This document shows positions 1 to 64,000 of a stretch of DNA of 64,000 bases, in pieces. Both the position numbers and the translations under genes were made by a program. A model generated the notes under the pieces. The model saw only the letters and a list, made by a program, of their open reading frames with translations. It did not search any database and was not told where the DNA came from. This stretch comes from Anaerovorax sp. IOR16 (GTDB lineage: Bacteria > Bacillota > Clostridia > Peptostreptococcales > Anaerovoracaceae), in NCBI RefSeq assembly GCF_017168145.1, contig NZ_JADQTL010000009.1, positions 186,001 through 250,000 on the forward strand. The letters run 5' to 3'. Positions within the stretch are counted from its first letter, which is position 1. Each line of letters begins with the position of its first letter.

Positions 1-66
1 AAAGGCGATGACGCAAAGCTATAGGGGCTAAGGCGAAATGATTGCTATGCCAGCCAGTTGCAGACT
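1..66 (+). ncRNA. Cyclic-di-GMP-I (GEMM) riboswitch, 5' truncated by window edge
   Basis: The conserved GACGCAAAGC core lies at about 10-19, followed by a GGGGCTAA segment, a GGC...GCC hairpin and the GCCAGCCAGTTGC 3' strand. These are the signature elements of the c-di-GMP class I aptamer. The window appears to open inside the GNRA tetraloop of the first stem (AAAGGCGAT), so the 5' strand is missing. It sits upstream of the Tad pilus genes, a common setting for this riboswitch in Clostridia. Class assignment is by motif recognition only. Confidence 0.85.
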
Positions 67-131
67 TTAAAAGCATATACATATAGGAATCGTATTTTTG
101 AAACGGTTTATTATATATGTTTAGTTTGTTG

Positions 132-169
132 CACGCCCTTTTATTTCATTTTAGGAAGCGTGTTTTTTT
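132..169 (+). terminator. Leader terminator downstream of the c-di-GMP riboswitch
   Basis: CACGC (132-136) pairs with GCGTG (158-162), with a further CCT/AGG pairing inside, and is followed by seven T (163-169). It lies between the aptamer and the prepilin peptidase gene, so it is a plausible expression platform. An antiterminator pairing was not worked out, so whether ligand turns expression on or off is not known. Confidence 0.6.
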
Positions 170-250
170 ATTTTATAGGATATATGAGATATCATTTCCA
201 ATTATTGAAAAACAGTCTTTGTTTAGGTTTATCCGTTTGAGGACTTTATT

Positions 251-907
251 ATGAATATTTTAATAGCAATTATTTTTGGTGTATTCGGCATCGGCGTAGG
301 ATTGATTCTTCCTGATATTACCAATCAAATAATCCGATACAAAAATAAAAAAAGAACCATTGAAATCATCAATAGGAGCTTCAATAAAAAGTTCTGGGCA
401 TTTATTATAGTGTTAAATGGACTATTATGGACATATTCAGGGATTCGAATTGAAAATAGCTATATTGCTGTTTTGATTTCGCTTATTTTTTCAGTTGCAA
501 TTCTAATCGCGGTCATTGACATGCAGATACGTCTTATACCGAATGAGCTAGTTCTGCTTTTGTTTTGTCTAAGCATACCGTTTCAGCTGATTTTTTTCGG
601 ATGGAAAGCGTTATTCTATGCATTTATATGTATGGTTTTACTCGGATTTGCATTTGTCTTCATAGGCAAAATTTTGGGACTGGAACAAGTTGGAGCAGGA
701 GATGTAAAGTTGGCAGCCGTAATGGGATTGCTGCTTGGTTATCCAAATATTACGATTGCACTTATTGGCATGAGTATTGGGATACTTCTCTTTTGCGGCA
801 TCGGGTTAATAACAAAAAAATTAACGTTATCCAGTTTTTTTCCATTTGCCCCCTTTCTTATGTTTGGGACAATTTCTACCTTTATTTATCTGATGGAGCA
901 GATATAA
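251..907 (+). CDS. tadV: Prepilin peptidase, TadV/CpaA type (A24A family)
   Basis: This 218-aa polytopic membrane aspartyl protease would cleave Flp prepilins and pseudopilins at the cytoplasmic face. Both catalytic aspartates are visible: one in AVIDMQIRLIPNE and one in the GxGD motif of QVGAGDVKLAAVMG. The N-terminal methylase domain of classical PilD is missing, as usual for TadV/CpaA. It is the first gene after the c-di-GMP riboswitch leader, and the two Flp pilin genes start about 60 bp downstream. Assignment to the A24 family is firm; the Tad role comes from context. Confidence 0.9.
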   Translation: MNILIAIIFGVFGIGVGLILPDITNQIIRYKNKKRTIEIINRSFNKKFWAFIIVLNGLLWTYSGIRIENSYIAVLISLIFSVAILIAVIDMQIRLIPNELVLLLFCLSIPFQLIFFGWKALFYAFICMVLLGFAFVFIGKILGLEQVGAGDVKLAAVMGLLLGYPNITIALIGMSIGILLFCGIGLITKKLTLSSFFPFAPFLMFGTISTFIYLMEQI

Positions 908-966
908 ATAATGGTTTTAATTTTATATAAAACAATAAAAAACGTTAAAGAAAGGAGGAAAAATGC

Positions 967-1131
967 ATGAAAAATTTTTTTAATTGGCTTAGAAAGGAAG
1001 AAAGTGGTCAAGGAATGGTGGAATATGGTTTAATCATTGCTCTTGTGGCAATTATTGCGGTTGTTACATTATCGCCATTAGGTACGAAGATAGCGGCTAC
1101 CTTTACTTCCATTTCTTCAAATCTCCCTTAA
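967..1131 (+). CDS. flp: Flp-type pilin 1
   Basis: A 54-aa type IVb pilin. A short charged leader (MKNFFNWLRKEE) is followed by SGQGMVEYGLIIALVAIIAV, with the glycine before the cleavage site, the Glu at position +5 region and the EYG signature of Flp pilins, then a single hydrophobic helix and a short tail. The start is fixed by AAAGGAGG at 951-958; an upstream ATG at 963 hits a stop after six codons. The strong ribosome binding site fits a highly expressed structural subunit. A near-identical copy follows at once. Confidence 0.9.
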   Translation: MKNFFNWLRKEESGQGMVEYGLIIALVAIIAVVTLSPLGTKIAATFTSISSNLP

Positions 1132-1198
1132 TAACATATCGCTTTAGTGGCGCAACCCAACAGTTAGCTTTAATTATTTTGCAAGGAGGATAAGTTGG

Positions 1199-1363
1199 AT
1201 GAAAAAGATTTTAAATTGGCTTAAAAACGAGGAAAGCGGTCAAGGAATGGTTGAGTACGGACTGATTATTGCTTTAGTAGCGATCATTGCAGTTGTTACA
1301 TTATCTCCGTTAGGAACAAAGGTTGCAGCTGTATTTACTTCAATTACTTCTCAGTTGCCATAA
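1199..1363 (+). CDS. flp: Flp-type pilin 2
   Basis: A 54-aa paralogue of the preceding pilin, differing at only a few positions (leader MKKILNWLKNEE, tail AAVFTSITSQLP). It has the same GQGMVEYGLIIALVAIIAV processing and helix segment. AAGGAGG at 1183-1189 sets the ATG start. It probably arose by tandem duplication; whether both subunits enter one fibre cannot be told from sequence. A hairpin at 1415-1444 lies downstream and separates the pilins from the assembly genes. Confidence 0.9.
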   Translation: MKKILNWLKNEESGQGMVEYGLIIALVAIIAVVTLSPLGTKVAAVFTSITSQLP

Positions 1364-1408
1364 ATGAATACAGCTTAAAATGATTCTTATTATTAGTAAT
1401 GATTGTGT

Positions 1409-1458
1409 AAAATGGCAGACCTTGGTCGCAGGGACTGGGTCTGCTGTTCTCATTTTAA
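1409..1458 (+). terminator. Hairpin between the pilin genes and the assembly genes
   Basis: GCAGACC (1415-1421) pairs with GGTCTGC (1438-1444), and the outer AAAATG/CATTTT can extend the stem imperfectly. The T-run after the stem is short, so it could act as a partial terminator or as a 3' stabiliser that raises pilin mRNA over the downstream genes. Confidence 0.5.
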
Positions 1459-1503
1459 GAGCATTGCAAGATTGTAAAAGTAATTTGAGAGGTGGTGGAG
1501 CTT

Positions 1504-1887
1504 TTGCATATCAGAAATGAAAAAGGACAGGCAATGGTAGAATTTGCATTGGTATTGCCCATTCTTTTATTGCTCCTCTGTGCTATTTGCGAATTTGGTT
1601 CTATTTTTTCCAATCAGATTCTAGCGAATAATGCCTGCCGTGAGGCAGTTCGATATGCAGCGGTCCATTATAAGGACGATGGATTAACAAAAGTGGAAGA
1701 CGAAACAGACATCATAGTTAAGAACTATTCATCAAGCTTTGATATTCAAATTTCAATCTCTGCAACCGAAGAAATCAAAGCAGATGTTTCGGCAAAAGTA
1801 AAACTACTTACTCCGGTATTTAGTTTTTTGGACGATGGAAACGGTTATATCAATCTTAATTCACAATGTACTATGAGGATTGAATAA
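1504..1887 (+). CDS. tadE: TadE-like pseudopilin
   Basis: A 127-aa minor pilin-like protein of the TadE family. It has a short basic leader, then GQAMVEFALVLPILLLLLC, the typical GQ..VEFA processing site with hydrophobic helix, and an extracytoplasmic domain of about 90 residues. I place the start at TTG 1504 because the purine-rich GAGAGGTGGTGGAG just upstream is a good ribosome binding site for it; a GTG at 1492 would put that site inside the gene. TadE proteins are processed by the prepilin peptidase and are needed for pilus assembly or anchoring. Confidence 0.85.
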   Translation: MHIRNEKGQAMVEFALVLPILLLLLCAICEFGSIFSNQILANNACREAVRYAAVHYKDDGLTKVEDETDIIVKNYSSSFDIQISISATEEIKADVSAKVKLLTPVFSFLDDGNGYINLNSQCTMRIE

Positions 1888-1911
1888 ATTCATTTTGCAG
1901 GAGGAAAACGT

Positions 1912-2586
1912 TTGAAAAAGGTTAAAATATTTGCACTTATAGCAGCAATAGTGACGGCTACCTTACTGTTTATTTTCTTAAATTCTCTTAGTCATCGCGG
2001 AGAAGTAGAAAAGACTGGTGTATATGTTGCCGTTCAGAATATTCCTGCGGATACACTTATTGATCAGACCATGATTAAGTTATCACGATTACCAAATGAA
2101 GCGGTGATTACGGAATCGATTTCAGAGGCATCTTTAGTAATTGGGAAAGTTGCGAAGTCGGAAATATTTACAGGCGAGCAGATTTTACAGTCAAAGCTTA
2201 TTACAGCCGGAAATGCCGATGAAGCTGAGTTGAGTTATGTCATTCAACCAGGGATGAGAGCCATTACGATTGCAGTGGATGGGGTCACCAGTGTTGGCTA
2301 TATGATAACACCCGGCAATCATGTTGATTTAATTGCACAGTACAATGAGAATAATGTAGCTGAGACGAAACTTTTAGTAGAAAATGTGACTGTTTTAGCT
2401 ATAGATTCTAGTTTATCGAAGAAAGATGAACTTGTTGATAAGGATACCACTTACTCTACAATGACACTTCAAGTTACACCGCAGCAGGCAATGGATATCA
2501 GTTATTATGAATTTACAGGTGAATTATGTGCAGTACTGCGGTCACCATTGGATGATAAAAAGGCAAGCATAAGGAGTGGACAATGA
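1912..2586 (+). CDS. cpaB: Flp pilus assembly protein CpaB/RcpC (SAF domain)
   Basis: A 224-aa protein with one N-terminal membrane segment followed by an extracytoplasmic SAF-type domain (VYVAVQNIPADTLID...), then an RcpC/CpaB-like region with the characteristic PGMRAITIAVDGVTSVGYMI and PGNHVDLIAQY segments. It starts at TTG 1912 behind GGAGGAAAACG. The stop overlaps the next start by 4 bp (ATGA). In Gram-positive Tad systems without a secretin, its exact job is unclear; a periplasmic or cell-wall guide for the fibre is the usual guess. Confidence 0.85.
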   Translation: MKKVKIFALIAAIVTATLLFIFLNSLSHRGEVEKTGVYVAVQNIPADTLIDQTMIKLSRLPNEAVITESISEASLVIGKVAKSEIFTGEQILQSKLITAGNADEAELSYVIQPGMRAITIAVDGVTSVGYMITPGNHVDLIAQYNENNVAETKLLVENVTVLAIDSSLSKKDELVDKDTTYSTMTLQVTPQQAMDISYYEFTGELCAVLRSPLDDKKASIRSGQ

Positions 2587-3824
2587 AAATTAATGTTCTG
2601 GTTATCAGTAAACTGCAAAAAAATCTTGAGGCAATGAAAAATATGATTGATGATGAAGAGATTGTCGTCCTTGGTGATTCTTCGGGAGGCGCGCAAGCAT
2701 TGGAAAAAATAGAAAACGTGTCTCCAGATATTGTGCTTCTGTTTCTAGGTTCTGGCGATACGGATGTTCTTAGCTTAACAGAACGTATCATTTTGCATCG
2801 CCCAAGAACACATGTCATTCTATTGACCGAATATATGGATATAGAAATTCTTCAAAGCGCAATTAAAGTAGGCGCGCACAATGTAATTGAATTTCCGACT
2901 TCTCCAAAAGAGTTTTCAGAGTATATAAAATCTGTGTATCATAACGAAACGATACGCATTCAGTCCTTAACTGAAAAGAAAAATATTGCTTGGATGTCAA
3001 GAGTTATAACCGTATTTGGTGCAAAAGGAGGGCTTGGAAAAACGACAATTGCAACTAATCTTGCCGTTAAGCTAGCAGAAAATCATAAAAAAGTGGCACT
3101 TGTTGATCTTGATTTGCAGTTTGGTGATGTCCATATTTTTCTTGATATGGAACCGGCAGATACCATATCTGAGTTTGTACAGCAAGTACATACACCTAAT
3201 ATTGATTCAGTCAGAAGTTATATGACGGTACACTCGAGCGGTGTCCATGTTTTGTGTGCACCGAAGAGTCCGGAATATGCAGAATTGATTTCTGCGGAAA
3301 AGGTTCAAAACTTGCTTAGCATACTACGTACTTATTACGATTACGTAATTATTGATACACCTCCTTTTTTTTCCGATATTACCATTACTGCCATTGAATC
3401 TTCTTCAACCCTTCTTTTTGTTACCGGGCTGGATATATCGATTCTAAAGAATTCTAAACTGAGCCTATCCCTTTTGGATTCTCTGCAGCAAAGAGATAAG
3501 ATTCGTTTAATTGTGAATCGTGCTGTGGATATGAGTTCCATCACCGTTCAGGATGTTCAAACCATCATTGGCTGCCCAATTTGGGCGAAAATTCCCAGCG
3601 ATTATAATATAGCGGTAACTGCGCTCAATCGAGGTATTCCTTTTGTCATTAGTGCTCGGGGGAGTAAGCTCAGCCAATCTATCTCTACAGTCGCGGATGT
3701 TTTAATCTCAGGAACCGATGATTTTAATATTCAATATAATTCAAATAAAAAAATAAAAGGTTTTGGTCATAAGAATGGACGAAAAAATTTTAGCCTATTT
3801 AAAAAAAGAAAAGAAAGATACTAA
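2583..3824 (+). CDS. tadZ: TadZ/CpaE-like ATPase with degenerate receiver domain
   Basis: A 413-aa, two-domain protein. The N-terminal ~120 residues look like a response-regulator receiver, but the position expected to be the phosphorylated Asp reads Phe (PDIVLLFLG), so phosphorylation is unlikely. The C-terminal part is a ParA/MinD-type ATPase with deviant Walker A GAKGGLGKTT near residue 147 and Walker B-like YDYVIIDTPP. TadZ/CpaE places the Tad machine at the pole or at defined sites. It is translationally coupled to cpaB by a 4-bp overlap. Confidence 0.85.
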   Translation: MKINVLVISKLQKNLEAMKNMIDDEEIVVLGDSSGGAQALEKIENVSPDIVLLFLGSGDTDVLSLTERIILHRPRTHVILLTEYMDIEILQSAIKVGAHNVIEFPTSPKEFSEYIKSVYHNETIRIQSLTEKKNIAWMSRVITVFGAKGGLGKTTIATNLAVKLAENHKKVALVDLDLQFGDVHIFLDMEPADTISEFVQQVHTPNIDSVRSYMTVHSSGVHVLCAPKSPEYAELISAEKVQNLLSILRTYYDYVIIDTPPFFSDITITAIESSSTLLFVTGLDISILKNSKLSLSLLDSLQQRDKIRLIVNRAVDMSSITVQDVQTIIGCPIWAKIPSDYNIAVTALNRGIPFVISARGSKLSQSISTVADVLISGTDDFNIQYNSNKKIKGFGHKNGRKNFSLFKKRKERY

Positions 3825-3842
3825 AAAGAAAGTGAGCCCAAT

Positions 3843-5201
3843 ATGAGTCTTTTGGAAAAACTGGAGAAGCAAAAAATATTGCAACAGGGTAACGCATCTT
3901 CTGAGCCGACAAAAAGCATTCACAATAATGTTCCTAATATAGACGGATATTCAGACTTAAAAGAAAAAGTTCATAAGGAAATTATTGAATTGATTAATCG
4001 TGAAGCGGCCAGTGGAAATGAAATCTTTGCAAATCAAGAAGATTACATACTAAAGTCTTTGGAAGTGCTGATTGAAGAAAATTCGACTGGAATTACAAGA
4101 GCGGATCGTATGCGTATACAGAAAGAAATCTATAATGATGTAGTTGGTCTCGGTCCGTTAGAACCTTTGCTTTCCGATTCGGATATCAGTGAGATTATGG
4201 TGAATGGTCCATATAACGTATATGTTGAGCGTCGAGGAAAGTTAGAACTCAGTAATGTCGTATTTAAGGATAACAGCCATCTTCTAAATATTATAAACCG
4301 GATTGTTTCTTCTGTAGGAAGACGGATTGATGAAACAAGCCCAATGGTTGATGCACGGCTTACCGATGGTTCCAGAGTAAATGCGGTGATTCCTCCAATC
4401 GTACTGAATGGACCTACAATCACCATACGAAAATTTTCAAAAAATCCTCTAACAGTAAGTGATTTAATACGGAATTCATCGGTATCTCCAATGATGATGT
4501 CTTTTTTAGAAGCTTGTGTAAAAGGGAAATTAAATATCATTGTATCTGGGGGTACAGGCAGTGGAAAAACAACGCTTTTGAATGTTTTATCAGGTTATAT
4601 TCCAGACACAGATCGAATCGTTACGATTGAGGATGCAGCAGAACTTCAATTACGGCAAAATCATGTGGTTACGATGGAAAGCCGTCCGGCAAATTTAGAG
4701 GGTGCTGGTCAGATTACCATAAGAGAGTTGGTACGAAATGCACTGCGTATGCGTCCAGATCGTATTGTAGTCGGTGAAGTACGGTCAGGGGAAACGTTAG
4801 ATATGCTTCAGGCCATGAATACCGGACATGACGGTTCCTTAACTACGGCGCATGCAAATACGCCCAGAGACCTTATGTCAAGACTTGAAACAATGGTATT
4901 GATGTCAGGAATGGATTTACCGATTCGAGCCATAAGGGAGCAAGTATCCTCTGCGTTGGACGTAATCGTCCAACAGGCAAGACTAAAGGATGGGTCTCGA
5001 AAAATCATTAATATAACACAAGTTGTTGGTATGGAAGGGGATACCATTACACTTCAAGATTTGTTTGTTTTTCGACCGCGAGGCGTAGATGCACAAGGGA
5101 AAATTACAGGTGATTTTGTATCGACAGGCATAAGGCCCACGTTTTTAGAAAAGATGGTTTCAAGCGGTATTCTTGTAAAGGATGACTGGTTTATGAAATG
5201 A
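3843..5201 (+). CDS. tadA: Tad secretion ATPase TadA/CpaF
   Basis: A 452-aa hexameric type II/IV secretion ATPase that powers Flp pilus extension, and retraction in some Tad systems. Walker A GGTGSGKTTLLN is near residue 235; the Asp box (VTIEDAAELQL), Walker B (RPDRIVVGEVRSGE) and His box (HDGSLTTAHANTPRD) follow in the usual order. Length is normal. It is cytoplasmic and docks on TadB and TadC, which follow immediately. Confidence 0.93.
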   Translation: MSLLEKLEKQKILQQGNASSEPTKSIHNNVPNIDGYSDLKEKVHKEIIELINREAASGNEIFANQEDYILKSLEVLIEENSTGITRADRMRIQKEIYNDVVGLGPLEPLLSDSDISEIMVNGPYNVYVERRGKLELSNVVFKDNSHLLNIINRIVSSVGRRIDETSPMVDARLTDGSRVNAVIPPIVLNGPTITIRKFSKNPLTVSDLIRNSSVSPMMMSFLEACVKGKLNIIVSGGTGSGKTTLLNVLSGYIPDTDRIVTIEDAAELQLRQNHVVTMESRPANLEGAGQITIRELVRNALRMRPDRIVVGEVRSGETLDMLQAMNTGHDGSLTTAHANTPRDLMSRLETMVLMSGMDLPIRAIREQVSSALDVIVQQARLKDGSRKIINITQVVGMEGDTITLQDLFVFRPRGVDAQGKITGDFVSTGIRPTFLEKMVSSGILVKDDWFMK

Positions 5202-5210
5202 GGTATAGGC

Positions 5211-6158
5211 ATGTTAATTTATTTTGTCGCAGGAAGTACAGCCATTTTCGTTTATTTATTGTTCCTTTCTGCTCTGCAACCACATGGAAAGGAATTTATT
5301 GCGGGAAGAATTACGAAATATCTTAACACTGAGAGCATTTCGGATATTCACGATCAAGTATTTCGAGAAAAGTTAAAAAAAACACGAAAGAAAAAAGGAC
5401 AGAATTTTAAGATTGCAAGCAAAGAATTGAGTGATTATCTGGCAATGTCAGGCATTAAGCTTAGAGCCTCGGAATTTATTTATGGCTGGGCAGGGATGAC
5501 CTTTTTACCAATTTTTCTTGTTGCATTTGCCGATACAAATTTGATTACCGGAATCGGTTCTGCAATTGTTGGTTTTATAATACCACCATTCTTCGTTCAA
5601 CGTGCACGAAAAAAACGCCAAACAGACTTTAATAAGCAGCTTGGAGAATCTTTGGTTGTAATGAGTAACTGTATTAAAGCAGGATTTTCCTTTCAACAAG
5701 CCATGGAAAGCATAGCAAATGATATGCAACCGCCCATTTCTACGGAGTTTGCACACGTTATTCGAGAGCTGCGCTTTGGAGTCAATAAAAATGATGCACT
5801 TCATCATATGGTAGACCGTGTACAAAATAACGACCTTGGATTGTTAGTCTCTGCGGTAATGACGTCAGAGAAGGTAGGAGGAAATCTATCAGAGATTTTA
5901 GATGTGATTTCTGATACCATCAGGGATCGAATCCGAATTAAGCAGGAGGTTCGTGTATTAACCGCTCAAGGACGTATGTCAGGTATCGTGATAGGATTGC
6001 TGCCGGTATTTATCATACTGCTTTTAATGATTTTGAATCCGGATTATTTTATGTCATTTTTCGAAGCTACCATTGGAAAAATCATGCTCAGTGTTTGTGT
6101 GGCAATGGAACTCATCGGTTTTATTATTATAAATAAAATTGTAGATATTGAATATTGA
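5211..6158 (+). CDS. tadB: Tad inner-membrane platform protein TadB
   Basis: A 315-aa T2SSF-domain membrane protein. The N-terminal transmembrane segment is followed by a cytoplasmic basic stretch, a pair of membrane helices, the GspF-like four-helix region (LGESLVVMSNCIKAGFSFQQAME...) and a C-terminal hairpin. It begins 10 bp after tadA and runs into tadC. TadB with TadC forms the platform on which the ATPase acts. Confidence 0.9.
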   Translation: MLIYFVAGSTAIFVYLLFLSALQPHGKEFIAGRITKYLNTESISDIHDQVFREKLKKTRKKKGQNFKIASKELSDYLAMSGIKLRASEFIYGWAGMTFLPIFLVAFADTNLITGIGSAIVGFIIPPFFVQRARKKRQTDFNKQLGESLVVMSNCIKAGFSFQQAMESIANDMQPPISTEFAHVIRELRFGVNKNDALHHMVDRVQNNDLGLLVSAVMTSEKVGGNLSEILDVISDTIRDRIRIKQEVRVLTAQGRMSGIVIGLLPVFIILLLMILNPDYFMSFFEATIGKIMLSVCVAMELIGFIIINKIVDIEY

Positions 6159-6168
6159 GGGAAAAGGA

Positions 6169-7113
6169 ATGGTTTATTATATTGTAATTGCCTTTGGAGT
6201 TTTTATCTTTTGCTGTATTGTTATAATATTTAAATCTTATGGCGAACAGCAGGATACCGTGCAAAGGCGGTTGGATGGCATTGCTAATAATTTTCAAAAG
6301 AGCTATCTGCAGGATGATGAGCTCAGTCTTCCTTTTTCAAAGCGAATGATGAAGCTTATCGTAAAACCTTTTCTTACAAAAATTAAAATATACTTAAAGA
6401 AAAAACCTAGCAGATTAAATTTATTTAAGAATATTGAAAATGATAAATTAAAGAAAAATATATACAAAGCAGGCCTCTCTATGGAGATTCATGAATATCA
6501 ATTGATGCGAATAGTTGTTATTTTAGGAATCGCATCACTTGCCTTTTTGGTTGGAAAAGTCTTTCATCTAAATAGTTTGTACTGTTTAATTGCAGCTGTT
6601 TTAGGAATGTACACAGGGTATATTGCTTTAAGGTTTCACCTCTCCTCCCGAATCAGTGAACGGCGTAAAGCAATGGAACGGCAATTGCCTGAGGTTTTAG
6701 ATTTACTTAGCATTAATGTAGAAGCCGGCCTTGGTTTTGAACAAGCAATTTCTCATATTATCAATCAAATGGAGGGGCCTCTTATTGATGAAATGACGAT
6801 AACCTATAGAGAAATGTCGATGGGAAGAACAAGACGAGATGCTCTTTTGATTTTGGGTGAACGTTGCGATATTAATGAAATTAAAACGTTTGTCGGATCA
6901 ATCATTCAAGCAGGAGAGCTAGGCATATCTATTCGTAATGTACTTCGTTCACAGGCAGCTGCAATGCGACAGAATCGTAGAAATAAAATTGAAGAAAAGG
7001 CACAGAAAATTTCTACGAAAATTCTCTTACCTATGGTTCTATTTATTTTTCCAGTTATTTTTATTATTCTAATGGGACCGGTCGTCGTTAGAATTATCCA
7101 GCAATTTGGATAA
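6169..7113 (+). CDS. tadC: Tad inner-membrane platform protein TadC
   Basis: A 314-aa second T2SSF-domain protein with the conserved LPEVLDLLSINVEAGLGFEQAI segment and terminal membrane helices. I use ATG 6169, preceded by a GAGGGAAAAGGA site, rather than TTG 6148, which lies inside tadB. The tadB stop (6156-6158) is about 10 bp upstream, consistent with translational coupling. Confidence 0.9.
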   Translation: MVYYIVIAFGVFIFCCIVIIFKSYGEQQDTVQRRLDGIANNFQKSYLQDDELSLPFSKRMMKLIVKPFLTKIKIYLKKKPSRLNLFKNIENDKLKKNIYKAGLSMEIHEYQLMRIVVILGIASLAFLVGKVFHLNSLYCLIAAVLGMYTGYIALRFHLSSRISERRKAMERQLPEVLDLLSINVEAGLGFEQAISHIINQMEGPLIDEMTITYREMSMGRTRRDALLILGERCDINEIKTFVGSIIQAGELGISIRNVLRSQAAAMRQNRRNKIEEKAQKISTKILLPMVLFIFPVIFIILMGPVVVRIIQQFG

Positions 7114-7121
7114 GGAGGATT

Positions 7122-7463
7122 ATGAAGATATATTGTAATCATTTGGTCATTGCAGATAAAGTCAACATTGCAGATACTTTTATGAAACGTTTTTTCGGCT
7201 TAATGGGTAAAAAGAAACTTGATTTTGGGGAGGGATTGCTTCTTTTAAATTGTCCATCCATCCATTGCTTTTTTATGAAGATATCGATTGATGTGATTTA
7301 TCTTTCAGAAGAGATGACTGTTGAAGGAGTGGAAACGCTTAAGCCGTGGAGCATAGGAAAGCATTATAAAAAAACAGCTCATGTTCTTGAGCTTAGGGAA
7401 GGAAGCGTAAATTCAAAAGTGAATTTGGGAGACCGTATCGTTTTAAGTAGAGACAGCAAGTGA
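7122..7463 (+). CDS. DUF192 family protein
   Basis: A 113-aa protein matching DUF192 (COG1430): MKRFFGLMGKK near the start, then the SIHCFFMKISIDVIYLSE core and the VLELREGSV tail. Family function is not established; members are usually secreted or membrane-linked small beta-rich proteins, but this copy has no obvious signal peptide. DUF192 genes are often found next to Tad pilus genes, and it starts 8 bp after tadC in the same operon, so a role in pilus biogenesis is a reasonable inference. Confidence 0.75.
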   Translation: MKIYCNHLVIADKVNIADTFMKRFFGLMGKKKLDFGEGLLLLNCPSIHCFFMKISIDVIYLSEEMTVEGVETLKPWSIGKHYKKTAHVLELREGSVNSKVNLGDRIVLSRDSK

Positions 7464-7482
7464 AAGAAGGAAGTGATTTGTA

Positions 7483-8520
7483 ATGACAGGGAAAATGGAT
7501 GATATGAGTATAATAGAAACATTACGTTCAAAGACGGAAGAAATTGATATGGATCAATATTTAAAACGGATTATAGGAGGATATTCAAAACAGTCTGTCT
7601 TAGAATATTTAAATGTTTTGCGAAAGCAGCAGCAAACGACAGCGGAGACTTTTTATCGAAATTTGCAGGCAGTCTACAATGAAAAAGAAGAACTGAATAA
7701 AGAAAATGAAGCCATTCAGTGCAGGCTAAATAAAATAGAATCCGAATATAAAAATCTCAGCGAATCTATGATTGCAATTCAGCATGAGGATTCAGATCTG
7801 ACGATGCAGGATATTCTTAATTTGAAAAAAATAATTGCAGCTTTGGAAGAGGAACTAAAGAAGAGTAAAGTAGAGAAAGATTCTTTAGAAAATAAGATGA
7901 AACATCTGAATCATACGATTGAGGATTTAAATGAAAAACGGAGACAGTGTGAACATGAAGTAACAGCAGCAAAAGAAATTATTGTCTCTGAGAAGCAAGA
8001 ATCAAAAGAATTACGTGATAAGGTTGTTGCGCTATCGCTTTCCATTGAAGATAAGCTGGATGAAATAAAATATTTAAAAGCGCTACAGACGGAAGGAGAA
8101 GTTGCAGATCTATCAATACATATTGAAGAACTGACGAATCAATTGGCTACCCAAACGGAAGTGATGTCAAATCTCAATTCTACGGTAAGCATAAAGGATA
8201 AAACGATAGAAGCATTAACTTCTGAAACGGAAATGCAAAAGCAAATGATTTATGAATTAAATCGTACAGCAGATGAATTACAAATACAAAATGAAAAACT
8301 ATTAAATACAAATAAAACCTTAGCAGATCAACTCAAGAATCACTATAGTGAAACAATTGATTTACTGAATGAAAAATCCGATATTACCATTGAAAAAATT
8401 GCTGCACAGCGAAAGCTGAATGAAGCAAATTCTAAAATTTCCATGTTAGAGTTAAAAATTGAAAAAGGTAATAAATTAGAAAAGCTAAAAACGACAACGG
8501 GTGATTTTAATGAGGAATGA
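7483..8520 (+). CDS. DivIVA-like coiled-coil protein in the Tad operon
   Basis: A 345-aa soluble protein of unknown function. Residues ~20-50 (YLKRIIGGYSKQSVLEYLNVL) resemble the N-terminal GYxxxxVxxYL segment of DivIVA/GpsB proteins. Almost all the rest (about 50-340) is heptad-rich, Glu/Lys/Leu coiled coil without membrane segments. Its 3' end overlaps tadG. By analogy with DivIVA it could recruit the pilus machine to curved or polar membrane together with TadZ; this is inference only. Confidence 0.6.
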   Translation: MTGKMDDMSIIETLRSKTEEIDMDQYLKRIIGGYSKQSVLEYLNVLRKQQQTTAETFYRNLQAVYNEKEELNKENEAIQCRLNKIESEYKNLSESMIAIQHEDSDLTMQDILNLKKIIAALEEELKKSKVEKDSLENKMKHLNHTIEDLNEKRRQCEHEVTAAKEIIVSEKQESKELRDKVVALSLSIEDKLDEIKYLKALQTEGEVADLSIHIEELTNQLATQTEVMSNLNSTVSIKDKTIEALTSETEMQKQMIYELNRTADELQIQNEKLLNTNKTLADQLKNHYSETIDLLNEKSDITIEKIAAQRKLNEANSKISMLELKIEKGNKLEKLKTTTGDFNEE

Positions 8521-9604
8521 ATTCTTCAGCGAACGTGGTTCGGCAAGCATAATATTAGCGATTTCCATCAGCGTACTAATGGCTTTTTCTGCGATTGTAA
8601 TTGATGTAGGAAGAGTTGCTCTTGAGAAACAGTCTCTTCAGAATGCATTGGATGCCGCAGCTCTTGCAGGCGCGCAAGAATTACCGATTAGTACGGGAAA
8701 AGCGGAACAAATGGCCATTGCTTACTTTGAAAAAAACGGATATTCAAACAATGACATTCAAAGCATAGAATTTCTGTATTCCAATGAAAGAATACGAATT
8801 TCTGCTGTTCAGACAGTAGAATATACCTTTGCAAAAATATTGGAGAATGAAGAAAATACAACGGTAAGTGTAAGTGCATCTGCACAGAGAAGCAGTGTTT
8901 TTGATGGATTTAATTATACTCTATTTTCTGGAAGTGATATGGATTTGCTGCAGTTCAAAGGACAGAATGTAATTAATGGTAACGTACACTCAAATAACAG
9001 CATTAAAAACGCAGCCGAGGTAACCGGTGTAGTTACGGCTGTGAATACAATTGATTCAAAAGTTCACGCTACGGAAGGCATCATTGAAGGATCTCCTTAT
9101 GTTACTATGCCAGACCTTACCGACGTAAAGAATCTAGCAACTTTCATTGACCAAAGCACGCTAATAAATAATTATGGAGCTATATACACAGCAAATAAAA
9201 ATGAATATGCGATGTCAGATGGGCAACTGAATGATTTATTAAGTATGTACCCAACTATTTTTATAAACGGAAATCTTGTGATTAACGGAAGCGGTGTTGA
9301 CTCTACGGGAGGTATTATCGCAACGGGAGATATTATATTTAATGGCAGTAATGTGAATATGACTTCCTCTGCATCGGTATGCTTTTGCTCTTTGAATGGA
9401 GATATAACCTTTAACGGCGGGAATGGAAATGTAAACGGTATTCTTTATGCGCCAACCGGTACAATTACTTTAAATGGAAGCGGCGGAGTCTTTTATGGAA
9501 CGATTGTAGGTGATTTGGTTACTTGCGATGGCGGAATCAACCTTTCGTACAATGAACAAGCAGCAGATAGTTTGCCACTTACGATAACAAGACTGGTTGA
9601 GTAA
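8510..9604 (+). CDS. tadG: TadG-like pilus/surface protein
   Basis: A 364-aa protein with the Tad-like N-terminus (ERGSASIILAISISVLMAFSAIVIDVGR... then LDAAALAGAQEL). The C-terminal ~200 residues are rich in short Gly/Asn strands (INGSGVDSTGG, IIFNGSNVNM, ITFNGGNGNV, ITLNGSGG), as in a right-handed beta-helix or bactofilin-like fold. I choose ATG 8510, inside the upstream gene; GTG 8501 is possible. It ends the Tad operon at a strong terminator. Probably an adhesive or anchoring component at the cell surface. Confidence 0.75.
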   Translation: MRNEFFSERGSASIILAISISVLMAFSAIVIDVGRVALEKQSLQNALDAAALAGAQELPISTGKAEQMAIAYFEKNGYSNNDIQSIEFLYSNERIRISAVQTVEYTFAKILENEENTTVSVSASAQRSSVFDGFNYTLFSGSDMDLLQFKGQNVINGNVHSNNSIKNAAEVTGVVTAVNTIDSKVHATEGIIEGSPYVTMPDLTDVKNLATFIDQSTLINNYGAIYTANKNEYAMSDGQLNDLLSMYPTIFINGNLVINGSGVDSTGGIIATGDIIFNGSNVNMTSSASVCFCSLNGDITFNGGNGNVNGILYAPTGTITLNGSGGVFYGTIVGDLVTCDGGINLSYNEQAADSLPLTITRLVE

Positions 9605-9614
9605 AAATAAGAAA

Positions 9615-9650
9615 CCTCTTGGTTTGTGTAATGAGGCACAAACCAAGAGG
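9615..9650. terminator. Bidirectional terminator after the Tad operon
   Basis: A perfect 14-bp stem (9615-9628 with 9637-9650) with an 8-nt loop. T-rich sequence follows on the minus strand and a shorter one on the plus strand, so it can end both the Tad operon and the convergent gene at 9693. Confidence 0.85.
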
Positions 9651-9692
9651 AAATTTATCAAATCATCAAATTAGATTTATCTATCTTAATGG

Positions 9693-10088
9693 TTATTCCG
9701 TTGTTACTGTGTGAAGCTCCGGTGTAGTTGCGGTATAGTTAATTGTAGTTGCGATATCAAATACAACATTACCTTCTGTACTAGAACTGGAAATTGTTGC
9801 ACTCGTACTTACATTTGGAAAGTCTTTCGATACTTCTGAAATTGAAATCCAGTCTGAGGTTCCCTGAGTTTGTGCCAATCCGGTACCTCCGGTAGCAGTA
9901 GTATAGGTCTGATATGCCATATAACTATATTGCAATCTTGCATTTTCGAGATCTAATACCTCACCAAATACCGTTACAGTCGCAGAACCGATTAGTGTTG
10001 CTGCAGCTGGTGTAACTGTTAATGTTACATTAATGGAGTCGGTAGCCGTTTCTGTTGAAGCTACATTTAAAACTGCTAAAACAGCCAT
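9693..10088 (-). CDS. Hypothetical Thr/Val/Ser-rich protein
   Basis: A 131-aa protein I do not recognise. It opens MAVLAVLNVASTETATDS and continues with alternating hydrophobic/Thr-Ser-Val strands, ending TTPELHTVTTE; composition suggests an all-beta, possibly surface-exposed protein, but there is no clear signal peptide or membrane segment. The start is set by AAAGGAAG upstream of this ATG; an ATG 27 bp further up has no site. It converges on the Tad operon and shares its terminator, so a pilus connection is possible but unproven. Confidence 0.6.
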   Translation of the reverse strand: MAVLAVLNVASTETATDSINVTLTVTPAAATLIGSATVTVFGEVLDLENARLQYSYMAYQTYTTATGGTGLAQTQGTSDWISISEVSKDFPNVSTSATISSSSTEGNVVFDIATTINYTATTPELHTVTTE

Positions 10089-10122
10089 AAATATCTTCCT
10101 TTCGTAAAAACACATAAAATAT

Positions 10123-10141
10123 AGGATAAAGCATTTATCCT
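10123..10141. promoter_or_regulatory. Dyad upstream of the 9693-10088 gene
   Basis: AGGATAAA-GCA-TTTATCCT is a perfect 8-bp inverted repeat about 35 bp upstream of the minus-strand start, where an operator or 5' UTR hairpin would lie. The binding factor is unknown. Confidence 0.4.
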
Positions 10142-10209
10142 ATTGTATTATATTCAAAGATGCTATTTTGGTGTAGAGTTAATGTTAATTACTGAAAGAA
10201 TATGCAGAT

Positions 10210-11031
10210 TTACTCACTTTTAATGCCAACCATAACTTTAGTAATATAATTATTACTGCATAACACCGATAAATCATTTACAACGGTTTCTTCATAAAAA
10301 ATTTCATTAAGAAATAACTTGTTTCTTTCAGCGAATTCGAATAAACGAGTATATGCATCCGATATATTATCAAAGTTTCCATGGTGATAGGTTACTAAGT
10401 AATTTTCTTTTGATTTTATAAAATAAGAATTTTTTATTGTTTTATCCAATAGCTTTAAATAGAATTTACCATTAAGGATAAAATTATTTTTTTTAATATC
10501 ATTGGAAAAGTGGAGCATACCTAGTATATTATAATACATAAAATCTATCGGAACGCTATTAATTAGATTTGCGATATTAAGAGTCATATCATAATCATTT
10601 GCTTCTGTTATTTGCTTTGAAAGTAATAGATATTCTTCTTTTTGCTCTTCTATAAATATTGATTTATCATCCATTAATACCGCTTTTTCAATTGCATCTT
10701 TCTTACTTTTGAGTACTTTTTTTAAAGCCTTTAAATGTTTTATTTGAGCTTCTATTTTTTCTTCTTGCATTTGTAAGAGATGAACCGTTTTTTCAGGCGT
10801 TCTTTGATCTAAGTATTCTTTAATTTCTTTTAATGACATTCCAAGCTCTCTTAAGGAAGCTATGGCACAAAAAGTATCATATTGTAGTGCAGAATAATAC
10901 CGATAGCCATTTTTTGCAGTTATTTCAGGAGAGAAGACTCCAATTTCATCGTAATGAAATAATGTATGTTTTGTTACATTACATAGCTTTGCAAATTCAC
11001 CTGTAGAAAAATAAAATTTCTCGTTATACAT
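10210..11031 (-). CDS. MerR family transcriptional regulator
   Basis: A 273-aa regulator: N-terminal MerR winged helix ([29 protein letters not shown]...GYRYYS), a central dimerising coiled coil ([22 protein letters not shown]) and a C-terminal effector-like domain of about 150 residues. ATG 11031 follows a GAGAAGAAAA site; the longer reading to 11121 would cover the promoter. It is divergent from a MATE exporter, and BmrR/QacR-like sensing of drugs is the natural inference. Ligand unknown. Confidence 0.85.
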
Positions 11032-11045
11032 TTTTCTTCTCCCTA

Positions 11046-11079
11046 TTGACTGTTGGGTTACCCTATACTTTATAGTAAC
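11046..11079 (+). promoter_or_regulatory. MerR-type promoter with 19-bp spacer
   Basis: TTGACT (11046-11051) and TATAGT (11071-11076) are separated by 19 bp, the unusual spacing that MerR proteins correct by DNA distortion. The inverted repeat GTTAC (11057-11061) / GTAAC (11075-11079) lies across the spacer and the -10 box. It would drive the MATE gene on the plus strand. Confidence 0.7.
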
Positions 11080-11112
11080 TTTAGATAGGAATTGAGTCAA
11101 GGAGAAACAAAT

Positions 11113-12465
11113 ATGAACCAAATAATTTCAAAAGAATTTAAGTTTATCCAACTATTGCAATTTGCAGCTCCATCTATTGTAATGATGGTTTTTTTATCGC
11201 TATATACAATTGTAGATGGTTTTTTTGTGTCCCATTATGTCGGAACAGATGCATTGTCTTCCGTAAATATAACTTATCCTTTTTCTAGTATTTTTGTAGC
11301 ATTAGGCGTTATGTTTGCTACGGGCGGAAGTGCAGTGGTAGCTACTCGAATGGGCGAAAAAAAGATGGAGGATGCTAATAATTCATTTAGTCTTATTGTG
11401 CTTTTTTGTTTTTGTATATCAATCCTTTTCGCTATACCGGCTTTAATATGGATTGAACCACTTGTAAAAGTGCTTGGTGCAGAAGGAAATTTGATTCCAT
11501 TATGTATGAAGTATCTGTTCATTCAGGTTTTCTTTTCACCGATTGCAATATTACAGATTTTATTTCAAAATTTTTTTGTAACAGCAGGTAAACCAATATT
11601 TGGATTGATTTTAACTGTGATTGCTGGGCTATGCAATATGTTATTTGATTTTGTATTTTTGGGTGTAATGCATATAGGAATTGAAGGTGCAGCATATGCA
11701 TCGGCAATCGGTTATTGTATCCCTGCTTTGGGTGGAATTCTTTTTTTTATAAAAAATAAGCAAGGACTTCACTTTATAAAGCCAAGATGGAATAAGATTG
11801 TTCTGATTAAAAGCAGTTTAAACGGTTCTTCAGAAATGGTTACCAACCTTTCAGTCAGTGTAACTACGTTCTTATTTAATGTACTAACCATGAAATATTT
11901 AGGATCGGATGGTGTTGCAGCCATTACTGTGATATTATATTGTCAATTTCTAATGACATCGCTATTCATGGGGTTCTCTATAGGTGTTGCCCCTGTAATC
12001 AGCTATCATTATGGTGCAGATAATTCAACGTATCTAAAAAAGTTAAAACAAATGTGCTGGAAATTCGTCATATTTTCTTCATTCCTTGTTTTTGCTTTTT
12101 CTTTATCCTGTACAGAATTGATCGCAGCTCTTTTTTCCGATCAATCATCTGACGTGTATTCATTAATATGCCGTGGAATGACTATTTTTTCTGTCTCTTT
12201 TCTATTTGCAGGAATTAATATTTTTGCTTCTGCAATGTTTACGGCAATTTCTGATGGGAAAACTTCTGCAATAATATCGTTTTCAAGAACCTTTTTATTT
12301 ATCATCGTAGGATTCATTATAATGATTCAGTTATTTCATGTGGATGGAATATGGCTTTCGATGCCATTTGCAGAATTTATTACTTTATTATTGGTTATCT
12401 GGTTGTTATACAGAAGGAAAGTTAATTTAAAAAGGGATATTTTAAATTTCGATGGGAGAGAGTGA
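11113..12465 (+). CDS. MATE family multidrug exporter
   Basis: A 450-aa, 12-helix MATE exporter of the MepA type, driving cation-coupled drug efflux. The N-terminal [23 protein letters not shown] and the [13 protein letters not shown] loop are typical; a second-half repeat starts near residue 235. ATG 11113 follows AAGGAG at 11099-11104; the in-frame TTG at 11092 lacks a site. Regulated by the divergent MerR gene, and followed 6 bp later by a pentapeptide-repeat gene. Confidence 0.85.
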
Positions 12466-12471
12466 ATAAAA

Positions 12472-13128
12472 ATGAAGATAGCTAAGCCTAATTTAAATTG
12501 GAGCATGCTGCAAGAAAGCGATGATTTACATTTTTTAATTGATCAGAGCATTATGGATAATGAGGATGTATCTTTAAAACTTATTAAGGGTGTATATTTG
12601 GAAGATGTGAATTTTGATGATGTAGCCTTTGATCAAGTGGTATTTGAGAATTGTAATTTTATAAATGTATCCTTTGAAAAAGCATCCTTTAATGATGTTT
12701 TATTTCAATCTTGTGACTTATCAAACAGCAATTTCTCAGATAATTGGTTTAATCGATGTACATTTAAAAATGTTAAGAGTACAGGAGGTGATTTTGGCGG
12801 AAGTAAGTTTATTCATACAGAAATAGAAAACAGTAACTTTAAATATGCAAATTTTACGGAATCAAAATTTGATACTTGTTCTATGGCAAAATGTGATATG
12901 AGTGATGCTTTTTTTTCAAATTGCAAATTTAAACTGTTAGGTTTGAATGAGAGTAAATTTATACGAACCGAATTTTTTAAAACACCTCTTAATAAAATCG
13001 ATTTTACTAGCTGTGAATTGGAAGGAATTCGTATATCTTCTGAATTTAGAGAACTTAAGGGGGCAGTGGTCAATATGTATCAAGCAGCAGAATTGGCTAA
13101 GATTTTAGGGATAGTAATAAAAGTATAG
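12472..13128 (+). CDS. Qnr-like pentapeptide repeat protein
   Basis: A 218-aa protein built from right-handed quadrilateral beta-helix pentapeptide repeats (A/S-[N/D]-[L/F]-x-x), for example FENCNFINVSFEKASF and FKYANFTESKFDTCSM. Its C-terminus, TPLNKIDFTSCELEGI then LKGAVVNMYQAAELAKILGI, closely parallels the dimerisation end of Qnr/McbG proteins that mimic DNA and protect gyrase. It starts 6 bp after the MATE exporter, giving efflux and target protection in one transcript. Actual quinolone protection is inference. Confidence 0.75.
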   Translation: MKIAKPNLNWSMLQESDDLHFLIDQSIMDNEDVSLKLIKGVYLEDVNFDDVAFDQVVFENCNFINVSFEKASFNDVLFQSCDLSNSNFSDNWFNRCTFKNVKSTGGDFGGSKFIHTEIENSNFKYANFTESKFDTCSMAKCDMSDAFFSNCKFKLLGLNESKFIRTEFFKTPLNKIDFTSCELEGIRISSEFRELKGAVVNMYQAAELAKILGIVIKV

Positions 13129-13157
13129 TCTTAATTGATAAAAAACTTGTAGGACAG

Positions 13158-13186
13158 TTGACAAATGAAATGTGTTTTGATAATAT
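13158..13186 (+). promoter_or_regulatory. Consensus promoter upstream of the DUF3793 gene
   Basis: TTGACA (13158-13163) and TAATAT (13181-13186) with an ideal 17-bp spacer. Predicted transcription start is near 13193, directly before the first GTTAGC dyad. Confidence 0.7.
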
Positions 13187-13198
13187 TTTAATATAAAA

Positions 13199-13214
13199 GT
13201 TAGCGTATGCTAAC
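13199..13214. promoter_or_regulatory. GTTAGC-N4-GCTAAC dyad, copy 1
   Basis: A perfect 6-bp inverted repeat at about +7 of the predicted transcript, well placed for repression. The TTAG...CTAA ends recall DtxR/IdeR-type metal boxes, but the spacing differs from the classical 19-bp site. Confidence 0.6.
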
Positions 13215-13222
13215 AAAAGCGT

Positions 13223-13255
13223 AAAGGATTCTTAATCGAATCCTTTCTTTTTCAC
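13223..13255 (+). terminator. Intrinsic terminator between the two dyads
   Basis: AAAGGATTC (13223-13231) pairs perfectly with GAATCCTTT (13238-13246) around a 6-nt loop, followed by CTTTTTC. It either ends the exporter/pentapeptide transcript or attenuates the DUF3793 transcript. Confidence 0.8.
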
Positions 13256-13260
13256 TATGA

Positions 13261-13276
13261 GTTAGCAAAGGCTAAC
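13261..13276. promoter_or_regulatory. GTTAGC-N4-GCTAAC dyad, copy 2
   Basis: The same 16-bp palindrome as at 13199, with only the central four bases changed (AAAG instead of GTAT), repeated 62 bp downstream and past the terminator. Confidence 0.6.
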
Positions 13277-13333
13277 AAACAAATGAGTCTAATATTTAAA
13301 TTATAGTAAAAATAAAGTTTTGAGAGGATAGAG

Positions 13334-13900
13334 ATGAAAAATAGATTTGAAAATCTTTTGATTGAGCATTGTGCACCTACATTAGCAGGATTAAAAACTG
13401 CTAATTTATTTTGCTATGAAGCTGATAAAGAAGAATTACAAAGGAACATAGAATTTTGGAATAAAACACTCTTATCATTGGGTGTAAAGATAAAAATTAT
13501 AAAAAATTGTAATTTGAAAAATAGCTCCCTTATTTACGTATTCCGAGAAAAGAGCCTGATGGAAGATTTAAAAAGTCCCGGTGTAATAGATTATTTAAAG
13601 TCTGCCGGATACTCGGAACCATTAAAGATAGAAACCTTATTATCCCAATTATCCTTCCGGTTAAAGGATTCAGTATCTTTTCCTCACGAAATTGGTATGT
13701 TTCTAGGATACCCATTGCATGATGTTATGGGATTTATCCATCATCAAGGCAGAAATTTTTGTTGCAGCGGATTTTGGAAGGTTTATCAAAATCCCGAGCA
13801 GGCACAAAGACGGTTTTCACAGTATAAGAAATGTACCGATGTTTATCGGAAAATGTATCAAAATGGAAGCTCAATTGTAAAGCTTACGGTAGCGGCTTGA
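13334..13900 (+). CDS. DUF3793 family protein
   Basis: A 188-aa cytoplasmic protein of the DUF3793 family, recognisable by the N-terminal HCAPTLAGLKTANLF, the FPHEIGMFLGYPLHDVMGFI block and GFWKVYQNPEQAQRRFSQYKKC. Function is not established; in other Clostridia the family often lies near ferrous iron transport (feo) and flavodoxin genes, and the GTTAGC dyads upstream would fit a metal-responsive repressor. No iron genes are adjacent here. Start supported by GAGAGGATAGAG. Confidence 0.75.
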   Translation: MKNRFENLLIEHCAPTLAGLKTANLFCYEADKEELQRNIEFWNKTLLSLGVKIKIIKNCNLKNSSLIYVFREKSLMEDLKSPGVIDYLKSAGYSEPLKIETLLSQLSFRLKDSVSFPHEIGMFLGYPLHDVMGFIHHQGRNFCCSGFWKVYQNPEQAQRRFSQYKKCTDVYRKMYQNGSSIVKLTVAA

Positions 13901-13945
13901 TATAAAAAGGATGAATATATAAGCGACAAGTTCCAATTCCAATTT

Positions 13946-13991
13946 AAAACCTCCTTCGCATCTCATTCGAAGGAGGTTTTAAATTATTTTT
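13946..13991. terminator. Bidirectional terminator
   Basis: A 13-bp perfect stem (13946-13958 with 13968-13980), extendable by TTT/AAA, followed by ATTATTTTT. It serves the DUF3793 gene on the plus strand and the convergent 47-aa gene on the minus strand. Confidence 0.85.
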
Positions 13992-14127
13992 CCATTACCA
14001 TAAAATATACATCTTTATTAAAATTATGATTAAATTGGTTTTCAACATTTTTTAATTCATTTTCTTCTTCTTGAGAAAGATTTGAATAATTTAATGTTTT
14101 TAATGGATTAAGATATTGTTCCTGCAT
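13984..14127 (-). CDS. Small protein, 47 aa, unknown
   Basis: An ORF below the usual size cutoff with an excellent AAGGAGGATT site 4 bp from its ATG (site at 14131-14140). The product begins MQEQYLNPLKTLNYSNLSQEE and ends DVYFMVMEK; it is hydrophilic, acidic in the middle and lacks a signal peptide or cysteines. It uses the shared terminator at 13946-13980. I do not recognise it; a small regulator or precursor peptide are both open. Confidence 0.65.
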   Translation of the reverse strand: MQEQYLNPLKTLNYSNLSQEEENELKNVENQFNHNFNKDVYFMVMEK

Positions 14128-14217
14128 AAGAATCCTCCTTAAATGTTTAATAAAAGTATGTGTAATTTATCCTATTTCATTCATGAATTTAAATTAAGAA
14201 AACAGATAAAATCCTTA

Positions 14218-14247
14218 TTGACTCTCTATTATAAACAAGCATATAAT
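14218..14247 (+). promoter_or_regulatory. Promoter for the 14347 gene
   Basis: TTGACT (14218-14223) and TATAAT (14242-14247) with an 18-bp spacer, giving a 5' UTR of about 90 nt. Confidence 0.6.
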
Positions 14248-14346
14248 ATACAACTGATACAAAGAGAGATCGCAAAAACATAAATAGGATTTCACGATAT
14301 ACAAAGTAACAATGATAGAAAAATAGCATGGAAGAGGTATTGGAAA

Positions 14347-15273
14347 ATGGTACGAAAATGGATGTATTTACTGGTTTGCACAATCGTTTTAGCAACTACG
14401 ATTTTTACAGGAACATCTTTGGCAGCAGAGCCTGCTGAATACGACAATGAAATGGATTCAAAAATGGTCATTCATTTTATTGATGTAGGAGAAGGTGACT
14501 GTACTTTCATTGATTTTGGAGAGTATGAGGTTTTAATTGATGCCGGATCAAACATGGCTGGAGAGACTGTCGTGGATTACATAGAACCTTATGTAGATGG
14601 GAGCTTGGACTTGGTGATTGCGACTCATGTACATCACGATCACATCGGCGGAATGGATGATGTGCTGAAAGCGTATGATGTAAAAGAGATAATTCATAGC
14701 GGGGATACTTATAATACCCAATCCTATTTGGATTTTTATGACGCTGTTTTAGCGGAACCCAATTGTATGTATACGGAAGATGAAGATCGTATCATTGACA
14801 TGGGAAACGGTGCAACGTTACGGATTATCGATGGCATTGACGGCAGTGAAAATATAAATGATAACAGTGTAATTGCATTGCTTGAGTATGGCGTGACGAA
14901 AGTACTCTTTACCGGTGATCTGGAGGAAAGCGGAGAAGCTTACTATTTAAATCTATTAGAACCGGTACAAGTATTAAAGGTAGGACATCACGGATCAGCT
15001 ACTTCATCTGGAACGAATTTTTTATCGGTTGTAAACCCTCAAATCGGTATTATCAGTGCTGGATATGCAAACAATAGTATACATCCACATATTCGTGCAA
15101 TGCGGCGTTTGTTTCAAGCAGAAACAGAACTATATGGAACGTTTAAAGTTGGATGTATTGTAATGACATTAGATGGTGAATCTTATTCTTTAAATACAAG
15201 TCAAACTTTGCAATATGCAGATGCAGGTATTTACCATATCATACGTGAATTTGAAGGAGAGGTTTGGAAGTAG
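14347..15273 (+). CDS. Secreted metallo-beta-lactamase-fold hydrolase, ComEC-C-like
   Basis: A 308-aa protein with a Sec signal peptide (MVRKWMYLLVCTIVLATTIF, then a likely cut after SLAA) and an MBL domain of the ComEC/Rec2 C-terminal type: FIDVGEGDCTFI, THVHHDHIGGMDD (HxHxDH zinc motif), LFTGDLEE and LKVGHHGSATSS. It lacks the ComEC membrane channel, so it is a free extracellular enzyme; such proteins may act as nucleases or phosphodiesterases. Substrate unknown. Confidence 0.85.
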   Translation: MVRKWMYLLVCTIVLATTIFTGTSLAAEPAEYDNEMDSKMVIHFIDVGEGDCTFIDFGEYEVLIDAGSNMAGETVVDYIEPYVDGSLDLVIATHVHHDHIGGMDDVLKAYDVKEIIHSGDTYNTQSYLDFYDAVLAEPNCMYTEDEDRIIDMGNGATLRIIDGIDGSENINDNSVIALLEYGVTKVLFTGDLEESGEAYYLNLLEPVQVLKVGHHGSATSSGTNFLSVVNPQIGIISAGYANNSIHPHIRAMRRLFQAETELYGTFKVGCIVMTLDGESYSLNTSQTLQYADAGIYHIIREFEGEVWK

Positions 15274-15423
15274 ATGTAAGAAAAACTTAAGTTTTTTTTA
15301 AAAGAACGTTAAGGGAGCTTTAAGGGAATTTTAAAACAAAGTCTTTTTGGAACTGGTATATTAAGTATATCAGCTGAAAAGGCTTTTTTTATTTATAAAT
15401 TTTTGGGAAGGAGATTCATAAAA

Positions 15424-16245
15424 ATGCAAAGGAAACGAATTACACAGATTTTTCCGTGGTTGCAGCCGTTACGCAGTAAACAAAGATGCTTGTGTTTTTA
15501 TACAAAGATGTATTTTGATGGAAATCATTATGCAAAACAGAAGGATAATGAATGTTTACCTTACCTTTGTTTTGAGGCAAAGTCGATATTAATTAATGAA
15601 AATACCGGGTTTGATCGAATCTATCAGGAAAATAAGGTTTTCAATTTAAAGCTTGTGGCAGAAACTATGGACAAGCTATTGATTAAACCGGGAGAGACTT
15701 TTTCCTTTTGGCAATTAGCACGGTATGCAGAGAAAAAGGAAAAATACAAGGATGGATTGTGTTCTGTTAATGGAAGCATTGTTGCACGTCCTGGAGGAGG
15801 GCTTTGTCAGATGAGTAACTTGCTCTTCTGGATGTTTTTGCATACCCCTTTAACGATTGTTGAAAGGCACCCTCATGCAGTCAGAGAGTTTCCATATCAG
15901 GATGATGAAATACCAGAGGGTACGGATGCGACTGTTAGTGAAGGGTGGCTGGATTTAAAGATTCGAAATGATACCATGCGGCAATATCAAATTGCCTTTG
16001 GTTTTGATGAAGAAAATATATACGCAAGAGTATACAGTGATGAACCTATGGGGCATCAATACGACATCTATGCAAAGGATACATTCTATTTTCAACAAAA
16101 TAAGAAAGTGTACCAAGAGGCAATCATTTGCCGGAAAAAAACAAACCTTGCAATGAATAATGAAGAACCGGAGCAAAAGCTTTATGTCAATCGTACAGAA
16201 ATAGCTTATTCATTGCCTGATTCGGTTAAAATTGGCTATCGTTAA
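15424..16245 (+). CDS. vanW: VanW family protein
   Basis: A 273-aa VanW-domain protein, shown by LIKPGETFSFWQLAR, the GGGLCQMSNLLFWMFLHTPLTIVERHPHA region split here as RPGGGLCQMSNLLFW and TIVERHPHAV, and EGTDATVSEGWLDLKIRNDT. ATG 15424 follows AAGGAG at 15408-15413; TTG 15403 is upstream of that site. VanW is an accessory protein of unknown mechanism in vanB- and vanG-type glycopeptide-resistance clusters. It lies 22 bp before a VanG-like ligase, in the same order as in vanG operons. Confidence 0.85.
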   Translation: MQRKRITQIFPWLQPLRSKQRCLCFYTKMYFDGNHYAKQKDNECLPYLCFEAKSILINENTGFDRIYQENKVFNLKLVAETMDKLLIKPGETFSFWQLARYAEKKEKYKDGLCSVNGSIVARPGGGLCQMSNLLFWMFLHTPLTIVERHPHAVREFPYQDDEIPEGTDATVSEGWLDLKIRNDTMRQYQIAFGFDEENIYARVYSDEPMGHQYDIYAKDTFYFQQNKKVYQEAIICRKKTNLAMNNEEPEQKLYVNRTEIAYSLPDSVKIGYR

Positions 16246-16267
16246 TGGGGAACTAGGGGGTAATAAT

Positions 16268-17344
16268 ATGCGTCAAATGAAAGTGTTTGAACAGAATAGC
16301 AAGAAAAAGAGAATCGGAGTTTTATTTGGGGGATGTTCCTCAGAATATGCAATTTCATTGCAGTCTGCATATGCAGTTGCACAGCATTTTAATAAAGTAC
16401 AGTATGAAATGTTATTGATTGGCATTACAAGACAGGGTGAGTGGTACCTTTATACGGGAGATGCTGAGAATCTTTTAATGGATACTTGGATGAATGAAAA
16501 AGACTGTATGCCAGTTGTTATTTCACCAAGTCGTGAGCTCCATGGGCTTTTACTGTTTGAGAAAAATAAGGTAAAACGGATTTCTTTGGATGCGGTACTT
16601 CCAATGCTGCATGGAAAAAACGGAGAGGATGGAACGGTACAAGGACTGCTTGAGCTTGCTGGAATTCCTCTGATCGGTTGCGGTACTTTAAGCTCTGCTT
16701 TGTGTATGAATAAAAAGTTAGCACATACTATCGTTGAATCTTATGGCATTCGTGTTCCAAAATCGTTTGTAATCGGAAGAGACTTTGATCCAAATACATT
16801 AAGTAAAAGTGCCGCATCAATTGGGTATCCTCTTTATATAAAGCCGGTAAAATCTGGATCTTCGTTAGGGATTACAAAGGTGGAGAAAGAAGAACAATTG
16901 CAGGATGCAGTACAGCGTGCTTTTTTAGAGGATGATGAGGTTATTGTAGAGGAAAATATAGAGGGATTTGAAGTTGGATGCGCATTGCTTGGAACGAAGA
17001 ATCCAATTGTTGGAGCAGTCGATAAAATTGAATTGCAGCAGGGATTTCTAGATTTCAACGAAAAATATCGGAACCGAACAGCCACCATTCAAATGCCGGC
17101 TTTACTTTCGCCGGAGACGATAGATAAAATTAAACAAACTGGGATTGCGGTCTATGAAGCACTGGGATGCTGTGGATTTTCCAGAGTAGATTTGTTTGTA
17201 ACTCCTGAAGAAGAACTAGTGTTTAATGAAGTGAATACGATTCCGGGATTTACAGTTCATAGCCGTTATCCAAGTATGCTTCAAGGGATTGGGTTATCCA
17301 TGACGGAAGTACTTGATAAAATGATTGCAAGTATACTTCCATAA
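16268..17344 (+). CDS. vanG: VanG-like D-Ala-D-X (probably D-Ala-D-Ser) ligase
   Basis: A 358-aa ATP-grasp ligase: VLFGGCSSEYAISLQSAYAV, MLHGKNGEDGTVQGLLEL, PVKSGSSLGITKV and NEVNTIPGFTVHSRYP. The EYxxSLQSA motif replaces the EHxVS of ordinary Ddl, and many blocks resemble VanG of Enterococcus, which joins D-Ala to D-Ser. ATG 16268 follows AGGGGG; the TTG at 16232 overlaps vanW. No vanXY, vanT racemase or vanRS is present in the window. It may be a housekeeping Ddl variant or a silent resistance remnant; substrate not provable here. Confidence 0.8.
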   Translation: MRQMKVFEQNSKKKRIGVLFGGCSSEYAISLQSAYAVAQHFNKVQYEMLLIGITRQGEWYLYTGDAENLLMDTWMNEKDCMPVVISPSRELHGLLLFEKNKVKRISLDAVLPMLHGKNGEDGTVQGLLELAGIPLIGCGTLSSALCMNKKLAHTIVESYGIRVPKSFVIGRDFDPNTLSKSAASIGYPLYIKPVKSGSSLGITKVEKEEQLQDAVQRAFLEDDEVIVEENIEGFEVGCALLGTKNPIVGAVDKIELQQGFLDFNEKYRNRTATIQMPALLSPETIDKIKQTGIAVYEALGCCGFSRVDLFVTPEEELVFNEVNTIPGFTVHSRYPSMLQGIGLSMTEVLDKMIASILP

Positions 17345-17372
17345 TTGTTTTTAAATTTTTTCTTCTTCTTTC

Positions 17373-17402
17373 TTGACAAAACAAATAGAGCAATGGTATA
17401 TT
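17373..17402 (+). promoter_or_regulatory. Promoter for the ZTP riboswitch-pfl transcript
   Basis: TTGACA (17373-17378) and TATATT (17397-17402) with an 18-bp spacer; transcription would start near 17409, at the 5' edge of the aptamer. Confidence 0.65.
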
Positions 17403-17411
17403 GAAGAAAAG

Positions 17412-17489
17412 AAGGGCTTTCATTACTGACGGATAAGTGGGCAAAACCACAGGGGAATGAAGGCTAATATTAAGCCGACCGTCTGGGCA
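17412..17489 (+). ncRNA. ZTP (ZMP, pfl motif) riboswitch
   Basis: The aptamer has GGCTTTCATT pairing with AATGAAGGCT as P1, the ACTGACGGATAAGTGGG...CCACAGGGGA subdomain, and the invariant 3' segment CCGACCGTCTGGGCA. These are the hallmarks of the pfl motif that senses the purine intermediate ZMP/ZTP, a signal of low 10-formyl-tetrahydrofolate. It controls pflB, consistent with formate supplying one-carbon units. Confidence 0.9.
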
Positions 17490-17520
17490 ACATCGTATAT
17501 TTCGACGTTGTCCTTTTTTA
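17485..17520 (+). terminator. Expression-platform terminator of the ZTP riboswitch
   Basis: The stem 17485-17495 / 17503-17513 begins with the GGGCA of the aptamer itself and is followed by TTTTTTT. Aptamer folding and terminator are therefore mutually exclusive, so ligand should permit read-through into pflB. Confidence 0.85.
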
Positions 17521-17595
17521 TTGTAAAAAAAGGGATGTTTGAGAAATTATGGTGTGTATAACTAAGAAGTACAAGAGACAATGGAGGTATTTATT

Positions 17596-19827
17596 ATGTT
17601 TACACAGTGGGCCGGTTTTGTGCCGGGAGAATGGCAAAAAGAAATCAATGTAAGAGAGTTTATTCAGAAGAATTATACGCCGTATGAGGGCAATGAGGAT
17701 TTCCTTTGTTCTGCAACCAAAAGAACGGAAGAATTGATGCATAAATTAAACAATCTATTTGCTTTAGAGAGAGAATTCGGTGGGGTTCTAGATATAGATA
17801 CGCAAACTGTTACATCACTTTTAAATTATAAACCGGGATATTTAGACAAAGAAAACGAGCTGATTGTTGGTTTGCAAACAGATCGTCCTTTAAAAAGAGG
17901 TGTTAATCCATTTGGCGGTTTGAAAATGACAAGAGATGCCTGCAAAGCATATGGTTATGAATTGTCACGAAAGGTTGAGGATGAATTTCAATATCGTACC
18001 ACACACAATGATGGTGTATTTCGTGTTTATAATGAAACGACAAAAGCAGCCAGACATTGCGGTTTGATTACTGGTTTGCCGGATGCTTACGGAAGAGGAC
18101 GTATCATTGGAGATTATCGCAGAGTTGCTCTTTACGGAATTGATCGATTGATTGAGGAAAAGAAAAAAGATAAAGAAGCCATTGGGGAAGAATTGATGGA
18201 CGTGGATAACATTCGTCAGCTTGAAGAATTATTCCAGCAGATTAATTTCCTTGGTAAGCTAAAAGAGATGGCAGAGATGTATGGGTTTGATATTTCAAAG
18301 CCTGCACAGAACGCGAAAGAAGCAGTACAATGGTTATATTTTGGCTATTTAGGTTCCATTAAGGAACAAAACGGTGCTGCAATGAGTCTTGGAAGAATCA
18401 CAACATTTTTAGATGTTTATTTTGAACGCGATTTAAAAAACGGGGTACTAACCGAATCTGAAGTTCAGGAAATTATGGATGATTTTGTAATAAAGCTTCG
18501 CATGGCCCGTCATCTTCGAACTCCGGATTATAATGAATTGTTCGGCGGCGATCCGATGTGGATTACAGAAGCCATTGGTGGTATGGGTGAGGATGGAAGG
18601 ACATTAGTAACTAAGAATTCCTATCGAATCCTTCATACTCTTTACAATTTAGGTACGTCTGCAGAACCAAATTTAACCGTTCTTTGGTCGAATGATTTAC
18701 CGGAAAATTTTAAACGTTATTGTGCAAAGGTATCTTGCGAAACCGATGCCATTCAATATGAAAATGATGATTTAATGCGTCCTAAATTCGGAGACGATTA
18801 TGCGATTGCTTGCTGTGTTTCTGCAATGCGTGTTGGTAAGGAAATGCAGTTCTTTGGGGCAAGAGCAAACCTTGCAAAGCTGTTGCTGTTGTCTTTAAAT
18901 GGAGGAAAGGACGAAAAGAAAAACGTTCAGGTAGGGCCTGTTTCGGAAAGCTACACGGAAGAATATCTTGATTATGATAAGGTAATTACACTTCTTGATT
19001 TTTATCGTCCATGGATGGCGAAAATGTATGCAAATACTATGAATGTCATTCATTATATGCATGATAAATATGCTTACGAAAAAACACAGATGGCATTGCA
19101 CGATACAAAGGTGCATCGTTATATGTCCTTTGGTGTAGCAGGAATGAGCGTTTTGGCAGATTCCTTATCTGCAATAAAGTATGCAAAGGTAAAATGTATT
19201 CGAGATAAAGAAACTGGTTTAATTTCTGATTTTGAAATCGAAGGAGAATACCCAGCATTCGGAAATGATGATGATCGTGTAGATTCCATCGCCTGTGAAC
19301 AAATGGAACTTTTCTTCAAGGAATTACAAAAAACACCTCTTTATAAGGATGCAGAACACACATTGTCCATTTTAACAATAACTTCAAATGTAGTATATGG
19401 GAAGAAGACAGGCTCAACACCGGATGGAAGAAAAGCAGGAGAAGCATTTGCACCAGGAGCGAATCCAATGCATGGAAGAGAGAAAAACGGAGCATTAGCT
19501 GCACTCAATTCGATTGCGAAGATTTCGTATGAGTACTGTAAGGATGGCATTTCCAATACATTCTCAATTGTACCGGAAGCACTTGGAAAGACGGAGAGTG
19601 AAAGAATCTCAAATTTAGTGGCACTTTTAGAAGGATATTTTGCGCAGATGGCACATCACATTAATGTGAATGTATTGAATCGTGAAACGTTGTTAGAAGC
19701 TTATGAAAATCCAGAAAAATATCCGAATTTAACCATTCGTGTTTCCGGATATGCTGTAAATTTCTATAAGCTGACAAAGGAACAGCAGAGGGAAGTAATC
19801 TCTCGTACCTTCCATCAGAGCGTGTGA
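17596..19827 (+). CDS. pflB: Pyruvate formate-lyase
   Basis: A 743-aa glycyl radical enzyme converting pyruvate and CoA to acetyl-CoA and formate. The catalytic Cys-Cys pair is in [11 protein letters not shown] (near residue 404) and the glycyl-radical loop is RVSGYAVNF (near residue 718). The start is ATG 17596, because GGAGG at 17583-17587 is its ribosome binding site and would lie within the longer reading from 17581. It is directly behind a ZTP riboswitch and followed by its activase, so formate for one-carbon metabolism is the regulated output. Confidence 0.95.
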
Positions 19828-19835
19828 GGTGATTT

Positions 19836-20555
19836 ATGCTAGGGAGAATACATTCCTTTCAATCTATGGGAGCGGTGGATGGTCCGGGACTTCGGTATGT
19901 CGTGTTTATGCAGGGTTGTCCGCTTCGCTGTGCCTATTGTCACAATCCCGATACTTGGGATAGCAGCAGTGGAACTCTTTATGAAGTGGATGAAGTGGTA
20001 AAGAAGATTTTGAGATACCGTCCATATTTTCAAAAGAATGGGGGTGTCACCGTTACAGGAGGAGAACCTCTTTTACAGATCGATTTTATAACACAACTAT
20101 TCAAAAGATTAAAAGAAGAGGGGATTCATACTGCTTTGGATACCTCAGGTATTGGCTGTACAGATACGGAAAAGATAAAAAAAGTTTTCTCGTATACTGA
20201 TTTGATATTATGTGATGTGAAATTCCTTTCCGAAGGAGGATATCAAGAGTATTGCAGAGGGAGCTTTAAAACGGTTTGTTCTTTTTTGGAGCTTATGAAA
20301 GAGCAAAAGAAACCGTTTTGGGTACGCAATGTAATCGTTCCTGGTCTTACCGATGCAAAGGAACACATTCAAAAACTTGGTGCATTTTTAAATCAATATC
20401 CTGATTTGGAAAAAATAGAGCTTTTGCCGTTTCGTAAGCTTTGTTTGGAAAAATATCAGACACTTGGCATTTCATTTCCATTCGAGAAGGTACCGGAGAT
20501 GAAGAGTGATGATGTAAAAAAATTGTATCAATATTTAGATCGTAATATAAACTAA
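19836..20555 (+). CDS. pflA: Pyruvate formate-lyase activating enzyme
   Basis: A 239-aa radical SAM enzyme that installs the glycyl radical on PflB. The cluster motif is CPLRCAYC (CxxxCxxC), preceded by SMGAVDGPGLRYVVFMQG and followed by GGVTVTGGEPLLQ, typical of PflA. It starts 8 bp after pflB with GAGGTGA as ribosome binding site. The transcript probably ends at the hairpin at 20586. Confidence 0.95.
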   Translation: MLGRIHSFQSMGAVDGPGLRYVVFMQGCPLRCAYCHNPDTWDSSSGTLYEVDEVVKKILRYRPYFQKNGGVTVTGGEPLLQIDFITQLFKRLKEEGIHTALDTSGIGCTDTEKIKKVFSYTDLILCDVKFLSEGGYQEYCRGSFKTVCSFLELMKEQKKPFWVRNVIVPGLTDAKEHIQKLGAFLNQYPDLEKIELLPFRKLCLEKYQTLGISFPFEKVPEMKSDDVKKLYQYLDRNIN

Positions 20556-20585
20556 AAATATATTTAATAAATATTTTAATAAGAA

Positions 20586-20627
20586 GGGGGCACTTTTTGA
20601 ATGGTGCTCCCTTATGCTATATTTTTT
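20586..20627 (+). terminator. Terminator after pflA
   Basis: GGGGGCAC (20586-20593) pairs with GTGCTCCC (20604-20611); a T-run (20622-20627) follows after ten bases. Confidence 0.65.
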
Positions 20628-20669
20628 ATCTAATAGAAAAAGCTAACGATATTTCCTATTAGATAAAAA
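20623..20669. repeat. 14-bp inverted repeat
   Basis: TTTTTATCTAATAG (20623-20636) and CTATTAGATAAAAA (20656-20669) form a perfect 14-bp AT-rich stem with a 19-nt loop. It could be a second terminator or border the structured region that follows. Confidence 0.6.
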
Positions 20670-20693
20670 GGGAAGTGCACCTACATTCGCAAA

Positions 20694-20851
20694 GCTCATT
20701 TCGCTGTCCGTTTTTCCATTACAGCTAAAGCTGTGGAAAAAAGGCATTGGGCGGAAGCCTCTTTGCCCATAAAGGAGGGTGCTCAGCGAATAAAATGAGC
20801 GCCAAAGGGAACCATGGGGTTCCCTAGTGGAGTGGCAAAGCCACTTTTTTT
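20694..20851 (+). ncRNA. Candidate structured RNA or attenuator, class unknown
   Basis: This part of the 395-bp gene-free stretch (20556-20950) can fold as a closed unit. GCTCATTT-CGCTG (20694-20706) pairs with CAGCG-(bulge AATA)-AAATGAGC (20784-20800), enclosing two hairpins (ACAGC/GCTGT with flanking CC/GG; TGGGC/GCCCA). AGGGAACC-ATG-GGTTCCCT follows, then AGTGGC-AAA-GCCACT and seven T (20845-20851). It ends 100 bp before an M20 gene. It may be a riboswitch-like leader or a free small RNA; it matches no motif I recognise. Confidence 0.45.
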
Positions 20852-20950
20852 ACTTAAGTCTTTCTTCTTAATTCATTAAAGTCTATAATGAAATGGAATG
20901 TCCCAATAGGAAGAATGAAATAGTAATATAGAGATTAATAAGGAGCTAGT

Positions 20951-22288
20951 ATGAAACAGAGTATGGAAGAACCAAATGAACAAAATGATGCATTTTCGAG
21001 TAACTTGATTGCAATCCGAAGAGAACTGCATCGCTATCCCGAGTTGGGGTGGCAGGAATATCGTACAACAGCACGCATTATCGAGCATCTTGAAAAATGG
21101 GGTGTGGAATATCATTTTGGAAAGGAAATTCTTGATGCAGAGCTACGAAGGGGATTTCCGGATGAAAGCAATGATAAAAAAGCAGTGGAACGTGCAATTA
21201 AAGAAACCGGACGTGAAGATTTAATCGAAAAAATGACAGGCGGTTTTACTGGGGTCATTGCAGTAATTAAAGGAGAAAAAACAAGAAGTTTAAAAGCGCC
21301 TACTATCTTGCTTCGCTTTGATATCGATGCAAACGAGCTTCAAGAATGCATGAGTGAAGAGCATCGTCCTTATAGAGAAGATTTTGTATCTCAACATTCT
21401 GGGGTTATGCATGCCTGCGGGCACGATGGTCATGTGGCAATTGGATTAGGTGTGATAAAACAGCTGCAGGAAAATAGAGAATTGTTTTGTGGTGAAATAC
21501 GTGTATTGTTTCAGCCAGCAGAGGAGGAAGTTCGTGGAGCAGTTGCATTTGCGCAAACGGAATTGACGAAGGGTGTCGATTATATGCTTTCCGGACATAT
21601 CGGACTAAAAGCAAATCGTTTGGGAATGATTGCAGCTGCCACAACAGAATTTTTGGCAACGACGAAAATAAAGGTAACCTTTTATGGGAAATCTTCTCAT
21701 GCAGGGAATTGTCCGCAAGCTGGACAAAACGCTTTAGCTGCTGCTTGTAATGCTACATTGAATATCTTGGGAATTTCACGTCATAGTGAAGGGATTAGCC
21801 GCGTTAATGTCGGGACATTATGTGCGGATGGACCTACCAACGTCATACCGGATTATGCTATTTTGGTATTAGAAACAAGAGGCAGTACAGATGAAGTCAA
21901 CCAATATATGCAAAAGCAAGTTGAGACCATTTGTGAAGGTGCCGCAACCATGGAGGGCTGTGACTATAAGATAGAAATTGTAGGAGGTGCAGGCTGTGCG
22001 CAATGCAACGATGAATTAGCAGAATTTGTTGCAGAGCAAGCGAGCACCATACCTTTTTTCAAAGAAGTCATTGATGAATTGGAATTTAGCGCGAGCGAGG
22101 ATGTAACCGAGCTTATAAATGCAGTTTCCGATAATGGCGGAAAAGCAACCTATATGCTTATTGGCAGTACATTAAGTGCGCCACATCATAACGATCATTT
22201 TGATTTTGACGAAGCTGTTTTGGCTCCGGCGGCAAAATTATTTTTTGAAAGCATTCTCGCATTATGCGAAGAAAGGTCACAGGATTGA
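20951..22288 (+). CDS. M20 family amidohydrolase, AbgA-like
   Basis: A 445-aa M20D metallopeptidase. ELHRYPELGWQEYRT, the VMHACGHDGHVA metal motif, FQPAEEEVRGA and the lid region HAGNCPQAGQNAL are typical; the insert DAELRRGFPDE is characteristic of p-aminobenzoyl-glutamate hydrolase-like (AbgA) members. It probably removes an amino acid from an N-acyl or aminobenzoyl conjugate. Its last 94 bp overlap the convergent antiporter gene. AAGGAG precedes the ATG. Confidence 0.85.
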   Translation: MKQSMEEPNEQNDAFSSNLIAIRRELHRYPELGWQEYRTTARIIEHLEKWGVEYHFGKEILDAELRRGFPDESNDKKAVERAIKETGREDLIEKMTGGFTGVIAVIKGEKTRSLKAPTILLRFDIDANELQECMSEEHRPYREDFVSQHSGVMHACGHDGHVAIGLGVIKQLQENRELFCGEIRVLFQPAEEEVRGAVAFAQTELTKGVDYMLSGHIGLKANRLGMIAAATTEFLATTKIKVTFYGKSSHAGNCPQAGQNALAAACNATLNILGISRHSEGISRVNVGTLCADGPTNVIPDYAILVLETRGSTDEVNQYMQKQVETICEGAATMEGCDYKIEIVGGAGCAQCNDELAEFVAEQASTIPFFKEVIDELEFSASEDVTELINAVSDNGGKATYMLIGSTLSAPHHNDHFDFDEAVLAPAAKLFFESILALCEERSQD

Positions 22289-23466
22289 TTCTCTTTTGTA
22301 AGCAATCTTGTATAAGTGGCGTCAATACTGAAAGCACCAATTGGTGCAGTCAATAATATGGAAAGAACGGCAACGGTTAGTACAAGTTGACCACAGGGCA
22401 GACCCATGGAAAGTGGTATGCTTCCAATGGCGGCCTGCACCGTTGCTTTTGGTGTATAAGAAAGCATTGTAAAAATTCGTTCCTTGACAGTAAAATTTGT
22501 TTTAATGAGACAGAAGGCAACTCCAATCATACGAACGATGAGTGCTGCAAAAATAAGCAGAACTGCAGTAAAACCCGCCGACATTGCATAATTCAAATCA
22601 ACGATAGCTCCAACTAAGACAAATAAAATGACTTCAGCAGCAACCCAGAGCTTGTTATATTTTACAGAAAGCAGCTCTGCTGTCTCGCTGTTAAATTTAT
22701 TTAGGGCAATGCCCATACTCATGATTGCCAAAAGACCGGAGAATGGAATGAACCCTTTGATTGCTTGCTCTAATGCAATCATCAGAAATGACAGACTAAG
22801 AAGATTTATAACTTTTACCGAATCTCGTGTATGAAACTTTTGAAAGAATCGACTGAGAAGGTACCCGCAAATAGCGCCAAAAGCAATACCGAGAAGGATG
22901 GAAATCGGAATGTTAATGAAGTTTTGTGCTTCAATTCCTTTTCCACTAGCCAAAGCGACAAAAGAAGTAAATAGAACAATTACAAAAACATCGTCAACGG
23001 ATGCTCCGGCTAATACAAGCTGGGGTATGCTTTTTTTAGTGCCGTAACCTTCATGAATTAAGCGAATCATTCGAGGAACAATGATTGCGGGAGAAACGGC
23101 TGCAAGTACACTTCCCAAGATTGCAGCTTCCAATGTGGAAATTCCAAATAACAATGGGGCAAAAATAGAAATGGCTATAATTTCAAAGCTTGCAGGAACA
23201 AAACACATGAGAAATGCTGGGCGGCCAACTTTTTTTAGGTCTTCCAAACGCAGGGAAAGACCGGCACGTGTTAAAATGATAACCAATGCCAATTGACGAA
23301 GATCCGCTGAAATGGAAAGAATCGACGAATCGAGTAAGTTAAAGAAAGAAGGGCCTAAAAGTATTCCGGAAAGGAGCATCCCAAGCAAACTTGGCAGTTT
23401 GATTTTTTGAAAAACCCAACCTAAGAGTAAACCCAATAAAAAAATATACGCTAGACTTGTTAACAT
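22195..23466 (-). CDS. Cation:proton antiporter (CPA/NhaP-like), fluoride-regulated
   Basis: A 423-aa integral membrane antiporter with about 12 helices: KLPSLLGMLLSGILLGP at the start, AVSPAIIVPRMIRLIHEG, and LVLAGASVDDVFVIVLFTSF with the paired acidic residues of the ion site. The 31-residue tail (SCDLSSHNARMLSKNN...) lies in the overlap with the M20 gene. A fluoride riboswitch precedes it, and antiporters of this family are known members of fluoride regulons. F-/H+ exchange or ion homeostasis under fluoride stress is the inference. AGGAGG lies before the start. Confidence 0.85.
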   Translation of the reverse strand: MLTSLAYIFLLGLLLGWVFQKIKLPSLLGMLLSGILLGPSFFNLLDSSILSISADLRQLALVIILTRAGLSLRLEDLKKVGRPAFLMCFVPASFEIIAISIFAPLLFGISTLEAAILGSVLAAVSPAIIVPRMIRLIHEGYGTKKSIPQLVLAGASVDDVFVIVLFTSFVALASGKGIEAQNFINIPISILLGIAFGAICGYLLSRFFQKFHTRDSVKVINLLSLSFLMIALEQAIKGFIPFSGLLAIMSMGIALNKFNSETAELLSVKYNKLWVAAEVILFVLVGAIVDLNYAMSAGFTAVLLIFAALIVRMIGVAFCLIKTNFTVKERIFTMLSYTPKATVQAAIGSIPLSMGLPCGQLVLTVAVLSILLTAPIGAFSIDATYTRLLTKENQSCDLSSHNARMLSKNNFAAGAKTASSKSK

Positions 23467-23489
23467 AAAAAAATACCTCCTAAAACGCA

Positions 23490-23534
23490 GAAAAAGCTGA
23501 CACTTCCTGCGATAAAATCACAGAAGTCATCAGC
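23490..23534 (-). terminator. Expression-platform terminator of the fluoride riboswitch
   Basis: On the minus strand GCTGATGACTTC (23534-23523) pairs with GAAGTGTCAGC, closed by TTTTT (23495-23491). Its 5' arm is the aptamer's pseudoknot strand, so fluoride binding should block termination. Confidence 0.8.
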
Positions 23535-23590
23535 TTAATTACGCGGTTTTAGTGAAGTATGTTCACTAAGGGAGAACTTCATTCCCAAAG
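23519..23590 (-). ncRNA. Fluoride (crcB) riboswitch with an inserted hairpin
   Basis: On the minus strand GGGAATGAAGTTCTCCC forms P1, whose loop GAAGT can pair with ACTTC in the 3' segment GCTGATGACTTCT. The junction AACCGC and the GCTGATGAC strand are the conserved crcB-motif blocks. Between P1 and AACCGC lies an extra hairpin (AGTGAA...TTCACT) not needed by the minimal motif. The pseudoknot complementarity and the overlapping terminator make the call strong. Confidence 0.8.
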
Positions 23591-23622
23591 AATACTATAT
23601 CTAATTCGTCGGAATCTGTCAA

Positions 23623-24315
23623 TTACTTTCGCTTCATACTGCGAAGCATATTTTTAGTTTCTTTTTCCACCCGAAGCGATTCAATGGTCTTCTGTAACGC
23701 TTTATTATAAGTAAAGTTGTCTAAATGATTGTTTTGCAAGAATATCAATGTTTTTTCCGGAAATTTTACAAAGCAAACGGAAATCGCCCAAGCAATTGCC
23801 ATTTTTACATAGTAACCTTCGTGTTTGATGGAATCCATCAGAGAAAGAACCATATCAATATATTGCTCAGATATGTAGTAATCCATGAGCATTACAATTG
23901 CAAAACGCAATGAAAATTCTTCCTTTGAATGAATGTAAGGCTGTAAAAAAGAAAGCATTTCTTCTTGATGCTTTTTTGTGTCTTTTAAACTGCTGCAAAA
24001 GCTGTCGCAGACAGCCCAGTTATTTATTTTAGGTACAAATGCTTTGATATAAGAAAGCCGAAATGAAAAATCCATTTTCGCACAGCCGATGACTAATCCT
24101 TGCAGTATGACTTCCTCATAATATTCATTTTCGGCACATTGTAAAAAGGACTCCCATTCTCCTTTTACAATTTCTTTTGCAAGGGTGCGTAGCATTGGAA
24201 GACGAACACCTATAATATTATGTACGCCTGGAACCAAATTACTATGGAAGTTTCGGTAAGACTCATCTGCCATAGAAAATAGCTGTTCTTTTATTTCCTT
24301 TGCTAAAGTATTCAT
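23623..24315 (-). CDS. AlkD-like DNA glycosylase (HEAT-repeat)
   Basis: A 230-aa protein of the AlkC/AlkD family (COG4912), which removes 3-methyladenine and 7-methylguanine lesions. GVRLPMLRTLAKEI, the NNWAVCDSFCSSLK block, FSLRFAIVMLMDYYI and the C-terminal YYVKMAIAWAISVCFVKFP with FTYNKALQK are the family blocks. It is coupled by a 4-bp overlap to the polyamine-binding protein gene, an unusual operon partner. Confidence 0.88.
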   Translation of the reverse strand: MNTLAKEIKEQLFSMADESYRNFHSNLVPGVHNIIGVRLPMLRTLAKEIVKGEWESFLQCAENEYYEEVILQGLVIGCAKMDFSFRLSYIKAFVPKINNWAVCDSFCSSLKDTKKHQEEMLSFLQPYIHSKEEFSLRFAIVMLMDYYISEQYIDMVLSLMDSIKHEGYYVKMAIAWAISVCFVKFPEKTLIFLQNNHLDNFTYNKALQKTIESLRVEKETKNMLRSMKRK

Positions 24316-25541
24316 TCATCTACCATCCTTTTACGTTTTTTTCTTCGGTTATATTTCATCCAATTTTTTGTCGCAAACAAGGCTAAGATGGTTACGACCG
24401 GAGCAAAACCCCACGAAAGAAAGCTTCCTTTGCTTGCAAGTACTTCTGTCCAAAGTTGATCCATTCTTAGATTTGTTTCATCGGATAAATTAATAAACTG
24501 TTCGGATTGCTCTAAAATCTCCATTGATGGATAAATGATTTCATTGTTTTGAATTTCCTCATCTAATAAATCGAAAGCTGCTAGATTTGGGCTGGAATAG
24601 CCAATGTATTCGATGTTATCCGCAGCCACTTTCGGTTCATTTAAAAAATTGATGTACATTTCAGCGGCTTCTTGATTGTCGCTGTTCGCTGGAATGCAAA
24701 CAGCATCCACAAAGAGATTGGTACCTTCCTTTGGAAATGCTACGGCAAGATCCTCGTTTGATTCCATCATTGAAATGGCATCTCCGGCATAGTAAGGTGC
24801 AATCATAGCTTCATTTGCTTCCATTTTGTCAAAAATTTGATCCATGACATACGATTGTACAAAAGGTTTCTGTTCTTTTAAAAGGTCAGTAGCTTCACGC
24901 AATTCTTTTGGATCTTCACTGTTGAGAGAATATCCGAGTGCCTTTAGTGCAATTCCAAAGGCATCTCTGGAATTACTGAACATCAATATTTCATTTTTAT
25001 ATCGTTCATCCCATAAAACTTGCCAGCTTTCTATGGGTTCTTTTATTTTATTTTTGTTATAAATGATAACGACCGTTCCCCAAGTATAAGGAATCGAATA
25101 AACGTTTCCCGGGTCGTAGCTGTTATCATGAAATAATGGATTAATATAGGATGCATTTGGAATGTTTTCATGATTCAGTGGCGCCAGCATGTTTTCTTTC
25201 ATCATACGTGCAATCATATAATCCGACGGAAAAATAACATCGTAATTTGATCCGCCGCTTTTCATCTTTGCATAAAGCTCTTCGTTGGTTGCATAATTCG
25301 TATAGTTAACTTTGATATCGGTTAGTTTTGTAAATTCTTCATTTACATTCATTAATCCGTCACCACCGTTGCATATATACTCTCCCCAGTTATAAACGCT
25401 GATAGATATACCTTTTCCTTGAAAGCGTTCATAATAGTTTTGATCCTTCGGCTCAAAGGCATAAGCAGGAGTTAGAGTCGAGGAAAGAAGAATTACGGTT
25501 ATGGCTGCCCAGCAAAAAAATAGTCGAAAATTTTGTTTCAT
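24312..25541 (-). CDS. potD: Spermidine/putrescine-binding protein PotD, C-terminally anchored
   Basis: A 409-aa extracytoplasmic solute-binding protein of the PotD/PotF type (ISVYNWGEYI, DVIFPSDYMIARM, PYTWGTVVIIYNK, EAMIAPYYAGDAI). The signal peptide lacks a lipobox cysteine and would be cut near AYA. Instead, a C-terminal hydrophobic helix (FLSWGFAPVVTILALFA) followed by a basic tail (RRKKRKR) should hold it in the membrane. It overlaps potC and alkD by 4 bp each. Confidence 0.88.
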   Translation of the reverse strand: MKQNFRLFFCWAAITVILLSSTLTPAYAFEPKDQNYYERFQGKGISISVYNWGEYICNGGDGLMNVNEEFTKLTDIKVNYTNYATNEELYAKMKSGGSNYDVIFPSDYMIARMMKENMLAPLNHENIPNASYINPLFHDNSYDPGNVYSIPYTWGTVVIIYNKNKIKEPIESWQVLWDERYKNEILMFSNSRDAFGIALKALGYSLNSEDPKELREATDLLKEQKPFVQSYVMDQIFDKMEANEAMIAPYYAGDAISMMESNEDLAVAFPKEGTNLFVDAVCIPANSDNQEAAEMYINFLNEPKVAADNIEYIGYSSPNLAAFDLLDEEIQNNEIIYPSMEILEQSEQFINLSDETNLRMDQLWTEVLASKGSFLSWGFAPVVTILALFATKNWMKYNRRKKRKRMVDE

Positions 25542-26338
25542 CGCAGTGCATCCTCCTTCTTTCGTAATTCTTTTTCTCTTCGCACATCATTAATATTTAC
25601 CAAAATAAGAACTAGCAGTACAACAATAAAAATGATGGCAGATAAGGCATTGATTTCAGGACTTACACGTTTTCTCGTCATAGAATAGATGAGAATCGGC
25701 AGAGTCTGGAATTTATCCCCGCTTACAAAATAACTAATGTTAAAATCGTCCAAAGAGAATGTAAATGCCATTAGAAAGCCCGTTACAATACCTGGCATAA
25801 TTTCAGGAAGGGTCACCTTCATGAAAGCCTGTAAAGGGGTACATCCAAGGTCCATTGCAGCTTCAAACAGGTAATGATCCATTTGACGAAGCTTTGGCAT
25901 GACACTCAGTATGACATATGGCAAATTAAAAGTTATGTGAGCCAGTATTAAGGTTATGAGACCAAATTTAATCCCCATTAAGACAAATAATAGCATAAGG
26001 GATACACCCATAACAATTTCTGGATTAATCACCGGTAAATAAGTGATATTCATTATTGCAGTACGTGAGCGCTTCCTCATATTATGAATACCAATGGCTG
26101 CCGCAGTACCTAAAACGGTAGCTATTACGGACGCTATAACTGCAACGAGCAGTGTCGTCATAAAAGCATTTAATATAGCATCGTTATGAAATAATTTTTC
26201 ATACCATCGTAAGCTGAATCCTGTCCAATGTCCTCGACTTTTACTCTGATTAAAGGAATATAAAATCAACACAAAAATTGGTGCATAGAGAAAGGTAAGC
26301 ACAAGACCGATGTAGCTTCTTGAAAGCCATTTACTCAT
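25538..26338 (-). CDS. potC: Polyamine ABC transporter permease PotC
   Basis: A 266-aa permease with six predicted helices and the binding-protein-dependent EAA loop (EAAMDLGCTPLQAFMKVTLP), the contact site for PotA. It starts inside the end of potB (4-bp overlap), as usual for potABCD operons. It would form the channel with PotB. Confidence 0.92.
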   Translation of the reverse strand: MSKWLSRSYIGLVLTFLYAPIFVLILYSFNQSKSRGHWTGFSLRWYEKLFHNDAILNAFMTTLLVAVIASVIATVLGTAAAIGIHNMRKRSRTAIMNITYLPVINPEIVMGVSLMLLFVLMGIKFGLITLILAHITFNLPYVILSVMPKLRQMDHYLFEAAMDLGCTPLQAFMKVTLPEIMPGIVTGFLMAFTFSLDDFNISYFVSGDKFQTLPILIYSMTRKRVSPEINALSAIIFIVVLLVLILVNINDVRREKELRKKEDALR

Positions 26339-27150
26339 AGCAGCATACCCTCCTTTTCTTCAACCCCTTCAAACATATTGGTCAATGCCATACAGATTAA
26401 GATAATGACCATTAGTACCATGGAAAGGGCAGAACCTAAGTTTGGATTATAGGCATTACCTAAAAATTGCATTTCAATCAAATCACCAATTAACATGTTG
26501 GAGCCGCCTCCAAGCATGCGAGAAATAACAAAGGTAGAAACTGCAGGGACGAAAACCATAGTTACTCCTGTGGTGACACCGGGCATACTAAGGGGTATAA
26601 TAACATTTTTTAAAACTTGGATGGAATTGCAACCCAAGTCTTGTGCTGCTTCAATCAGAGAATGGTCAATTTTTGTCATGACAGAGTATAGCGGCAAAAT
26701 CATAAATGGAAGGTAGTTATACACCATACCCAAAACTACAGCTCCTGATGTATTAATCATTTCAAAGGGTCCAAGACCAAAGAGACCAAAAAATCGATTG
26801 ATTAGACCGTTGTTCTCCAGTAAAGTCATCCAAGCATACGTACGAAGTAAAAAATTCATCCACATAGGGAGCATAATCAGTAATATGAGTGTTCTTTGAT
26901 GATTGGCACTTTTTCTGGAAAAATTGTAAGCCAATGGATAAGCTAAAATAAGGCAAATCACCGTTGCAATAATCGCCAGCCAAATAGAGTTAAAAATGAC
27001 TGGAGAATAAGCGAGAGAAGCCCTATAATTTTCTAAGCTGAAATTTCCCAAACGATCGGTTACAGAAAAATAAGCAACCAAGCCCAGAGGAATAATAATA
27101 AATAATGCCATCCATAAGAGATATGGGGAGGCAGTCGCTTTTACTTTCAT
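26335..27150 (-). CDS. potB: Polyamine ABC transporter permease PotB
   Basis: A 271-aa permease with six predicted helices and an EAA loop ([20 protein letters not shown]). Overlap with potA (4 bp) upstream and potC downstream implies translational coupling. Sequence features such as [13 protein letters not shown] match PotB rather than PotC. Confidence 0.92.
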
Positions 27151-28226
27151 GCTTCTTCCTCCTGTTTTGAATCCCCCTCAGGAGGCATCTTATGCATAAT
27201 ATGTATATCTTCCGGAACAACAGACATACCAATGCTTGTCCCAACTTCGTATTTTTGAGTGGTATGAATCATAAAGGATAGGTCATCATGTTTTGCGATG
27301 ATTTCCCAATGAACGCCCTTGAAGATAATCGAATCCACAATGGCACTGAATTGTCCCTGTTCTGATGCGCTGATTTTCCAGTCTTCTGGACGAATGACAA
27401 CATCCACAGCTTCTTTTTTTGCAAAACCAAAGTCAACACACTCTAATTTTTTTCCTGCGAATTCAACCAAATAATCTTCATGCATGATTCCATCTAAGAT
27501 ATTGCTTTCACCAATAAAATCAGCAACGAAAGCATTCACTGGCTCGTTATAAATATCGGTTGGTGATCCGATTTGAAGAATGTTACCATCTTTCATAACA
27601 ATGACACGATCGGACATCGTAAGCGCTTCCTCTTGATCATGCGTGACATAAATAAATGTAATGTTAAGCCGCTGCTGAATACGTTTGAGTTCTATTTGCA
27701 TTTCCTTACGCAGCTTTAGATCTAAAGCACCCAAAGGCTCGTCTAAAAGCAATACACGAGGATGGTTAACCAGAGCCCTTGCAATTGCAACACGCTGCTG
27801 TTGTCCACCGGATAGCTGTGTTACTTTACGTAACTCAAAGCCCTTTAGATTGACCAAAGCGAGCATTTCTTTAACCAATGCTTTTCGTTCGCTTTCTGGT
27901 AACTTTTTGTTGATTTTTAGACCGAATTCGATGTTTTCGTAGACATTCAAGTGTGGAAAGAGTGCATATCTTTGAAATACAGTATTGATATGCCTTTTGT
28001 ATGGTGGTACACCATTCAGTCTTACGCCATCAAAAAAAACGTCACCCTGGTCCGGATCAATAAAGCCTCCAATGATACGAAGCGTGGTTGTTTTTCCACA
28101 CCCGGAAGGACCCAGAAGTGTAACGAATTCCTTATCATTAATGTCGAGGTTAATCCCATTTAGGATTTTTTCACCATCGAATTCAACAGAAATATTTTTT
28201 AGACTAATTAAAGTATTTTTGTGCAT
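27147..28226 (-). CDS. potA: Polyamine ABC transporter ATPase PotA
   Basis: A 359-aa ATPase energising the PotBC channel. Walker [10 protein letters not shown], signature [10 protein letters not shown], Walker [13 protein letters not shown] and the switch His (THDQEEAL) are present, followed by a C-terminal TOBE-type regulatory domain ([11 protein letters not shown]). I use ATG 28226; the ATG at 28235 lies within the GGGGG site and leaves no spacing. First gene of the operon, behind a ~170-nt structured leader. Confidence 0.92.
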
Positions 28227-28401
28227 TTTATGCATCCCCCTTTGCGGATTTAGTCATGCAGGACACTACCTCCTGCGTGGCCACAGTTGCTTTTGATATC
28301 ACTCCCCCGCAAAAGGTTTTTGACCGCACCTACGGGTTTTCTATGGTACGGATTAAGGTGATACATACGCAGCTGTAAAATGGCTAGATGCTAGTTAAAG
28401 C
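28227..28401 (-). promoter_or_regulatory. Long structured 5' leader of potA
   Basis: Between the predicted transcription start (~28402) and potA lies about 170 nt with several hairpins on the minus strand: CTAGCATCTAG, CCGTACC...GGTGCGG and GCAGGA...TCCTGC. The rest of the 270-bp gap to 28505 holds the promoter and a terminator. No known riboswitch class is evident; polyamine-responsive RNA is possible but speculative. Confidence 0.4.
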
Positions 28402-28408
28402 AAGGTAA

Positions 28409-28437
28409 AATATATCGAGAAACGCGAAAAATGTCAA
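28409..28437 (-). promoter_or_regulatory. Promoter of the pot operon
   Basis: Minus strand TTGACA (28437-28432) and TATATT (28414-28409) with a 17-bp spacer, close to the sigma-A consensus. Confidence 0.75.
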
Positions 28438-28452
28438 TAGATTTTCATAAAT

Positions 28453-28500
28453 AAAAAAAAAGAGGCAGTTAACCCAGCTCAAACTGGCTTTGCTGCCTCT
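28453..28500 (-). terminator. Terminator of the permease operon
   Basis: AGAGGCAG pairs with CTGCCTCT (28461-28468 / 28493-28500), with an inner CCAG/CTGG pairing, and eight T follow on the minus strand. Confidence 0.85.
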
Positions 28501-28505
28501 GTATG

Positions 28506-28964
28506 TTATAGTTCTTTTGCGGCACGGCGCACGGTATCCATTCCACTGATCAATGCATCGAGCTGATCGTTGAGTAACGTTAAATCATCACCATGAACAT
28601 TGTGATTTAGAAACAATTCTTCCATGCGGTCTGTAATGGTACAAACTTTTTCCGTTACACCAAGAAATGTTTGAAAATTACTGCTTCCAGTCGCATTTCT
28701 AAATTTATTCACATCTTTTGTTATATAATCTACAATTTCTCTTTCATCGGCAAATTTACCCTGAGGAATTGGATATGGTTTCACACGCTGCAAATAATAC
28801 TTTTCTTTATGCGTGATATTATAAATATAAGATATCGTTAAGGTATCCGTTAATTCAAATTCTACAAAATACATAACACTGCAGATTTCTTTTATTTTTG
28901 TTGCACCCAATTGTCTTAAGCTTACTTCAATTAAATCGCCTTCAATTGTATTACGATTCATCAT
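28506..28964 (-). CDS. Hypothetical protein, 152 aa
   Basis: A soluble protein I do not recognise. It starts MMNRNTIEGDLIEVSLRQLG, has a mixed strand-rich first half with many aromatic residues (YYLQRVKPYPIPQGKF) and an alpha-helical second half (VTEKVCTITDRMEELF, LLNDQLDALISGMDTV). It lies 36 bp after an anion permease gene and shares its terminator, so a cytoplasmic partner or regulator of that permease is possible. Confidence 0.6.
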   Translation of the reverse strand: MMNRNTIEGDLIEVSLRQLGATKIKEICSVMYFVEFELTDTLTISYIYNITHKEKYYLQRVKPYPIPQGKFADEREIVDYITKDVNKFRNATGSSNFQTFLGVTEKVCTITDRMEELFLNHNVHGDDLTLLNDQLDALISGMDTVRRAAKEL

Positions 28965-29000
28965 TCCACTCCCTTTCTGGATTATAACAGAGAACGATTA

Positions 29001-30269
29001 TTAAACAAAGCGCACTACCAAATAAATAGTAGCAAGCAGCACGGATAGAATCATCATGGGGTATCCGATTTTGAGATATTGAACAAAGGTAATCGGGTAT
29101 CCATGCTTGTTACTGATGCCAGATAGCACAACATTTGCAGAAGCGCCGATCAAGGTACCATTTCCACCGAGACATGCACCTAATGAGATCGCCCACCAAA
29201 GAGGCATAACATCAAGACCGCTTTGCTCCATGGTAAGAATTAATGGAATCAAGGTGGCAACAAAAGGAATGTTATCTAAGATGGAAGATAGTATAGCAGA
29301 AATCCAAAGAAGGACTAACATGGTCATAACCAAGTGGCCTTCCGTCACATCCATTAGAAGGTGTGCTAGCTTATCGATGATTCCTACTTCAACCATACCA
29401 CCAACTACGATGAATAGTCCAGTAAAAAATAATATGGTGGACCATTCTACATTTGCAATGATTTCATCGACATCTTGTTTTCCAATGATAAGAATAATAG
29501 AAGCAGCAGTTAATGCAATGATGGAAGATTCAATTTCCAAAGCGCTGTGAAAAAGAAAGCCAAGTGCAACGAATGCGGTCATAATAAGACTTTTTCTCAT
29601 AAGAGAGGCATCCTTAACTGATTTTTTTTCATCCAATTTCAGAACTTCTTCCATTGCAGAATCATCAACAATTAGTTTTTTTCCATAAATAAAATAGATA
29701 CAAACAATTGTAATGGATAAAATTACAATAATACCCGGACCTAAATTTACAACAAAGTCCATGAAACTTAAATGTGCAGCACTTCCAATCATAATATTTG
29801 GAGGGTCACCAATTAAAGTAGCGGTACCTCCGATATTTGATGATATGATTTGCGTCATTAAAAACGGTACCGGATTAATTCGAAGCATACGAGTAATGGC
29901 GATCGTCATAGGTCCAATTAATAGAACCGTTGTTACATTATCTAAAAAAGCAGATAATATAGCAGTTAAAATCATGAAAAACATCATAATTTTCCAAGGG
30001 TCACCTTTTGCCAATTTTGCTGCTTTAATTGCAACATATTCAAAAAGACCCGAATTTCTTACAACAGCTACAAAAAGCATCATACCGATTAAGACTCCGA
30101 TTGTATTAAAGTCGATGTATGAAATGCATGTATCAATAGTCAACACTCTTAATAGTACTAATAATACAGAGCCGGCTACAGCGGCTACAGCACGATGTAC
30201 TTTTTCAGACATGATTGCGACGATTACCACAAAAAATATGATAACTGCGATAAATTGCTGTGATATCAT
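29001..30269 (-). CDS. ArsB/NhaD-type ion permease (SLC13-like)
   Basis: A 422-aa transporter of the ArsB/NhaD (IT) superfamily with about 11 helices. The paired signature loops are visible: SAFLDNVTTVLLIGPMT and GGTATLIGDPPNIMIGS in the first half, SSILDNIPFVATLIPL and GNGTLIGASANVVLSG in the second. Family members move Na+/H+, arsenite or dicarboxylates; substrate cannot be told. Transcribed with the downstream 152-aa gene. Confidence 0.85.
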   Translation of the reverse strand: MISQQFIAVIIFFVVIVAIMSEKVHRAVAAVAGSVLLVLLRVLTIDTCISYIDFNTIGVLIGMMLFVAVVRNSGLFEYVAIKAAKLAKGDPWKIMMFFMILTAILSAFLDNVTTVLLIGPMTIAITRMLRINPVPFLMTQIISSNIGGTATLIGDPPNIMIGSAAHLSFMDFVVNLGPGIIVILSITIVCIYFIYGKKLIVDDSAMEEVLKLDEKKSVKDASLMRKSLIMTAFVALGFLFHSALEIESSIIALTAASIILIIGKQDVDEIIANVEWSTILFFTGLFIVVGGMVEVGIIDKLAHLLMDVTEGHLVMTMLVLLWISAILSSILDNIPFVATLIPLILTMEQSGLDVMPLWWAISLGACLGGNGTLIGASANVVLSGISNKHGYPITFVQYLKIGYPMMILSVLLATIYLVVRFV

Positions 30270-30391
30270 TCTATTACCTCCAAGTAAAAATATTTTTTTG
30301 GGTCTATATTTCGATCTATATATAGTAAAATAAACAGATTAGACCAACTTATACATAATAGACCTTTCTATTCTTAAGTGCAACAAAAAAA

Positions 30392-30422
30392 TTAACTTTT
30401 TAACACGACGGTAAAAAGTTAA
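30392..30422. repeat. 11-bp inverted repeat
   Basis: TTAACTTTTTA (30392-30402) and TAAAAAGTTAA (30412-30422) form a perfect hairpin between the XRE regulator and the permease promoter; it could end the regulator transcript or be an operator. Confidence 0.5.
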
Positions 30423-30463
30423 TCAAATGAGAATTTATATAATATTCAATTAATTTTCTAATG

Positions 30464-30802
30464 TTATTTTGGCTGACGTTCAGATAATAAAACAGCCGTT
30501 TTATAAATATGCTCTTGCTCCTCTACGGTCATGCTTTGCAAATAAGATAGTGTCTTTGTGATCAAGTAATTTTCAGTAGGACAGGAAATTTTGCTTTCAG
30601 AAAAAAATTCCACAGGTGTAAGATGCAAAGCATTCAATATTTTCTCTAGGCTGCCTATCGTAAAATTCCGCTCGCCGCGTTCAATTTTGCCTAAATGAGA
30701 CGGGTTCAATCCTGCTTTATGGGATAATTCTTCAATGCTGTATCCTAAAGCTGTACGAAATTCACGTATTTTAATTCCGATTTGTACTTGTAAATCATCC
30801 AT
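30464..30802 (-). CDS. XRE family transcriptional regulator
   Basis: A 112-aa DNA-binding protein: the HTH spans residues ~7-62 (IREFRTALGYSIEELSHKAGLNPSHLGKIERGER), followed by a short helical tail. ATG 30802 has a TAGGAG site; the longer reading to 30838 lacks one. It may control the permease operon downstream or the divergent unknown gene at 31022. Confidence 0.85.
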   Translation of the reverse strand: MDDLQVQIGIKIREFRTALGYSIEELSHKAGLNPSHLGKIERGERNFTIGSLEKILNALHLTPVEFFSESKISCPTENYLITKTLSYLQSMTVEEQEHIYKTAVLLSERQPK

Positions 30803-31021
30803 GAATAAACTCCTAACACCTGTACTTTCAATTATCATAACTCTTTTTATTTATTGCAACAAAGCCATAAAAGCAATAATAAATAGTCCTTAAAAGTATT
30901 GACATAATATCACAATCGCAATACACTAAAGATATATTTGGTTATAAAGAAATAATAGAGTGATAAATAAAATAAATGTACATTAAAAAATGAAATGAAA
31001 ATCAAAAGTGAGGAGCGTATT

Positions 31022-31507
31022 ATGAAATTACTTGGTGATTGGAAAGGTGTTACATATTTTGAACGAATTCATAATTATATTCCGGATAATCCTTTGATAT
31101 TATGTATTGAAACCGTAGATGAAAAGGGCAATGTGAAAGGGAAAGTAACAGAAATTATTTTCGATGAAAGGGAAGGAAATAGTCTGCAAGAAAATAAAAG
31201 CAATACCTTTCTAGTGAGCGGTCGCTTTGAAACAAAATCAGGAGAGTTATATTTAAAAGAAGTCATTGCATCAGAGAGAGGAAATGAAAAATTATTGGAA
31301 GGAAATTTTGAGATTGTTGCCAAAGTTGATCTGGAAAAAGAAATGATGAGAGGTAAGTTTTATAATTGTCGCTGGAAAGAGAGTGTACAGGTACTAGAGC
31401 TATCAAAATGTCATTTTGAGTCTAGCGAATCTGGTTATTGCATGGGTTTAAAAGCGTTTCCATTGATTGATGCGCTTGCAGATGAAATATGCAATAATGC
31501 CGATTAA
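31022..31507 (+). CDS. Hypothetical protein, 161 aa
   Basis: A soluble, charged, beta-strand-rich protein (MKLLGDWKGVTYFERI... GKVTEIIFDEREG... GKFYNCRWKESV). I do not recognise it. ATG 31022 follows GTGAGGAGCG; an ATG at 30995 has no site. The last 60 bp overlap the convergent Gx transporter gene, and no terminator is visible on this strand until 31985. Confidence 0.6.
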   Translation: MKLLGDWKGVTYFERIHNYIPDNPLILCIETVDEKGNVKGKVTEIIFDEREGNSLQENKSNTFLVSGRFETKSGELYLKEVIASERGNEKLLEGNFEIVAKVDLEKEMMRGKFYNCRWKESVQVLELSKCHFESSESGYCMGLKAFPLIDALADEICNNAD

Positions 31508-31966
31508 AATACCTGTAATCATACCGGAAAAAACAAGTACCGGAAAATAGTAAAAGATTTTTAAGCTTTCAATGAGCAGCGAAGCAGCTATAATTTGCCC
31601 TAGATTATGCGCAACTCCGCCTGCCATACTTACACCAGTAATACTAAACCATCCTGTTTTTTTCAAAGCAAGCATACAAAAAAAACTAAAAACAGCTCCG
31701 GCTAACGAATAAGCAATTGCAAAGACATTCCCAAAAAGGGCGCCAGACAGCAAAACGCGAAGAATGTTAATGGAAAAGGCATAAGATTCCCCGATGGTGT
31801 AAAGTGCTACGACGATTACTACATTTGCAAGCCCTAATTTAATACCAGTATTTCCGAAAGAAAACGGAATTAAAAATTCAATGTAGGAAAAAATAAGCGC
31901 GAGTGATGTTAAAGCTGCACTTATGGATAATTTTTTCGTTTTTGTGTTTAATGTTGTAATAGACAT
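31448..31966 (-). CDS. Gx transporter family membrane protein
   Basis: A 172-aa membrane protein with about five helices, of the Gx transporter/Hpre_diP_synt_I family (COG4769), related to ECF S-components. Blocks: FSYIEFLIPFSFGNTGIKLGLANVVIV and RVLLSGALFGNVFAIAYSLAGA. It pairs with the NusG_II gene upstream, and such pairs recur next to apbE and electron-transfer genes. The substrate may be a flavin or quinone precursor, but that is inference. Confidence 0.8.
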   Translation of the reverse strand: MSITTLNTKTKKLSISAALTSLALIFSYIEFLIPFSFGNTGIKLGLANVVIVVALYTIGESYAFSINILRVLLSGALFGNVFAIAYSLAGAVFSFFCMLALKKTGWFSITGVSMAGGVAHNLGQIIAASLLIESLKIFYYFPVLVFSGMITGILIGIIAYFICKRINQWKRF

Positions 31967-31984
31967 GGATTACCTCAAATAGCC

Positions 31985-32007
31985 GACACCATTTGGTGTC
32001 TTTTTTT
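31985..32007 (+). terminator. Plus-strand terminator between NusG_II and Gx genes
   Basis: GACACCATTTGGTGTC is a perfect palindrome (31985-32000) followed by seven T (32001-32007) on the plus strand only. No plus-strand gene lies nearer than 31022-31507, so it would end an RNA antisense to the Gx gene. Confidence 0.7.
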
Positions 32008-32371
32008 AATACGAAATAGAATCGGTTGTCGTGTTTTTTTCGCCTTCAATGGTCACAATTACATGGTTAGGCAAACATACAATGCTTTGATTTACTTGCT
32101 CAATACGGCCCTGCTCGATACAGACTTTATTTTTACAATCCGATTCTATCATTTTCACTTGTTGATTTAAAATTTGAATTACATTGGTATGTCCGTTTTT
32201 TTTGATCGTTATATCTTGATTTTGTGACAAATCATAGGTACCATAGAGTTCAGAGCCTACTGACACTCTGACAAATTTTGGAGAAACATCGCTTTGGGCA
32301 AGTGCAAAGGATAAAGTAAGACAAAGGATAATCAATGCAATTCCCAAGAAAATGTCGGCTTTTTTAATCAT
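32006..32371 (-). CDS. NusG domain II-containing protein
   Basis: A 121-aa protein: one N-terminal membrane anchor (ADIFLGIALIILCLTLSFAL) followed by an extracytoplasmic NusG_II domain (VRVSVGSELYGTYDLSQNQ, then SDCKNKVCIEQGRI and IVCLPNHVIVTIEG). The two cysteines in CKNKVC and the one in VCLPN are family features. The domain is shared with genes for flavin-based extracytoplasmic redox systems. It is cotranscribed with the Gx transporter and divergent from apbE. Confidence 0.82.
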   Translation of the reverse strand: MIKKADIFLGIALIILCLTLSFALAQSDVSPKFVRVSVGSELYGTYDLSQNQDITIKKNGHTNVIQILNQQVKMIESDCKNKVCIEQGRIEQVNQSIVCLPNHVIVTIEGEKNTTTDSISY

Positions 32372-32413
32372 ATTTTACCACCTAAATATTTATTGAAAGA
32401 ATGCGAGGAACTT

Positions 32414-33430
32414 ATGAAAAAATTACAACGCAGACTATTAGTATGTGTTTTAATACTAATCTTTATTTTATCACAAACAGCGTGTGCAGGGAAAGCCCCT
32501 GTTTCGCAGACGGATTTTCTGTTAAATACAGTATGTACCATCACTTTATATGAGGGTGGGGATGAAGGGCTGATAAAAGAAACCTTTGCTCTTTGCAGAG
32601 AGTATGAAAATCGATTGAGTCGTACTATAGAGGAAAGCGACATTGGTAAAATAAATGCAGCAGGCGGACAAGCGGTTAAAGTGGATGCAACAACGGCAGA
32701 GGTCATAAAAAAAGGGATGGAATATGGAACGATTTCACATGGTCTTTTTGATATTACCTTAGGAAAACTGGCTGAGCTTTGGAATTTCAGCGGAGAAAAT
32801 CCGTCGGTACCGGATGCAGAGGAGATTGATGCTGCATTGCCTCATATTGGTTATCAGCAAATTCATATAAAATCAAATGAAGAAATGATTGAAGTCTTTT
32901 TGGATGACCCGCAGGCGAAACTGGATTTGGGAGGGATTGCAAAAGGATACATTGCAGATAAAGCTGGAGAGTTTCTTAAGGAAAATGGGGTATCGAAAGC
33001 GGTCATTAACCTAGGAGGAAATGTAGTTTGCATTGGAGAAAAGGAAAAGGATGTTCCTTGGAGTATCGGAATTGAAAAACCGTTTGGTGAGAATAATAAT
33101 GGTGAAAAAGAATTGTTAGGTACCGTTGAGATGAAAGACAAATCTATTGTTACTTCTGGCACATACGAACGAAAGTTTATTGAGAATGGAACATTGTTTT
33201 ATCATATATTAGATCCGAAAACCGGGTATCCAATGGAAACTGACTTAGATGGGGTAAGTATCATTGGAGATAAATCGACAGATTGTGATGGACTCTCGAC
33301 AACTTGTTTGATGCTCGGTTTTGAGAAAGGAAAGGCTTTGATTGATTCTATGCCCGAATACGAAGCGATATTTGTTAAGAAGGATGGAACAATCGTAAGT
33401 ACAGATGGCGTGGTTCTAAGAGAAGAATAG
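32414..33430 (+). CDS. apbE: FAD:protein FMN transferase (ApbE), lipoprotein
   Basis: A 338-aa extracytoplasmic enzyme that attaches FMN from FAD to Thr residues in proteins such as RnfG and RnfD. Seen: signal peptide ending SQTAC (likely lipidated), KLDLGGIAKGYIADKAG, AVINLGGNVVCIG and STDCDGLSTTCLMLG (metal and flavin site). ATG 32414 has a GCGAGGAAC site; the longer reading from 32393 is unlikely. It lies near rnfCDGEAB, whose RnfG and RnfD carry the target motifs. Confidence 0.9.
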   Translation: MKKLQRRLLVCVLILIFILSQTACAGKAPVSQTDFLLNTVCTITLYEGGDEGLIKETFALCREYENRLSRTIEESDIGKINAAGGQAVKVDATTAEVIKKGMEYGTISHGLFDITLGKLAELWNFSGENPSVPDAEEIDAALPHIGYQQIHIKSNEEMIEVFLDDPQAKLDLGGIAKGYIADKAGEFLKENGVSKAVINLGGNVVCIGEKEKDVPWSIGIEKPFGENNNGEKELLGTVEMKDKSIVTSGTYERKFIENGTLFYHILDPKTGYPMETDLDGVSIIGDKSTDCDGLSTTCLMLGFEKGKALIDSMPEYEAIFVKKDGTIVSTDGVVLREE

Positions 33431-33486
33431 CGGCCTTAAAAATGATTGTAAAGCATGGATAAATATGAAACATAAGGATATGCAAA

Positions 33487-33515
33487 TTGACAAATGAGCA
33501 TATGTTCAATATAAT
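33487..33515 (+). promoter_or_regulatory. Consensus promoter with a palindrome in the spacer, mrp gene
   Basis: TTGACA (33487-33492) and TATAAT (33510-33515) with a 17-bp spacer, a perfect consensus. The spacer contains TGAGCATATGTTCA, a near-perfect palindrome similar in form to ArsR/SmtB-type operators. Confidence 0.75.
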
Positions 33516-33569
33516 AGTAATTGTGATTCTTTATGCAAAAGAAAGCATTTTAAAATATGGAGGATAAAA

Positions 33570-34406
33570 ATGAGTCAAGTGAGTGAAAGCTGCAATCATG
33601 ATTGTGGAAGCTGTGGTGAAAATTGTAGTGAAAGAGATCCAAAGAGCTTTCAGGAGAAGCCACATGCAAAAAGTAACATTAAAAAAGTTATCGGTGTTGT
33701 AAGTGGCAAGGGTGGAGTTGGAAAATCTTTGGTTACCGGAATGCTGGCTGTTCTGATGAGTCGTCAGGGTTATCGTGTAGGCGTATTGGATGCCGATATT
33801 ACAGGTCCATCGATTCCTAAAATGTTTGGAATTAAAGAAAAGGCAACAGGAACAGAAGAAGGTATTTTTCCTGCATTAACGAAAACTGGAATACAGGTGA
33901 TGTCAGCTAACCTATTGTTGGAAGATGACACGGATCCAGTTATTTGGAGAGGTCCAGTTATTGCTGGTACTGTGAAACAGTTTTGGACTGAAGTAATTTG
34001 GGAAGATGTAGATTATTTGTTTGTGGACATGCCTCCAGGAACTGGTGATGTGCCACTTACGGTATTTCAGTCATTACCGGTTGATGGCATCGTAGTAGTA
34101 ACATCTCCACAGGATTTGGTTTCTATGATTGTTGCAAAGGCTGTGAATATGGCAAAGATGATGCATATTCCAATCATTGGGTTGGTAGAAAACATGAGTT
34201 ATGTGCAATGTCCACATTGCAATGAAAAAATCAATGTTTTCGGAGAAAGTCATATTGATGAAACCGCAGCAAAGTATCAACTTAAGGTTTTATCTAAGTT
34301 AGCGATGAATCCAGAAATTGCAAAAGCTTGCGACGCTGGTGCCATTGAATCTTTCAATAGCGAAGAGTTGAATGATGCTGCTCGAGTTTTGGCAGAAATA
34401 AAATAA
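33570..34406 (+). CDS. mrp: Mrp/NBP35-type Fe-S carrier ATPase
   Basis: A 278-aa P-loop ATPase that carries iron-sulfur clusters to apoproteins. The N-terminal Cys-rich CNHDCGSCGENC resembles NBP35; Walker A is GKGGVGKS; VDMPPGTGDVPLT is the switch/Walker B region; CPHC near residue 215 is the bridging-cluster motif. GGAGG precedes the ATG. It neighbours the Rnf genes, which need many Fe-S clusters. Confidence 0.9.
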   Translation: MSQVSESCNHDCGSCGENCSERDPKSFQEKPHAKSNIKKVIGVVSGKGGVGKSLVTGMLAVLMSRQGYRVGVLDADITGPSIPKMFGIKEKATGTEEGIFPALTKTGIQVMSANLLLEDDTDPVIWRGPVIAGTVKQFWTEVIWEDVDYLFVDMPPGTGDVPLTVFQSLPVDGIVVVTSPQDLVSMIVAKAVNMAKMMHIPIIGLVENMSYVQCPHCNEKINVFGESHIDETAAKYQLKVLSKLAMNPEIAKACDAGAIESFNSEELNDAARVLAEIK

Positions 34407-34422
34407 GAAATAAATGAAATAT

Positions 34423-34453
34423 AAAAACCGGTTGTATATGCAACCGGTTTTTT
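34423..34453. terminator. Terminator between mrp and rnfB
   Basis: AAACCGGTTG-TATATG-CAACCGGTTT followed by TTTT, with A-rich sequence upstream, so it can act in both directions for the convergent mrp and rnf transcripts. Confidence 0.88.
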
Positions 34454-34492
34454 ATATTTTTTACTTTGATAAGCTCTTCTTGGAGAGATCGC

Positions 34493-35377
34493 TTATTCTG
34501 TTTTTGCTTCCTCTGCTTTTTCAGCTGCAGGAGCTTCTTTTTTTGGTTCTGCAGGTTTTACAACTGGCTTTGCACCTGGTTTTGGAATCATATGGATGAT
34601 GTGACGAGGACAAGCCTTTACGCACAATCCGCAATTCTTACACTTTTCTGGATCTATGATTGCGTGGTTGTTTTCCACATGAATCGCATCAAAGTTACAA
34701 GCCTTTTCACATAGCTTACATGCAATGCATCCAACTTCGCATACATTGCGTGTTTCTTTGCCGGTATCGCAAGAGCTGCATCCAACATAGACTCTGCTTG
34801 TTTTTGGAGCAATGCTGATTAATTGGTTTGGACAAGCTTTTGCACAAGCACCGCAACCAACACACAGATCTCTGTTTACCTTAGCAATGCCGTTGCAAAT
34901 TTCAATGGCATTATAGTTACAAGCATCCTGACAGTCACCATAGCCCATACAACCGTATTTGCAAGCACCATGACCTTTAAAGAACAATTTGCTTGCTGCA
35001 CAGCTTTTAAAGCCTTGGTATTCCATGTCGGATTTTGTTTTTTCTACAATACCGGAGCAGTGAACGGTTGCAACCTGTGCAACAGAAGCACCGGCATCTA
35101 CGCCTAAAATAGAAGCGATGGAACTAGCTGTGTCTGCACCGCCTGGGATACAAAGGTTTGCTGCAACATTATCAGGATCTGCTGCGATAGCAGCAGCATA
35201 ATCGTCACATCCTGCATAACCACAAGCACCACAGTTTGCACCAGGAAGTACTTCTCTCACTTTTACAGCGGTTTCATCTACAGGGACTGCCATAAATTTA
35301 GCAGCCAAAGTCAATATGACAGCGGCAATAAGGCCGATGACACAGACTAAAAATACTGGAGTCATAAATGCTGACAT
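34493..35377 (-). CDS. rnfB: Rnf complex subunit RnfB
   Basis: A 294-aa Fe-S subunit, entry point for electrons from reduced ferredoxin. N-terminal membrane helix, then the Fe4S domain (LPGANCGACGYAGCDDY), then four ferredoxin-type motifs (CKYGCMGYGDCQDAC, CVGCGACAKACP, CIACKLCEKAC, CKNCGLCVKACP). The C-terminus is a Lys/Pro/Ala/Glu-rich tail of about 30 residues, probably disordered. Last gene of the operon. Confidence 0.95.
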   Translation of the reverse strand: MSAFMTPVFLVCVIGLIAAVILTLAAKFMAVPVDETAVKVREVLPGANCGACGYAGCDDYAAAIAADPDNVAANLCIPGGADTASSIASILGVDAGASVAQVATVHCSGIVEKTKSDMEYQGFKSCAASKLFFKGHGACKYGCMGYGDCQDACNYNAIEICNGIAKVNRDLCVGCGACAKACPNQLISIAPKTSRVYVGCSSCDTGKETRNVCEVGCIACKLCEKACNFDAIHVENNHAIIDPEKCKNCGLCVKACPRHIIHMIPKPGAKPVVKPAEPKKEAPAAEKAEEAKTE

Positions 35378-35389
35378 TGTGGCACCTCC

Positions 35390-35983
35390 TTACAGTCCGA
35401 AAATGCCATCTATTACGCCTGAGAATCCCATGAAGGATAAAGACAAAATAGAAGCAGCGATTAAAACGGATGGAATACCTTTAAAGCATTCCGGATAGTC
35501 ATTGAATTCAATTCTCTGACGAACGCCGGAGAAAAGAACCATAGCTAAAAGGAAGCCAAGGCCTGCACCGAAAGCATTTACCAAAGATTGAGCAAAAGTA
35601 AAATCTTCGTCAATATTTAATACGCAAACACCTAAAACAGCGCAGTTTGTAGTAATCAATGGAAGGAATACTCCCAATGATTTATGAAGAGCCGGTACGT
35701 ACTTTTTCAAAATAATTTCAACCAACTGTACAAGGGCTGCAATTACTAAGATGAATACAATGGTCTGTAAATAACCAATGCCCTTCGGCTCTAATAATAA
35801 TATCTGAATTGGCCATGTTGCTGCAGTTGCAAGTACCATAACGAAGATTACGGCGCAGCTCATACCGAATGCAGAATCTAATTTCTTGGATACACCAAGA
35901 AATGGACAAATTCCAAGGAACTTTACCAATACAAAGTTATTTGCAAGGACGGCTCCTAAGATAATGATTAACATTTCTTTCAT
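35390..35983 (-). CDS. rnfA: Rnf complex subunit RnfA
   Basis: A 197-aa integral membrane subunit with six helices and the conserved VLANNFVLVKFLGICPFLGVSK start and NCAVLGVCVLN segment. With RnfE it forms the pseudosymmetric core that holds a cysteine-bound Fe-S cluster between membrane halves. It overlaps rnfE by one base. Confidence 0.95.
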   Translation of the reverse strand: MKEMLIIILGAVLANNFVLVKFLGICPFLGVSKKLDSAFGMSCAVIFVMVLATAATWPIQILLLEPKGIGYLQTIVFILVIAALVQLVEIILKKYVPALHKSLGVFLPLITTNCAVLGVCVLNIDEDFTFAQSLVNAFGAGLGFLLAMVLFSGVRQRIEFNDYPECFKGIPSVLIAASILSLSFMGFSGVIDGIFGL

Positions 35984-36666
35984 TAGTTACAACCTCCTTC
36001 GCTTGCCTGGCTGCATGCCGCTGCGGAAGGACATCCTGCACAACCATTTGCCTTATTCTTGCTTGGCTTACCATTGGTAAGCTTATTAACGATAGCAATA
36101 AGGCAACCAAATACAAAGAATCCACCCGGAGCCAATACGAAGATTGCCATTGGATCAATGAATCCAGCGGTAATGTCATGGCCGAATAACTGACCAGAAC
36201 CTAAAAGTTCTCTGCTTGCACCCATTAAGAATAAAGCGAGTGTAAAACCAAGACCCATTCCGACACCGTCTAAAGCGGAATCAATAACAGAGTTCTTGTT
36301 TGCAAACATCTCGGCACGGCCTAAGATGATACAGTTTACTACAATCAACGGGATAAATAAGCCCAAAGATTTGTCCAGTGCAGGTAAATATGCCTTTAAT
36401 AAGAACTGTACAATGGTTACAAAGGTTGCAATAACAACAATGTAACAAGGGATTCTAACTTTATCCGGAATGATTTTTTTCAATATAGAAATAAAAATAT
36501 TGGAACAAATTAATACTGCGGTTGAAGCAAGACCCATACCGAGACCATTGACCGCTTGTGTGGTAACTGCCAACGTTGGGCAAGTACCTAATACCAGTAC
36601 CAATACTGGATTTTCTTTGATGATGCCTTTGGTAATAATACCCAATTTACTTGGTTTGTTTTCCAT
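35983..36666 (-). CDS. rnfE: Rnf complex subunit RnfE
   Basis: A 227-aa membrane subunit, paralogous to RnfA (ENPVLVLVLGTCPTLAVT; VNCIILGRAEMFA). The C-terminus carries an unusual Cys-rich tail (NGCAGCPSAAACSQASEGGCN) beyond the last helix. It overlaps rnfG and rnfA by one base each. Confidence 0.95.
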   Translation of the reverse strand: MENKPSKLGIITKGIIKENPVLVLVLGTCPTLAVTTQAVNGLGMGLASTAVLICSNIFISILKKIIPDKVRIPCYIVVIATFVTIVQFLLKAYLPALDKSLGLFIPLIVVNCIILGRAEMFANKNSVIDSALDGVGMGLGFTLALFLMGASRELLGSGQLFGHDITAGFIDPMAIFVLAPGGFFVFGCLIAIVNKLTNGKPSKNKANGCAGCPSAAACSQASEGGCN

Positions 36667-37220
36667 TATAAAGCACCTCCTAATTCTGCAAATTGTTCTA
36701 ATGCTGCGTGAACACCATTGAAGACTGCATTAGAAGTGAACGTAGCACCGGTAATTCCGTCAACTCTTGTTCCTTCTCCACCATCTACATTGGTAATTGC
36801 GGTTTGACCTACGAATTTTGCTAAATGTTCCGGAGTGGTTGCTTTCGTACCAAGACCCGGAGTTTCATTTGCAGCATCCGTTACTTTAACAGCAGTAATT
36901 TCACCGTTTGTATCAATGCCTGTCATAACGGTTACAGCGCCACCAAAGCCCTTGAATGCAGTTGTAACAACTACACCGGCACCGTTTGTCGCTTTGTATA
37001 CTTCGGTAACACCCTCAAGAAGGGTAACATCCATTTGTTCAAATCCATCTGCTGCACTTAGTACTTCAGCACGAGCAGCATCCGCATTTTCTTTTGTAAT
37101 TTTTTCAATAATAGGAGTGGTCACTTGATACGTACCTGCTAAAAGCAAAGTGGCAACAAGACAAATCACTACAAGCACAACGGTTGGTGCAAAATTTTCT
37201 TTAAAACTATTGTTTTGCAT
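36666..37220 (-). CDS. rnfG: Rnf complex subunit RnfG (covalent FMN)
   Basis: A 184-aa extracytoplasmic subunit with one N-terminal membrane anchor and an FMN-binding domain. The FMN-attachment motif is GITGATFTSNAV, whose second Thr (ATF) is the site used by ApbE; it lies near the C-terminus as usual. Adjacent ApbE at 32414 is the likely modifying enzyme. Confidence 0.95.
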   Translation of the reverse strand: MQNNSFKENFAPTVVLVVICLVATLLLAGTYQVTTPIIEKITKENADAARAEVLSAADGFEQMDVTLLEGVTEVYKATNGAGVVVTTAFKGFGGAVTVMTGIDTNGEITAVKVTDAANETPGLGTKATTPEHLAKFVGQTAITNVDGGEGTRVDGITGATFTSNAVFNGVHAALEQFAELGGAL

Positions 37221-38173
37221 TATTTGTCACCTCCTGCAGGAACACCGTTTAACTTCAAACGAGTTAAATTATCAATATGAGGAGTCAAAATGTTCATTAA
37301 CAGAATTGCGAAAGAAACGCCTTCTGGATATGAAGCATATAGACGAATAACCATGGTTAAAAGGCCGCAGCCAATACCGAAAATAATTTTACCTTTTGTA
37401 GTAATCGGAGAAGTAACGTAGTCGGTTGCCATAAAGATCGCACCAAGCATAACACCACCTGCAAAGATGTGGAATACAGGATCCAATCCTGCAGCTAATG
37501 CAAATACGAATACGGTACCGATAAAGCATACCGGAATCGTAGGTTCAATAACCTTTTTGATTACAAGGTAAACTCCGCCGATCAATAATGCAATTGCACT
37601 GACTTCACCAGTACAACCACCGATGAAACCTAAGAACATATCCATGTTGGAAGGAACATCCATACCTTTTGCAAATAATCCTAAAGGAGTTGCGCCGGTA
37701 ATCGCATCTACAGTCTGCTGCGATTTAGGAAGAACCCAAGTCGTCATTGGAGTTGCGAAGGAAATGAATAAAACAATACGACCTACAATTGCAGGGTTTG
37801 CAAAGTTTTGTCCAAGTCCGCCGAATACTTGCTTTACAATGACAATTGCAACGAAACATCCAACGACTGCCATCCAAAAAGGAAGGCCGGCAGGTAAATT
37901 ATAAGATAGTAAAATACCGGTTACAACAGCACTTAAATCGGAAATGGTATCCGGACGACCTAATAGTTTTCTAGTAACTGATTCAAATAATACACATGCA
38001 ACGACACAAACGGCTGTCAATGCCAATGCACGAAAACCGAAAACAACAACTTCCATAATCATTGCAGGAATCAATGCAATGCAAACATCCAACATAATTT
38101 TGGATGTGTTTACAGGGGCCACTACATGCGGTGCGGAAGAAACAATTAAGTTTCCGTTTTTCATCTTACTCAT
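37220..38173 (-). CDS. rnfD: Rnf complex subunit RnfD (covalent FMN)
   Basis: A 317-aa membrane subunit with about nine helices, sharing ancestry with NqrB. The FMN site is DAITGATPLGLF. Na+ or H+ translocation is coupled to electron flow here, but the coupling ion cannot be decided from this sequence alone. Confidence 0.95.
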   Translation of the reverse strand: MSKMKNGNLIVSSAPHVVAPVNTSKIMLDVCIALIPAMIMEVVVFGFRALALTAVCVVACVLFESVTRKLLGRPDTISDLSAVVTGILLSYNLPAGLPFWMAVVGCFVAIVIVKQVFGGLGQNFANPAIVGRIVLFISFATPMTTWVLPKSQQTVDAITGATPLGLFAKGMDVPSNMDMFLGFIGGCTGEVSAIALLIGGVYLVIKKVIEPTIPVCFIGTVFVFALAAGLDPVFHIFAGGVMLGAIFMATDYVTSPITTKGKIIFGIGCGLLTMVIRLYASYPEGVSFAILLMNILTPHIDNLTRLKLNGVPAGGDK

Positions 38174-39486
38174 TATTTCTTTCCTCCTTCCGCCAATACA
38201 AGACTTTTTGCTAATTTGTTAATAAAGCTTAACTGCTTTCTTGCAGGACAGACATACGTACAGCAGCCACAGTCCATACAAGACATAACATTATACGTCT
38301 TTAAGGCATCTACATCTTTGCGTTCAAATGCCTTGAATAGAGCAGTCGGCATTAAATTCATAGGGCAGGCTTTTACACATCGACCGCAATTAATGCAGGC
38401 AGTTTCCGGATTCATATTTGCAAAGGTTTCATCAAATGCCAATATTGCATTGTTTCCTTTAATAATACATTTTCCGTCATCCGGTAAAGCACGACCCATC
38501 ATTGGTCCACCCATAAGAATCTTCTTTGGTTCACCGGTATATCCACCGCAGAACTCAATAATATCAATGATTGGTGTACCAATTGAAACTTCTACGTTCT
38601 TTGGTTCTTTTACCACATTACCGTCTACGGTAAGGCTCTTAGTAACTAGAGGCATGCCTGTAGTTAAGAACTGTTGAAGTTTTAATACTGTTGTTACATT
38701 CGAAACAATCACACCGACATCAGCAGGAAGCTTTCCGGCAATCAAGTGCTTTCCGGTGCACTCATAAATGAGAACACGTTCTGCGCCTTGAGGGTATTGT
38801 TGTAATAATTCACAAACACTGATGTTTGGCTCATTTTTTACCAATTCATTGAATTTTGCAATGGCATCTGGTTTGTTTCCTTCAATACCGATGATGGCTT
38901 GTTTCAGATTTAAATATTTTAGAATGTTTTTTGTACCTTCTACGATTTCTTCCGCATGTTCAAGCATGGTCATGTGGTCAACCGTAATATAAGGTTCACA
39001 TTCTGCACCGTTTAAAATTAAAGTATCAACCTCTTCCGGATTTCTTGGATTGTACTTAATGTGGGTAGGGAATGCAGCACCGCCCAAACCTACAAGCCCA
39101 GAAGCACGTACTGCCGTTAAAAATTCTTCCTTGTTATTAATTGTAGGAGGAACTACGGTTTCGGCAACTTCTTGTTTGCCATCGGTTGTAATTTCGATGC
39201 TGGTATCAACGATACCCTGTGCAGTCATGCCCTTAACAAGAGCTGTGACTTCTCCCGATACACTGGAGTGAATCGGAGCACACACCGGAGCCGCATTGTC
39301 TCCGATTAATTGGCCAACCTTAACATGATCGCCGACTGCGACCGTTGGCTGGCAAGGTGCACCTATGTGCTGAACCATTGGAATGTACACTTTTTCCGGT
39401 ACAGGCATTTTGACGATGGACTGTCCGGCGGTGTTTTTACAATGGTTGACATGGATACCCTTTAGATGTTTTGAAACTGAACTCAT
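38173..39486 (-). CDS. rnfC: Rnf complex subunit RnfC
   Basis: A 437-aa peripheral subunit that reduces NAD+. It has the NuoF-like NADH/FMN region (GLVGLGGAAFPTHIKYNP; LILNGAECEPYIT), an SLBB-type domain and two 4Fe-4S motifs (CINCGRCVKACP, CMDCGCCTYVCP). ATG 39486 follows AAGGAGAG; a reading to 39606 would cover the 5' UTR. First gene of the operon. Confidence 0.95.
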   Translation of the reverse strand: MSSVSKHLKGIHVNHCKNTAGQSIVKMPVPEKVYIPMVQHIGAPCQPTVAVGDHVKVGQLIGDNAAPVCAPIHSSVSGEVTALVKGMTAQGIVDTSIEITTDGKQEVAETVVPPTINNKEEFLTAVRASGLVGLGGAAFPTHIKYNPRNPEEVDTLILNGAECEPYITVDHMTMLEHAEEIVEGTKNILKYLNLKQAIIGIEGNKPDAIAKFNELVKNEPNISVCELLQQYPQGAERVLIYECTGKHLIAGKLPADVGVIVSNVTTVLKLQQFLTTGMPLVTKSLTVDGNVVKEPKNVEVSIGTPIIDIIEFCGGYTGEPKKILMGGPMMGRALPDDGKCIIKGNNAILAFDETFANMNPETACINCGRCVKACPMNLMPTALFKAFERKDVDALKTYNVMSCMDCGCCTYVCPARKQLSFINKLAKSLVLAEGGKK

Positions 39487-39632
39487 AAACTCTCTCTCCT
39501 TATCTAGCCTTGTCAAAAATTGTAGAATTTTAACCATTTCTTTCGTAGTTTTGTCTACACTTGAAAAGGTGGAAGACTCTTTGCTTTGCAGAAATAATAC
39601 TGCCAAATTTGCATAAGGGCCTACAATAATAA

Positions 39633-39661
39633 AGAATACACCTATTTTTCAATTATGTAAA
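39633..39661 (-). promoter_or_regulatory. Putative promoter of the rnf operon
   Basis: Minus strand TTTACA (39661-39656) and TATTCT (39638-39633) with a 17-bp spacer, giving a ~140-nt 5' UTR. The 420-bp gap 39487-39906 otherwise holds only the permease terminator at its other end; I see no gene in it. Confidence 0.5.
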
Positions 39662-39798
39662 GTCCTTTTGTCGAGAAGAATGGTGGAAAAGCGATGCAAA
39701 TTGAGATTTCCTGTCAAAAATTAAGGTGTAAATTAAGGATAGTGTTTTATTTTGTGGAAACACTAGGTAAATTGGTATAAATTATTTGGTATAAAGAC

Positions 39799-39847
39799 AA
39801 AAAAAAGAATCGTAGTTTCTCCTTTGAAAGCGAGAAGCTACGATTCT
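39799..39847 (-). terminator. Terminator of the APC permease gene
   Basis: AGAATCGTAG (39806-39815) pairs with CTACGATTCT (39838-39847), with an inner TCTC/GAGA pairing; the minus strand continues with a T-run. Confidence 0.85.
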
Positions 39848-39906
39848 ATCTTATGCTATGGCTTTTCTTTCTAACACTTTTCTTTAACAATTCAAAAGTT
39901 TTTCAA

Positions 39907-41241
39907 TTAAGAAGACTTTTTTCCGTAAAATATCCAGCCGCCCAAAAGACCTAAGAAGCAGATGAATACGTAAATTAGGAACAATGGATTCTGAAGTCCG
40001 GCAATCATGATAAAAAGAGAACCCATTGTTGCAAGAACCGGAAATACAATTCCCTTAATCACACCTTGTATCTGCCCTTTTTTCCAAAGACGGAAAACTT
40101 GATAATATAAAACAATGTATAAAATATAACTTACAACAATTGCAATTTCGGAAACATCTGAATTTGCTAAGATGTTATATCGCATCGTAAAGTAATGGAT
40201 TGCCCACCAAATTAAGGTGATAATAAAACAAAACAGGGAAGAGTAAATCGGAATATTAAAGGATTCGTTTACTTTCTTTAAGCTGGGAATCGGTAAAGCT
40301 TCTTTTAATGAAAGGGAGTATGGAATTCGAATGTATCCGAGGATAATACCGTTTACAGTGCCCATAACTGAAATTACGACAAAGACCATAAAGAGTTTTG
40401 CAATGTTTTCTCCAAATAAAGAATTACATGCAGCGATTGCACTGCCGTCGCCCAGAGCCATTACTTGATCCGTGCCAACAGCAGAACAGATGCCAATAAA
40501 ATACAGCAAGTAGCAACCTAGGATGAACAGTGGGGCTGCAACCAATGCACGAGGCATATTTTTTTTCGAATCTTTTACTTCATGTGCCACTGCGGTTGCA
40601 ATAATCCAGCCATCAAAGGAATAGGCAATCGGTCCGATTCCGGCCATCCATAAAAGAGATTTTGTGGCATTGGCTGCTTCTGGAGAAGGATTATTAAATA
40701 CGTTAGCAGGCTCACCAAAAAGAAGACCAGAAATGGCGATAACAAATAAAGGAATTAGTTTAATAATTGTTGAAGCATTCTGAAAATAACCGCCGATTTT
40801 TGCAGACAGCGTATTATAAGCAAAGCAAAGAATAAACCATAAAATGCCGATGAGTACTTGACCATTTAAACCCAAATCCCAACCAAAAAGCTGTGACATA
40901 TAAATGCCGATAACCCATGACACGACGACGACTAGAGAAGGATAATAAATAAATACTTGGAACCAGCCGAAGGCGGCACCGAAACGAGGACTTACAAACT
41001 CTTCCGCATACGTAATAAATCCACCGGGATTATCAGTTAAGCTTGCAAGTTGGCTAATGGATAGGGAACCAAATATAATGGCGAAGGCGGCAATGCAGAA
41101 TAATAGGATTCCAAGCATTACATTCCCTTGTGTATAGACCAAAATATTGTCAGATTTAAAGAAAATTCCCGAACCTATTACAATGCCGACAATCATTGCA
41201 ATGGAAGTAAAAAGGCCATATTGCCGTTTTTGTGTTTCCAT
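39907..41241 (-). CDS. APC family amino-acid permease
   Basis: A 444-aa, 12-helix permease of the APC superfamily, LAT/serine-threonine type: GLFTSIAMIVGIVIGSGIFFKSD (the GSGIF substrate loop in TM1), SYAEEF-like TYAEEF and YSFDGWIIATAVAHEVKDSKKNMP in TM6. It probably imports or exchanges amino acids; specificity unknown. AAGGAG precedes the start. A dyad overlaps its promoter region. Confidence 0.87.
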   Translation of the reverse strand: METQKRQYGLFTSIAMIVGIVIGSGIFFKSDNILVYTQGNVMLGILLFCIAAFAIIFGSLSISQLASLTDNPGGFITYAEEFVSPRFGAAFGWFQVFIYYPSLVVVVSWVIGIYMSQLFGWDLGLNGQVLIGILWFILCFAYNTLSAKIGGYFQNASTIIKLIPLFVIAISGLLFGEPANVFNNPSPEAANATKSLLWMAGIGPIAYSFDGWIIATAVAHEVKDSKKNMPRALVAAPLFILGCYLLYFIGICSAVGTDQVMALGDGSAIAACNSLFGENIAKLFMVFVVISVMGTVNGIILGYIRIPYSLSLKEALPIPSLKKVNESFNIPIYSSLFCFIITLIWWAIHYFTMRYNILANSDVSEIAIVVSYILYIVLYYQVFRLWKKGQIQGVIKGIVFPVLATMGSLFIMIAGLQNPLFLIYVFICFLGLLGGWIFYGKKSS

Positions 41242-41301
41242 TCTTTTTTACTCCTTTTTAAATTTTTTGAATTTTTTATATTCTTATAATATAGAAAACA
41301 C

Positions 41302-41322
41302 TTTCACGGGTCAAGCGTGAAA
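41302..41322. promoter_or_regulatory. TTTCACG-N7-CGTGAAA dyad in a divergent promoter region
   Basis: A perfect 7-bp inverted repeat in the 177-bp gap between the permease (minus) and acyl-CoA synthetase (plus) genes. On the minus strand it covers a TTGACC hexamer, so it could repress the permease; the regulator is unknown. Confidence 0.5.
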
Positions 41323-41418
41323 ATCATTGCCTTATCAAGGCGAGAGTGATAAAATAAACAACGAGCTTCTATTATTACATATAAAATGTAAGAAAAGATT
41401 AGAAACGGGGTATACGTT

Positions 41419-43131
41419 ATGAGTAACAGCAAATATAAAGAGGATTTTTATGAAAATCGACCGATACGGGACTTGAAGGATATGATTCACAGTTCCGCAG
41501 AACTTTATAAGGATCGAGCAGCTTATTTAGTAAAAGACAAACCCGGCGGCGTGTATCGTCCCATTTCCTTTCAGCAGTTAAAGGAAGATATTGATTGCTT
41601 AGGTACGGCATTTATGGATTTAAAGCTAACCGGACAAAAGGTTGCTTTAATTGGAGAAAACCGATATGAATGGATTGTATCCTATTTGGCAATTGCCAAC
41701 GGAACCGGTGTCATCGTACCATTAGACCGTGAATTATCTTCCGGTGAAATACAAAATTTATTAATTCGTGCAGAAGTAAGTGCCATTGTTTTTTCTGCAA
41801 AGGTGGAGCGTAAAGTTTTTGAAGCGTTAGAAGGTGTAGAAGGAATTGACTGCATTATTAGTATGGACGCAGCTTCCGATAATCATAACATTTTATCTTT
41901 AAAACATTTGATTGAACGTGGAAAAAAACTCATTTTAGAGGAAAACCGTTATTTTATTGATGCAGAGATTGATCCGGAAGCAATGCATATGCTTCTATTT
42001 ACCTCCGGTACAACCGGAATGGCAAAAGGTGTCATGCTCTCTCATAAAAATATCTGTGCTAATGTATATAATATGTCTAAATATGTGAATGTAAGAGACA
42101 ATCAAACGGGACTTTCCGTATTGCCGATGCACCATACCTATGAGTTTACATGTCATAATATGACAGCGTTGTATCAAGGGTGCAGCATTGCTATTTGTGA
42201 AGGATTAAAGTACATTGTAAAAAATATGGCAGAAGCCAAGGCAACGGTTATGCTAGGTGTACCGCTTATTTTTGAATCCATGCATAAAAAAGTATGGAAA
42301 AAGGCAGAAGCAAGCGGAAAAGCCGATAAGATGCGTGCTGCAATTACGGTTTCAAAAACATTAAATAAGTTTAATATAAAAGCAACGAAGAAACTTTTTA
42401 AGAGCGTACATCAAGCCCTAGGCGGACATATGCGTTTACTGATTGTAGGTGCTGCGGCTATAGACCCTCAGGTAGTTTCTGATTTTAATGCTATGGGCAT
42501 CACAATGATTCAAGGGTATGGAATGACTGAGAATTCACCGATCATTGCCGTTAATACGGATCGATATTATAAAGATGCTGCGGCAGGTCTTCCGATGCCG
42601 GGAACGGAGATTCAAATCATCAATAAGGATGAGAATGGAGTGGGTGAAATCATTTGTAAGGGTGATTCGGTCATGATTGGATATTATAAAGACCCAGAGG
42701 AAACGGAAAAGGTCTTAAAAGATGGCTGGCTTTATACAGGTGATTACGGTTACTTTGATAAAGATGGTTTTTTGTACATAGCAGGACGTAAAAAAAATGT
42801 AATCGTTACGAAAAACGGAAAGAATATTTTCCCGGAGGAAGTTGAGTTTCACTTAGGAAAGAACGACTACATCAAGGAAGTGCTGGTTTCCGGTATAGAA
42901 GATGAAAAGTCTGGGGAAACCGTTGTATTTGCGGAAATAGTACCGGAATATAGTGTGATTGAGGAGAAATTAGGAAAGTTGTCGGAAGAAGCGCTGCGGA
43001 AGTTGTTAAAACAAGTGATTGATGATACGAATGATCATATGGCAACGTATAAGCGAGTAAAACGTTTTAAAATTCGAGAGGAAGAATTTGAAAAAACGAC
43101 AACAAAAAAAATAAAAAGAACTTACAAGTAA
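41419..43131 (+). CDS. AMP-dependent long-chain acyl-CoA synthetase 1
   Basis: A 570-aa adenylate-forming enzyme (FadD-like): P-loop LLFTSGTTGMAKGVMLSHKN, GYGMTENSPI, YTGDYGYFDKDGFLYIAGRKKN and the C-terminal catalytic Lys region (EFEKTTTKKIKR). It activates a fatty or other carboxylic acid to its CoA ester. A diverged paralogue follows after 19 bp, so the pair arose by tandem duplication. Confidence 0.88.
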   Translation: MSNSKYKEDFYENRPIRDLKDMIHSSAELYKDRAAYLVKDKPGGVYRPISFQQLKEDIDCLGTAFMDLKLTGQKVALIGENRYEWIVSYLAIANGTGVIVPLDRELSSGEIQNLLIRAEVSAIVFSAKVERKVFEALEGVEGIDCIISMDAASDNHNILSLKHLIERGKKLILEENRYFIDAEIDPEAMHMLLFTSGTTGMAKGVMLSHKNICANVYNMSKYVNVRDNQTGLSVLPMHHTYEFTCHNMTALYQGCSIAICEGLKYIVKNMAEAKATVMLGVPLIFESMHKKVWKKAEASGKADKMRAAITVSKTLNKFNIKATKKLFKSVHQALGGHMRLLIVGAAAIDPQVVSDFNAMGITMIQGYGMTENSPIIAVNTDRYYKDAAAGLPMPGTEIQIINKDENGVGEIICKGDSVMIGYYKDPEETEKVLKDGWLYTGDYGYFDKDGFLYIAGRKKNVIVTKNGKNIFPEEVEFHLGKNDYIKEVLVSGIEDEKSGETVVFAEIVPEYSVIEEKLGKLSEEALRKLLKQVIDDTNDHMATYKRVKRFKIREEEFEKTTTKKIKRTYK

Positions 43132-43150
43132 AAGAAATGGGGAATTGGGG

Positions 43151-44928
43151 ATGTCAAATTTAAACAAAGAACAATGGGCAATGCAACAAATAGAAAAAAT
43201 AAAAAACAGCTCGGATTCGAGGGTACGATATAAAAACGTTCGTCCCATTACTGACATTCGGGATATGTTTGTTTCAAGTGCAAAGCTGTACGCCGATCGC
43301 CCAGCGTTTTTTGTAAAAGATGAGCAGGGCGGACCGTACCGTGCTGTCACCTATCGTAAGGCTAAGGAAGATGTAGAGGCACTCGGTACGGCGTTGCTTT
43401 CCATGGGTCTATCCGGAAAGCGCATCGGCGTGATTGGTGAAAACAGCTATCAATGGGCCATTACCTATTTGGCAACCGTAAGTGGAGTTGGCGTTGTGGT
43501 TCCTTTGGACAAGGAACTTCCGGAAAATGAATTACTGCATTTGGTTCAGGAGGCAGAGATTGAATGTATTTTTTACGATAAAAAATACGAGGAAATGTTT
43601 CGACGCATGAAACAAAGTGGACAAACCAAATTGCTGTTTCTAATTAATATGAAAGGTTCAGAAATTGCAGAGGACACACTTTCTCAGAAAAGCCTGCTTG
43701 AGATTGGTTACAATCTATTGCAAACTGGAAACAGAGCTTTCTTAGATGCGGAAATTGATGCAGAAGCGATGAGCATATTATTATTTACTTCCGGAACGAC
43801 AGGACTTTCAAAGGGTGTTATGCTCTCAAACCGGAACATTGCCGCCGACTTAATGTCAATGGTGACATTAGTTCGAATTGAGAAAGAGGATGTCTTTTTT
43901 TCTGTATTGCCAATTCATCATACGTATGAGTGTACGTGTGGATTTTTGTGTCCTTTGTTTTGCGGTGCGTCGATCGCTTATTGTGAGGGGTTAAAGTATA
44001 TTGCAAAAAATTTAGCCGAAGCAAAGCCAACTGTTTTTTTATGTGTACCACTTATATTAGAAAACTTATACAGCAAAATATGGAAAGCGGCAAAGAAAAA
44101 AGGAGCCGATAAAAAGCTAAAGAAAATATTGAAAATTAACCATTATACAAAAAAGGTGAAATTAAATTTGGCGCCATTGCTTTTAAAATCAGTTACTTCT
44201 GTATTTGGAGGGCGCTTACGGCTTCTGATTTCCGGCGGTGCACCGGTGGATCCTGCAATCATTGAAGGAATTCAAGATTTTGGAATTAATTGTTTACAAG
44301 GATACGGTTTGACAGAATGTGGGCCGATTGCTGCACTGAATCCAGATATAAAGCGAATTCAGCATCAGCGGGTTGCATGCCTCCCGGAATGGAATGTAAG
44401 ATTGTGGATGTCGATGATGCAGGCATTGGAGAAATCTGCATTCGCGGGGAAAACGTTATGATAGGCTATTATAAAAATCCGGAAGCCTCTGCTGAAGTAT
44501 TGAAGGAAGGATGGTTTCATACCGGAGATTTAGGTTATATGGATCAAGAAGGCTTTTTACACATTACCGGTCGTAAAAAGAATGTTATTATTACGAAAAA
44601 TGGTAAAAATGTATTTCCAGAGGAACTGGAGTATTATTTAAATAAAATTCCTTATGTAGAGGAATGTCTTATATCCGGAAGAAGGCGCGAAGAGGATGGC
44701 GAGACGGTAATTTTTGCAGCCATAAAAGCCGATCATGAAGAATTGGAAGAAGCCTTGGGAATTGGATATGAGCAGACGGAAGCAGAGCAGCTGCTTTGGG
44801 AAAAAATAGATGAGCTGAACAAGCAGCAGCCAATATATAAGAGAATACAGCGAATGGAGCTTCGAAAGGTAGAATTTGAGAAAACGACTGCTAGAAAGAT
44901 AAAACGGTATGCAGAAGCAAATCGGTAG
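43151..44928 (+). pseudogene. AMP-dependent acyl-CoA synthetase 2, frameshifted
   Basis: A full-length paralogue of the preceding enzyme interrupted by a one-base loss near 44353-44357. The first frame runs from ATG 43151 through LLFTSGTTGLSKGVMLS and GYGLTECGPIAALNPDIKR, then goes out of frame. The second frame resumes with NSASAGCMPPGMECKIVD and continues through FHTGDLGYMDQEGFLHITGRKKN to KRYAEANR at 44928. Alignment to copy 1 at this point is exact in spacing. No homopolymer is present, so it is a true frameshift or a base-calling error. Confidence 0.8.
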
Positions 44929-44937
44929 GAGGGTGAA

Positions 44938-45972
44938 ATGAGGAATTTGAATGTAGCGATGATAGGCTTTGGAAATGCGGCAAGGGCATTTGCTGGAATA
45001 CTCGCAGAAAAACATGAAGTTATAAAGAAAACTATGGGTTGTGATGTTAATGTTGTTGCAATTACAACAGGAAGTCGTGGTAGTCTGGTTTGCCAGGAGG
45101 GAATTGATTTAAAGGAGGCTTGTCGACAGATTGAGGAGGAAGGTTCTTTTAATAAAGGCTCATCGCAGTATTCAAAATTGACATCGATGGAAGTCATCGA
45201 CACAGTAGATTATGATGTAATGCTTGAATTAACACCGCTTCAAATTTTCACGGGACAACCTGCAATCGATCATTTAAAGTGTGCAATGAAACGTGGGAAG
45301 CATGCGATTACAGCGAATAAGGGTCCAATTGCATGGGCATACGATGAATTAAAGGAACTTGCAAAGAAACAAGGTGTTTGTTTTTATTATGAAACGACAG
45401 TAATGGATGGTACTCCAATATTTAACTTAGTTGAAGATACGTTAAAATTCTGTAAAGTAACAGAAGTAAGCGGCATTTTGAATACCACAACCAATTTTGT
45501 GCTTGAGGAATTAGCAAAAGGAATCCCTTATGATGAGGTAATGGAAGAAGGACGCAGAAGAGGGTTTGTCGAAGCCGATCCATCTATGGATATGGAAGGC
45601 TGGGATGCAGCTGCAAAAACGACCGCATTGTTGAACGTTCTTATGGGTGCGAATATCACTCCTAAGGATATTGATCGGAAAGGCATTGAAGACATTACGG
45701 AAGAAAACATCAAAGAAGCAGCAAATAGAGGGTGCTGCATTAAGCTTTTCTGTCGTGGTGTGATAGAAGACGGGAAAGTAGTTGGAACTGTGAAGCCTAT
45801 TGAAGTGCCGATGGATGAATTGATTGCTCATATTGATGGGACATCCAGTGCAGTTTCTATTACGACGGATTTGATGGGCAAGTTAACGATTGTCGAGCAT
45901 AATCCGGAGCTTTTGCAAACCGGATACGGTGTGTTCAGTGATCTGATCAGAGTGATAGCAAATAGTAAATAA
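44938..45972 (+). CDS. Homoserine dehydrogenase-like NAD(P) oxidoreductase
   Basis: A 344-aa protein with N-terminal Rossmann motif (VAMIGFGNAARAFAG) and a homoserine dehydrogenase catalytic domain: GKHAITANKGPIAWAY, GTPIFNLVEDTL, GILNTTTNFVLEE and EGWDAAAKTTALLNVL. No ACT domain is present. It starts 9 bp after the second synthetase, but it does not obviously belong to acyl-CoA metabolism. Substrate could be homoserine or a related amino-acid semialdehyde. Confidence 0.82.
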   Translation: MRNLNVAMIGFGNAARAFAGILAEKHEVIKKTMGCDVNVVAITTGSRGSLVCQEGIDLKEACRQIEEEGSFNKGSSQYSKLTSMEVIDTVDYDVMLELTPLQIFTGQPAIDHLKCAMKRGKHAITANKGPIAWAYDELKELAKKQGVCFYYETTVMDGTPIFNLVEDTLKFCKVTEVSGILNTTTNFVLEELAKGIPYDEVMEEGRRRGFVEADPSMDMEGWDAAAKTTALLNVLMGANITPKDIDRKGIEDITEENIKEAANRGCCIKLFCRGVIEDGKVVGTVKPIEVPMDELIAHIDGTSSAVSITTDLMGKLTIVEHNPELLQTGYGVFSDLIRVIANSK

Positions 45973-46013
45973 ACGATTTATAACACAAGAAAGTAATGGT
46001 TTGATACAAATAG

Positions 46014-46060
46014 AAAGAGCAGAGAATTCTCTAATTAATATAGAGGACTTCTGCTCTTTT
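46014..46060. terminator. Bidirectional terminator
   Basis: AAAGAGCAGA pairs with TCTGCTCTTT (imperfect inner AGAGA/TCTCT pairing), followed by TT; A-rich upstream. It separates the convergent homoserine dehydrogenase-like and racemase genes. Confidence 0.8.
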
Positions 46061-46095
46061 AATTTCAAACAATATCGTTTAATGACAATTTACGT

Positions 46096-47193
46096 TTAAA
46101 TACATTGTGTATTTACATTTTTTGAGTTGGTTAAAAATAACATTGTTGTATAGCAAATATCAAATTCTAAAATATCTCCTACCTGTAAATTATCAGTATT
46201 GTCTTCAACGTCGATTATGGTATGGTCAGAACTTCCTCCTAATATTTCAATGTTTTCTGTACGCGGAAGAAGCTTGGTGAGATCGCATGCATCTAGTTTA
46301 CCGAGTCCAAGCAATGCTCTTCTTCGAATACCTCGATCTTCGTATTCACACACATTCCCAAACGCATCAATAAAGATTTCTCCGACCGGGTAAGTTGGTT
46401 TGTCTTTTACTTCGATAATCTGAGCTTTTAAAGTAAATGCGTCCATATTGAGATAGCTCATGTCATAACCCCAGTCTTTTTGTAAATCATAAGCTAAAAT
46501 GATACCTTCGCCGATACGAAGATGGTTAATCCTTTTTGGCATAGTACCGTCATGTACCATTGTGAAGGAACTTGTCGCACCTCCGGAGATGACTTCAAGC
46601 TGTCGTCCGATGGTATCTTCAATCTTTTCTGCAACTTCAATCAATTCGTTCATTTTTTCTGGAGTCGGCTTAATAGAGCCGTAGCATCCTAGGTTTGTAC
46701 CAATACCGAGTAGATGAACGTTTTCAAGGTCTTTTTCAATGTGAAGAGCTGCCTTTGCCATTTCGTCTTTATCCCAGAATCCTTCTCGGAGATCCCCCAT
46801 GTCAGCCATTAAAATAATACTATGCTTTTTATTTTGACGAATGCATTCTTCATTTAATGCGTCAATCACGGAAATTTCACTTTGTAAACTGTATTCTGCC
46901 AGAGAAACCAATCTTGGAATTTCAGTCGGCATTGGAATTCGGATCAGCATAAAAGGTCCTTCAATGCCGTAATTCTTTGCATCTTCGATTTGTTCAAGAC
47001 GGGAAGAGGCAATGTAACGACAGCCGCCTAGTTTAAATTGCTCTGATACCTGAGGGATTCCGTTAAAGCCTTTGATGACACCGGCAACTTCAATTCCGAC
47101 TTTGCTGCAACGGTTCACTACCTGTTCGATATTATTTCTTAATTTTTTTAAGTCAATTTCAAGTAATGGATATTGATTTGTTGTATGTTCCAT
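46096..47193 (-). CDS. orr: PLP-dependent amino-acid racemase, ornithine racemase-like
   Basis: A 365-aa alanine racemase N-terminal-domain protein of the Orr/YhfX type. The PLP lysine is in AGVIKGFNG near residue 41; LLGIGTNLGCYG, ISGGATSSF and HLRIGEGIILAYDL are family blocks. It lacks the usual C-terminal beta domain of Alr. In Clostridia the type racemises ornithine in Stickland-type degradation, but the other ornithine-pathway genes are not in this window, so specificity is tentative. Confidence 0.75.
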   Translation of the reverse strand: MEHTTNQYPLLEIDLKKLRNNIEQVVNRCSKVGIEVAGVIKGFNGIPQVSEQFKLGGCRYIASSRLEQIEDAKNYGIEGPFMLIRIPMPTEIPRLVSLAEYSLQSEISVIDALNEECIRQNKKHSIILMADMGDLREGFWDKDEMAKAALHIEKDLENVHLLGIGTNLGCYGSIKPTPEKMNELIEVAEKIEDTIGRQLEVISGGATSSFTMVHDGTMPKRINHLRIGEGIILAYDLQKDWGYDMSYLNMDAFTLKAQIIEVKDKPTYPVGEIFIDAFGNVCEYEDRGIRRRALLGLGKLDACDLTKLLPRTENIEILGGSSDHTIIDVEDNTDNLQVGDILEFDICYTTMLFLTNSKNVNTQCI

Positions 47194-47373
47194 TTTAATC
47201 CTCCAGTTTGGTGATTTAGTATTTTCTATTATTATAATAATACAGGATAGCTATTATTCTGACAATAGTTGTAGGGGATTTGTTACGAATATGTTAAAGA
47301 ATATGTTTAAATTGGAAAACTAAAATTAGTATGATAAAATAAGTTAGATTTTTACAAAAAGGAGACGGATTTT

Positions 47374-48354
47374 ATGTTACTAATTAAAAATACAAGTACA
47401 AACCCTTATTTTAATTTAGCTGCAGAGGAGTACTTTTTGGATCATGTAGAAGATGAAATCCTTCTTTTATGGCGAAATGATCGAACTGTAGTTGTAGGGC
47501 GTAATCAGAATGCGATCGAAGAGATAAATTTAGATTATGTAAAGGAGAATGACATTTCTGTTGTCCGAAGATTAACAGGAGGAGGAACGGTTTTTCATGA
47601 CATAGGCAACATTAATTATACAATCATCCAAAAATATGATTCTAGTTTATTTTCTGATTATGAGTTTTTTACAAAACCGATTTGTGAATTCTTAAAGACA
47701 CTAGGGGTAAATGCAGTATTGTCTGGTAGAAATGATTTGTTCATTGATGGGAAAAAATTCTGCGGCAATGCACAGGCACGAAGAAATGGAAAAATCATGC
47801 ATCATGGTTGTATTTTGTTTTCGGCGGATGTAGCCGATCTTACGGGTTGTTTAAAGCCGAATCCATTTAAAATAGAAAGTAAGGGTGTAAAGTCAGTACG
47901 CAGCTATGTGACAAATATATCAGAGCATCTGAAAGAACCTATGGATGCTGATACTTTTTTTAACCAACTTTATTATTCTTTTAAAGAGAATATTTCTGAA
48001 ATCAAAGAAGGTTCTCTTAATGAGAATGACATTTATGCTATTAATAGCCTTGCAAAAAAGAAATATGAAACATGGGACTGGAACTTTGGGCAATCACCGG
48101 ATTATACAGCTAAAAAAAGCTGTAAATATGAGTTTGGTGTGGTAGAAGTTTGTTTCTCGGTTGAAGATGGAATCATACAAAAAATGAAAATTTACGGTGA
48201 CTTTTTTGGGACAAAAGATATTTCTCAATTAGAAATGCAATGCTTAGGAGTTTTACATGAAAAAGAAGCGCTGCAGAATGTACTAAATAATTTTCCTATT
48301 GGTGAATGTATTTGGGGTATCAATGCAAAACAATTTTTAGAATTATTATTTTAG
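47374..48354 (+). CDS. lplA: Lipoate-protein ligase A
   Basis: A 326-aa ligase that joins lipoate to acceptor proteins such as GcvH. RRLTGGGTVFHDIGNINY is the active-site loop; DGKKFCGNAQARRNGK carries the catalytic Lys; HHGCILFSAD follows. A C-terminal accessory domain is present. GGAG precedes the ATG. Confidence 0.92.
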   Translation: MLLIKNTSTNPYFNLAAEEYFLDHVEDEILLLWRNDRTVVVGRNQNAIEEINLDYVKENDISVVRRLTGGGTVFHDIGNINYTIIQKYDSSLFSDYEFFTKPICEFLKTLGVNAVLSGRNDLFIDGKKFCGNAQARRNGKIMHHGCILFSADVADLTGCLKPNPFKIESKGVKSVRSYVTNISEHLKEPMDADTFFNQLYYSFKENISEIKEGSLNENDIYAINSLAKKKYETWDWNFGQSPDYTAKKSCKYEFGVVEVCFSVEDGIIQKMKIYGDFFGTKDISQLEMQCLGVLHEKEALQNVLNNFPIGECIWGINAKQFLELLF

Positions 48355-48363
48355 GGGGAGCAA

Positions 48364-48810
48364 ATGAATATTAAAGATATTTCAATGAAAGAAATTGATG
48401 CAATTAAAGATGTCTGGGAGAAAAACAGAGAGTATCATCAAAGATTGTCAAAGGAATTTGGATATTTGTATGATGGACTGAATTTTCATGATCGGATGAA
48501 AGGGTTTTTAAGCTATGATCCATCGTTGCTTAAGATTAGTGTTGCTGAAATCGATGGAGTGATTGTAGGATATTGTATTTCAGTTTGTGATGGGCAAATA
48601 GGTGAAATTGCAACACTTCATGTTCTTTCTATGTATCGGAAAGAAGGTATCGGAAAAAAACTGATTTTGAGGCACCTTGATTGGTTGAAAAAAGTAGGAT
48701 GTAAGGAAATTACCATTACCGTTTCCTATGAAAATATAGAAACGATCGAATTTTATCGTTCGTTTGGATTTGGAGAAAATACAATTGAGATGCGATTAAA
48801 AATGATTTAA
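48364..48810 (+). CDS. GNAT family N-acetyltransferase
   Basis: A 148-aa GNAT protein with acetyl-CoA-binding loop RKEGIGKKL and the following ITVSYENIETIEFYRSFGF. Substrate unknown. It begins 9 bp after lplA. Its terminator has been split by the insertion sequence at 48846. Confidence 0.82.
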   Translation: MNIKDISMKEIDAIKDVWEKNREYHQRLSKEFGYLYDGLNFHDRMKGFLSYDPSLLKISVAEIDGVIVGYCISVCDGQIGEIATLHVLSMYRKEGIGKKLILRHLDWLKKVGCKEITITVSYENIETIEFYRSFGFGENTIEMRLKMI

Positions 48811-48823
48811 ATAAAAAGCAAAA

Positions 48824-48845
48824 AGTGGCTTCTGGAGAAGCCGCT
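48824..48845 (+). repeat. 22-bp direct repeat flanking the insertion sequence, left copy
   Basis: The 22 bases are identical to 50434-50455 and are themselves a hairpin (AGTGGCTTC with GAAGCCGCT around TGGA), the stem of the terminator of the upstream gene. Confidence 0.9.
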
Positions 48846-48849
48846 CAGA

Positions 48850-48891
48850 CTGTAGACAAGGATATCTCTATCTTTGCCTACAGTTTTTTTT
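48850..48891 (+). terminator. Terminator inside the left end of the insertion sequence
   Basis: CTGTAG (48850-48855) pairs with CTACAG (48878-48883) through an extended imperfect stem, then eight T follow. It would stop transcription entering the element and thus limit transposase expression. Confidence 0.75.
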
Positions 48892-48960
48892 ACATAATGT
48901 AATACATTTTATTGTATTTATGGTAAAATATATGTATAAATACATGGAGGTATTTGCTTT

Positions 48961-50324
48961 ATGATGGGTAAGAAAGATTTATTAGGTCGTGATCAATTTC
49001 AAATGGTAACCTTGAATTCTCTTGTTCCACAAGATCATATTATTCGTAAGATAGATACTGCGATTAATCTCTCTTTCATTTATGACCTTGTAAAAGATTT
49101 GTATTCTGATGTGGGAAAAGAAAGCATCGACCCTGTCGTCTTAATTAAAATTACCCTCATTCAATATACCTTTGGTATTCGATCCATGAGGCAGACCATT
49201 AAAGAAATTCAAACGAATGTAGCTTATCGATGGTATCTTGGTTATAGTTTAGAGGAAGAAATTCCTCACTTTTCTACCTTTGGTAAAAACTACTCTCGTC
49301 GGTTTCAAAATACTGACTTATTCGAACAAATCTTTCAAAGAGTCATTGCTGAAATTATGGAATATGAATTCATTAATTCAGAAAGCATTTTCATTGACGG
49401 TACACATATTAAAGCAAGTGCAAATAACCATAACAGTGAAAAAGAAACCGTTTTGGAATCCGTTAAATACTATGAAAAAGAACTAATGAAAGAAATTAAC
49501 GAAGATCGCATTGAACGAGGAAAACAAGCTTGTAAAAAAAAACGGAAGCCAAAGAAAAGACAAAAGTAATCAAGAAAAGTACCGTAGATCCGGATTGCGG
49601 TGTATTTCATAAAGGAAAGCATAAGGTAGTATTTGCTTATGCTGCAAATGTAGCTTGCGATCGAAACAATTACATACTTGCTTTTCATACAAATCCAGGA
49701 AATGTACATGACTCAGTTGCATTCCCAAAGATTTATGAAAAAGTAAAAAGATATAAAGGTGTAAAAAATATTGTAATGGATTCCGGATATAAAACACCTG
49801 CAATTGCTAGAGAAATACTCAAAGATAAACGAATTCCTATCCTACCATACAAACGACCTATGACAAAAAATGGTTATTTTAAAAAACACGAATATGCTTA
49901 TGATGAATACTATGATTGCTTTGTATGCCCAGAAAACCAAGTGTTAAACTATACTACAACAAATAGAGAAGGGTATCGGGAATATAAGAGTAAAGGAGAA
50001 ATTTGCAAGAGTTGCCCTTCCTTATCAGAATGCACAGCAAGTAAGGACCATGTAAAAGTAGTCACACGTCATATATGGGAAAACTACATAGAGCAATGTG
50101 AGGACATTCGTCATACTCCAAAGTATCGAGATCTTTACAAACTACGGAGTCAAACCATTGAGCGAGTCTTTGCAGATGCAAAAGAAAAACATAATATGCG
50201 TTATACACAATATCGAGGGATTCAGAAGATAGAAATGGAACTGAATCTTCTTTTTGCGTCCATGAATCTAAAAAAACTAGCAACATGGATTCATAAATCT
50301 GAAAGAAGGAATCAAATGGCATAG
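48961..50324 (+). pseudogene. IS1182 family transposase, -1 frameshift at a poly-A tract
   Basis: The first frame (48961-49569, 202 aa) carries the N-terminal domain and the first catalytic Asp (SIFIDGTHIKASAN). The rest (to 50324) is in the -1 frame from the nine-A run at about 49534-49542 and holds the second Asp (IVMDSGYKTPA) and the Glu (TIERVFADAKEKHN). All three DDE residues are thus present but in two frames. One missing A would explain it; -1 ribosomal slippage on the A-run is the other reading. Confidence 0.85.
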
Positions 50325-50433
50325 AGATATCCTTTTATTTTTTCTTTTTTTAAAAGCTTTATAGAAAAAATAGAAAATACCTTGCAGAAATTATAAGAAT
50401 ATAAATTTAGCAAGGTATTTTGTCTACAGTCTG

Positions 50434-50461
50434 AGTGGCTTCTGGAGAAGCCGCTTTTTTT
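50434..50461 (+). terminator. Terminator restored beyond the insertion sequence; right repeat copy
   Basis: The 22-bp repeat at 50434-50455 forms the AGTGGCTTC/GAAGCCGCT stem, followed by a T-run to 50461. It is the original terminator of the acetyltransferase transcript, now separated from it. Confidence 0.88.
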
Positions 50462-50530
50462 GGTATAATCATTACTTTTATTATTAAAACCGTAATCCGA
50501 TAAACTGTATTCAAGAAAGTAGTTAAAAAA

Positions 50531-51652
50531 TTAAATATAACAAGTTACTTTAAAATCGTATAGGCTTCGAACAAGAGTATGTAACTCATAAGCATCATCA
50601 TCTAAGTTTTTGTTGCTTAGAACAATAAATGTTTTACCAAGCATTGGTTGTTTTAAATAATACGTTGAAAATCCTTGTGTAGAACCGTTATGATTTTGTT
50701 CTATGATATCATTTTGAGATTCGAAGATAAACCAGCCACATCGATATGTATATGATTGTGAAGGAAAGTTATGGGAAGGTATGTGATAAGCTTCATTGAG
50801 TGCTTCTTTGCTAATGAGTGTACCGTTATCAAGTGCTTGATCCCATTTATATAGATCTTCTAAGGAAGAATACACACCTCCGTCCCCGAGGACTCCGCTT
50901 GAGTAGCTTTGATCATGGGTAACATAGATACCTTTTCGTCGTTCTGCACCCAAAGCTCGGTTTGGAATGGTAGGGTCATGAACTGGATCATAAGCGACTG
51001 TTTGTGTCATATTAAGTGGCTTAAAGATGTTTTCTGTCATGAAATCAGCCAAGGAAGTACCGGAAACGGCTTCCACTACTTGACCTAGAACGGTATAGCC
51101 TGTATCTGAGTATTGAAAGTCTTTGCCTGGTTCAAAATACGTTCCGTCCATCCGTTTCACAATTTCATATACATCATGATCGGTTAATTGATTGGTTTCG
51201 GTAAATCCGCCTCCGATGAGTTCGGTAGGCTCTCCGTAATAGTCTTTTAGACCGGAAGTGTGGGTTAAAAGATGGCGAACCGTAATATCTTTTCCGTACT
51301 CAGGAAAATCTTTTAAGATTGTATGTACCGGAGCTTCGTAATCAAGACGGCCTTGTTCTTTTAATAGAATGATACACATAGCGGTAAACATTTTTGTAAC
51401 GGAGGCCAAACGATAATTTGTACTTGGTGTTGCAGGGATTTTCTCTTCCACATTTGCATAACCAAATGATTTTTTATATACAACTTTCCCATGATCAGCA
51501 ATCAGAACAGAGAGGGAGGGAGAGTTGGAGTCCTTTGTTAGTTTCATTAAATGGTGATCCAGTTTTTGTTCCGGTGTTCGGCTGACTGTACAGGATGTAA
51601 AAAGAAAAATACAAATTAATAGAATTAAAAATCGTTTCATTTTAAATTTCAT
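50531..51652 (-). CDS. Serine beta-lactamase-like hydrolase, lipoprotein
   Basis: A 373-aa class C beta-lactamase/PBP4*-type esterase. Lipoprotein signal MKFKMKRFLILLICIFLFTSC; SxxK in RLASVTKMFTAM; YxN-type motif as YSDTGY; HNGSTQG for the third motif. Such enzymes act as peptidases or esterases on cell-wall material. ATG 51652 follows GAGGAG; a reading to 51751 lacks a site and a signal peptide. Confidence 0.85.
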   Translation of the reverse strand: MKFKMKRFLILLICIFLFTSCTVSRTPEQKLDHHLMKLTKDSNSPSLSVLIADHGKVVYKKSFGYANVEEKIPATPSTNYRLASVTKMFTAMCIILLKEQGRLDYEAPVHTILKDFPEYGKDITVRHLLTHTSGLKDYYGEPTELIGGGFTETNQLTDHDVYEIVKRMDGTYFEPGKDFQYSDTGYTVLGQVVEAVSGTSLADFMTENIFKPLNMTQTVAYDPVHDPTIPNRALGAERRKGIYVTHDQSYSSGVLGDGGVYSSLEDLYKWDQALDNGTLISKEALNEAYHIPSHNFPSQSYTYRCGWFIFESQNDIIEQNHNGSTQGFSTYYLKQPMLGKTFIVLSNKNLDDDAYELHTLVRSLYDFKVTCYI

Positions 51653-51809
51653 TGATATTCTCCTCTCATTAAAACGATAAGAAAATAGATATAAGAAAGC
51701 AGGGAATTTAAATTTATTAAAGTATGATTTACTTAATAAACAGTATATCATTGCTATACTGAAACTTTATATAAGAGTTGTAAAAATTAAGAAAAATTAA
51801 GAAAATAAA

Positions 51810-51845
51810 AAAACGGCTCTTTTCAGAATATAAAGAGCCGTTTTT
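51810..51845. terminator. Bidirectional terminator
   Basis: AAAACGGCTCTTT pairs with AAAGAGCCGTTTT (14-nt scale, 9-nt loop), T-rich on both strands. It ends the DUF6385-like gene at 51898. Confidence 0.88.
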
Positions 51846-51897
51846 GATTTATAACTTAAAGACCATATATTTGATCGAGAAGGTTGTTTCGTTTGGA

Positions 51898-52596
51898 TTA
51901 ATGTTGTGCTTGGAAGCACGAAATAACTGTTGTACTTAATCCTGCACCTAAAGCAGCAATTGTAAATGATGCGTATTTTAAGAAGTTTGTTACAGTGATC
52001 ATTTTAGATTCATCTACTGCTACGGTGATGGTGTCCCCAGTATCATCCATCCAATTGGTGTTATCAGGACTGATTTTGACTACTAATGTGATATCTTGTG
52101 AACCGGTATTTTTAATAAACCAATTATAAGAAGATTGTTGTGAAATGTCTTGTGCGTCAGCTACTACAGCAGCAGTTTCATCGACAGTTTTTGGTGTTAA
52201 AATTGTACCAGCACCGAAAGAGTCTACATTTGTGAATATGAGATCATTTTGGACTTTACCAATTACATTTGTACCTGCGGAAAGTCCTACGTTGAGTGGG
52301 GTGGTACCGTTTATAATGCCAACATCATTCGTGATATCTGTAACAGCGGTTACTGTACCTACGTTTAGCGGTGTAGCACCATTTATAATACTGACATCAT
52401 TGGTAATATCGGTAACGGCAGTAACTGTGTTAACCGTATTTACAGTATCAATTGTGCTGTCGGCAGCAAAATTGACAGGCAGGTTACCTGAATTGTCAAC
52501 GTGTAAAGGTACTACATTATCAGTGGTATTGTCTACAACATAAATTTGACCTTTTAATTGACTCGGTGAATTTTGGAATATAGGCATTCCTGGCAT
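51898..52596 (-). CDS. DUF6385-like protein with tandem repeats
   Basis: A 232-aa, Asn/Thr/Val/Ile-rich protein. It starts MPGMPIFQNSPSQLKGQIYV, has two tandem 24-aa repeats (TVTAVTDITNDV... and IINGATPLNVG) at residues 57-80 and 81-104, and ends with a C-terminal beta domain (FIKNTGSQDITLVVKISPDNTNWMDD). The last domain and layout match DUF6385-type proteins of Clostridia as I recall them; function unknown, possibly surface or spore-associated. GGAGTGA precedes the ATG. Confidence 0.65.
   Translation of the reverse strand: MPGMPIFQNSPSQLKGQIYVVDNTTDNVVPLHVDNSGNLPVNFAADSTIDTVNTVNTVTAVTDITNDVSIINGATPLNVGTVTAVTDITNDVGIINGTTPLNVGLSAGTNVIGKVQNDLIFTNVDSFGAGTILTPKTVDETAAVVADAQDISQQSSYNWFIKNTGSQDITLVVKISPDNTNWMDDTGDTITVAVDESKMITVTNFLKYASFTIAALGAGLSTTVISCFQAQH
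52285..52428 (-). repeat. Two 72-bp tandem repeats within the DUF6385-like gene
   Basis: Two in-frame 72-bp units encode near-identical 24-aa blocks; slight divergence (Ser/Gly and Ala/Thr changes) indicates a duplication some time ago. Such repeats can vary in number by slippage. Confidence 0.8.
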
Positions 52597-52683
52597 GTTT
52601 AATCACTCCATATTAAATTTTGAGTAAAAAAATTTTACTCTCATTCATAATATGAAAATTTTATAAAAAGTTTCCTTAGTACT

Positions 52684-53445
52684 TTACTCTTTTCCCTGAT
52701 ACCATACTTTGATCGGAGTCGGCTGAGAGGAAGAAATTGTTTTATACGATACTCTTACATATCTTGCAGTACGAAGTGGTTCTTGATAAACGACTTCGTT
52801 TGGCTTTATTAAAGTTGGTCCGGAATCATTGCAGATCATATTTTTATCGGGACTGATCTGAATATCTATTTCCACCTCTTGATGACCCAGATTTTGTATA
52901 AAGTAGGTATAGTCATCCATAGAACTGCAATCCATCCAATTGCAATATTGTACATGTTCTCTTGCAACGCAGTCTTCGATGATATTGATCAATCTATGAC
53001 TTGGATCCGGTGGTACTGTTTCCAAAAATACTTCTAAAATAGGCTTTTTGTCGTGATAAAAAGGTTCAAATTCTTTAATGCTGCAACATTCAGATTGATT
53101 ATTTGTGTATGCCCTTAAATCAAAAGGTTTTTTTCGAATCGTCTTTATTATATTTGTTACATCCCATTCGTAATAGCCTTTTTCAAAAATCATAGTACCT
53201 ACATTGTTGCTGTTTATACAAATAACAGTCGGATTATGGTTGCCCCAAATCTTTTTACAGTACATTTTAAGAGTCGCTCTTACAATGGTTTCGTTTGGAT
53301 TTGTGATAAATGGAAGAAAGGTTAGTTCTGCATTAAAATAAATGCAATCACTCCCTTTTCCTACTAATATGGTATCATTTATAATATTATCGCAATGCCT
53401 AGCAAAGCTTTTTATTTCTATGGGATTTATTTGTAGGATGCGCAT
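52684..53445 (-). CDS. DUF6385/DNRLRE-like protein
   Basis: A 253-aa protein. The N-terminal half resembles a DNRLRE-type beta domain (ATLKMYCKKIWG; GYYEWDVTNIIKTI), which is often found in extracellular proteins. The C-terminal half is like the end of its neighbour (FIQNLGHQEVEIDIQISPDKNM). No signal peptide is visible in either, so export by another route or cytoplasmic packing (for example on spores) must be considered. Confidence 0.6.
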   Translation of the reverse strand: MRILQINPIEIKSFARHCDNIINDTILVGKGSDCIYFNAELTFLPFITNPNETIVRATLKMYCKKIWGNHNPTVICINSNNVGTMIFEKGYYEWDVTNIIKTIRKKPFDLRAYTNNQSECCSIKEFEPFYHDKKPILEVFLETVPPDPSHRLINIIEDCVAREHVQYCNWMDCSSMDDYTYFIQNLGHQEVEIDIQISPDKNMICNDSGPTLIKPNEVVYQEPLRTARYVRVSYKTISSSQPTPIKVWYQGKE

Positions 53446-53530
53446 AGGTTCACTCCCTTAAAAATTTTCTTGTATTAAAATATTCATTTTATTTCGGAAG
53501 GTTACAACAGGGTGAAAGAAACACGCCATT

Positions 53531-53567
53531 AAAAAAGCCGTTTTACAGTATTTGTAAAACGACTTTA
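53531..53567 (-). terminator. Terminator of the hemerythrin gene
   Basis: AAAGtCGTTTTACA pairs with TGTAAAACGgCTTT around a short loop with one mismatch; T-run on the minus strand. Confidence 0.8.
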
Positions 53568-53596
53568 TAAAAACAATATTTATAGCAATTTTAAGG

Positions 53597-53998
53597 TTAT
53601 TTTGAACGAATGTGAGCTGCTACTTTCACATCTTCTTTTTTGATGTGATTGAGAAGCCATCCTGCAATGCTGCTGTTTACTTTACCTACTAATACAACAG
53701 TAGGCCCATCTTTTTCCAATTGGGACATTAAATCATGTACAACCTTTTTAAATTCTTCGTGATATCTTTTATGATTCACATAATCCGGATATTTACTTGC
53801 TAGTTGAAGCTTTTCTTCATCTGCAAAGTGCTTTGACGTATAATTATATAAAAAGGTAGTGGTTTCTTTCAGTGCATCTCGGCCTTTTCCTTGTGAACAA
53901 GAATTAAGTAAATTATTGAGTGCACCGATTAATTGCTTGTGTTGTTCATCAATTGTTATATTTCCGGTTTCTAAATCAGCAGTCCAATTATATGCCAT
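53597..53998 (-). CDS. Bacteriohemerythrin
   Basis: A 133-aa four-helix hemerythrin that binds O2 at a di-iron site. His and acidic ligands are in the expected pattern: IDEQHKQL, HFADEE, HKRYHEEF and HIKKED. Oxygen sensing or detoxification in an anaerobe is likely. It lies next to reverse rubrerythrin. Confidence 0.92.
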   Translation of the reverse strand: MAYNWTADLETGNITIDEQHKQLIGALNNLLNSCSQGKGRDALKETTTFLYNYTSKHFADEEKLQLASKYPDYVNHKRYHEEFKKVVHDLMSQLEKDGPTVVLVGKVNSSIAGWLLNHIKKEDVKVAAHIRSK

Positions 53999-54066
53999 AA
54001 TTATTACACTCCTTTTTTTTAATGCGTTTCATTTGTTAACGTCACGTTTGCTAATCTTAAGTGAGA

Positions 54067-54612
54067 TTAACCGAAGTATCTGTTTAATAGACCTTCAAAC
54101 GCGCATCCATGTCTTGCTTCGTCTTTTGCCATTTCATGAACGGTATCGTGAATTGCATCTAAATTTTGCTGTTTTGCCATAGTAGCTAATGCTTTTTTAC
54201 CTGCACATGCACCATTCTCCGCTTCCACACGTAACTCTAAGTTTTTCTTTGTAGAATCAGTAATTACTTCTCCTAAAAGCTCTGCGAATTTCGCAGCATG
54301 TTCTGCTTCTTCCCAAGCTGCCTTTTCATAGTACATACCAATTTCTGGATAACCTTCTCTATGAGCCACTCTAGCCATAGCAAGATACATTCCGACTTCT
54401 GTGCATTCACCCATGAAATTATCTCTAAGACCCTGTACAATTTCAGGATCAACGTCTTTTGCAACTCCTACAAAATGTTGGTCAGCCCATTCTTTTTTAC
54501 CCTCTTCTGCAAGCTTAAACTTTTCAGCAGGCACTTTACATTGTGGACATTGTGCAGGTGGCTGATCTCCTTCATGAACGTAACCGCATACGGTACAAAC
54601 CCATTTTTTCAT
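54067..54612 (-). CDS. Reverse rubrerythrin (NADH-linked peroxide reductase)
   Basis: A 181-aa protein with the rubredoxin domain at the N-terminus ([10 protein letters not shown]...CPQCK) and a ferritin-like di-iron domain after it, the reverse of classical rubrerythrin. Glu/His ligands are in [24 protein letters not shown] and [12 protein letters not shown]. In Clostridia these reduce H2O2 and O2 with electrons from NADH. ATG 54612 follows GGAGG; the reading to 54687 lacks a site. Confidence 0.9.
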
Positions 54613-54912
54613 TTTTAAATTCCTCCATTTCAAATTATCATTTTTATCGGCATTATGCCATTTTATCAATTTTATGTGATTGCTCACGATTCATATATAC
54701 CACATAACTCAAAGTTAAAACAAAGAAAATTTTATTTATAATAAATATATTGTTCAATGCATTACTCAATTTTTTGGTTGTTACTCGATCAAATCATCCC
54801 GAAATATTTAGTATATAAAGCAGAAACTAAGATTAAAAAATGAAGTCATTGAAAAAATTGTTCGAAAATTCGAAGTTATTTATCATTTCCTTGTAAAAAC
54901 GCACAAGAATCC

Positions 54913-54940
54913 TTGCTTTTTCACGGTAAATTGATATAAT
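54913..54940 (+). promoter_or_regulatory. Promoter of the liv operon
   Basis: TTGCTT (54913-54918) and TATAAT (54935-54940), 16-bp spacer. The 380-bp gap 54613-54992 also has a TTCGAAAATTCGAA palindrome near 54860 and AT-rich runs; I see no gene in it. Confidence 0.55.
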
Positions 54941-54992
54941 TAAAAGGGTCTTATTAAATAGGGAAACCCTATCATTTTAAGGAGGAGAGACA

Positions 54993-56162
54993 ATGAAAAA
55001 GATATCCCTTATGCTGGTATTAGTGATGATTTTATCAGCATTTATGGCGGGCTGTGGCGACAGCGGCGCCGATTCCGGAGCGTTACCGGAAAAAATTATT
55101 GTTGGAGTGTTCGAACCGCTTACTGGTGCCAATGCAGGCGGTGGTGAACTAGAGCTACAGGGAATTGAACTGGCTCACGAAATGTTTCCGACTGTGACCA
55201 TTGATGGAACAGAAATACCTGTAGAACTTGCAATTGCTGATAACAAGTCAGATAAAACAGAAGCATCCAATGCGGCAAGAAATCTTGTTGACAGCAAGGG
55301 TGCACATATTGTAGTCGGCAGCTGGGGAAGTGGATTCTCCATGGCAGCAGGTCCGATTTTTGAGGATTCAGAAGTGCCTGCAATCGGTACATCATGTACA
55401 AACCCTTTGGTAACCAAAGGCATGCCATACTATTTCCGTGTTTGCTTTATTGATCCGTTCCAGGGTACAGTAATGGCAAAATATGCATTTGATGAAGGAT
55501 TTAAAAAGATTGCGGTTGTTCAGGAAGTATCCAATGATTACGCAGTCTCCTTAGCAGCTTTCTTCAAGGATGCATTTACAGAATTAACGGGAGATGATAA
55601 TTGTATCGTAAGCACTTTAAACTATAATACAAACGATCAGGATTTCAGTGCACAGCTTACAGATATTAAGAATTCCGGTGCGGAAGCGATTTTTGCACCA
55701 GGTAATTTTACAGAAACCGCTCTTTTGATGAAACAAGCAAGAGAATTAGGAATTGATTTACAGTTCTTAGGCGGAGATACTTGGGAAACACCACCGCTTC
55801 TTGAAATTGCAGGAGACGCTGCAGAAGGTGCTGTTTATTCTTCCTTCTATGATCCGGCAGCTCCTTTAACTGAAATGACTGCAACATTCTTAGATGCTTA
55901 TGCTGCAAAGTATGGTGATGAACAGCCGGCAGGTGTAACTGCATGTGGATTTGATGCTTACTTACTTGCACTTGATGCGATTCAAAGAGCAGGAAGTGCA
56001 GATGGTCCGGCAATTCGAGATACTTTAGCAGAGACAAAGGATTTTGAAGGTGCAGCTGGTTTTGTTACTTTAGATGAAAATGGCGATGCAATTAAGCCTG
56101 CCGTAATTAAAACGGTTAAGGATGGGCAGTTTGTATATAAGAGTTTTGTAGAGCCGTTCTAA
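54993..56162 (+). CDS. livJ: Branched-chain amino-acid binding lipoprotein LivJ 1
   Basis: A 389-aa solute-binding lipoprotein (signal ending FMAGC, SPase II). Type I periplasmic-binding fold: IIVGVFEPLTGANAGGG, LAIADNKSDKTEASNAAR, TSCTNPLVT, FDAYLLALDAI. Substrate is probably a branched-chain or other amino acid. GGAGGAGA precedes the start; a 22-nt stem follows the gene before livH. Confidence 0.88.
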   Translation: MKKISLMLVLVMILSAFMAGCGDSGADSGALPEKIIVGVFEPLTGANAGGGELELQGIELAHEMFPTVTIDGTEIPVELAIADNKSDKTEASNAARNLVDSKGAHIVVGSWGSGFSMAAGPIFEDSEVPAIGTSCTNPLVTKGMPYYFRVCFIDPFQGTVMAKYAFDEGFKKIAVVQEVSNDYAVSLAAFFKDAFTELTGDDNCIVSTLNYNTNDQDFSAQLTDIKNSGAEAIFAPGNFTETALLMKQARELGIDLQFLGGDTWETPPLLEIAGDAAEGAVYSSFYDPAAPLTEMTATFLDAYAAKYGDEQPAGVTACGFDAYLLALDAIQRAGSADGPAIRDTLAETKDFEGAAGFVTLDENGDAIKPAVIKTVKDGQFVYKSFVEPF

Positions 56163-56259
56163 TGAATTAATAGATTTATTTTGAATCATGAATGCAGCTT
56201 CCAAATGAAGCTGCATCCATGATTCTGTTTTAAGTAGAAATTAGAGGAGAAATTATCAT

Positions 56260-57153
56260 ATGACATTGTCCGCTTTTATGCAAAATGTGGCAAATGCGGT
56301 GTCTTTGGGAAGTTTATATGCTTTGCTTGCCATTGGCTATACCATGGTATACGGAATCCTACGTCTGATTAACTTTGCACACGGCGAAATTTTTATGCTG
56401 GGTGCATATTTTGCTTTTTATGCGGTTTCCGTTTTCCTACTACCTTGGTATATTGCATTTCCAATGGCGATTTTAATAACTGCAATTTTTGGTGTTTTAC
56501 TGGAGAGAGTAGCTTATAAGCCCCTGAGAAATGCACCGAGAATTGCGATTATGATGTCTGCCATAGGCGCATCTTATTTAATTCAGAATGTAGGAATTTT
56601 AGTGTTTGGAGGTGTTCCGGTATCTTTTCCGAACATCCCGATTTTTAGTCAAGTTTGCAAGGTTGGAGGCATTAGTATTGCCCGTGTTTCTTTCGTGATT
56701 CCGGTTGTTACTTTAATTGCACTGGCTGTTTTATTTTACATAATTAATAAAACAAAGGTTGGAACCGCAATGCGTGCTGTTTCCAAAGATTATGAAGCTG
56801 CGCGTTTGATGGGTATTGATGTAAATACGATCATTACCTTTACCTTTGGAATCGGTTCGGTTATGGCTGCAATCGGTGCAATCTTATGGGGAATGAAATA
56901 CCCTTCCTTGATTCCAACGTTAGGTTTGATGCCTGGTTTAAAATGTTTTATTGCAGCAGTTGTTGGCGGTATTGGAGATGTACGCGGTGCTGTAATCGGA
57001 GGTTTTATAATTGGTATCCTTGAAATTATGATCGTGGCTTTTTTCCCAGATCTATCCGGCTATCGTGATGCTTTTGCATTTGTATTACTGATTGTCATTT
57101 TGCTTGTAAAACCAACTGGCTTAATGGGAAAATCAGCGATTGAGAAAGTATAG
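56260..57153 (+). CDS. livH: Branched-chain amino-acid ABC permease LivH
   Basis: A 297-aa permease with about eight helices: LGSLYALLAIGYTMVYGILRLINFAHGEIFMLGAY at the start of the family fold (only the first part shown as LINFAHGEIFMLGAY) and VVGGIGDVRGAVIGGF. Its partner LivM follows. The gap from livJ holds an imperfect hairpin (GAATCATG...CATGATTC). Confidence 0.93.
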   Translation: MTLSAFMQNVANAVSLGSLYALLAIGYTMVYGILRLINFAHGEIFMLGAYFAFYAVSVFLLPWYIAFPMAILITAIFGVLLERVAYKPLRNAPRIAIMMSAIGASYLIQNVGILVFGGVPVSFPNIPIFSQVCKVGGISIARVSFVIPVVTLIALAVLFYIINKTKVGTAMRAVSKDYEAARLMGIDVNTIITFTFGIGSVMAAIGAILWGMKYPSLIPTLGLMPGLKCFIAAVVGGIGDVRGAVIGGFIIGILEIMIVAFFPDLSGYRDAFAFVLLIVILLVKPTGLMGKSAIEKV

Positions 57154-57161
57154 GGGGTGCC

Positions 57162-58334
57162 ATGATGAATGCATTAAGAACGATGAATCATGACCGACGT
57201 AATCAAATTTTGACGGCGCTTGCTATTGTATTGGTTGCTGTTTTGTTAGTCATTGCAAATATGACCTTAAGTAAATATCATTTAAGATTATTAAATTTAG
57301 GTGGAATTTACGTTATTTTATCTTTAAGTATGATTTTAATCAATGGATTTGTCGGATTATTTTCCTTGGGGCATGCAGGATTTATGGCGATTGGTGCCTA
57401 TACCTGTGCTTTGCTTACTATGGAACCGGCAGAAAAAGCAGTAAACTTTTATTTGAAGCCAATTGTGCCATGGCTTGGTGAAATGCATATGGGATTTTTA
57501 CCAGCAATGCTGATTGGCGGTATTTTGGCTGCAATCATAGGATTCTTGATTGGCTGGCCGGTACTTCGATTAAACGATGATTACTTGGCAATTGCTACAT
57601 TAGGATTTGCTGAAATCATTCGTATCGTTTTAACAAATTTACAAACGATAACAAATGGTTCTTTAGGATTAAAGGGACTCCCTAAAATGGAGATTGATGT
57701 TTTTGGATTGTTACCGGAATCCATGCATGGTATACTCGTATTAAATTTGTCTGCATGCATTTGGATTGCAGTTATCATTACAATATTGTTTTTTGTACGC
57801 TTGATACGAGGAAGTTATGGTAAGGCATTTAAAGCGATTCGAGAAGATGAAATTGCAGCCGAAGCAATGGGAATTGATGTGTTTCACCATAAACTCTTGG
57901 CCTTTGTCATTGCCAGCTTCTTTGCAGGAATCGGCGGTGCGCTTTTGGGAAACATTATGCAGACAATCGATCCGCTTATGTTCCGATTCCTTATGACATA
58001 TAATGTTGTCTTGATTGTTGTAATCGGTGGCATCGGAAGCTTGACTGGCGGAGTTTTGGCAGCTATTATTGTAACCATTTTTATGGAATTGTTAAGATTT
58101 TTAGATGCATCTTGGATGCTGGGACCGGTACAAGTACCTGGAACTGCTGGTGTTCGTATGGTGGTATTTTCTATCATATTAATGGTAATGGTTATTTTTA
58201 AACCGCAGGGTATTATGGGACGACGTGAATTTTCTTGGGATTGGTTTCTTAGTATTCCAACTCAAATAAAAGAATTTTCTTTGAATAGATCCAAGAAAGA
58301 AGCATCTGCGGATTCTAAGAAAGGATGTGAGTAA
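57162..58334 (+). CDS. livM: Branched-chain amino-acid ABC permease LivM
   Basis: A 390-aa permease. LFSLGHAGFMAIGAYTCAL and VIGGIGSLTGGVLAAI are family blocks. Its C-terminal basic tail (NRSKKEASADSKKG) is cytoplasmic. It is close to livG, with the start of livG just after its stop. Confidence 0.93.
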   Translation: MMNALRTMNHDRRNQILTALAIVLVAVLLVIANMTLSKYHLRLLNLGGIYVILSLSMILINGFVGLFSLGHAGFMAIGAYTCALLTMEPAEKAVNFYLKPIVPWLGEMHMGFLPAMLIGGILAAIIGFLIGWPVLRLNDDYLAIATLGFAEIIRIVLTNLQTITNGSLGLKGLPKMEIDVFGLLPESMHGILVLNLSACIWIAVIITILFFVRLIRGSYGKAFKAIREDEIAAEAMGIDVFHHKLLAFVIASFFAGIGGALLGNIMQTIDPLMFRFLMTYNVVLIVVIGGIGSLTGGVLAAIIVTIFMELLRFLDASWMLGPVQVPGTAGVRMVVFSIILMVMVIFKPQGIMGRREFSWDWFLSIPTQIKEFSLNRSKKEASADSKKGCE

Positions 58335-58335
58335 T

Positions 58336-59097
58336 ATGTCTTTGCTTAGAACGCAAAATATGACGATACGTTTTGGTGGTGTTGTTGCGGTAAAGGATTT
58401 GAATTTACGCCTTGAAAAAGGTGAGATTATTGGCTTGATTGGTCCGAATGGTGCAGGAAAAACAACTGCATTTAATATGGTTTCAGGCGTATATAAACCC
58501 ACTGAGGGAAAAATTTTCTTAAATGAAGGGGATATTACTGGTCAAAAACCGAATAATATTACTAAGCTTGGTATTGCAAGAACGTTTCAAAACATTCGTT
58601 TATTCAAAGATTTGACCGTTTTGGATAATGTTATTATAGCGAATCATCTTCGCTTAAAAAGCAATTGGATTTCTTCTGTTTTAAGAACATCGAATTATGT
58701 AAGCCAAGAAAATGAAATGGAAGAACGCTCTTTAGATTTATTGGAAAAAGTAGGTCTTTTGGATGTGAAAGATGAAAAGGCGTATTCTTTGCCTTATGGG
58801 AAGCAGCGCCGTCTAGAAATTGCAAGAGCTTTAGCGACTAAACCTCAAATTCTTCTTTTGGATGAACCGGCTGCCGGCATGAATCCGCAGGAATCCGATG
58901 AATTGATGCAATTTGTTGGAAGAATTCGTGATGAATTTGACCTTTCTGTGCTGATGATTGAGCACCATATGCAGGTAGTTATGGGTATTTGTGACCGTAT
59001 TTATGTATTAGAGTATGGTATTAACATCGCGGAGGGGACTCCAAAGGAGATACAAAGCAATCAAAAAGTTATCGATGCTTACTTGGGGGTGGAATAA
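58336..59097 (+). CDS. livG: Branched-chain amino-acid ABC ATPase LivG
   Basis: A 253-aa ATPase. Walker A GPNGAGKTT, family stretch GIARTFQNIRLFKDLTVLDN, degenerate signature LPYGKQRRLEIARAL (as usual for LivG) and Walker B ILLLDEPAAGMNP. ATG 58336 has AAAGGATGTGA; GTG 58327 overlaps livM. Confidence 0.93.
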   Translation: MSLLRTQNMTIRFGGVVAVKDLNLRLEKGEIIGLIGPNGAGKTTAFNMVSGVYKPTEGKIFLNEGDITGQKPNNITKLGIARTFQNIRLFKDLTVLDNVIIANHLRLKSNWISSVLRTSNYVSQENEMEERSLDLLEKVGLLDVKDEKAYSLPYGKQRRLEIARALATKPQILLLDEPAAGMNPQESDELMQFVGRIRDEFDLSVLMIEHHMQVVMGICDRIYVLEYGINIAEGTPKEIQSNQKVIDAYLGVE

Positions 59098-59099
59098 TC

Positions 59100-59804
59100 A
59101 TGTTAAAAATTGAGAATTTAAACGTACATTATGGTGGAATTCATGCCCTGCGAGGTATCAGCTTGGAAGTGCCGGATGGCAAAATCATATCTTTGATCGG
59201 TGCAAATGGCGCTGGTAAAAGTACAACTTTAAAGTCAGTTATGGGTCTTGTTCCTAAAACAGAAGGCAGCATTGTATGTGATGGGGTAGATATTACAAAT
59301 TTAAAGACGAAGGATATGGTCAAGGAAGGGATTATTCTTTGTCCAGAAGGTCGTCGTGTATTTCCGGATTTGACGGTTGCAGAGAATGTTATGCTAGGAG
59401 CGTATGTAAGAAAAGATAAAGAGCAGATTGCAAAGGATGAAAAATGGGTGTATAATTTATTTCCGCGGCTGGAAGAAAGAAAATGGCAGCAGGCGGGTAC
59501 ACTTTCCGGCGGAGAACAGCAAATGCTTGCAGTGGCTCGTTCGCTTATGAGTAAGCCTAAGCTGTTAATGATGGATGAACCATCTTTAGGATTGGCTCCG
59601 ATTATTGTAAAAAATATTTTTAATATAATTAAGGAAATCAATCAAGTTGGGGTAAATGTACTACTCATTGAGCAAAATGCGAAGGCTGCTTTGGAAATAT
59701 CGGATTACGGTTATGTAATGGAAACCGGGAAAATTATATTATCCGGGCCGGGAAAAGAACTGTTGCAAAACGATGGAGTTCGAAAAGCATATTTAGGAGA
59801 ATAA
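59100..59804 (+). CDS. livF: Branched-chain amino-acid ABC ATPase LivF
   Basis: A 234-aa ATPase. Walker A GANGAGKST, CPEGRRVFPDLTVAENV, LSGGEQQMLAVARSLM and Walker B LLMMDEPSLGLAP. Forms the ATPase heterodimer with LivG. It starts 2 bp after livG's stop. Confidence 0.93.
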   Translation: MLKIENLNVHYGGIHALRGISLEVPDGKIISLIGANGAGKSTTLKSVMGLVPKTEGSIVCDGVDITNLKTKDMVKEGIILCPEGRRVFPDLTVAENVMLGAYVRKDKEQIAKDEKWVYNLFPRLEERKWQQAGTLSGGEQQMLAVARSLMSKPKLLMMDEPSLGLAPIIVKNIFNIIKEINQVGVNVLLIEQNAKAALEISDYGYVMETGKIILSGPGKELLQNDGVRKAYLGE

Positions 59805-59811
59805 CAAAAGG

Positions 59812-61014
59812 ATGGCACAAAAGAGAAAGAGAAGGATTGCATTGCTTTGCAGTGTGGTTGTCTTACTAATGAGTCTGCTTGGTGGCTGTGCGACTTTCGA
59901 AAACTTCCAACAGGGTTTCTTTACAAAGAAAACAGAGGAAGTGGTTCGCTTTGGAGTTTATCAGCCTTTATCCGGTGCAGATAAAGAAGCGGCAGCACTG
60001 GAAGTAAAAGGAATTGAACTTGCACATAAATTGTTTCCGCAAGCTTTAGGGAAACAGGTGGAACTGATTTATGCAGATAATAAATCGGATGTATTTGCTG
60101 CAGAAGCGGCGGCAAAGGAATTGGTAGAAAAACGTGTGGCTTTGGTATTAGGGAGCTATGGAAATGCGTTGAGCTTGGTTGGAAGTGATGTTTTTAAAGA
60201 AGAAAAAATTCCTGCCATTGCTGCAACCTGTACAAATCCATTAGTAACCAGCAGTAGTGACTTTTATTTCAGGGCATGCTTTGTAGACTCTTTTCAAGGA
60301 AATGCAGCGGCGAAGTTTGTAAATGAAAGCTTAGGCGTTACGCAAGCGATTGTTATGAAACAAACGGATAACGATTATGCCTCTGCAATGTCTCAAATGT
60401 TTTCGGATAAATTGGTTGCTCTCACAGGTGATCCCAATGCAATTATAAATACTTTGGAATTTAAAAAAGGTGATACAGACTATTCGGCACAATTGGATGC
60501 AATTTCAGCCTCTGGCGTACCGATTGTTTACTTGCCTTGTACCGAAGAAGAAGGAATTACAATTTTAAAACAAGCAAAGGAAAAAGGGATTACTGCTACT
60601 TTTGTAGGAACCGATAAATGGGATACGGAGAACTTCTTAAAAAAAGGTGGACAAGCAGTGGAAGGTGCAGCTTTCACAACACTATTTGATGCGGAATCAT
60701 CTTTGACAGAGATGAGCCAGCTTTTTTTAGAATCCTATCAAAAAGAATATGGAGTAGAAGAAAAACCTGAAAGTGCAGTTGCTTTAGGTTTTGATGCATA
60801 TTTATTGGCGGTGAATGCATTGAATAATGCAGGAACGGCGCTTAATGGTGAAGCAATTCGCGACCAGCTTTTTAAAACCAAAGAATTTCAAGGTGCAACC
60901 GGAAGTATTTCATTAAACTTAACTGGCGATCCGGTTAAATCGGTTGTCATTGAAGCGGTTGAAAATGGCGCGTTTGTGCATAAATATACAGCTGAACCTA
61001 CTTGGGGACAGTAA
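59812..61014 (+). CDS. Branched-chain amino-acid binding lipoprotein LivJ 2
   Basis: A 400-aa second binding lipoprotein (signal ending LLGGC) at the other end of the same operon. It is related to LivJ 1 (ELIYADNKSDVFAAEAAAK, TCTNPLVTSSSDFYFRACFVD) but quite diverged, so a second substrate feeding the same permease is likely. It is coupled to livF (8 bp). Confidence 0.87.
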   Translation: MAQKRKRRIALLCSVVVLLMSLLGGCATFENFQQGFFTKKTEEVVRFGVYQPLSGADKEAAALEVKGIELAHKLFPQALGKQVELIYADNKSDVFAAEAAAKELVEKRVALVLGSYGNALSLVGSDVFKEEKIPAIAATCTNPLVTSSSDFYFRACFVDSFQGNAAAKFVNESLGVTQAIVMKQTDNDYASAMSQMFSDKLVALTGDPNAIINTLEFKKGDTDYSAQLDAISASGVPIVYLPCTEEEGITILKQAKEKGITATFVGTDKWDTENFLKKGGQAVEGAAFTTLFDAESSLTEMSQLFLESYQKEYGVEEKPESAVALGFDAYLLAVNALNNAGTALNGEAIRDQLFKTKEFQGATGSISLNLTGDPVKSVVIEAVENGAFVHKYTAEPTWGQ

Positions 61015-61029
61015 GAAAGAAAGGAAAAA

Positions 61030-61254
61030 ATGATGGAAGAAAAAATTATAGCTGCATTAGATAATATTAGACCGTTTTTACAAAGAGACGGTGGTGATGT
61101 GGAATTTGTCGAGCTTACTGCAGATAATGTGGTAAAAGTAAGATTGCAGGGACATTGTGCAGGTTGCCCACATGCACAGATGACGATTAAGCAAGGTATT
61201 GAACGTTTATTAAAAGAGCAGTATCCGGAAATTACTGCAGTTGAAAGTGTGTAA
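61030..61254 (+). CDS. NifU C-terminal domain protein
   Basis: A 74-aa NifU-like scaffold: RPFLQRDGGDVEFVEL, then CAGCPHAQMTIKQGIE with the CxxC cluster site. Nfu-type proteins carry Fe-S clusters to target enzymes. GAAAGGA precedes the start, and 15 bp separate it from the LivJ 2 stop. Confidence 0.9.
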   Translation: MMEEKIIAALDNIRPFLQRDGGDVEFVELTADNVVKVRLQGHCAGCPHAQMTIKQGIERLLKEQYPEITAVESV

Positions 61255-61266
61255 AGAGGGTTAGGA

Positions 61267-62517
61267 ATGACAGCAATGCAGGGGGATAAAAGAAGAAACA
61301 ACAGAAGAAGACAGATGCGTACAAGAAGACGTATATTTTTTGGAGGGTTAATCGGAATAGTAATGTTCATAGCGGGAGTATTTTTATTCCCGCTATTTTC
61401 GCATAATGGGTTAGACATTGCATTAGAACCGGAACCTATGATAGAAGAGCCCATTGATTTGAAAATTTCTTGTGTGGGTGATGTAATGGTTCATAAACCA
61501 CAGTTGGAAGCACAATATAACATAGAAACAGATTCCTATGATTTTACAAACAACTTTGAATATGTAAAAAAATACATAGAGAGTGCTGATGTTGCACTTT
61601 GTAACGTGGAAACGACATTTCGAGGAGAACCGTATTCAGGGTATCCATTGTTTAGTGCACCGGAAACCTTAGCGAATGCATTGAAAGATGCTGGATTTGA
61701 CGTTGCCATAACCGCAAATAATCACATGATGGATACGGGATTTTCAGGAATGCAGCGAACCATTGATGTATTGAGAGAAGCTGGGTTTGCTACGGTTGGA
61801 TCTAGGAAAGCTGGAGAATCCAGATATGCATTAGTTAATGCAAAAGACGTTAAAATTGCAGTGATGGCTTATACTTATGAGACACCAAGCCAAAATGGCC
61901 AGACATCAATTAATGGAAACGTATTAAATTCAGAAGCGGAAGAATTAATCAATCATTTTAATTACAATACTTTAGATGAAGACCTGCAACATCTTGCGGA
62001 TGATATAAAAAAAGCAAGAGAGGAAGGCGCTGACATTGTAATTAGTTATTTTCATTGGGGTGAAGAATACCAGCGTTCACCGAATGATTGGCAGCAAAAC
62101 ATTGCACGAAGAGCTGCTGATATGGGAGTCGATATCGTTTTTGCTTCACACCCACATGTACTTCAGGGAATGGAAATCATCGAAAACCCAAATACGGGAA
62201 AGAAAGTACCGGTTTTCTATTCTATGGGAAATTTTATTTCCAATCAGAGATTGGAAACATTAAATAATCGATACACAGAACAGGGTATGATCGCAACGGT
62301 AAATCTTTCTTATATGAAAAGTACGGGACAGATATTAACGATAGCTCAAGAGGTAATGCCGACATGGGTGGATAAGTATATTTCCAAAGGAAAATTAGTT
62401 TATACCATTGTACCGCTTAATGAAGATTTAGTAAACAATCCATCTTTAAAGAATTCTGGGCATATCAACCGTGCGCAGCAAGCGTTGGATGATGTAAATG
62501 CATTGCTTTCAAATTAA
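61267..62517 (+). CDS. CapA family metallophosphatase-like protein
   Basis: A 416-aa protein: basic N-terminus, one membrane helix (GGLIGIVMFIAGVFLF), then a CapA/PgsA domain of the calcineurin-like type (ISCVGDVMVHKP, NVETTF, ANNHMMDTGF, YFHWGEEYQ, ASHPHVLQG, YSMGNFISNQ). Family members act in poly-gamma-glutamate export; no capBC genes are nearby, so that role is not supported here. Confidence 0.85.
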   Translation: MTAMQGDKRRNNRRRQMRTRRRIFFGGLIGIVMFIAGVFLFPLFSHNGLDIALEPEPMIEEPIDLKISCVGDVMVHKPQLEAQYNIETDSYDFTNNFEYVKKYIESADVALCNVETTFRGEPYSGYPLFSAPETLANALKDAGFDVAITANNHMMDTGFSGMQRTIDVLREAGFATVGSRKAGESRYALVNAKDVKIAVMAYTYETPSQNGQTSINGNVLNSEAEELINHFNYNTLDEDLQHLADDIKKAREEGADIVISYFHWGEEYQRSPNDWQQNIARRAADMGVDIVFASHPHVLQGMEIIENPNTGKKVPVFYSMGNFISNQRLETLNNRYTEQGMIATVNLSYMKSTGQILTIAQEVMPTWVDKYISKGKLVYTIVPLNEDLVNNPSLKNSGHINRAQQALDDVNALLSN

Positions 62518-62530
62518 AGGAGGTATGTGA

Positions 62531-64000
62531 ATGGATTTTCTCAAACAGAATAGCGAACAACATGAGATTGCATTGTCTGAGATCCAACATAGAGTAAAAG
62601 TGAACGAAGCGGAAATGATTCAAACTTTGCAAGAACTGGTTGCAATAAAAAGTGTGGAAGAACCTGCAACGGAAGCGTTTCCTTTTGGGGCAGGTGTACA
62701 TAATGCATTGCATTATATGCTGGATAAGGCAAATGCCGATGGATTTCAGAGTTTAAACGTGGATGAATATGGTGGTCACATAGAATTCGGCGGTACTTTG
62801 TATAGTGAGCAAGGTGAAGTCATTGGATTTGAAAAAGAAACCATGGGGATTTTAGGACATTTGGATGTTGTACCCGAAAGCGATGGATGGGAATATGAAC
62901 CTTACGCCGGAGAAATTGTAGATGGGAAAATGTTTGGAAGAGGAACCAGTGACGATAAAGGGCCGTTGATTGCAGCCTATTTTGCAATGCGTGCAATTAG
63001 GGATGCCGGCTATGAACCGCAGAAAAAAGTGCGTTTGATTTTGGGTTTGGATGAAGAAACCAATTGGAAGGGTATGGAGTATTATTTAAAAAAAGTTCCT
63101 GCCGTTGATTTTGGATTTGCTCCGGACTCCAAATTTCCTGTGATACACGGTGAGATGGGTCTTTTAGTTTTTGAACTGGCAAAAAAATAAACAAGTCAAT
63201 TTCAAAAGGTTTAACTTTTCGTAGTATGAGTGGTGGACTGGCAGCAAACGTTGTTGCAGATCATGCAAAAATGTTGGTTCGAGGCGATTCCTATGATACC
63301 ATCAAGGAAAAATTACATACATTTAAAGAAGAAACGGGATATGATTTAAACGCTCGGCAACGAGGGAAAAGTTTGGAGATAGAAGCAACAGGAAAAACAG
63401 CACATGGAGCAACTCCTTGGAAGGGATTAAATGCAATTTCAGTTTTGATGGCATTTGCAAAACAGATTGGTTTTGCAAATGAAGATGTGAGTGATTTTAT
63501 TGACTTTTATAATAAACATATTGGGTTTGAAACAGATGGCAACTCTTTGGGATGCGGCTTATCGGATGATATTTCCGGTAATTTAATATTAAACGTTGGA
63601 GTTGTGAAAGTCGATGAAGGAGCAGCGCGTCTTTTAATCAATGTTCGCTATCCGTTGACTGTGACGGAAGAACAAGTTTATGACGGAATGAAGGAAATCG
63701 TTGAATCCTATAACTTAGGCATTATAAAGCTGGAACATAAAGGGCCGTTATACCGACCTGCTGAAGATTCTATGATTTCTACTTTAATGGAAGTGTATCA
63801 AAAGTATACAGGTGATACTAGAAGTAAACCAGTTGTTATTGGAGGTGCGACTTATGCACGCTCGATGCCGAATACGGTTGCATATGGATCTATGTTTCCA
63901 AATGAAGAGGATCGCATGCATCAAAAAAATGAATACATCTCACTAGAATCCTTAAAAAAGGCAACATCGATTTATGCAGAAGCAATCTTTCGATTGACGA
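62531..64000 (+). pseudogene. pepV: Dipeptidase PepV (M20), frameshifted at A7, runs off window
   Basis: The first frame (62531-63190) carries the PepV N-terminus: LGHLDVVP metal site, GRGTSDDKGPLIA and GLDEETNWKGM, ending VFELAKK at a stop. In the -1 frame from the seven-A run (63181-63187) the reading goes on as INKSISKGLTFRSMSGG..., with TGKTAHGATPWKG and the RSMPNTVAYGSMFP site, to 64000 without a stop. One missing A explains the break. The 3' end lies outside. Confidence 0.85.

Follow-up and report, generated by a model that had tools for sequence, protein, structure and literature searches.

The window, by which we mean the whole stretch of 64,000 nucleotides that was analysed (G000:C9:186001-250000), belongs to a genome of 3.38 Mb that is 95.6% complete. 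The part of interest carries a promoter, a riboswitch, a terminator and an antiporter gene, all on the minus strand, and the antiporter is the sole gene of its riboswitch unit. The features, in window coordinates, are as follows:

23594-23622, minus strand: sigma-70-type promoter TTGACA-17-TATAGT, with 11 of 12 consensus matches
23514-23595, minus strand: aptamer, match to RF01734 (38.8 bits, gathering score 34)
23570-23586, minus strand: P1 hairpin GGGA-AUGAAGUUC-UCCC; P1 is near-identical in hairpin-type relatives
23549-23569, minus strand: hairpin UUAGUGAA-CAUAC-UUCACUAA, inserted between P1 and P3 as an optional stem, from shuffles and from covariation in relatives
23543-23548, minus strand: conserved joining segment AACCGC, from the covariance-model alignment and direct reading
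23523-23534, minus strand: GCUGAUGACUUC, comprising the P3 3' strand, the conserved UGAUGAC and ACUUC, and forming part of the 5' arm of the terminator as well
23491-23536, minus strand: intrinsic terminator (-20.7 kcal/mol, U-tract), mutually exclusive with P3 and the pseudoknot
23476-23481, minus strand: Shine-Dalgarno sequence AGGAGG, within a stretch complementary to the 3' arm of the insert plus AACCGC
22195-23466, minus strand: antiporter of 423 aa (Na_H_Exchanger, PF00999), for which the nearest solved structure is NHA2 (SLC9B2)

An earlier note, made from the letters of the window, had proposed a fluoride riboswitch with an extra hairpin that drives an antiporter, and had suggested a search with RF01734. 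That search places a match above the gathering score at 23595-23514, with E 3.2e-07 in a cmscan of the whole window and 1.1e-09 when a 221-base stretch is searched, and it is the only match found genome-wide. The excess over the cut-off is just 4.8 bits. In the covariance-model alignment P3 is weak (G-C, C-G, one mismatch, U-A), and the modest score is probably explained by this weak P3 and the insert together. The elements that the note had picked out, namely P1, the GAAGT/ACTTC complementarity, AACCGC and GCUGAUGAC, can each be read directly on the minus strand: GGGA (23586-23583) pairs with UCCC (23573-23570) in P1, and the P1-loop GAAGU (23580-23576), as the 5' half of the pseudoknot, is complementary to ACUUC (23527-23523) as its 3' half. 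The features of RF01734 that can be read from the sequence are present, namely the score, P1 with the pseudoknot, AACCGC and UGAUGAC with P3, and an expression platform that excludes the aptamer fold, a trait common in the class though not found throughout it. The minus-strand RNA at 23595-23514 is a fluoride riboswitch heading the antiporter gene, which confirms the observation and makes the locus a case of an essentially known system.

The near-consensus promoter ends directly upstream of P1. It is the best of 8 promoter-like sites in a 1.6-kb stretch (shuffles average 3.7), and its spacing would put +1 at approximately 23586, where P1 begins. Compared with its shuffles, the 134-nt leader folds 5.9 standard deviations lower, none of 200 being as good. 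In its thermodynamically best fold P1 is kept, P3 and the inserted hairpin are lost, and the 3' arm of the insert pairs elsewhere, as given by a folding program that models neither pseudoknots nor the ligand.

The inserted hairpin in the window and in relatives

The hairpin that the note had placed between P1 and the junction is borne out as a perfect stem of 8 bp at 23569-23549, closed by the 5-nt loop CAUAC and followed by AACCGC; none of 300 shuffles of the insert folds equally well. The wider picture comes from RF01734 searches at three ranks, namely the family (296 genomes; 30 with a match at E ≤0.001, 20 above the cut-off), the order (393 genomes; 119 and 111) and the phylum (348 genomes; 141 and 120), together with 28 loci of antiporter relatives fetched from named genomes. 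In all, 142 aptamer loci were parsed, 52 of them hairpin-type and 90 others. Left out by the parser were L050-L058, which score below the cut-off in the family search and are unlike full aptamers; above-cut-off matches left out were those of G445 and G400 and the second aptamers of G360 and G251. L140 and L023 are the same contig. As the gene of a locus we scored the longest ORF, and several CrcB genes were recognised afterwards via PF02537 matches.

The 52 hairpin-type aptamers, the window's included, were defined by pattern: they start with GG(G/A)(A/G)-AUGA and carry approximately 12 or more inserted nucleotides. The 90 others are mostly of the GGYG-AUGG type and usually have 2-4 nt from P1 to the AACCGC-like segment, with exceptions that include L040 and L096. 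Among 44 distinct inserts, 40 fold better than 95% of their own shuffles (300 each; mean -3.0 versus -0.4 kcal/mol), the misses being L010 and L013 (5.3% each), L161 (17%) and L003, which is cut short. Six hairpin-type loci that the insert script left uncut were read by eye, as was L003.

Covariation was scored on 14-nt inserts, using 10 of the 11 distinct ones, three of which are close relatives; the eleventh, L125, has a different P1 and was excluded for that reason. In these ten inserts 95% of the stem cells are paired, and in three of the four stem pairs both partners vary. The number of paired cells, the number of cells in which both partners have changed and the covariation score are all higher than in any of the 500 shuffles and than in the slid controls. 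On two other measures the inserts do not stand out: pairs with both-side change are no better than in shuffles (166 of 500 as high), and further pair types are not above them (465 of 500 as high). A hairpin was also seen by eye in 17 of 20 long phylum aptamers and is absent in L165, L171 and L172; these 20, with a span of at least 71 nt and the window excluded, come from 38 phylum matches among the matches listed. By tblastn, they head an antiporter in 10 cases, CrcB in 4 and a CLC-type gene in 1, with five further loci without assignment.

The note had described the aptamer as a variant layout. The insert on which that description turned is real, but by sequence comparison it is a recurrent, covarying and common optional stem in the order and the phylum. 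Two narrower associations were considered and rejected. The hairpin is not tied to antiporter genes, given that an antiporter follows the aptamer in 35 of the 52 hairpin-type loci (17 of these 35 being the window and 16 loci fetched via the antiporter) and others head CrcB or CLC-type genes. Nor is it tied to the GGGA/AUGA type, given that the GGCG/GGTG aptamers L166, L169, L175, L179, L182 and L184, on inspection by eye, and L040 and L096 have the hairpin.

With the RF01734 class, as represented by the Bacillus cereus and Thermotoga petrophila aptamers, the window aptamer shares P1, P3, the pseudoknot, AACCGC, UGAUGAC and a terminator that overlaps the pseudoknot strand. It differs from those two aptamers in its extra covarying hairpin between P1 and P3, in its P1 (GGGA/UCCC) and in its pseudoknot (GAAGU/ACUUC). 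To our knowledge, the B. cereus and T. petrophila aptamers have no extra hairpin between P1 and P3, and the covarying optional hairpin could be added to the aptamer model. A literature search, with subscription journals mostly outside its range and texts without figures, found no paper describing the inserted hairpin. In the accessible parts of PMC13273304 and PMC11077080 the stems are named P1 and P3, and in the latter J1/2 joins the two; the accessible part of PMC8004769 names the stems P1 and P2 and the pseudoknot P3. The P1/P3 naming would leave "P2" for a stem at the hairpin's place, which is only a hint that the optional stem may already figure in the published consensus, and the naming in PMC8004769 conflicts with it.

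Terminator overlap and the antiporter gene

Downstream in the leader, AAGCUGAUGACUUCUGUGAU, which holds the 3' strands of both P3 and the pseudoknot, can pair with AUCGCAGGAAGUGUCAGCUU before the U-tract. The resulting terminator (23536-23491) is absent from the list of a simple terminator scan. We scored such overlap by script, as a hairpin of -7 kcal/mol or lower with its start in the aptamer 3' strand and at least 4 consecutive T at its end. It is present in 50 of 52 hairpin-type loci and in 85 of 90 other aptamer loci; the total of 135 of 142 compares with 21-27 of 142 when the downstream letters are shuffled. Since the aptamer and terminator folds are mutually exclusive, fluoride binding should allow readthrough, and the leader would have the fluoride-ON design that is usual for this riboswitch class. 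A terminator overlapping the aptamer is the published mechanism of the class, according to the accessible parts of PMC13273304 and PMC2864571.

The antiporter matches PF00999 with E 2.9e-44 and 151.9 bits, well past the gathering score of 26.2, and its closest Protein Data Bank match is NHA2 (SLC9B2; 7b4l and others) with E 5.1e-44. Residues 12-395 align with NHA2 129-524, and both proteins have the double aspartate DD and PKATVQAAIGS; in contrast to NHA2, the protein is bacterial, lacks the long N-terminal part and is under riboswitch control. It misses curated NCBIfam cut-offs for CPA2 (TIGR00932, 52.9 versus 238.3 bits) and for a K+/H+ antiporter (NF003716, 68.6 versus 355), and we call it CPA2-like because of its likeness to NHA2 and the DD motif. 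Asp158 and Asp159 are each found in 100 of 101 aligned relatives, and Lys340, the lysine of PKATVQ, in 99 of 101, the other two being gapped there. We take the DD aspartates and the PKATVQ lysine to be the ion-site residues of the antiporter.

The same arrangement is found elsewhere. When 20 loci of orthologous antiporters were scanned, 11 had an upstream match at or above the RF01734 cut-off. Moreover, where an ORF could be scored, 85 of 124 aptamers lie ahead of an antiporter of the window gene's family; these 124 loci come from the family and order RF01734 searches, with the window and 16 aptamer loci fetched via the antiporter excluded. The note had linked fluoride resistance to a CPA-type antiporter. 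The riboswitch does lie upstream of a CPA-superfamily antiporter, but the link is recurrent and already in print, as the accessible parts of two papers make clear: Na+/H+ antiporters are the next-most common fluoride-riboswitch genes behind exporters (PMC11139923, citing Baker 2012), and a fluoride-riboswitch operon of C. difficile includes an NhaP-type antiporter (PMC11477304). As far as that second text goes, the C. difficile operon, CD0656-7, resembles our locus in having both a fluoride riboswitch and a gene for a cation/proton antiporter; in C. difficile that gene comes after one for a CLC-type protein, whereas here it stands alone. The note's interpretation is borne out in part; the locus chiefly serves to illustrate a known riboswitch system and mostly confirms existing knowledge.

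We propose that, when fluoride is absent, AAGCUGAUGACUUCUGUGAU would leave the aptamer to become the 5' arm of the strong terminator, and transcription would end ahead of the antiporter gene. In the presence of fluoride and Mg2+, AAGCUGAUGACUUCUGUGAU would be locked into the aptamer by P1, P3 and the pseudoknot GAAGU/ACUUC; the terminator would be blocked and the antiporter expressed. The antiporter would probably offset the acid load and the ion imbalance that arise from HF entry. The inserted hairpin would most likely be a peripheral helix that closes the joining region, leaving ligand and logic unchanged. For this main reading, in which a riboswitch of the RF01734 class prevents termination and in this way switches on an NHA2-like antiporter, with the hairpin as a peripheral optional stem, we estimate a probability of roughly 0.92. 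It builds on the sequence, the structure match, the covariation of the hairpin, the terminator overlap and the gene family, from which we infer fluoride binding, switching, the position of +1 and the roles of the hairpin and of the antiporter in the cell.

Ligand, Shine-Dalgarno pairing and exporters

The P1 and pseudoknot letters of the window aptamer differ from those of the GGYG/AUGG type, and one may ask whether they and the insert together change the ligand, such that the aptamer senses something besides fluoride. We regard this as very improbable: AACCGC, UGAUGAC and the pseudoknot are all retained, and aptamers of the hairpin type are also found in front of CrcB genes (L039, L041, L042, L047, L048, L125, L161 and L163, with PF02537 matches just downstream) and CLC-type genes (L139, L152, L154 and L178). 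A different addition to the main reading concerns translation. In the window RNA, the 3' arm of the insert plus AACCGC might also act as an anti-Shine-Dalgarno arm, which we think rather unlikely. On this reading, the arm would fold onto UGCGUUUUAGGAGGUAU in readthrough transcripts at low fluoride and block translation, and fluoride would release the Shine-Dalgarno sequence through locking of AACCGC and the hairpin. The full leader has an MFE of -43.4 kcal/mol with the Shine-Dalgarno sequence paired to the arm at a probability of 1.0. When the aptamer fold is imposed, each of the six bases of the Shine-Dalgarno sequence is unpaired at a probability between 0.17 and 0.81, and part of the site is still paired. 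For the duplex of the arm with UGCGUUUUAGGAGGUAU (-17.2 kcal/mol), shuffling the Shine-Dalgarno segment gives an equally good pairing in 7 of 5000 cases and shuffling the arm in 31 of 5000; set against swapped partners, the duplex holds rank 1 of 35 in either direction. A similar pairing is found in L004, the antiporter of which is 66% identical (-14.1 kcal/mol; 65 and 131 of 5000 shuffles; ranks 3 and 1 of 35). Across 35 hairpin-type leaders, however, the pairing is not conserved (own partners -6.9 versus swapped -6.7 kcal/mol, p 0.24). Since swapped partners do as well as the leaders' own, a second control layer would be at most local: a general anti-Shine-Dalgarno role of the hairpin type is rejected, and the idea survives as a rival for the window RNA. 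The 35 leaders were taken from 51 rows after dropping L010 and L145 (no U-tract), L140 (a duplicate) and others that lack a clear start or joining segment or have a long gap. In addition, terminated transcripts would not contain the Shine-Dalgarno site, and the complementarity may partly descend from the shared words CUGCG and AAACCGC.

A further question is whether the antiporter stands in for dedicated fluoride exporters as the main defence, by proton/cation exchange or by transporting fluoride itself; we consider this possible, if on balance doubtful. No CrcB was found in the genome of the window, given its 95.6% completeness, and no CLC-F-like gene. The one CLC found there carries GSGIPQ and shares 22-29% identity with riboswitch-run CLC proteins. 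The motif GNN marks fluoride-type CLCs, and among five riboswitch-run CLCs examined, three have GNNLI at the corresponding place and two do not match the pattern. The only other genome of the genus in our samples (G088) has two adjacent CrcB genes, and in it neither an RF01734 match nor a close antiporter copy (best 25%) was found. More broadly, CrcB is present in 8 of 79 genomes that have a riboswitch-run antiporter and are at least 90% complete (six less complete genomes were dropped; in two of the 8, CrcB is a fragment), versus 118 of the 393 order genomes, or 110 of the 314 in the remainder (Fisher p 7.6e-06, ignoring kinship). The remainder assumes the same 393-genome order sample and includes a few less complete antiporter-bearing genomes. 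Of the 79, 22 encode a protein with 34% or more identity to a riboswitch-run CLC (P0001) across 390 aa or more, 7 further ones have a weaker or broken CLC match (E <1e-18), and 42 have neither CrcB nor a CLC-F candidate when doubtful ones are counted as present. Against the antiporter as a replacement, the CrcB counts ignore phylogeny and include many draft genomes, other exporter families are possible, and in G355, G391 and G399 CrcB and the antiporter each have their own aptamer. The retention of Asp-Asp and Lys in nearly all aligned relatives also favours cation/proton exchange over transport of fluoride.

These counts are in line with the published view of the antiporter as a counter to acid and ion stress, and standing in for an exporter is possible as well. 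Taking both additions together, i.e., that in many genomes of the order, including that of the window, the NHA2-like antiporter has replaced CrcB and CLC-F and that the window's own hairpin is an anti-Shine-Dalgarno arm giving two layers of control, is improbable. If that joint reading were true, fluoride tolerance would be achieved by proton/cation exchange alone, or this clade of antiporters would move fluoride. Riboswitch-run antiporters tend to occur where CrcB is absent, which makes an antiporter-only defence against fluoride a directly testable question.

Antiporter 3' end

Full-length relatives match the antiporter up to residues ~382-413 of 423. The 3' end of its reading frame runs tail to tail into a convergent neighbour, with an overlap of 94 bases (22195-22288).

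20951-22288, +, M20-type amidohydrolase ORF

Other riboswitches in the window

Two further riboswitches were matched, the first of them truncated by the window start. Directly downstream of the ZTP riboswitch lie two ORFs, whose names come from reading, without a search.

1-65, +, c-di-GMP-I riboswitch (49.4 bits)
17412-17495, +, ZTP riboswitch RF01750 (63.5 bits)
17581-19827, pyruvate formate-lyase-like ORF
19836-20555, activating-enzyme-like ORF

Leaders at related loci

A tandem pair of fluoride aptamers, spaced by ~40 nt, is present at G360:C32:97200-97369, in a genome of the order sample (part lies within locus L082). Upstream of position 2501 in L018, the locus of an antiporter relative from Enterocloster hominis, a terminator-like GCTGATGACTTCTGC...GTCAGC is retained, and P1 and AACCGC are not recognisable; this leader is apparently a decayed fluoride aptamer.

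In several leaders, those of loci L004, L013, L015, L026, L027 and L134, a TTTCTGC(G)-like word is repeated 3' of the terminator U-tract. This word is complementary to the terminator 3' arm, and could form a further alternative hairpin beside the Shine-Dalgarno sequence.
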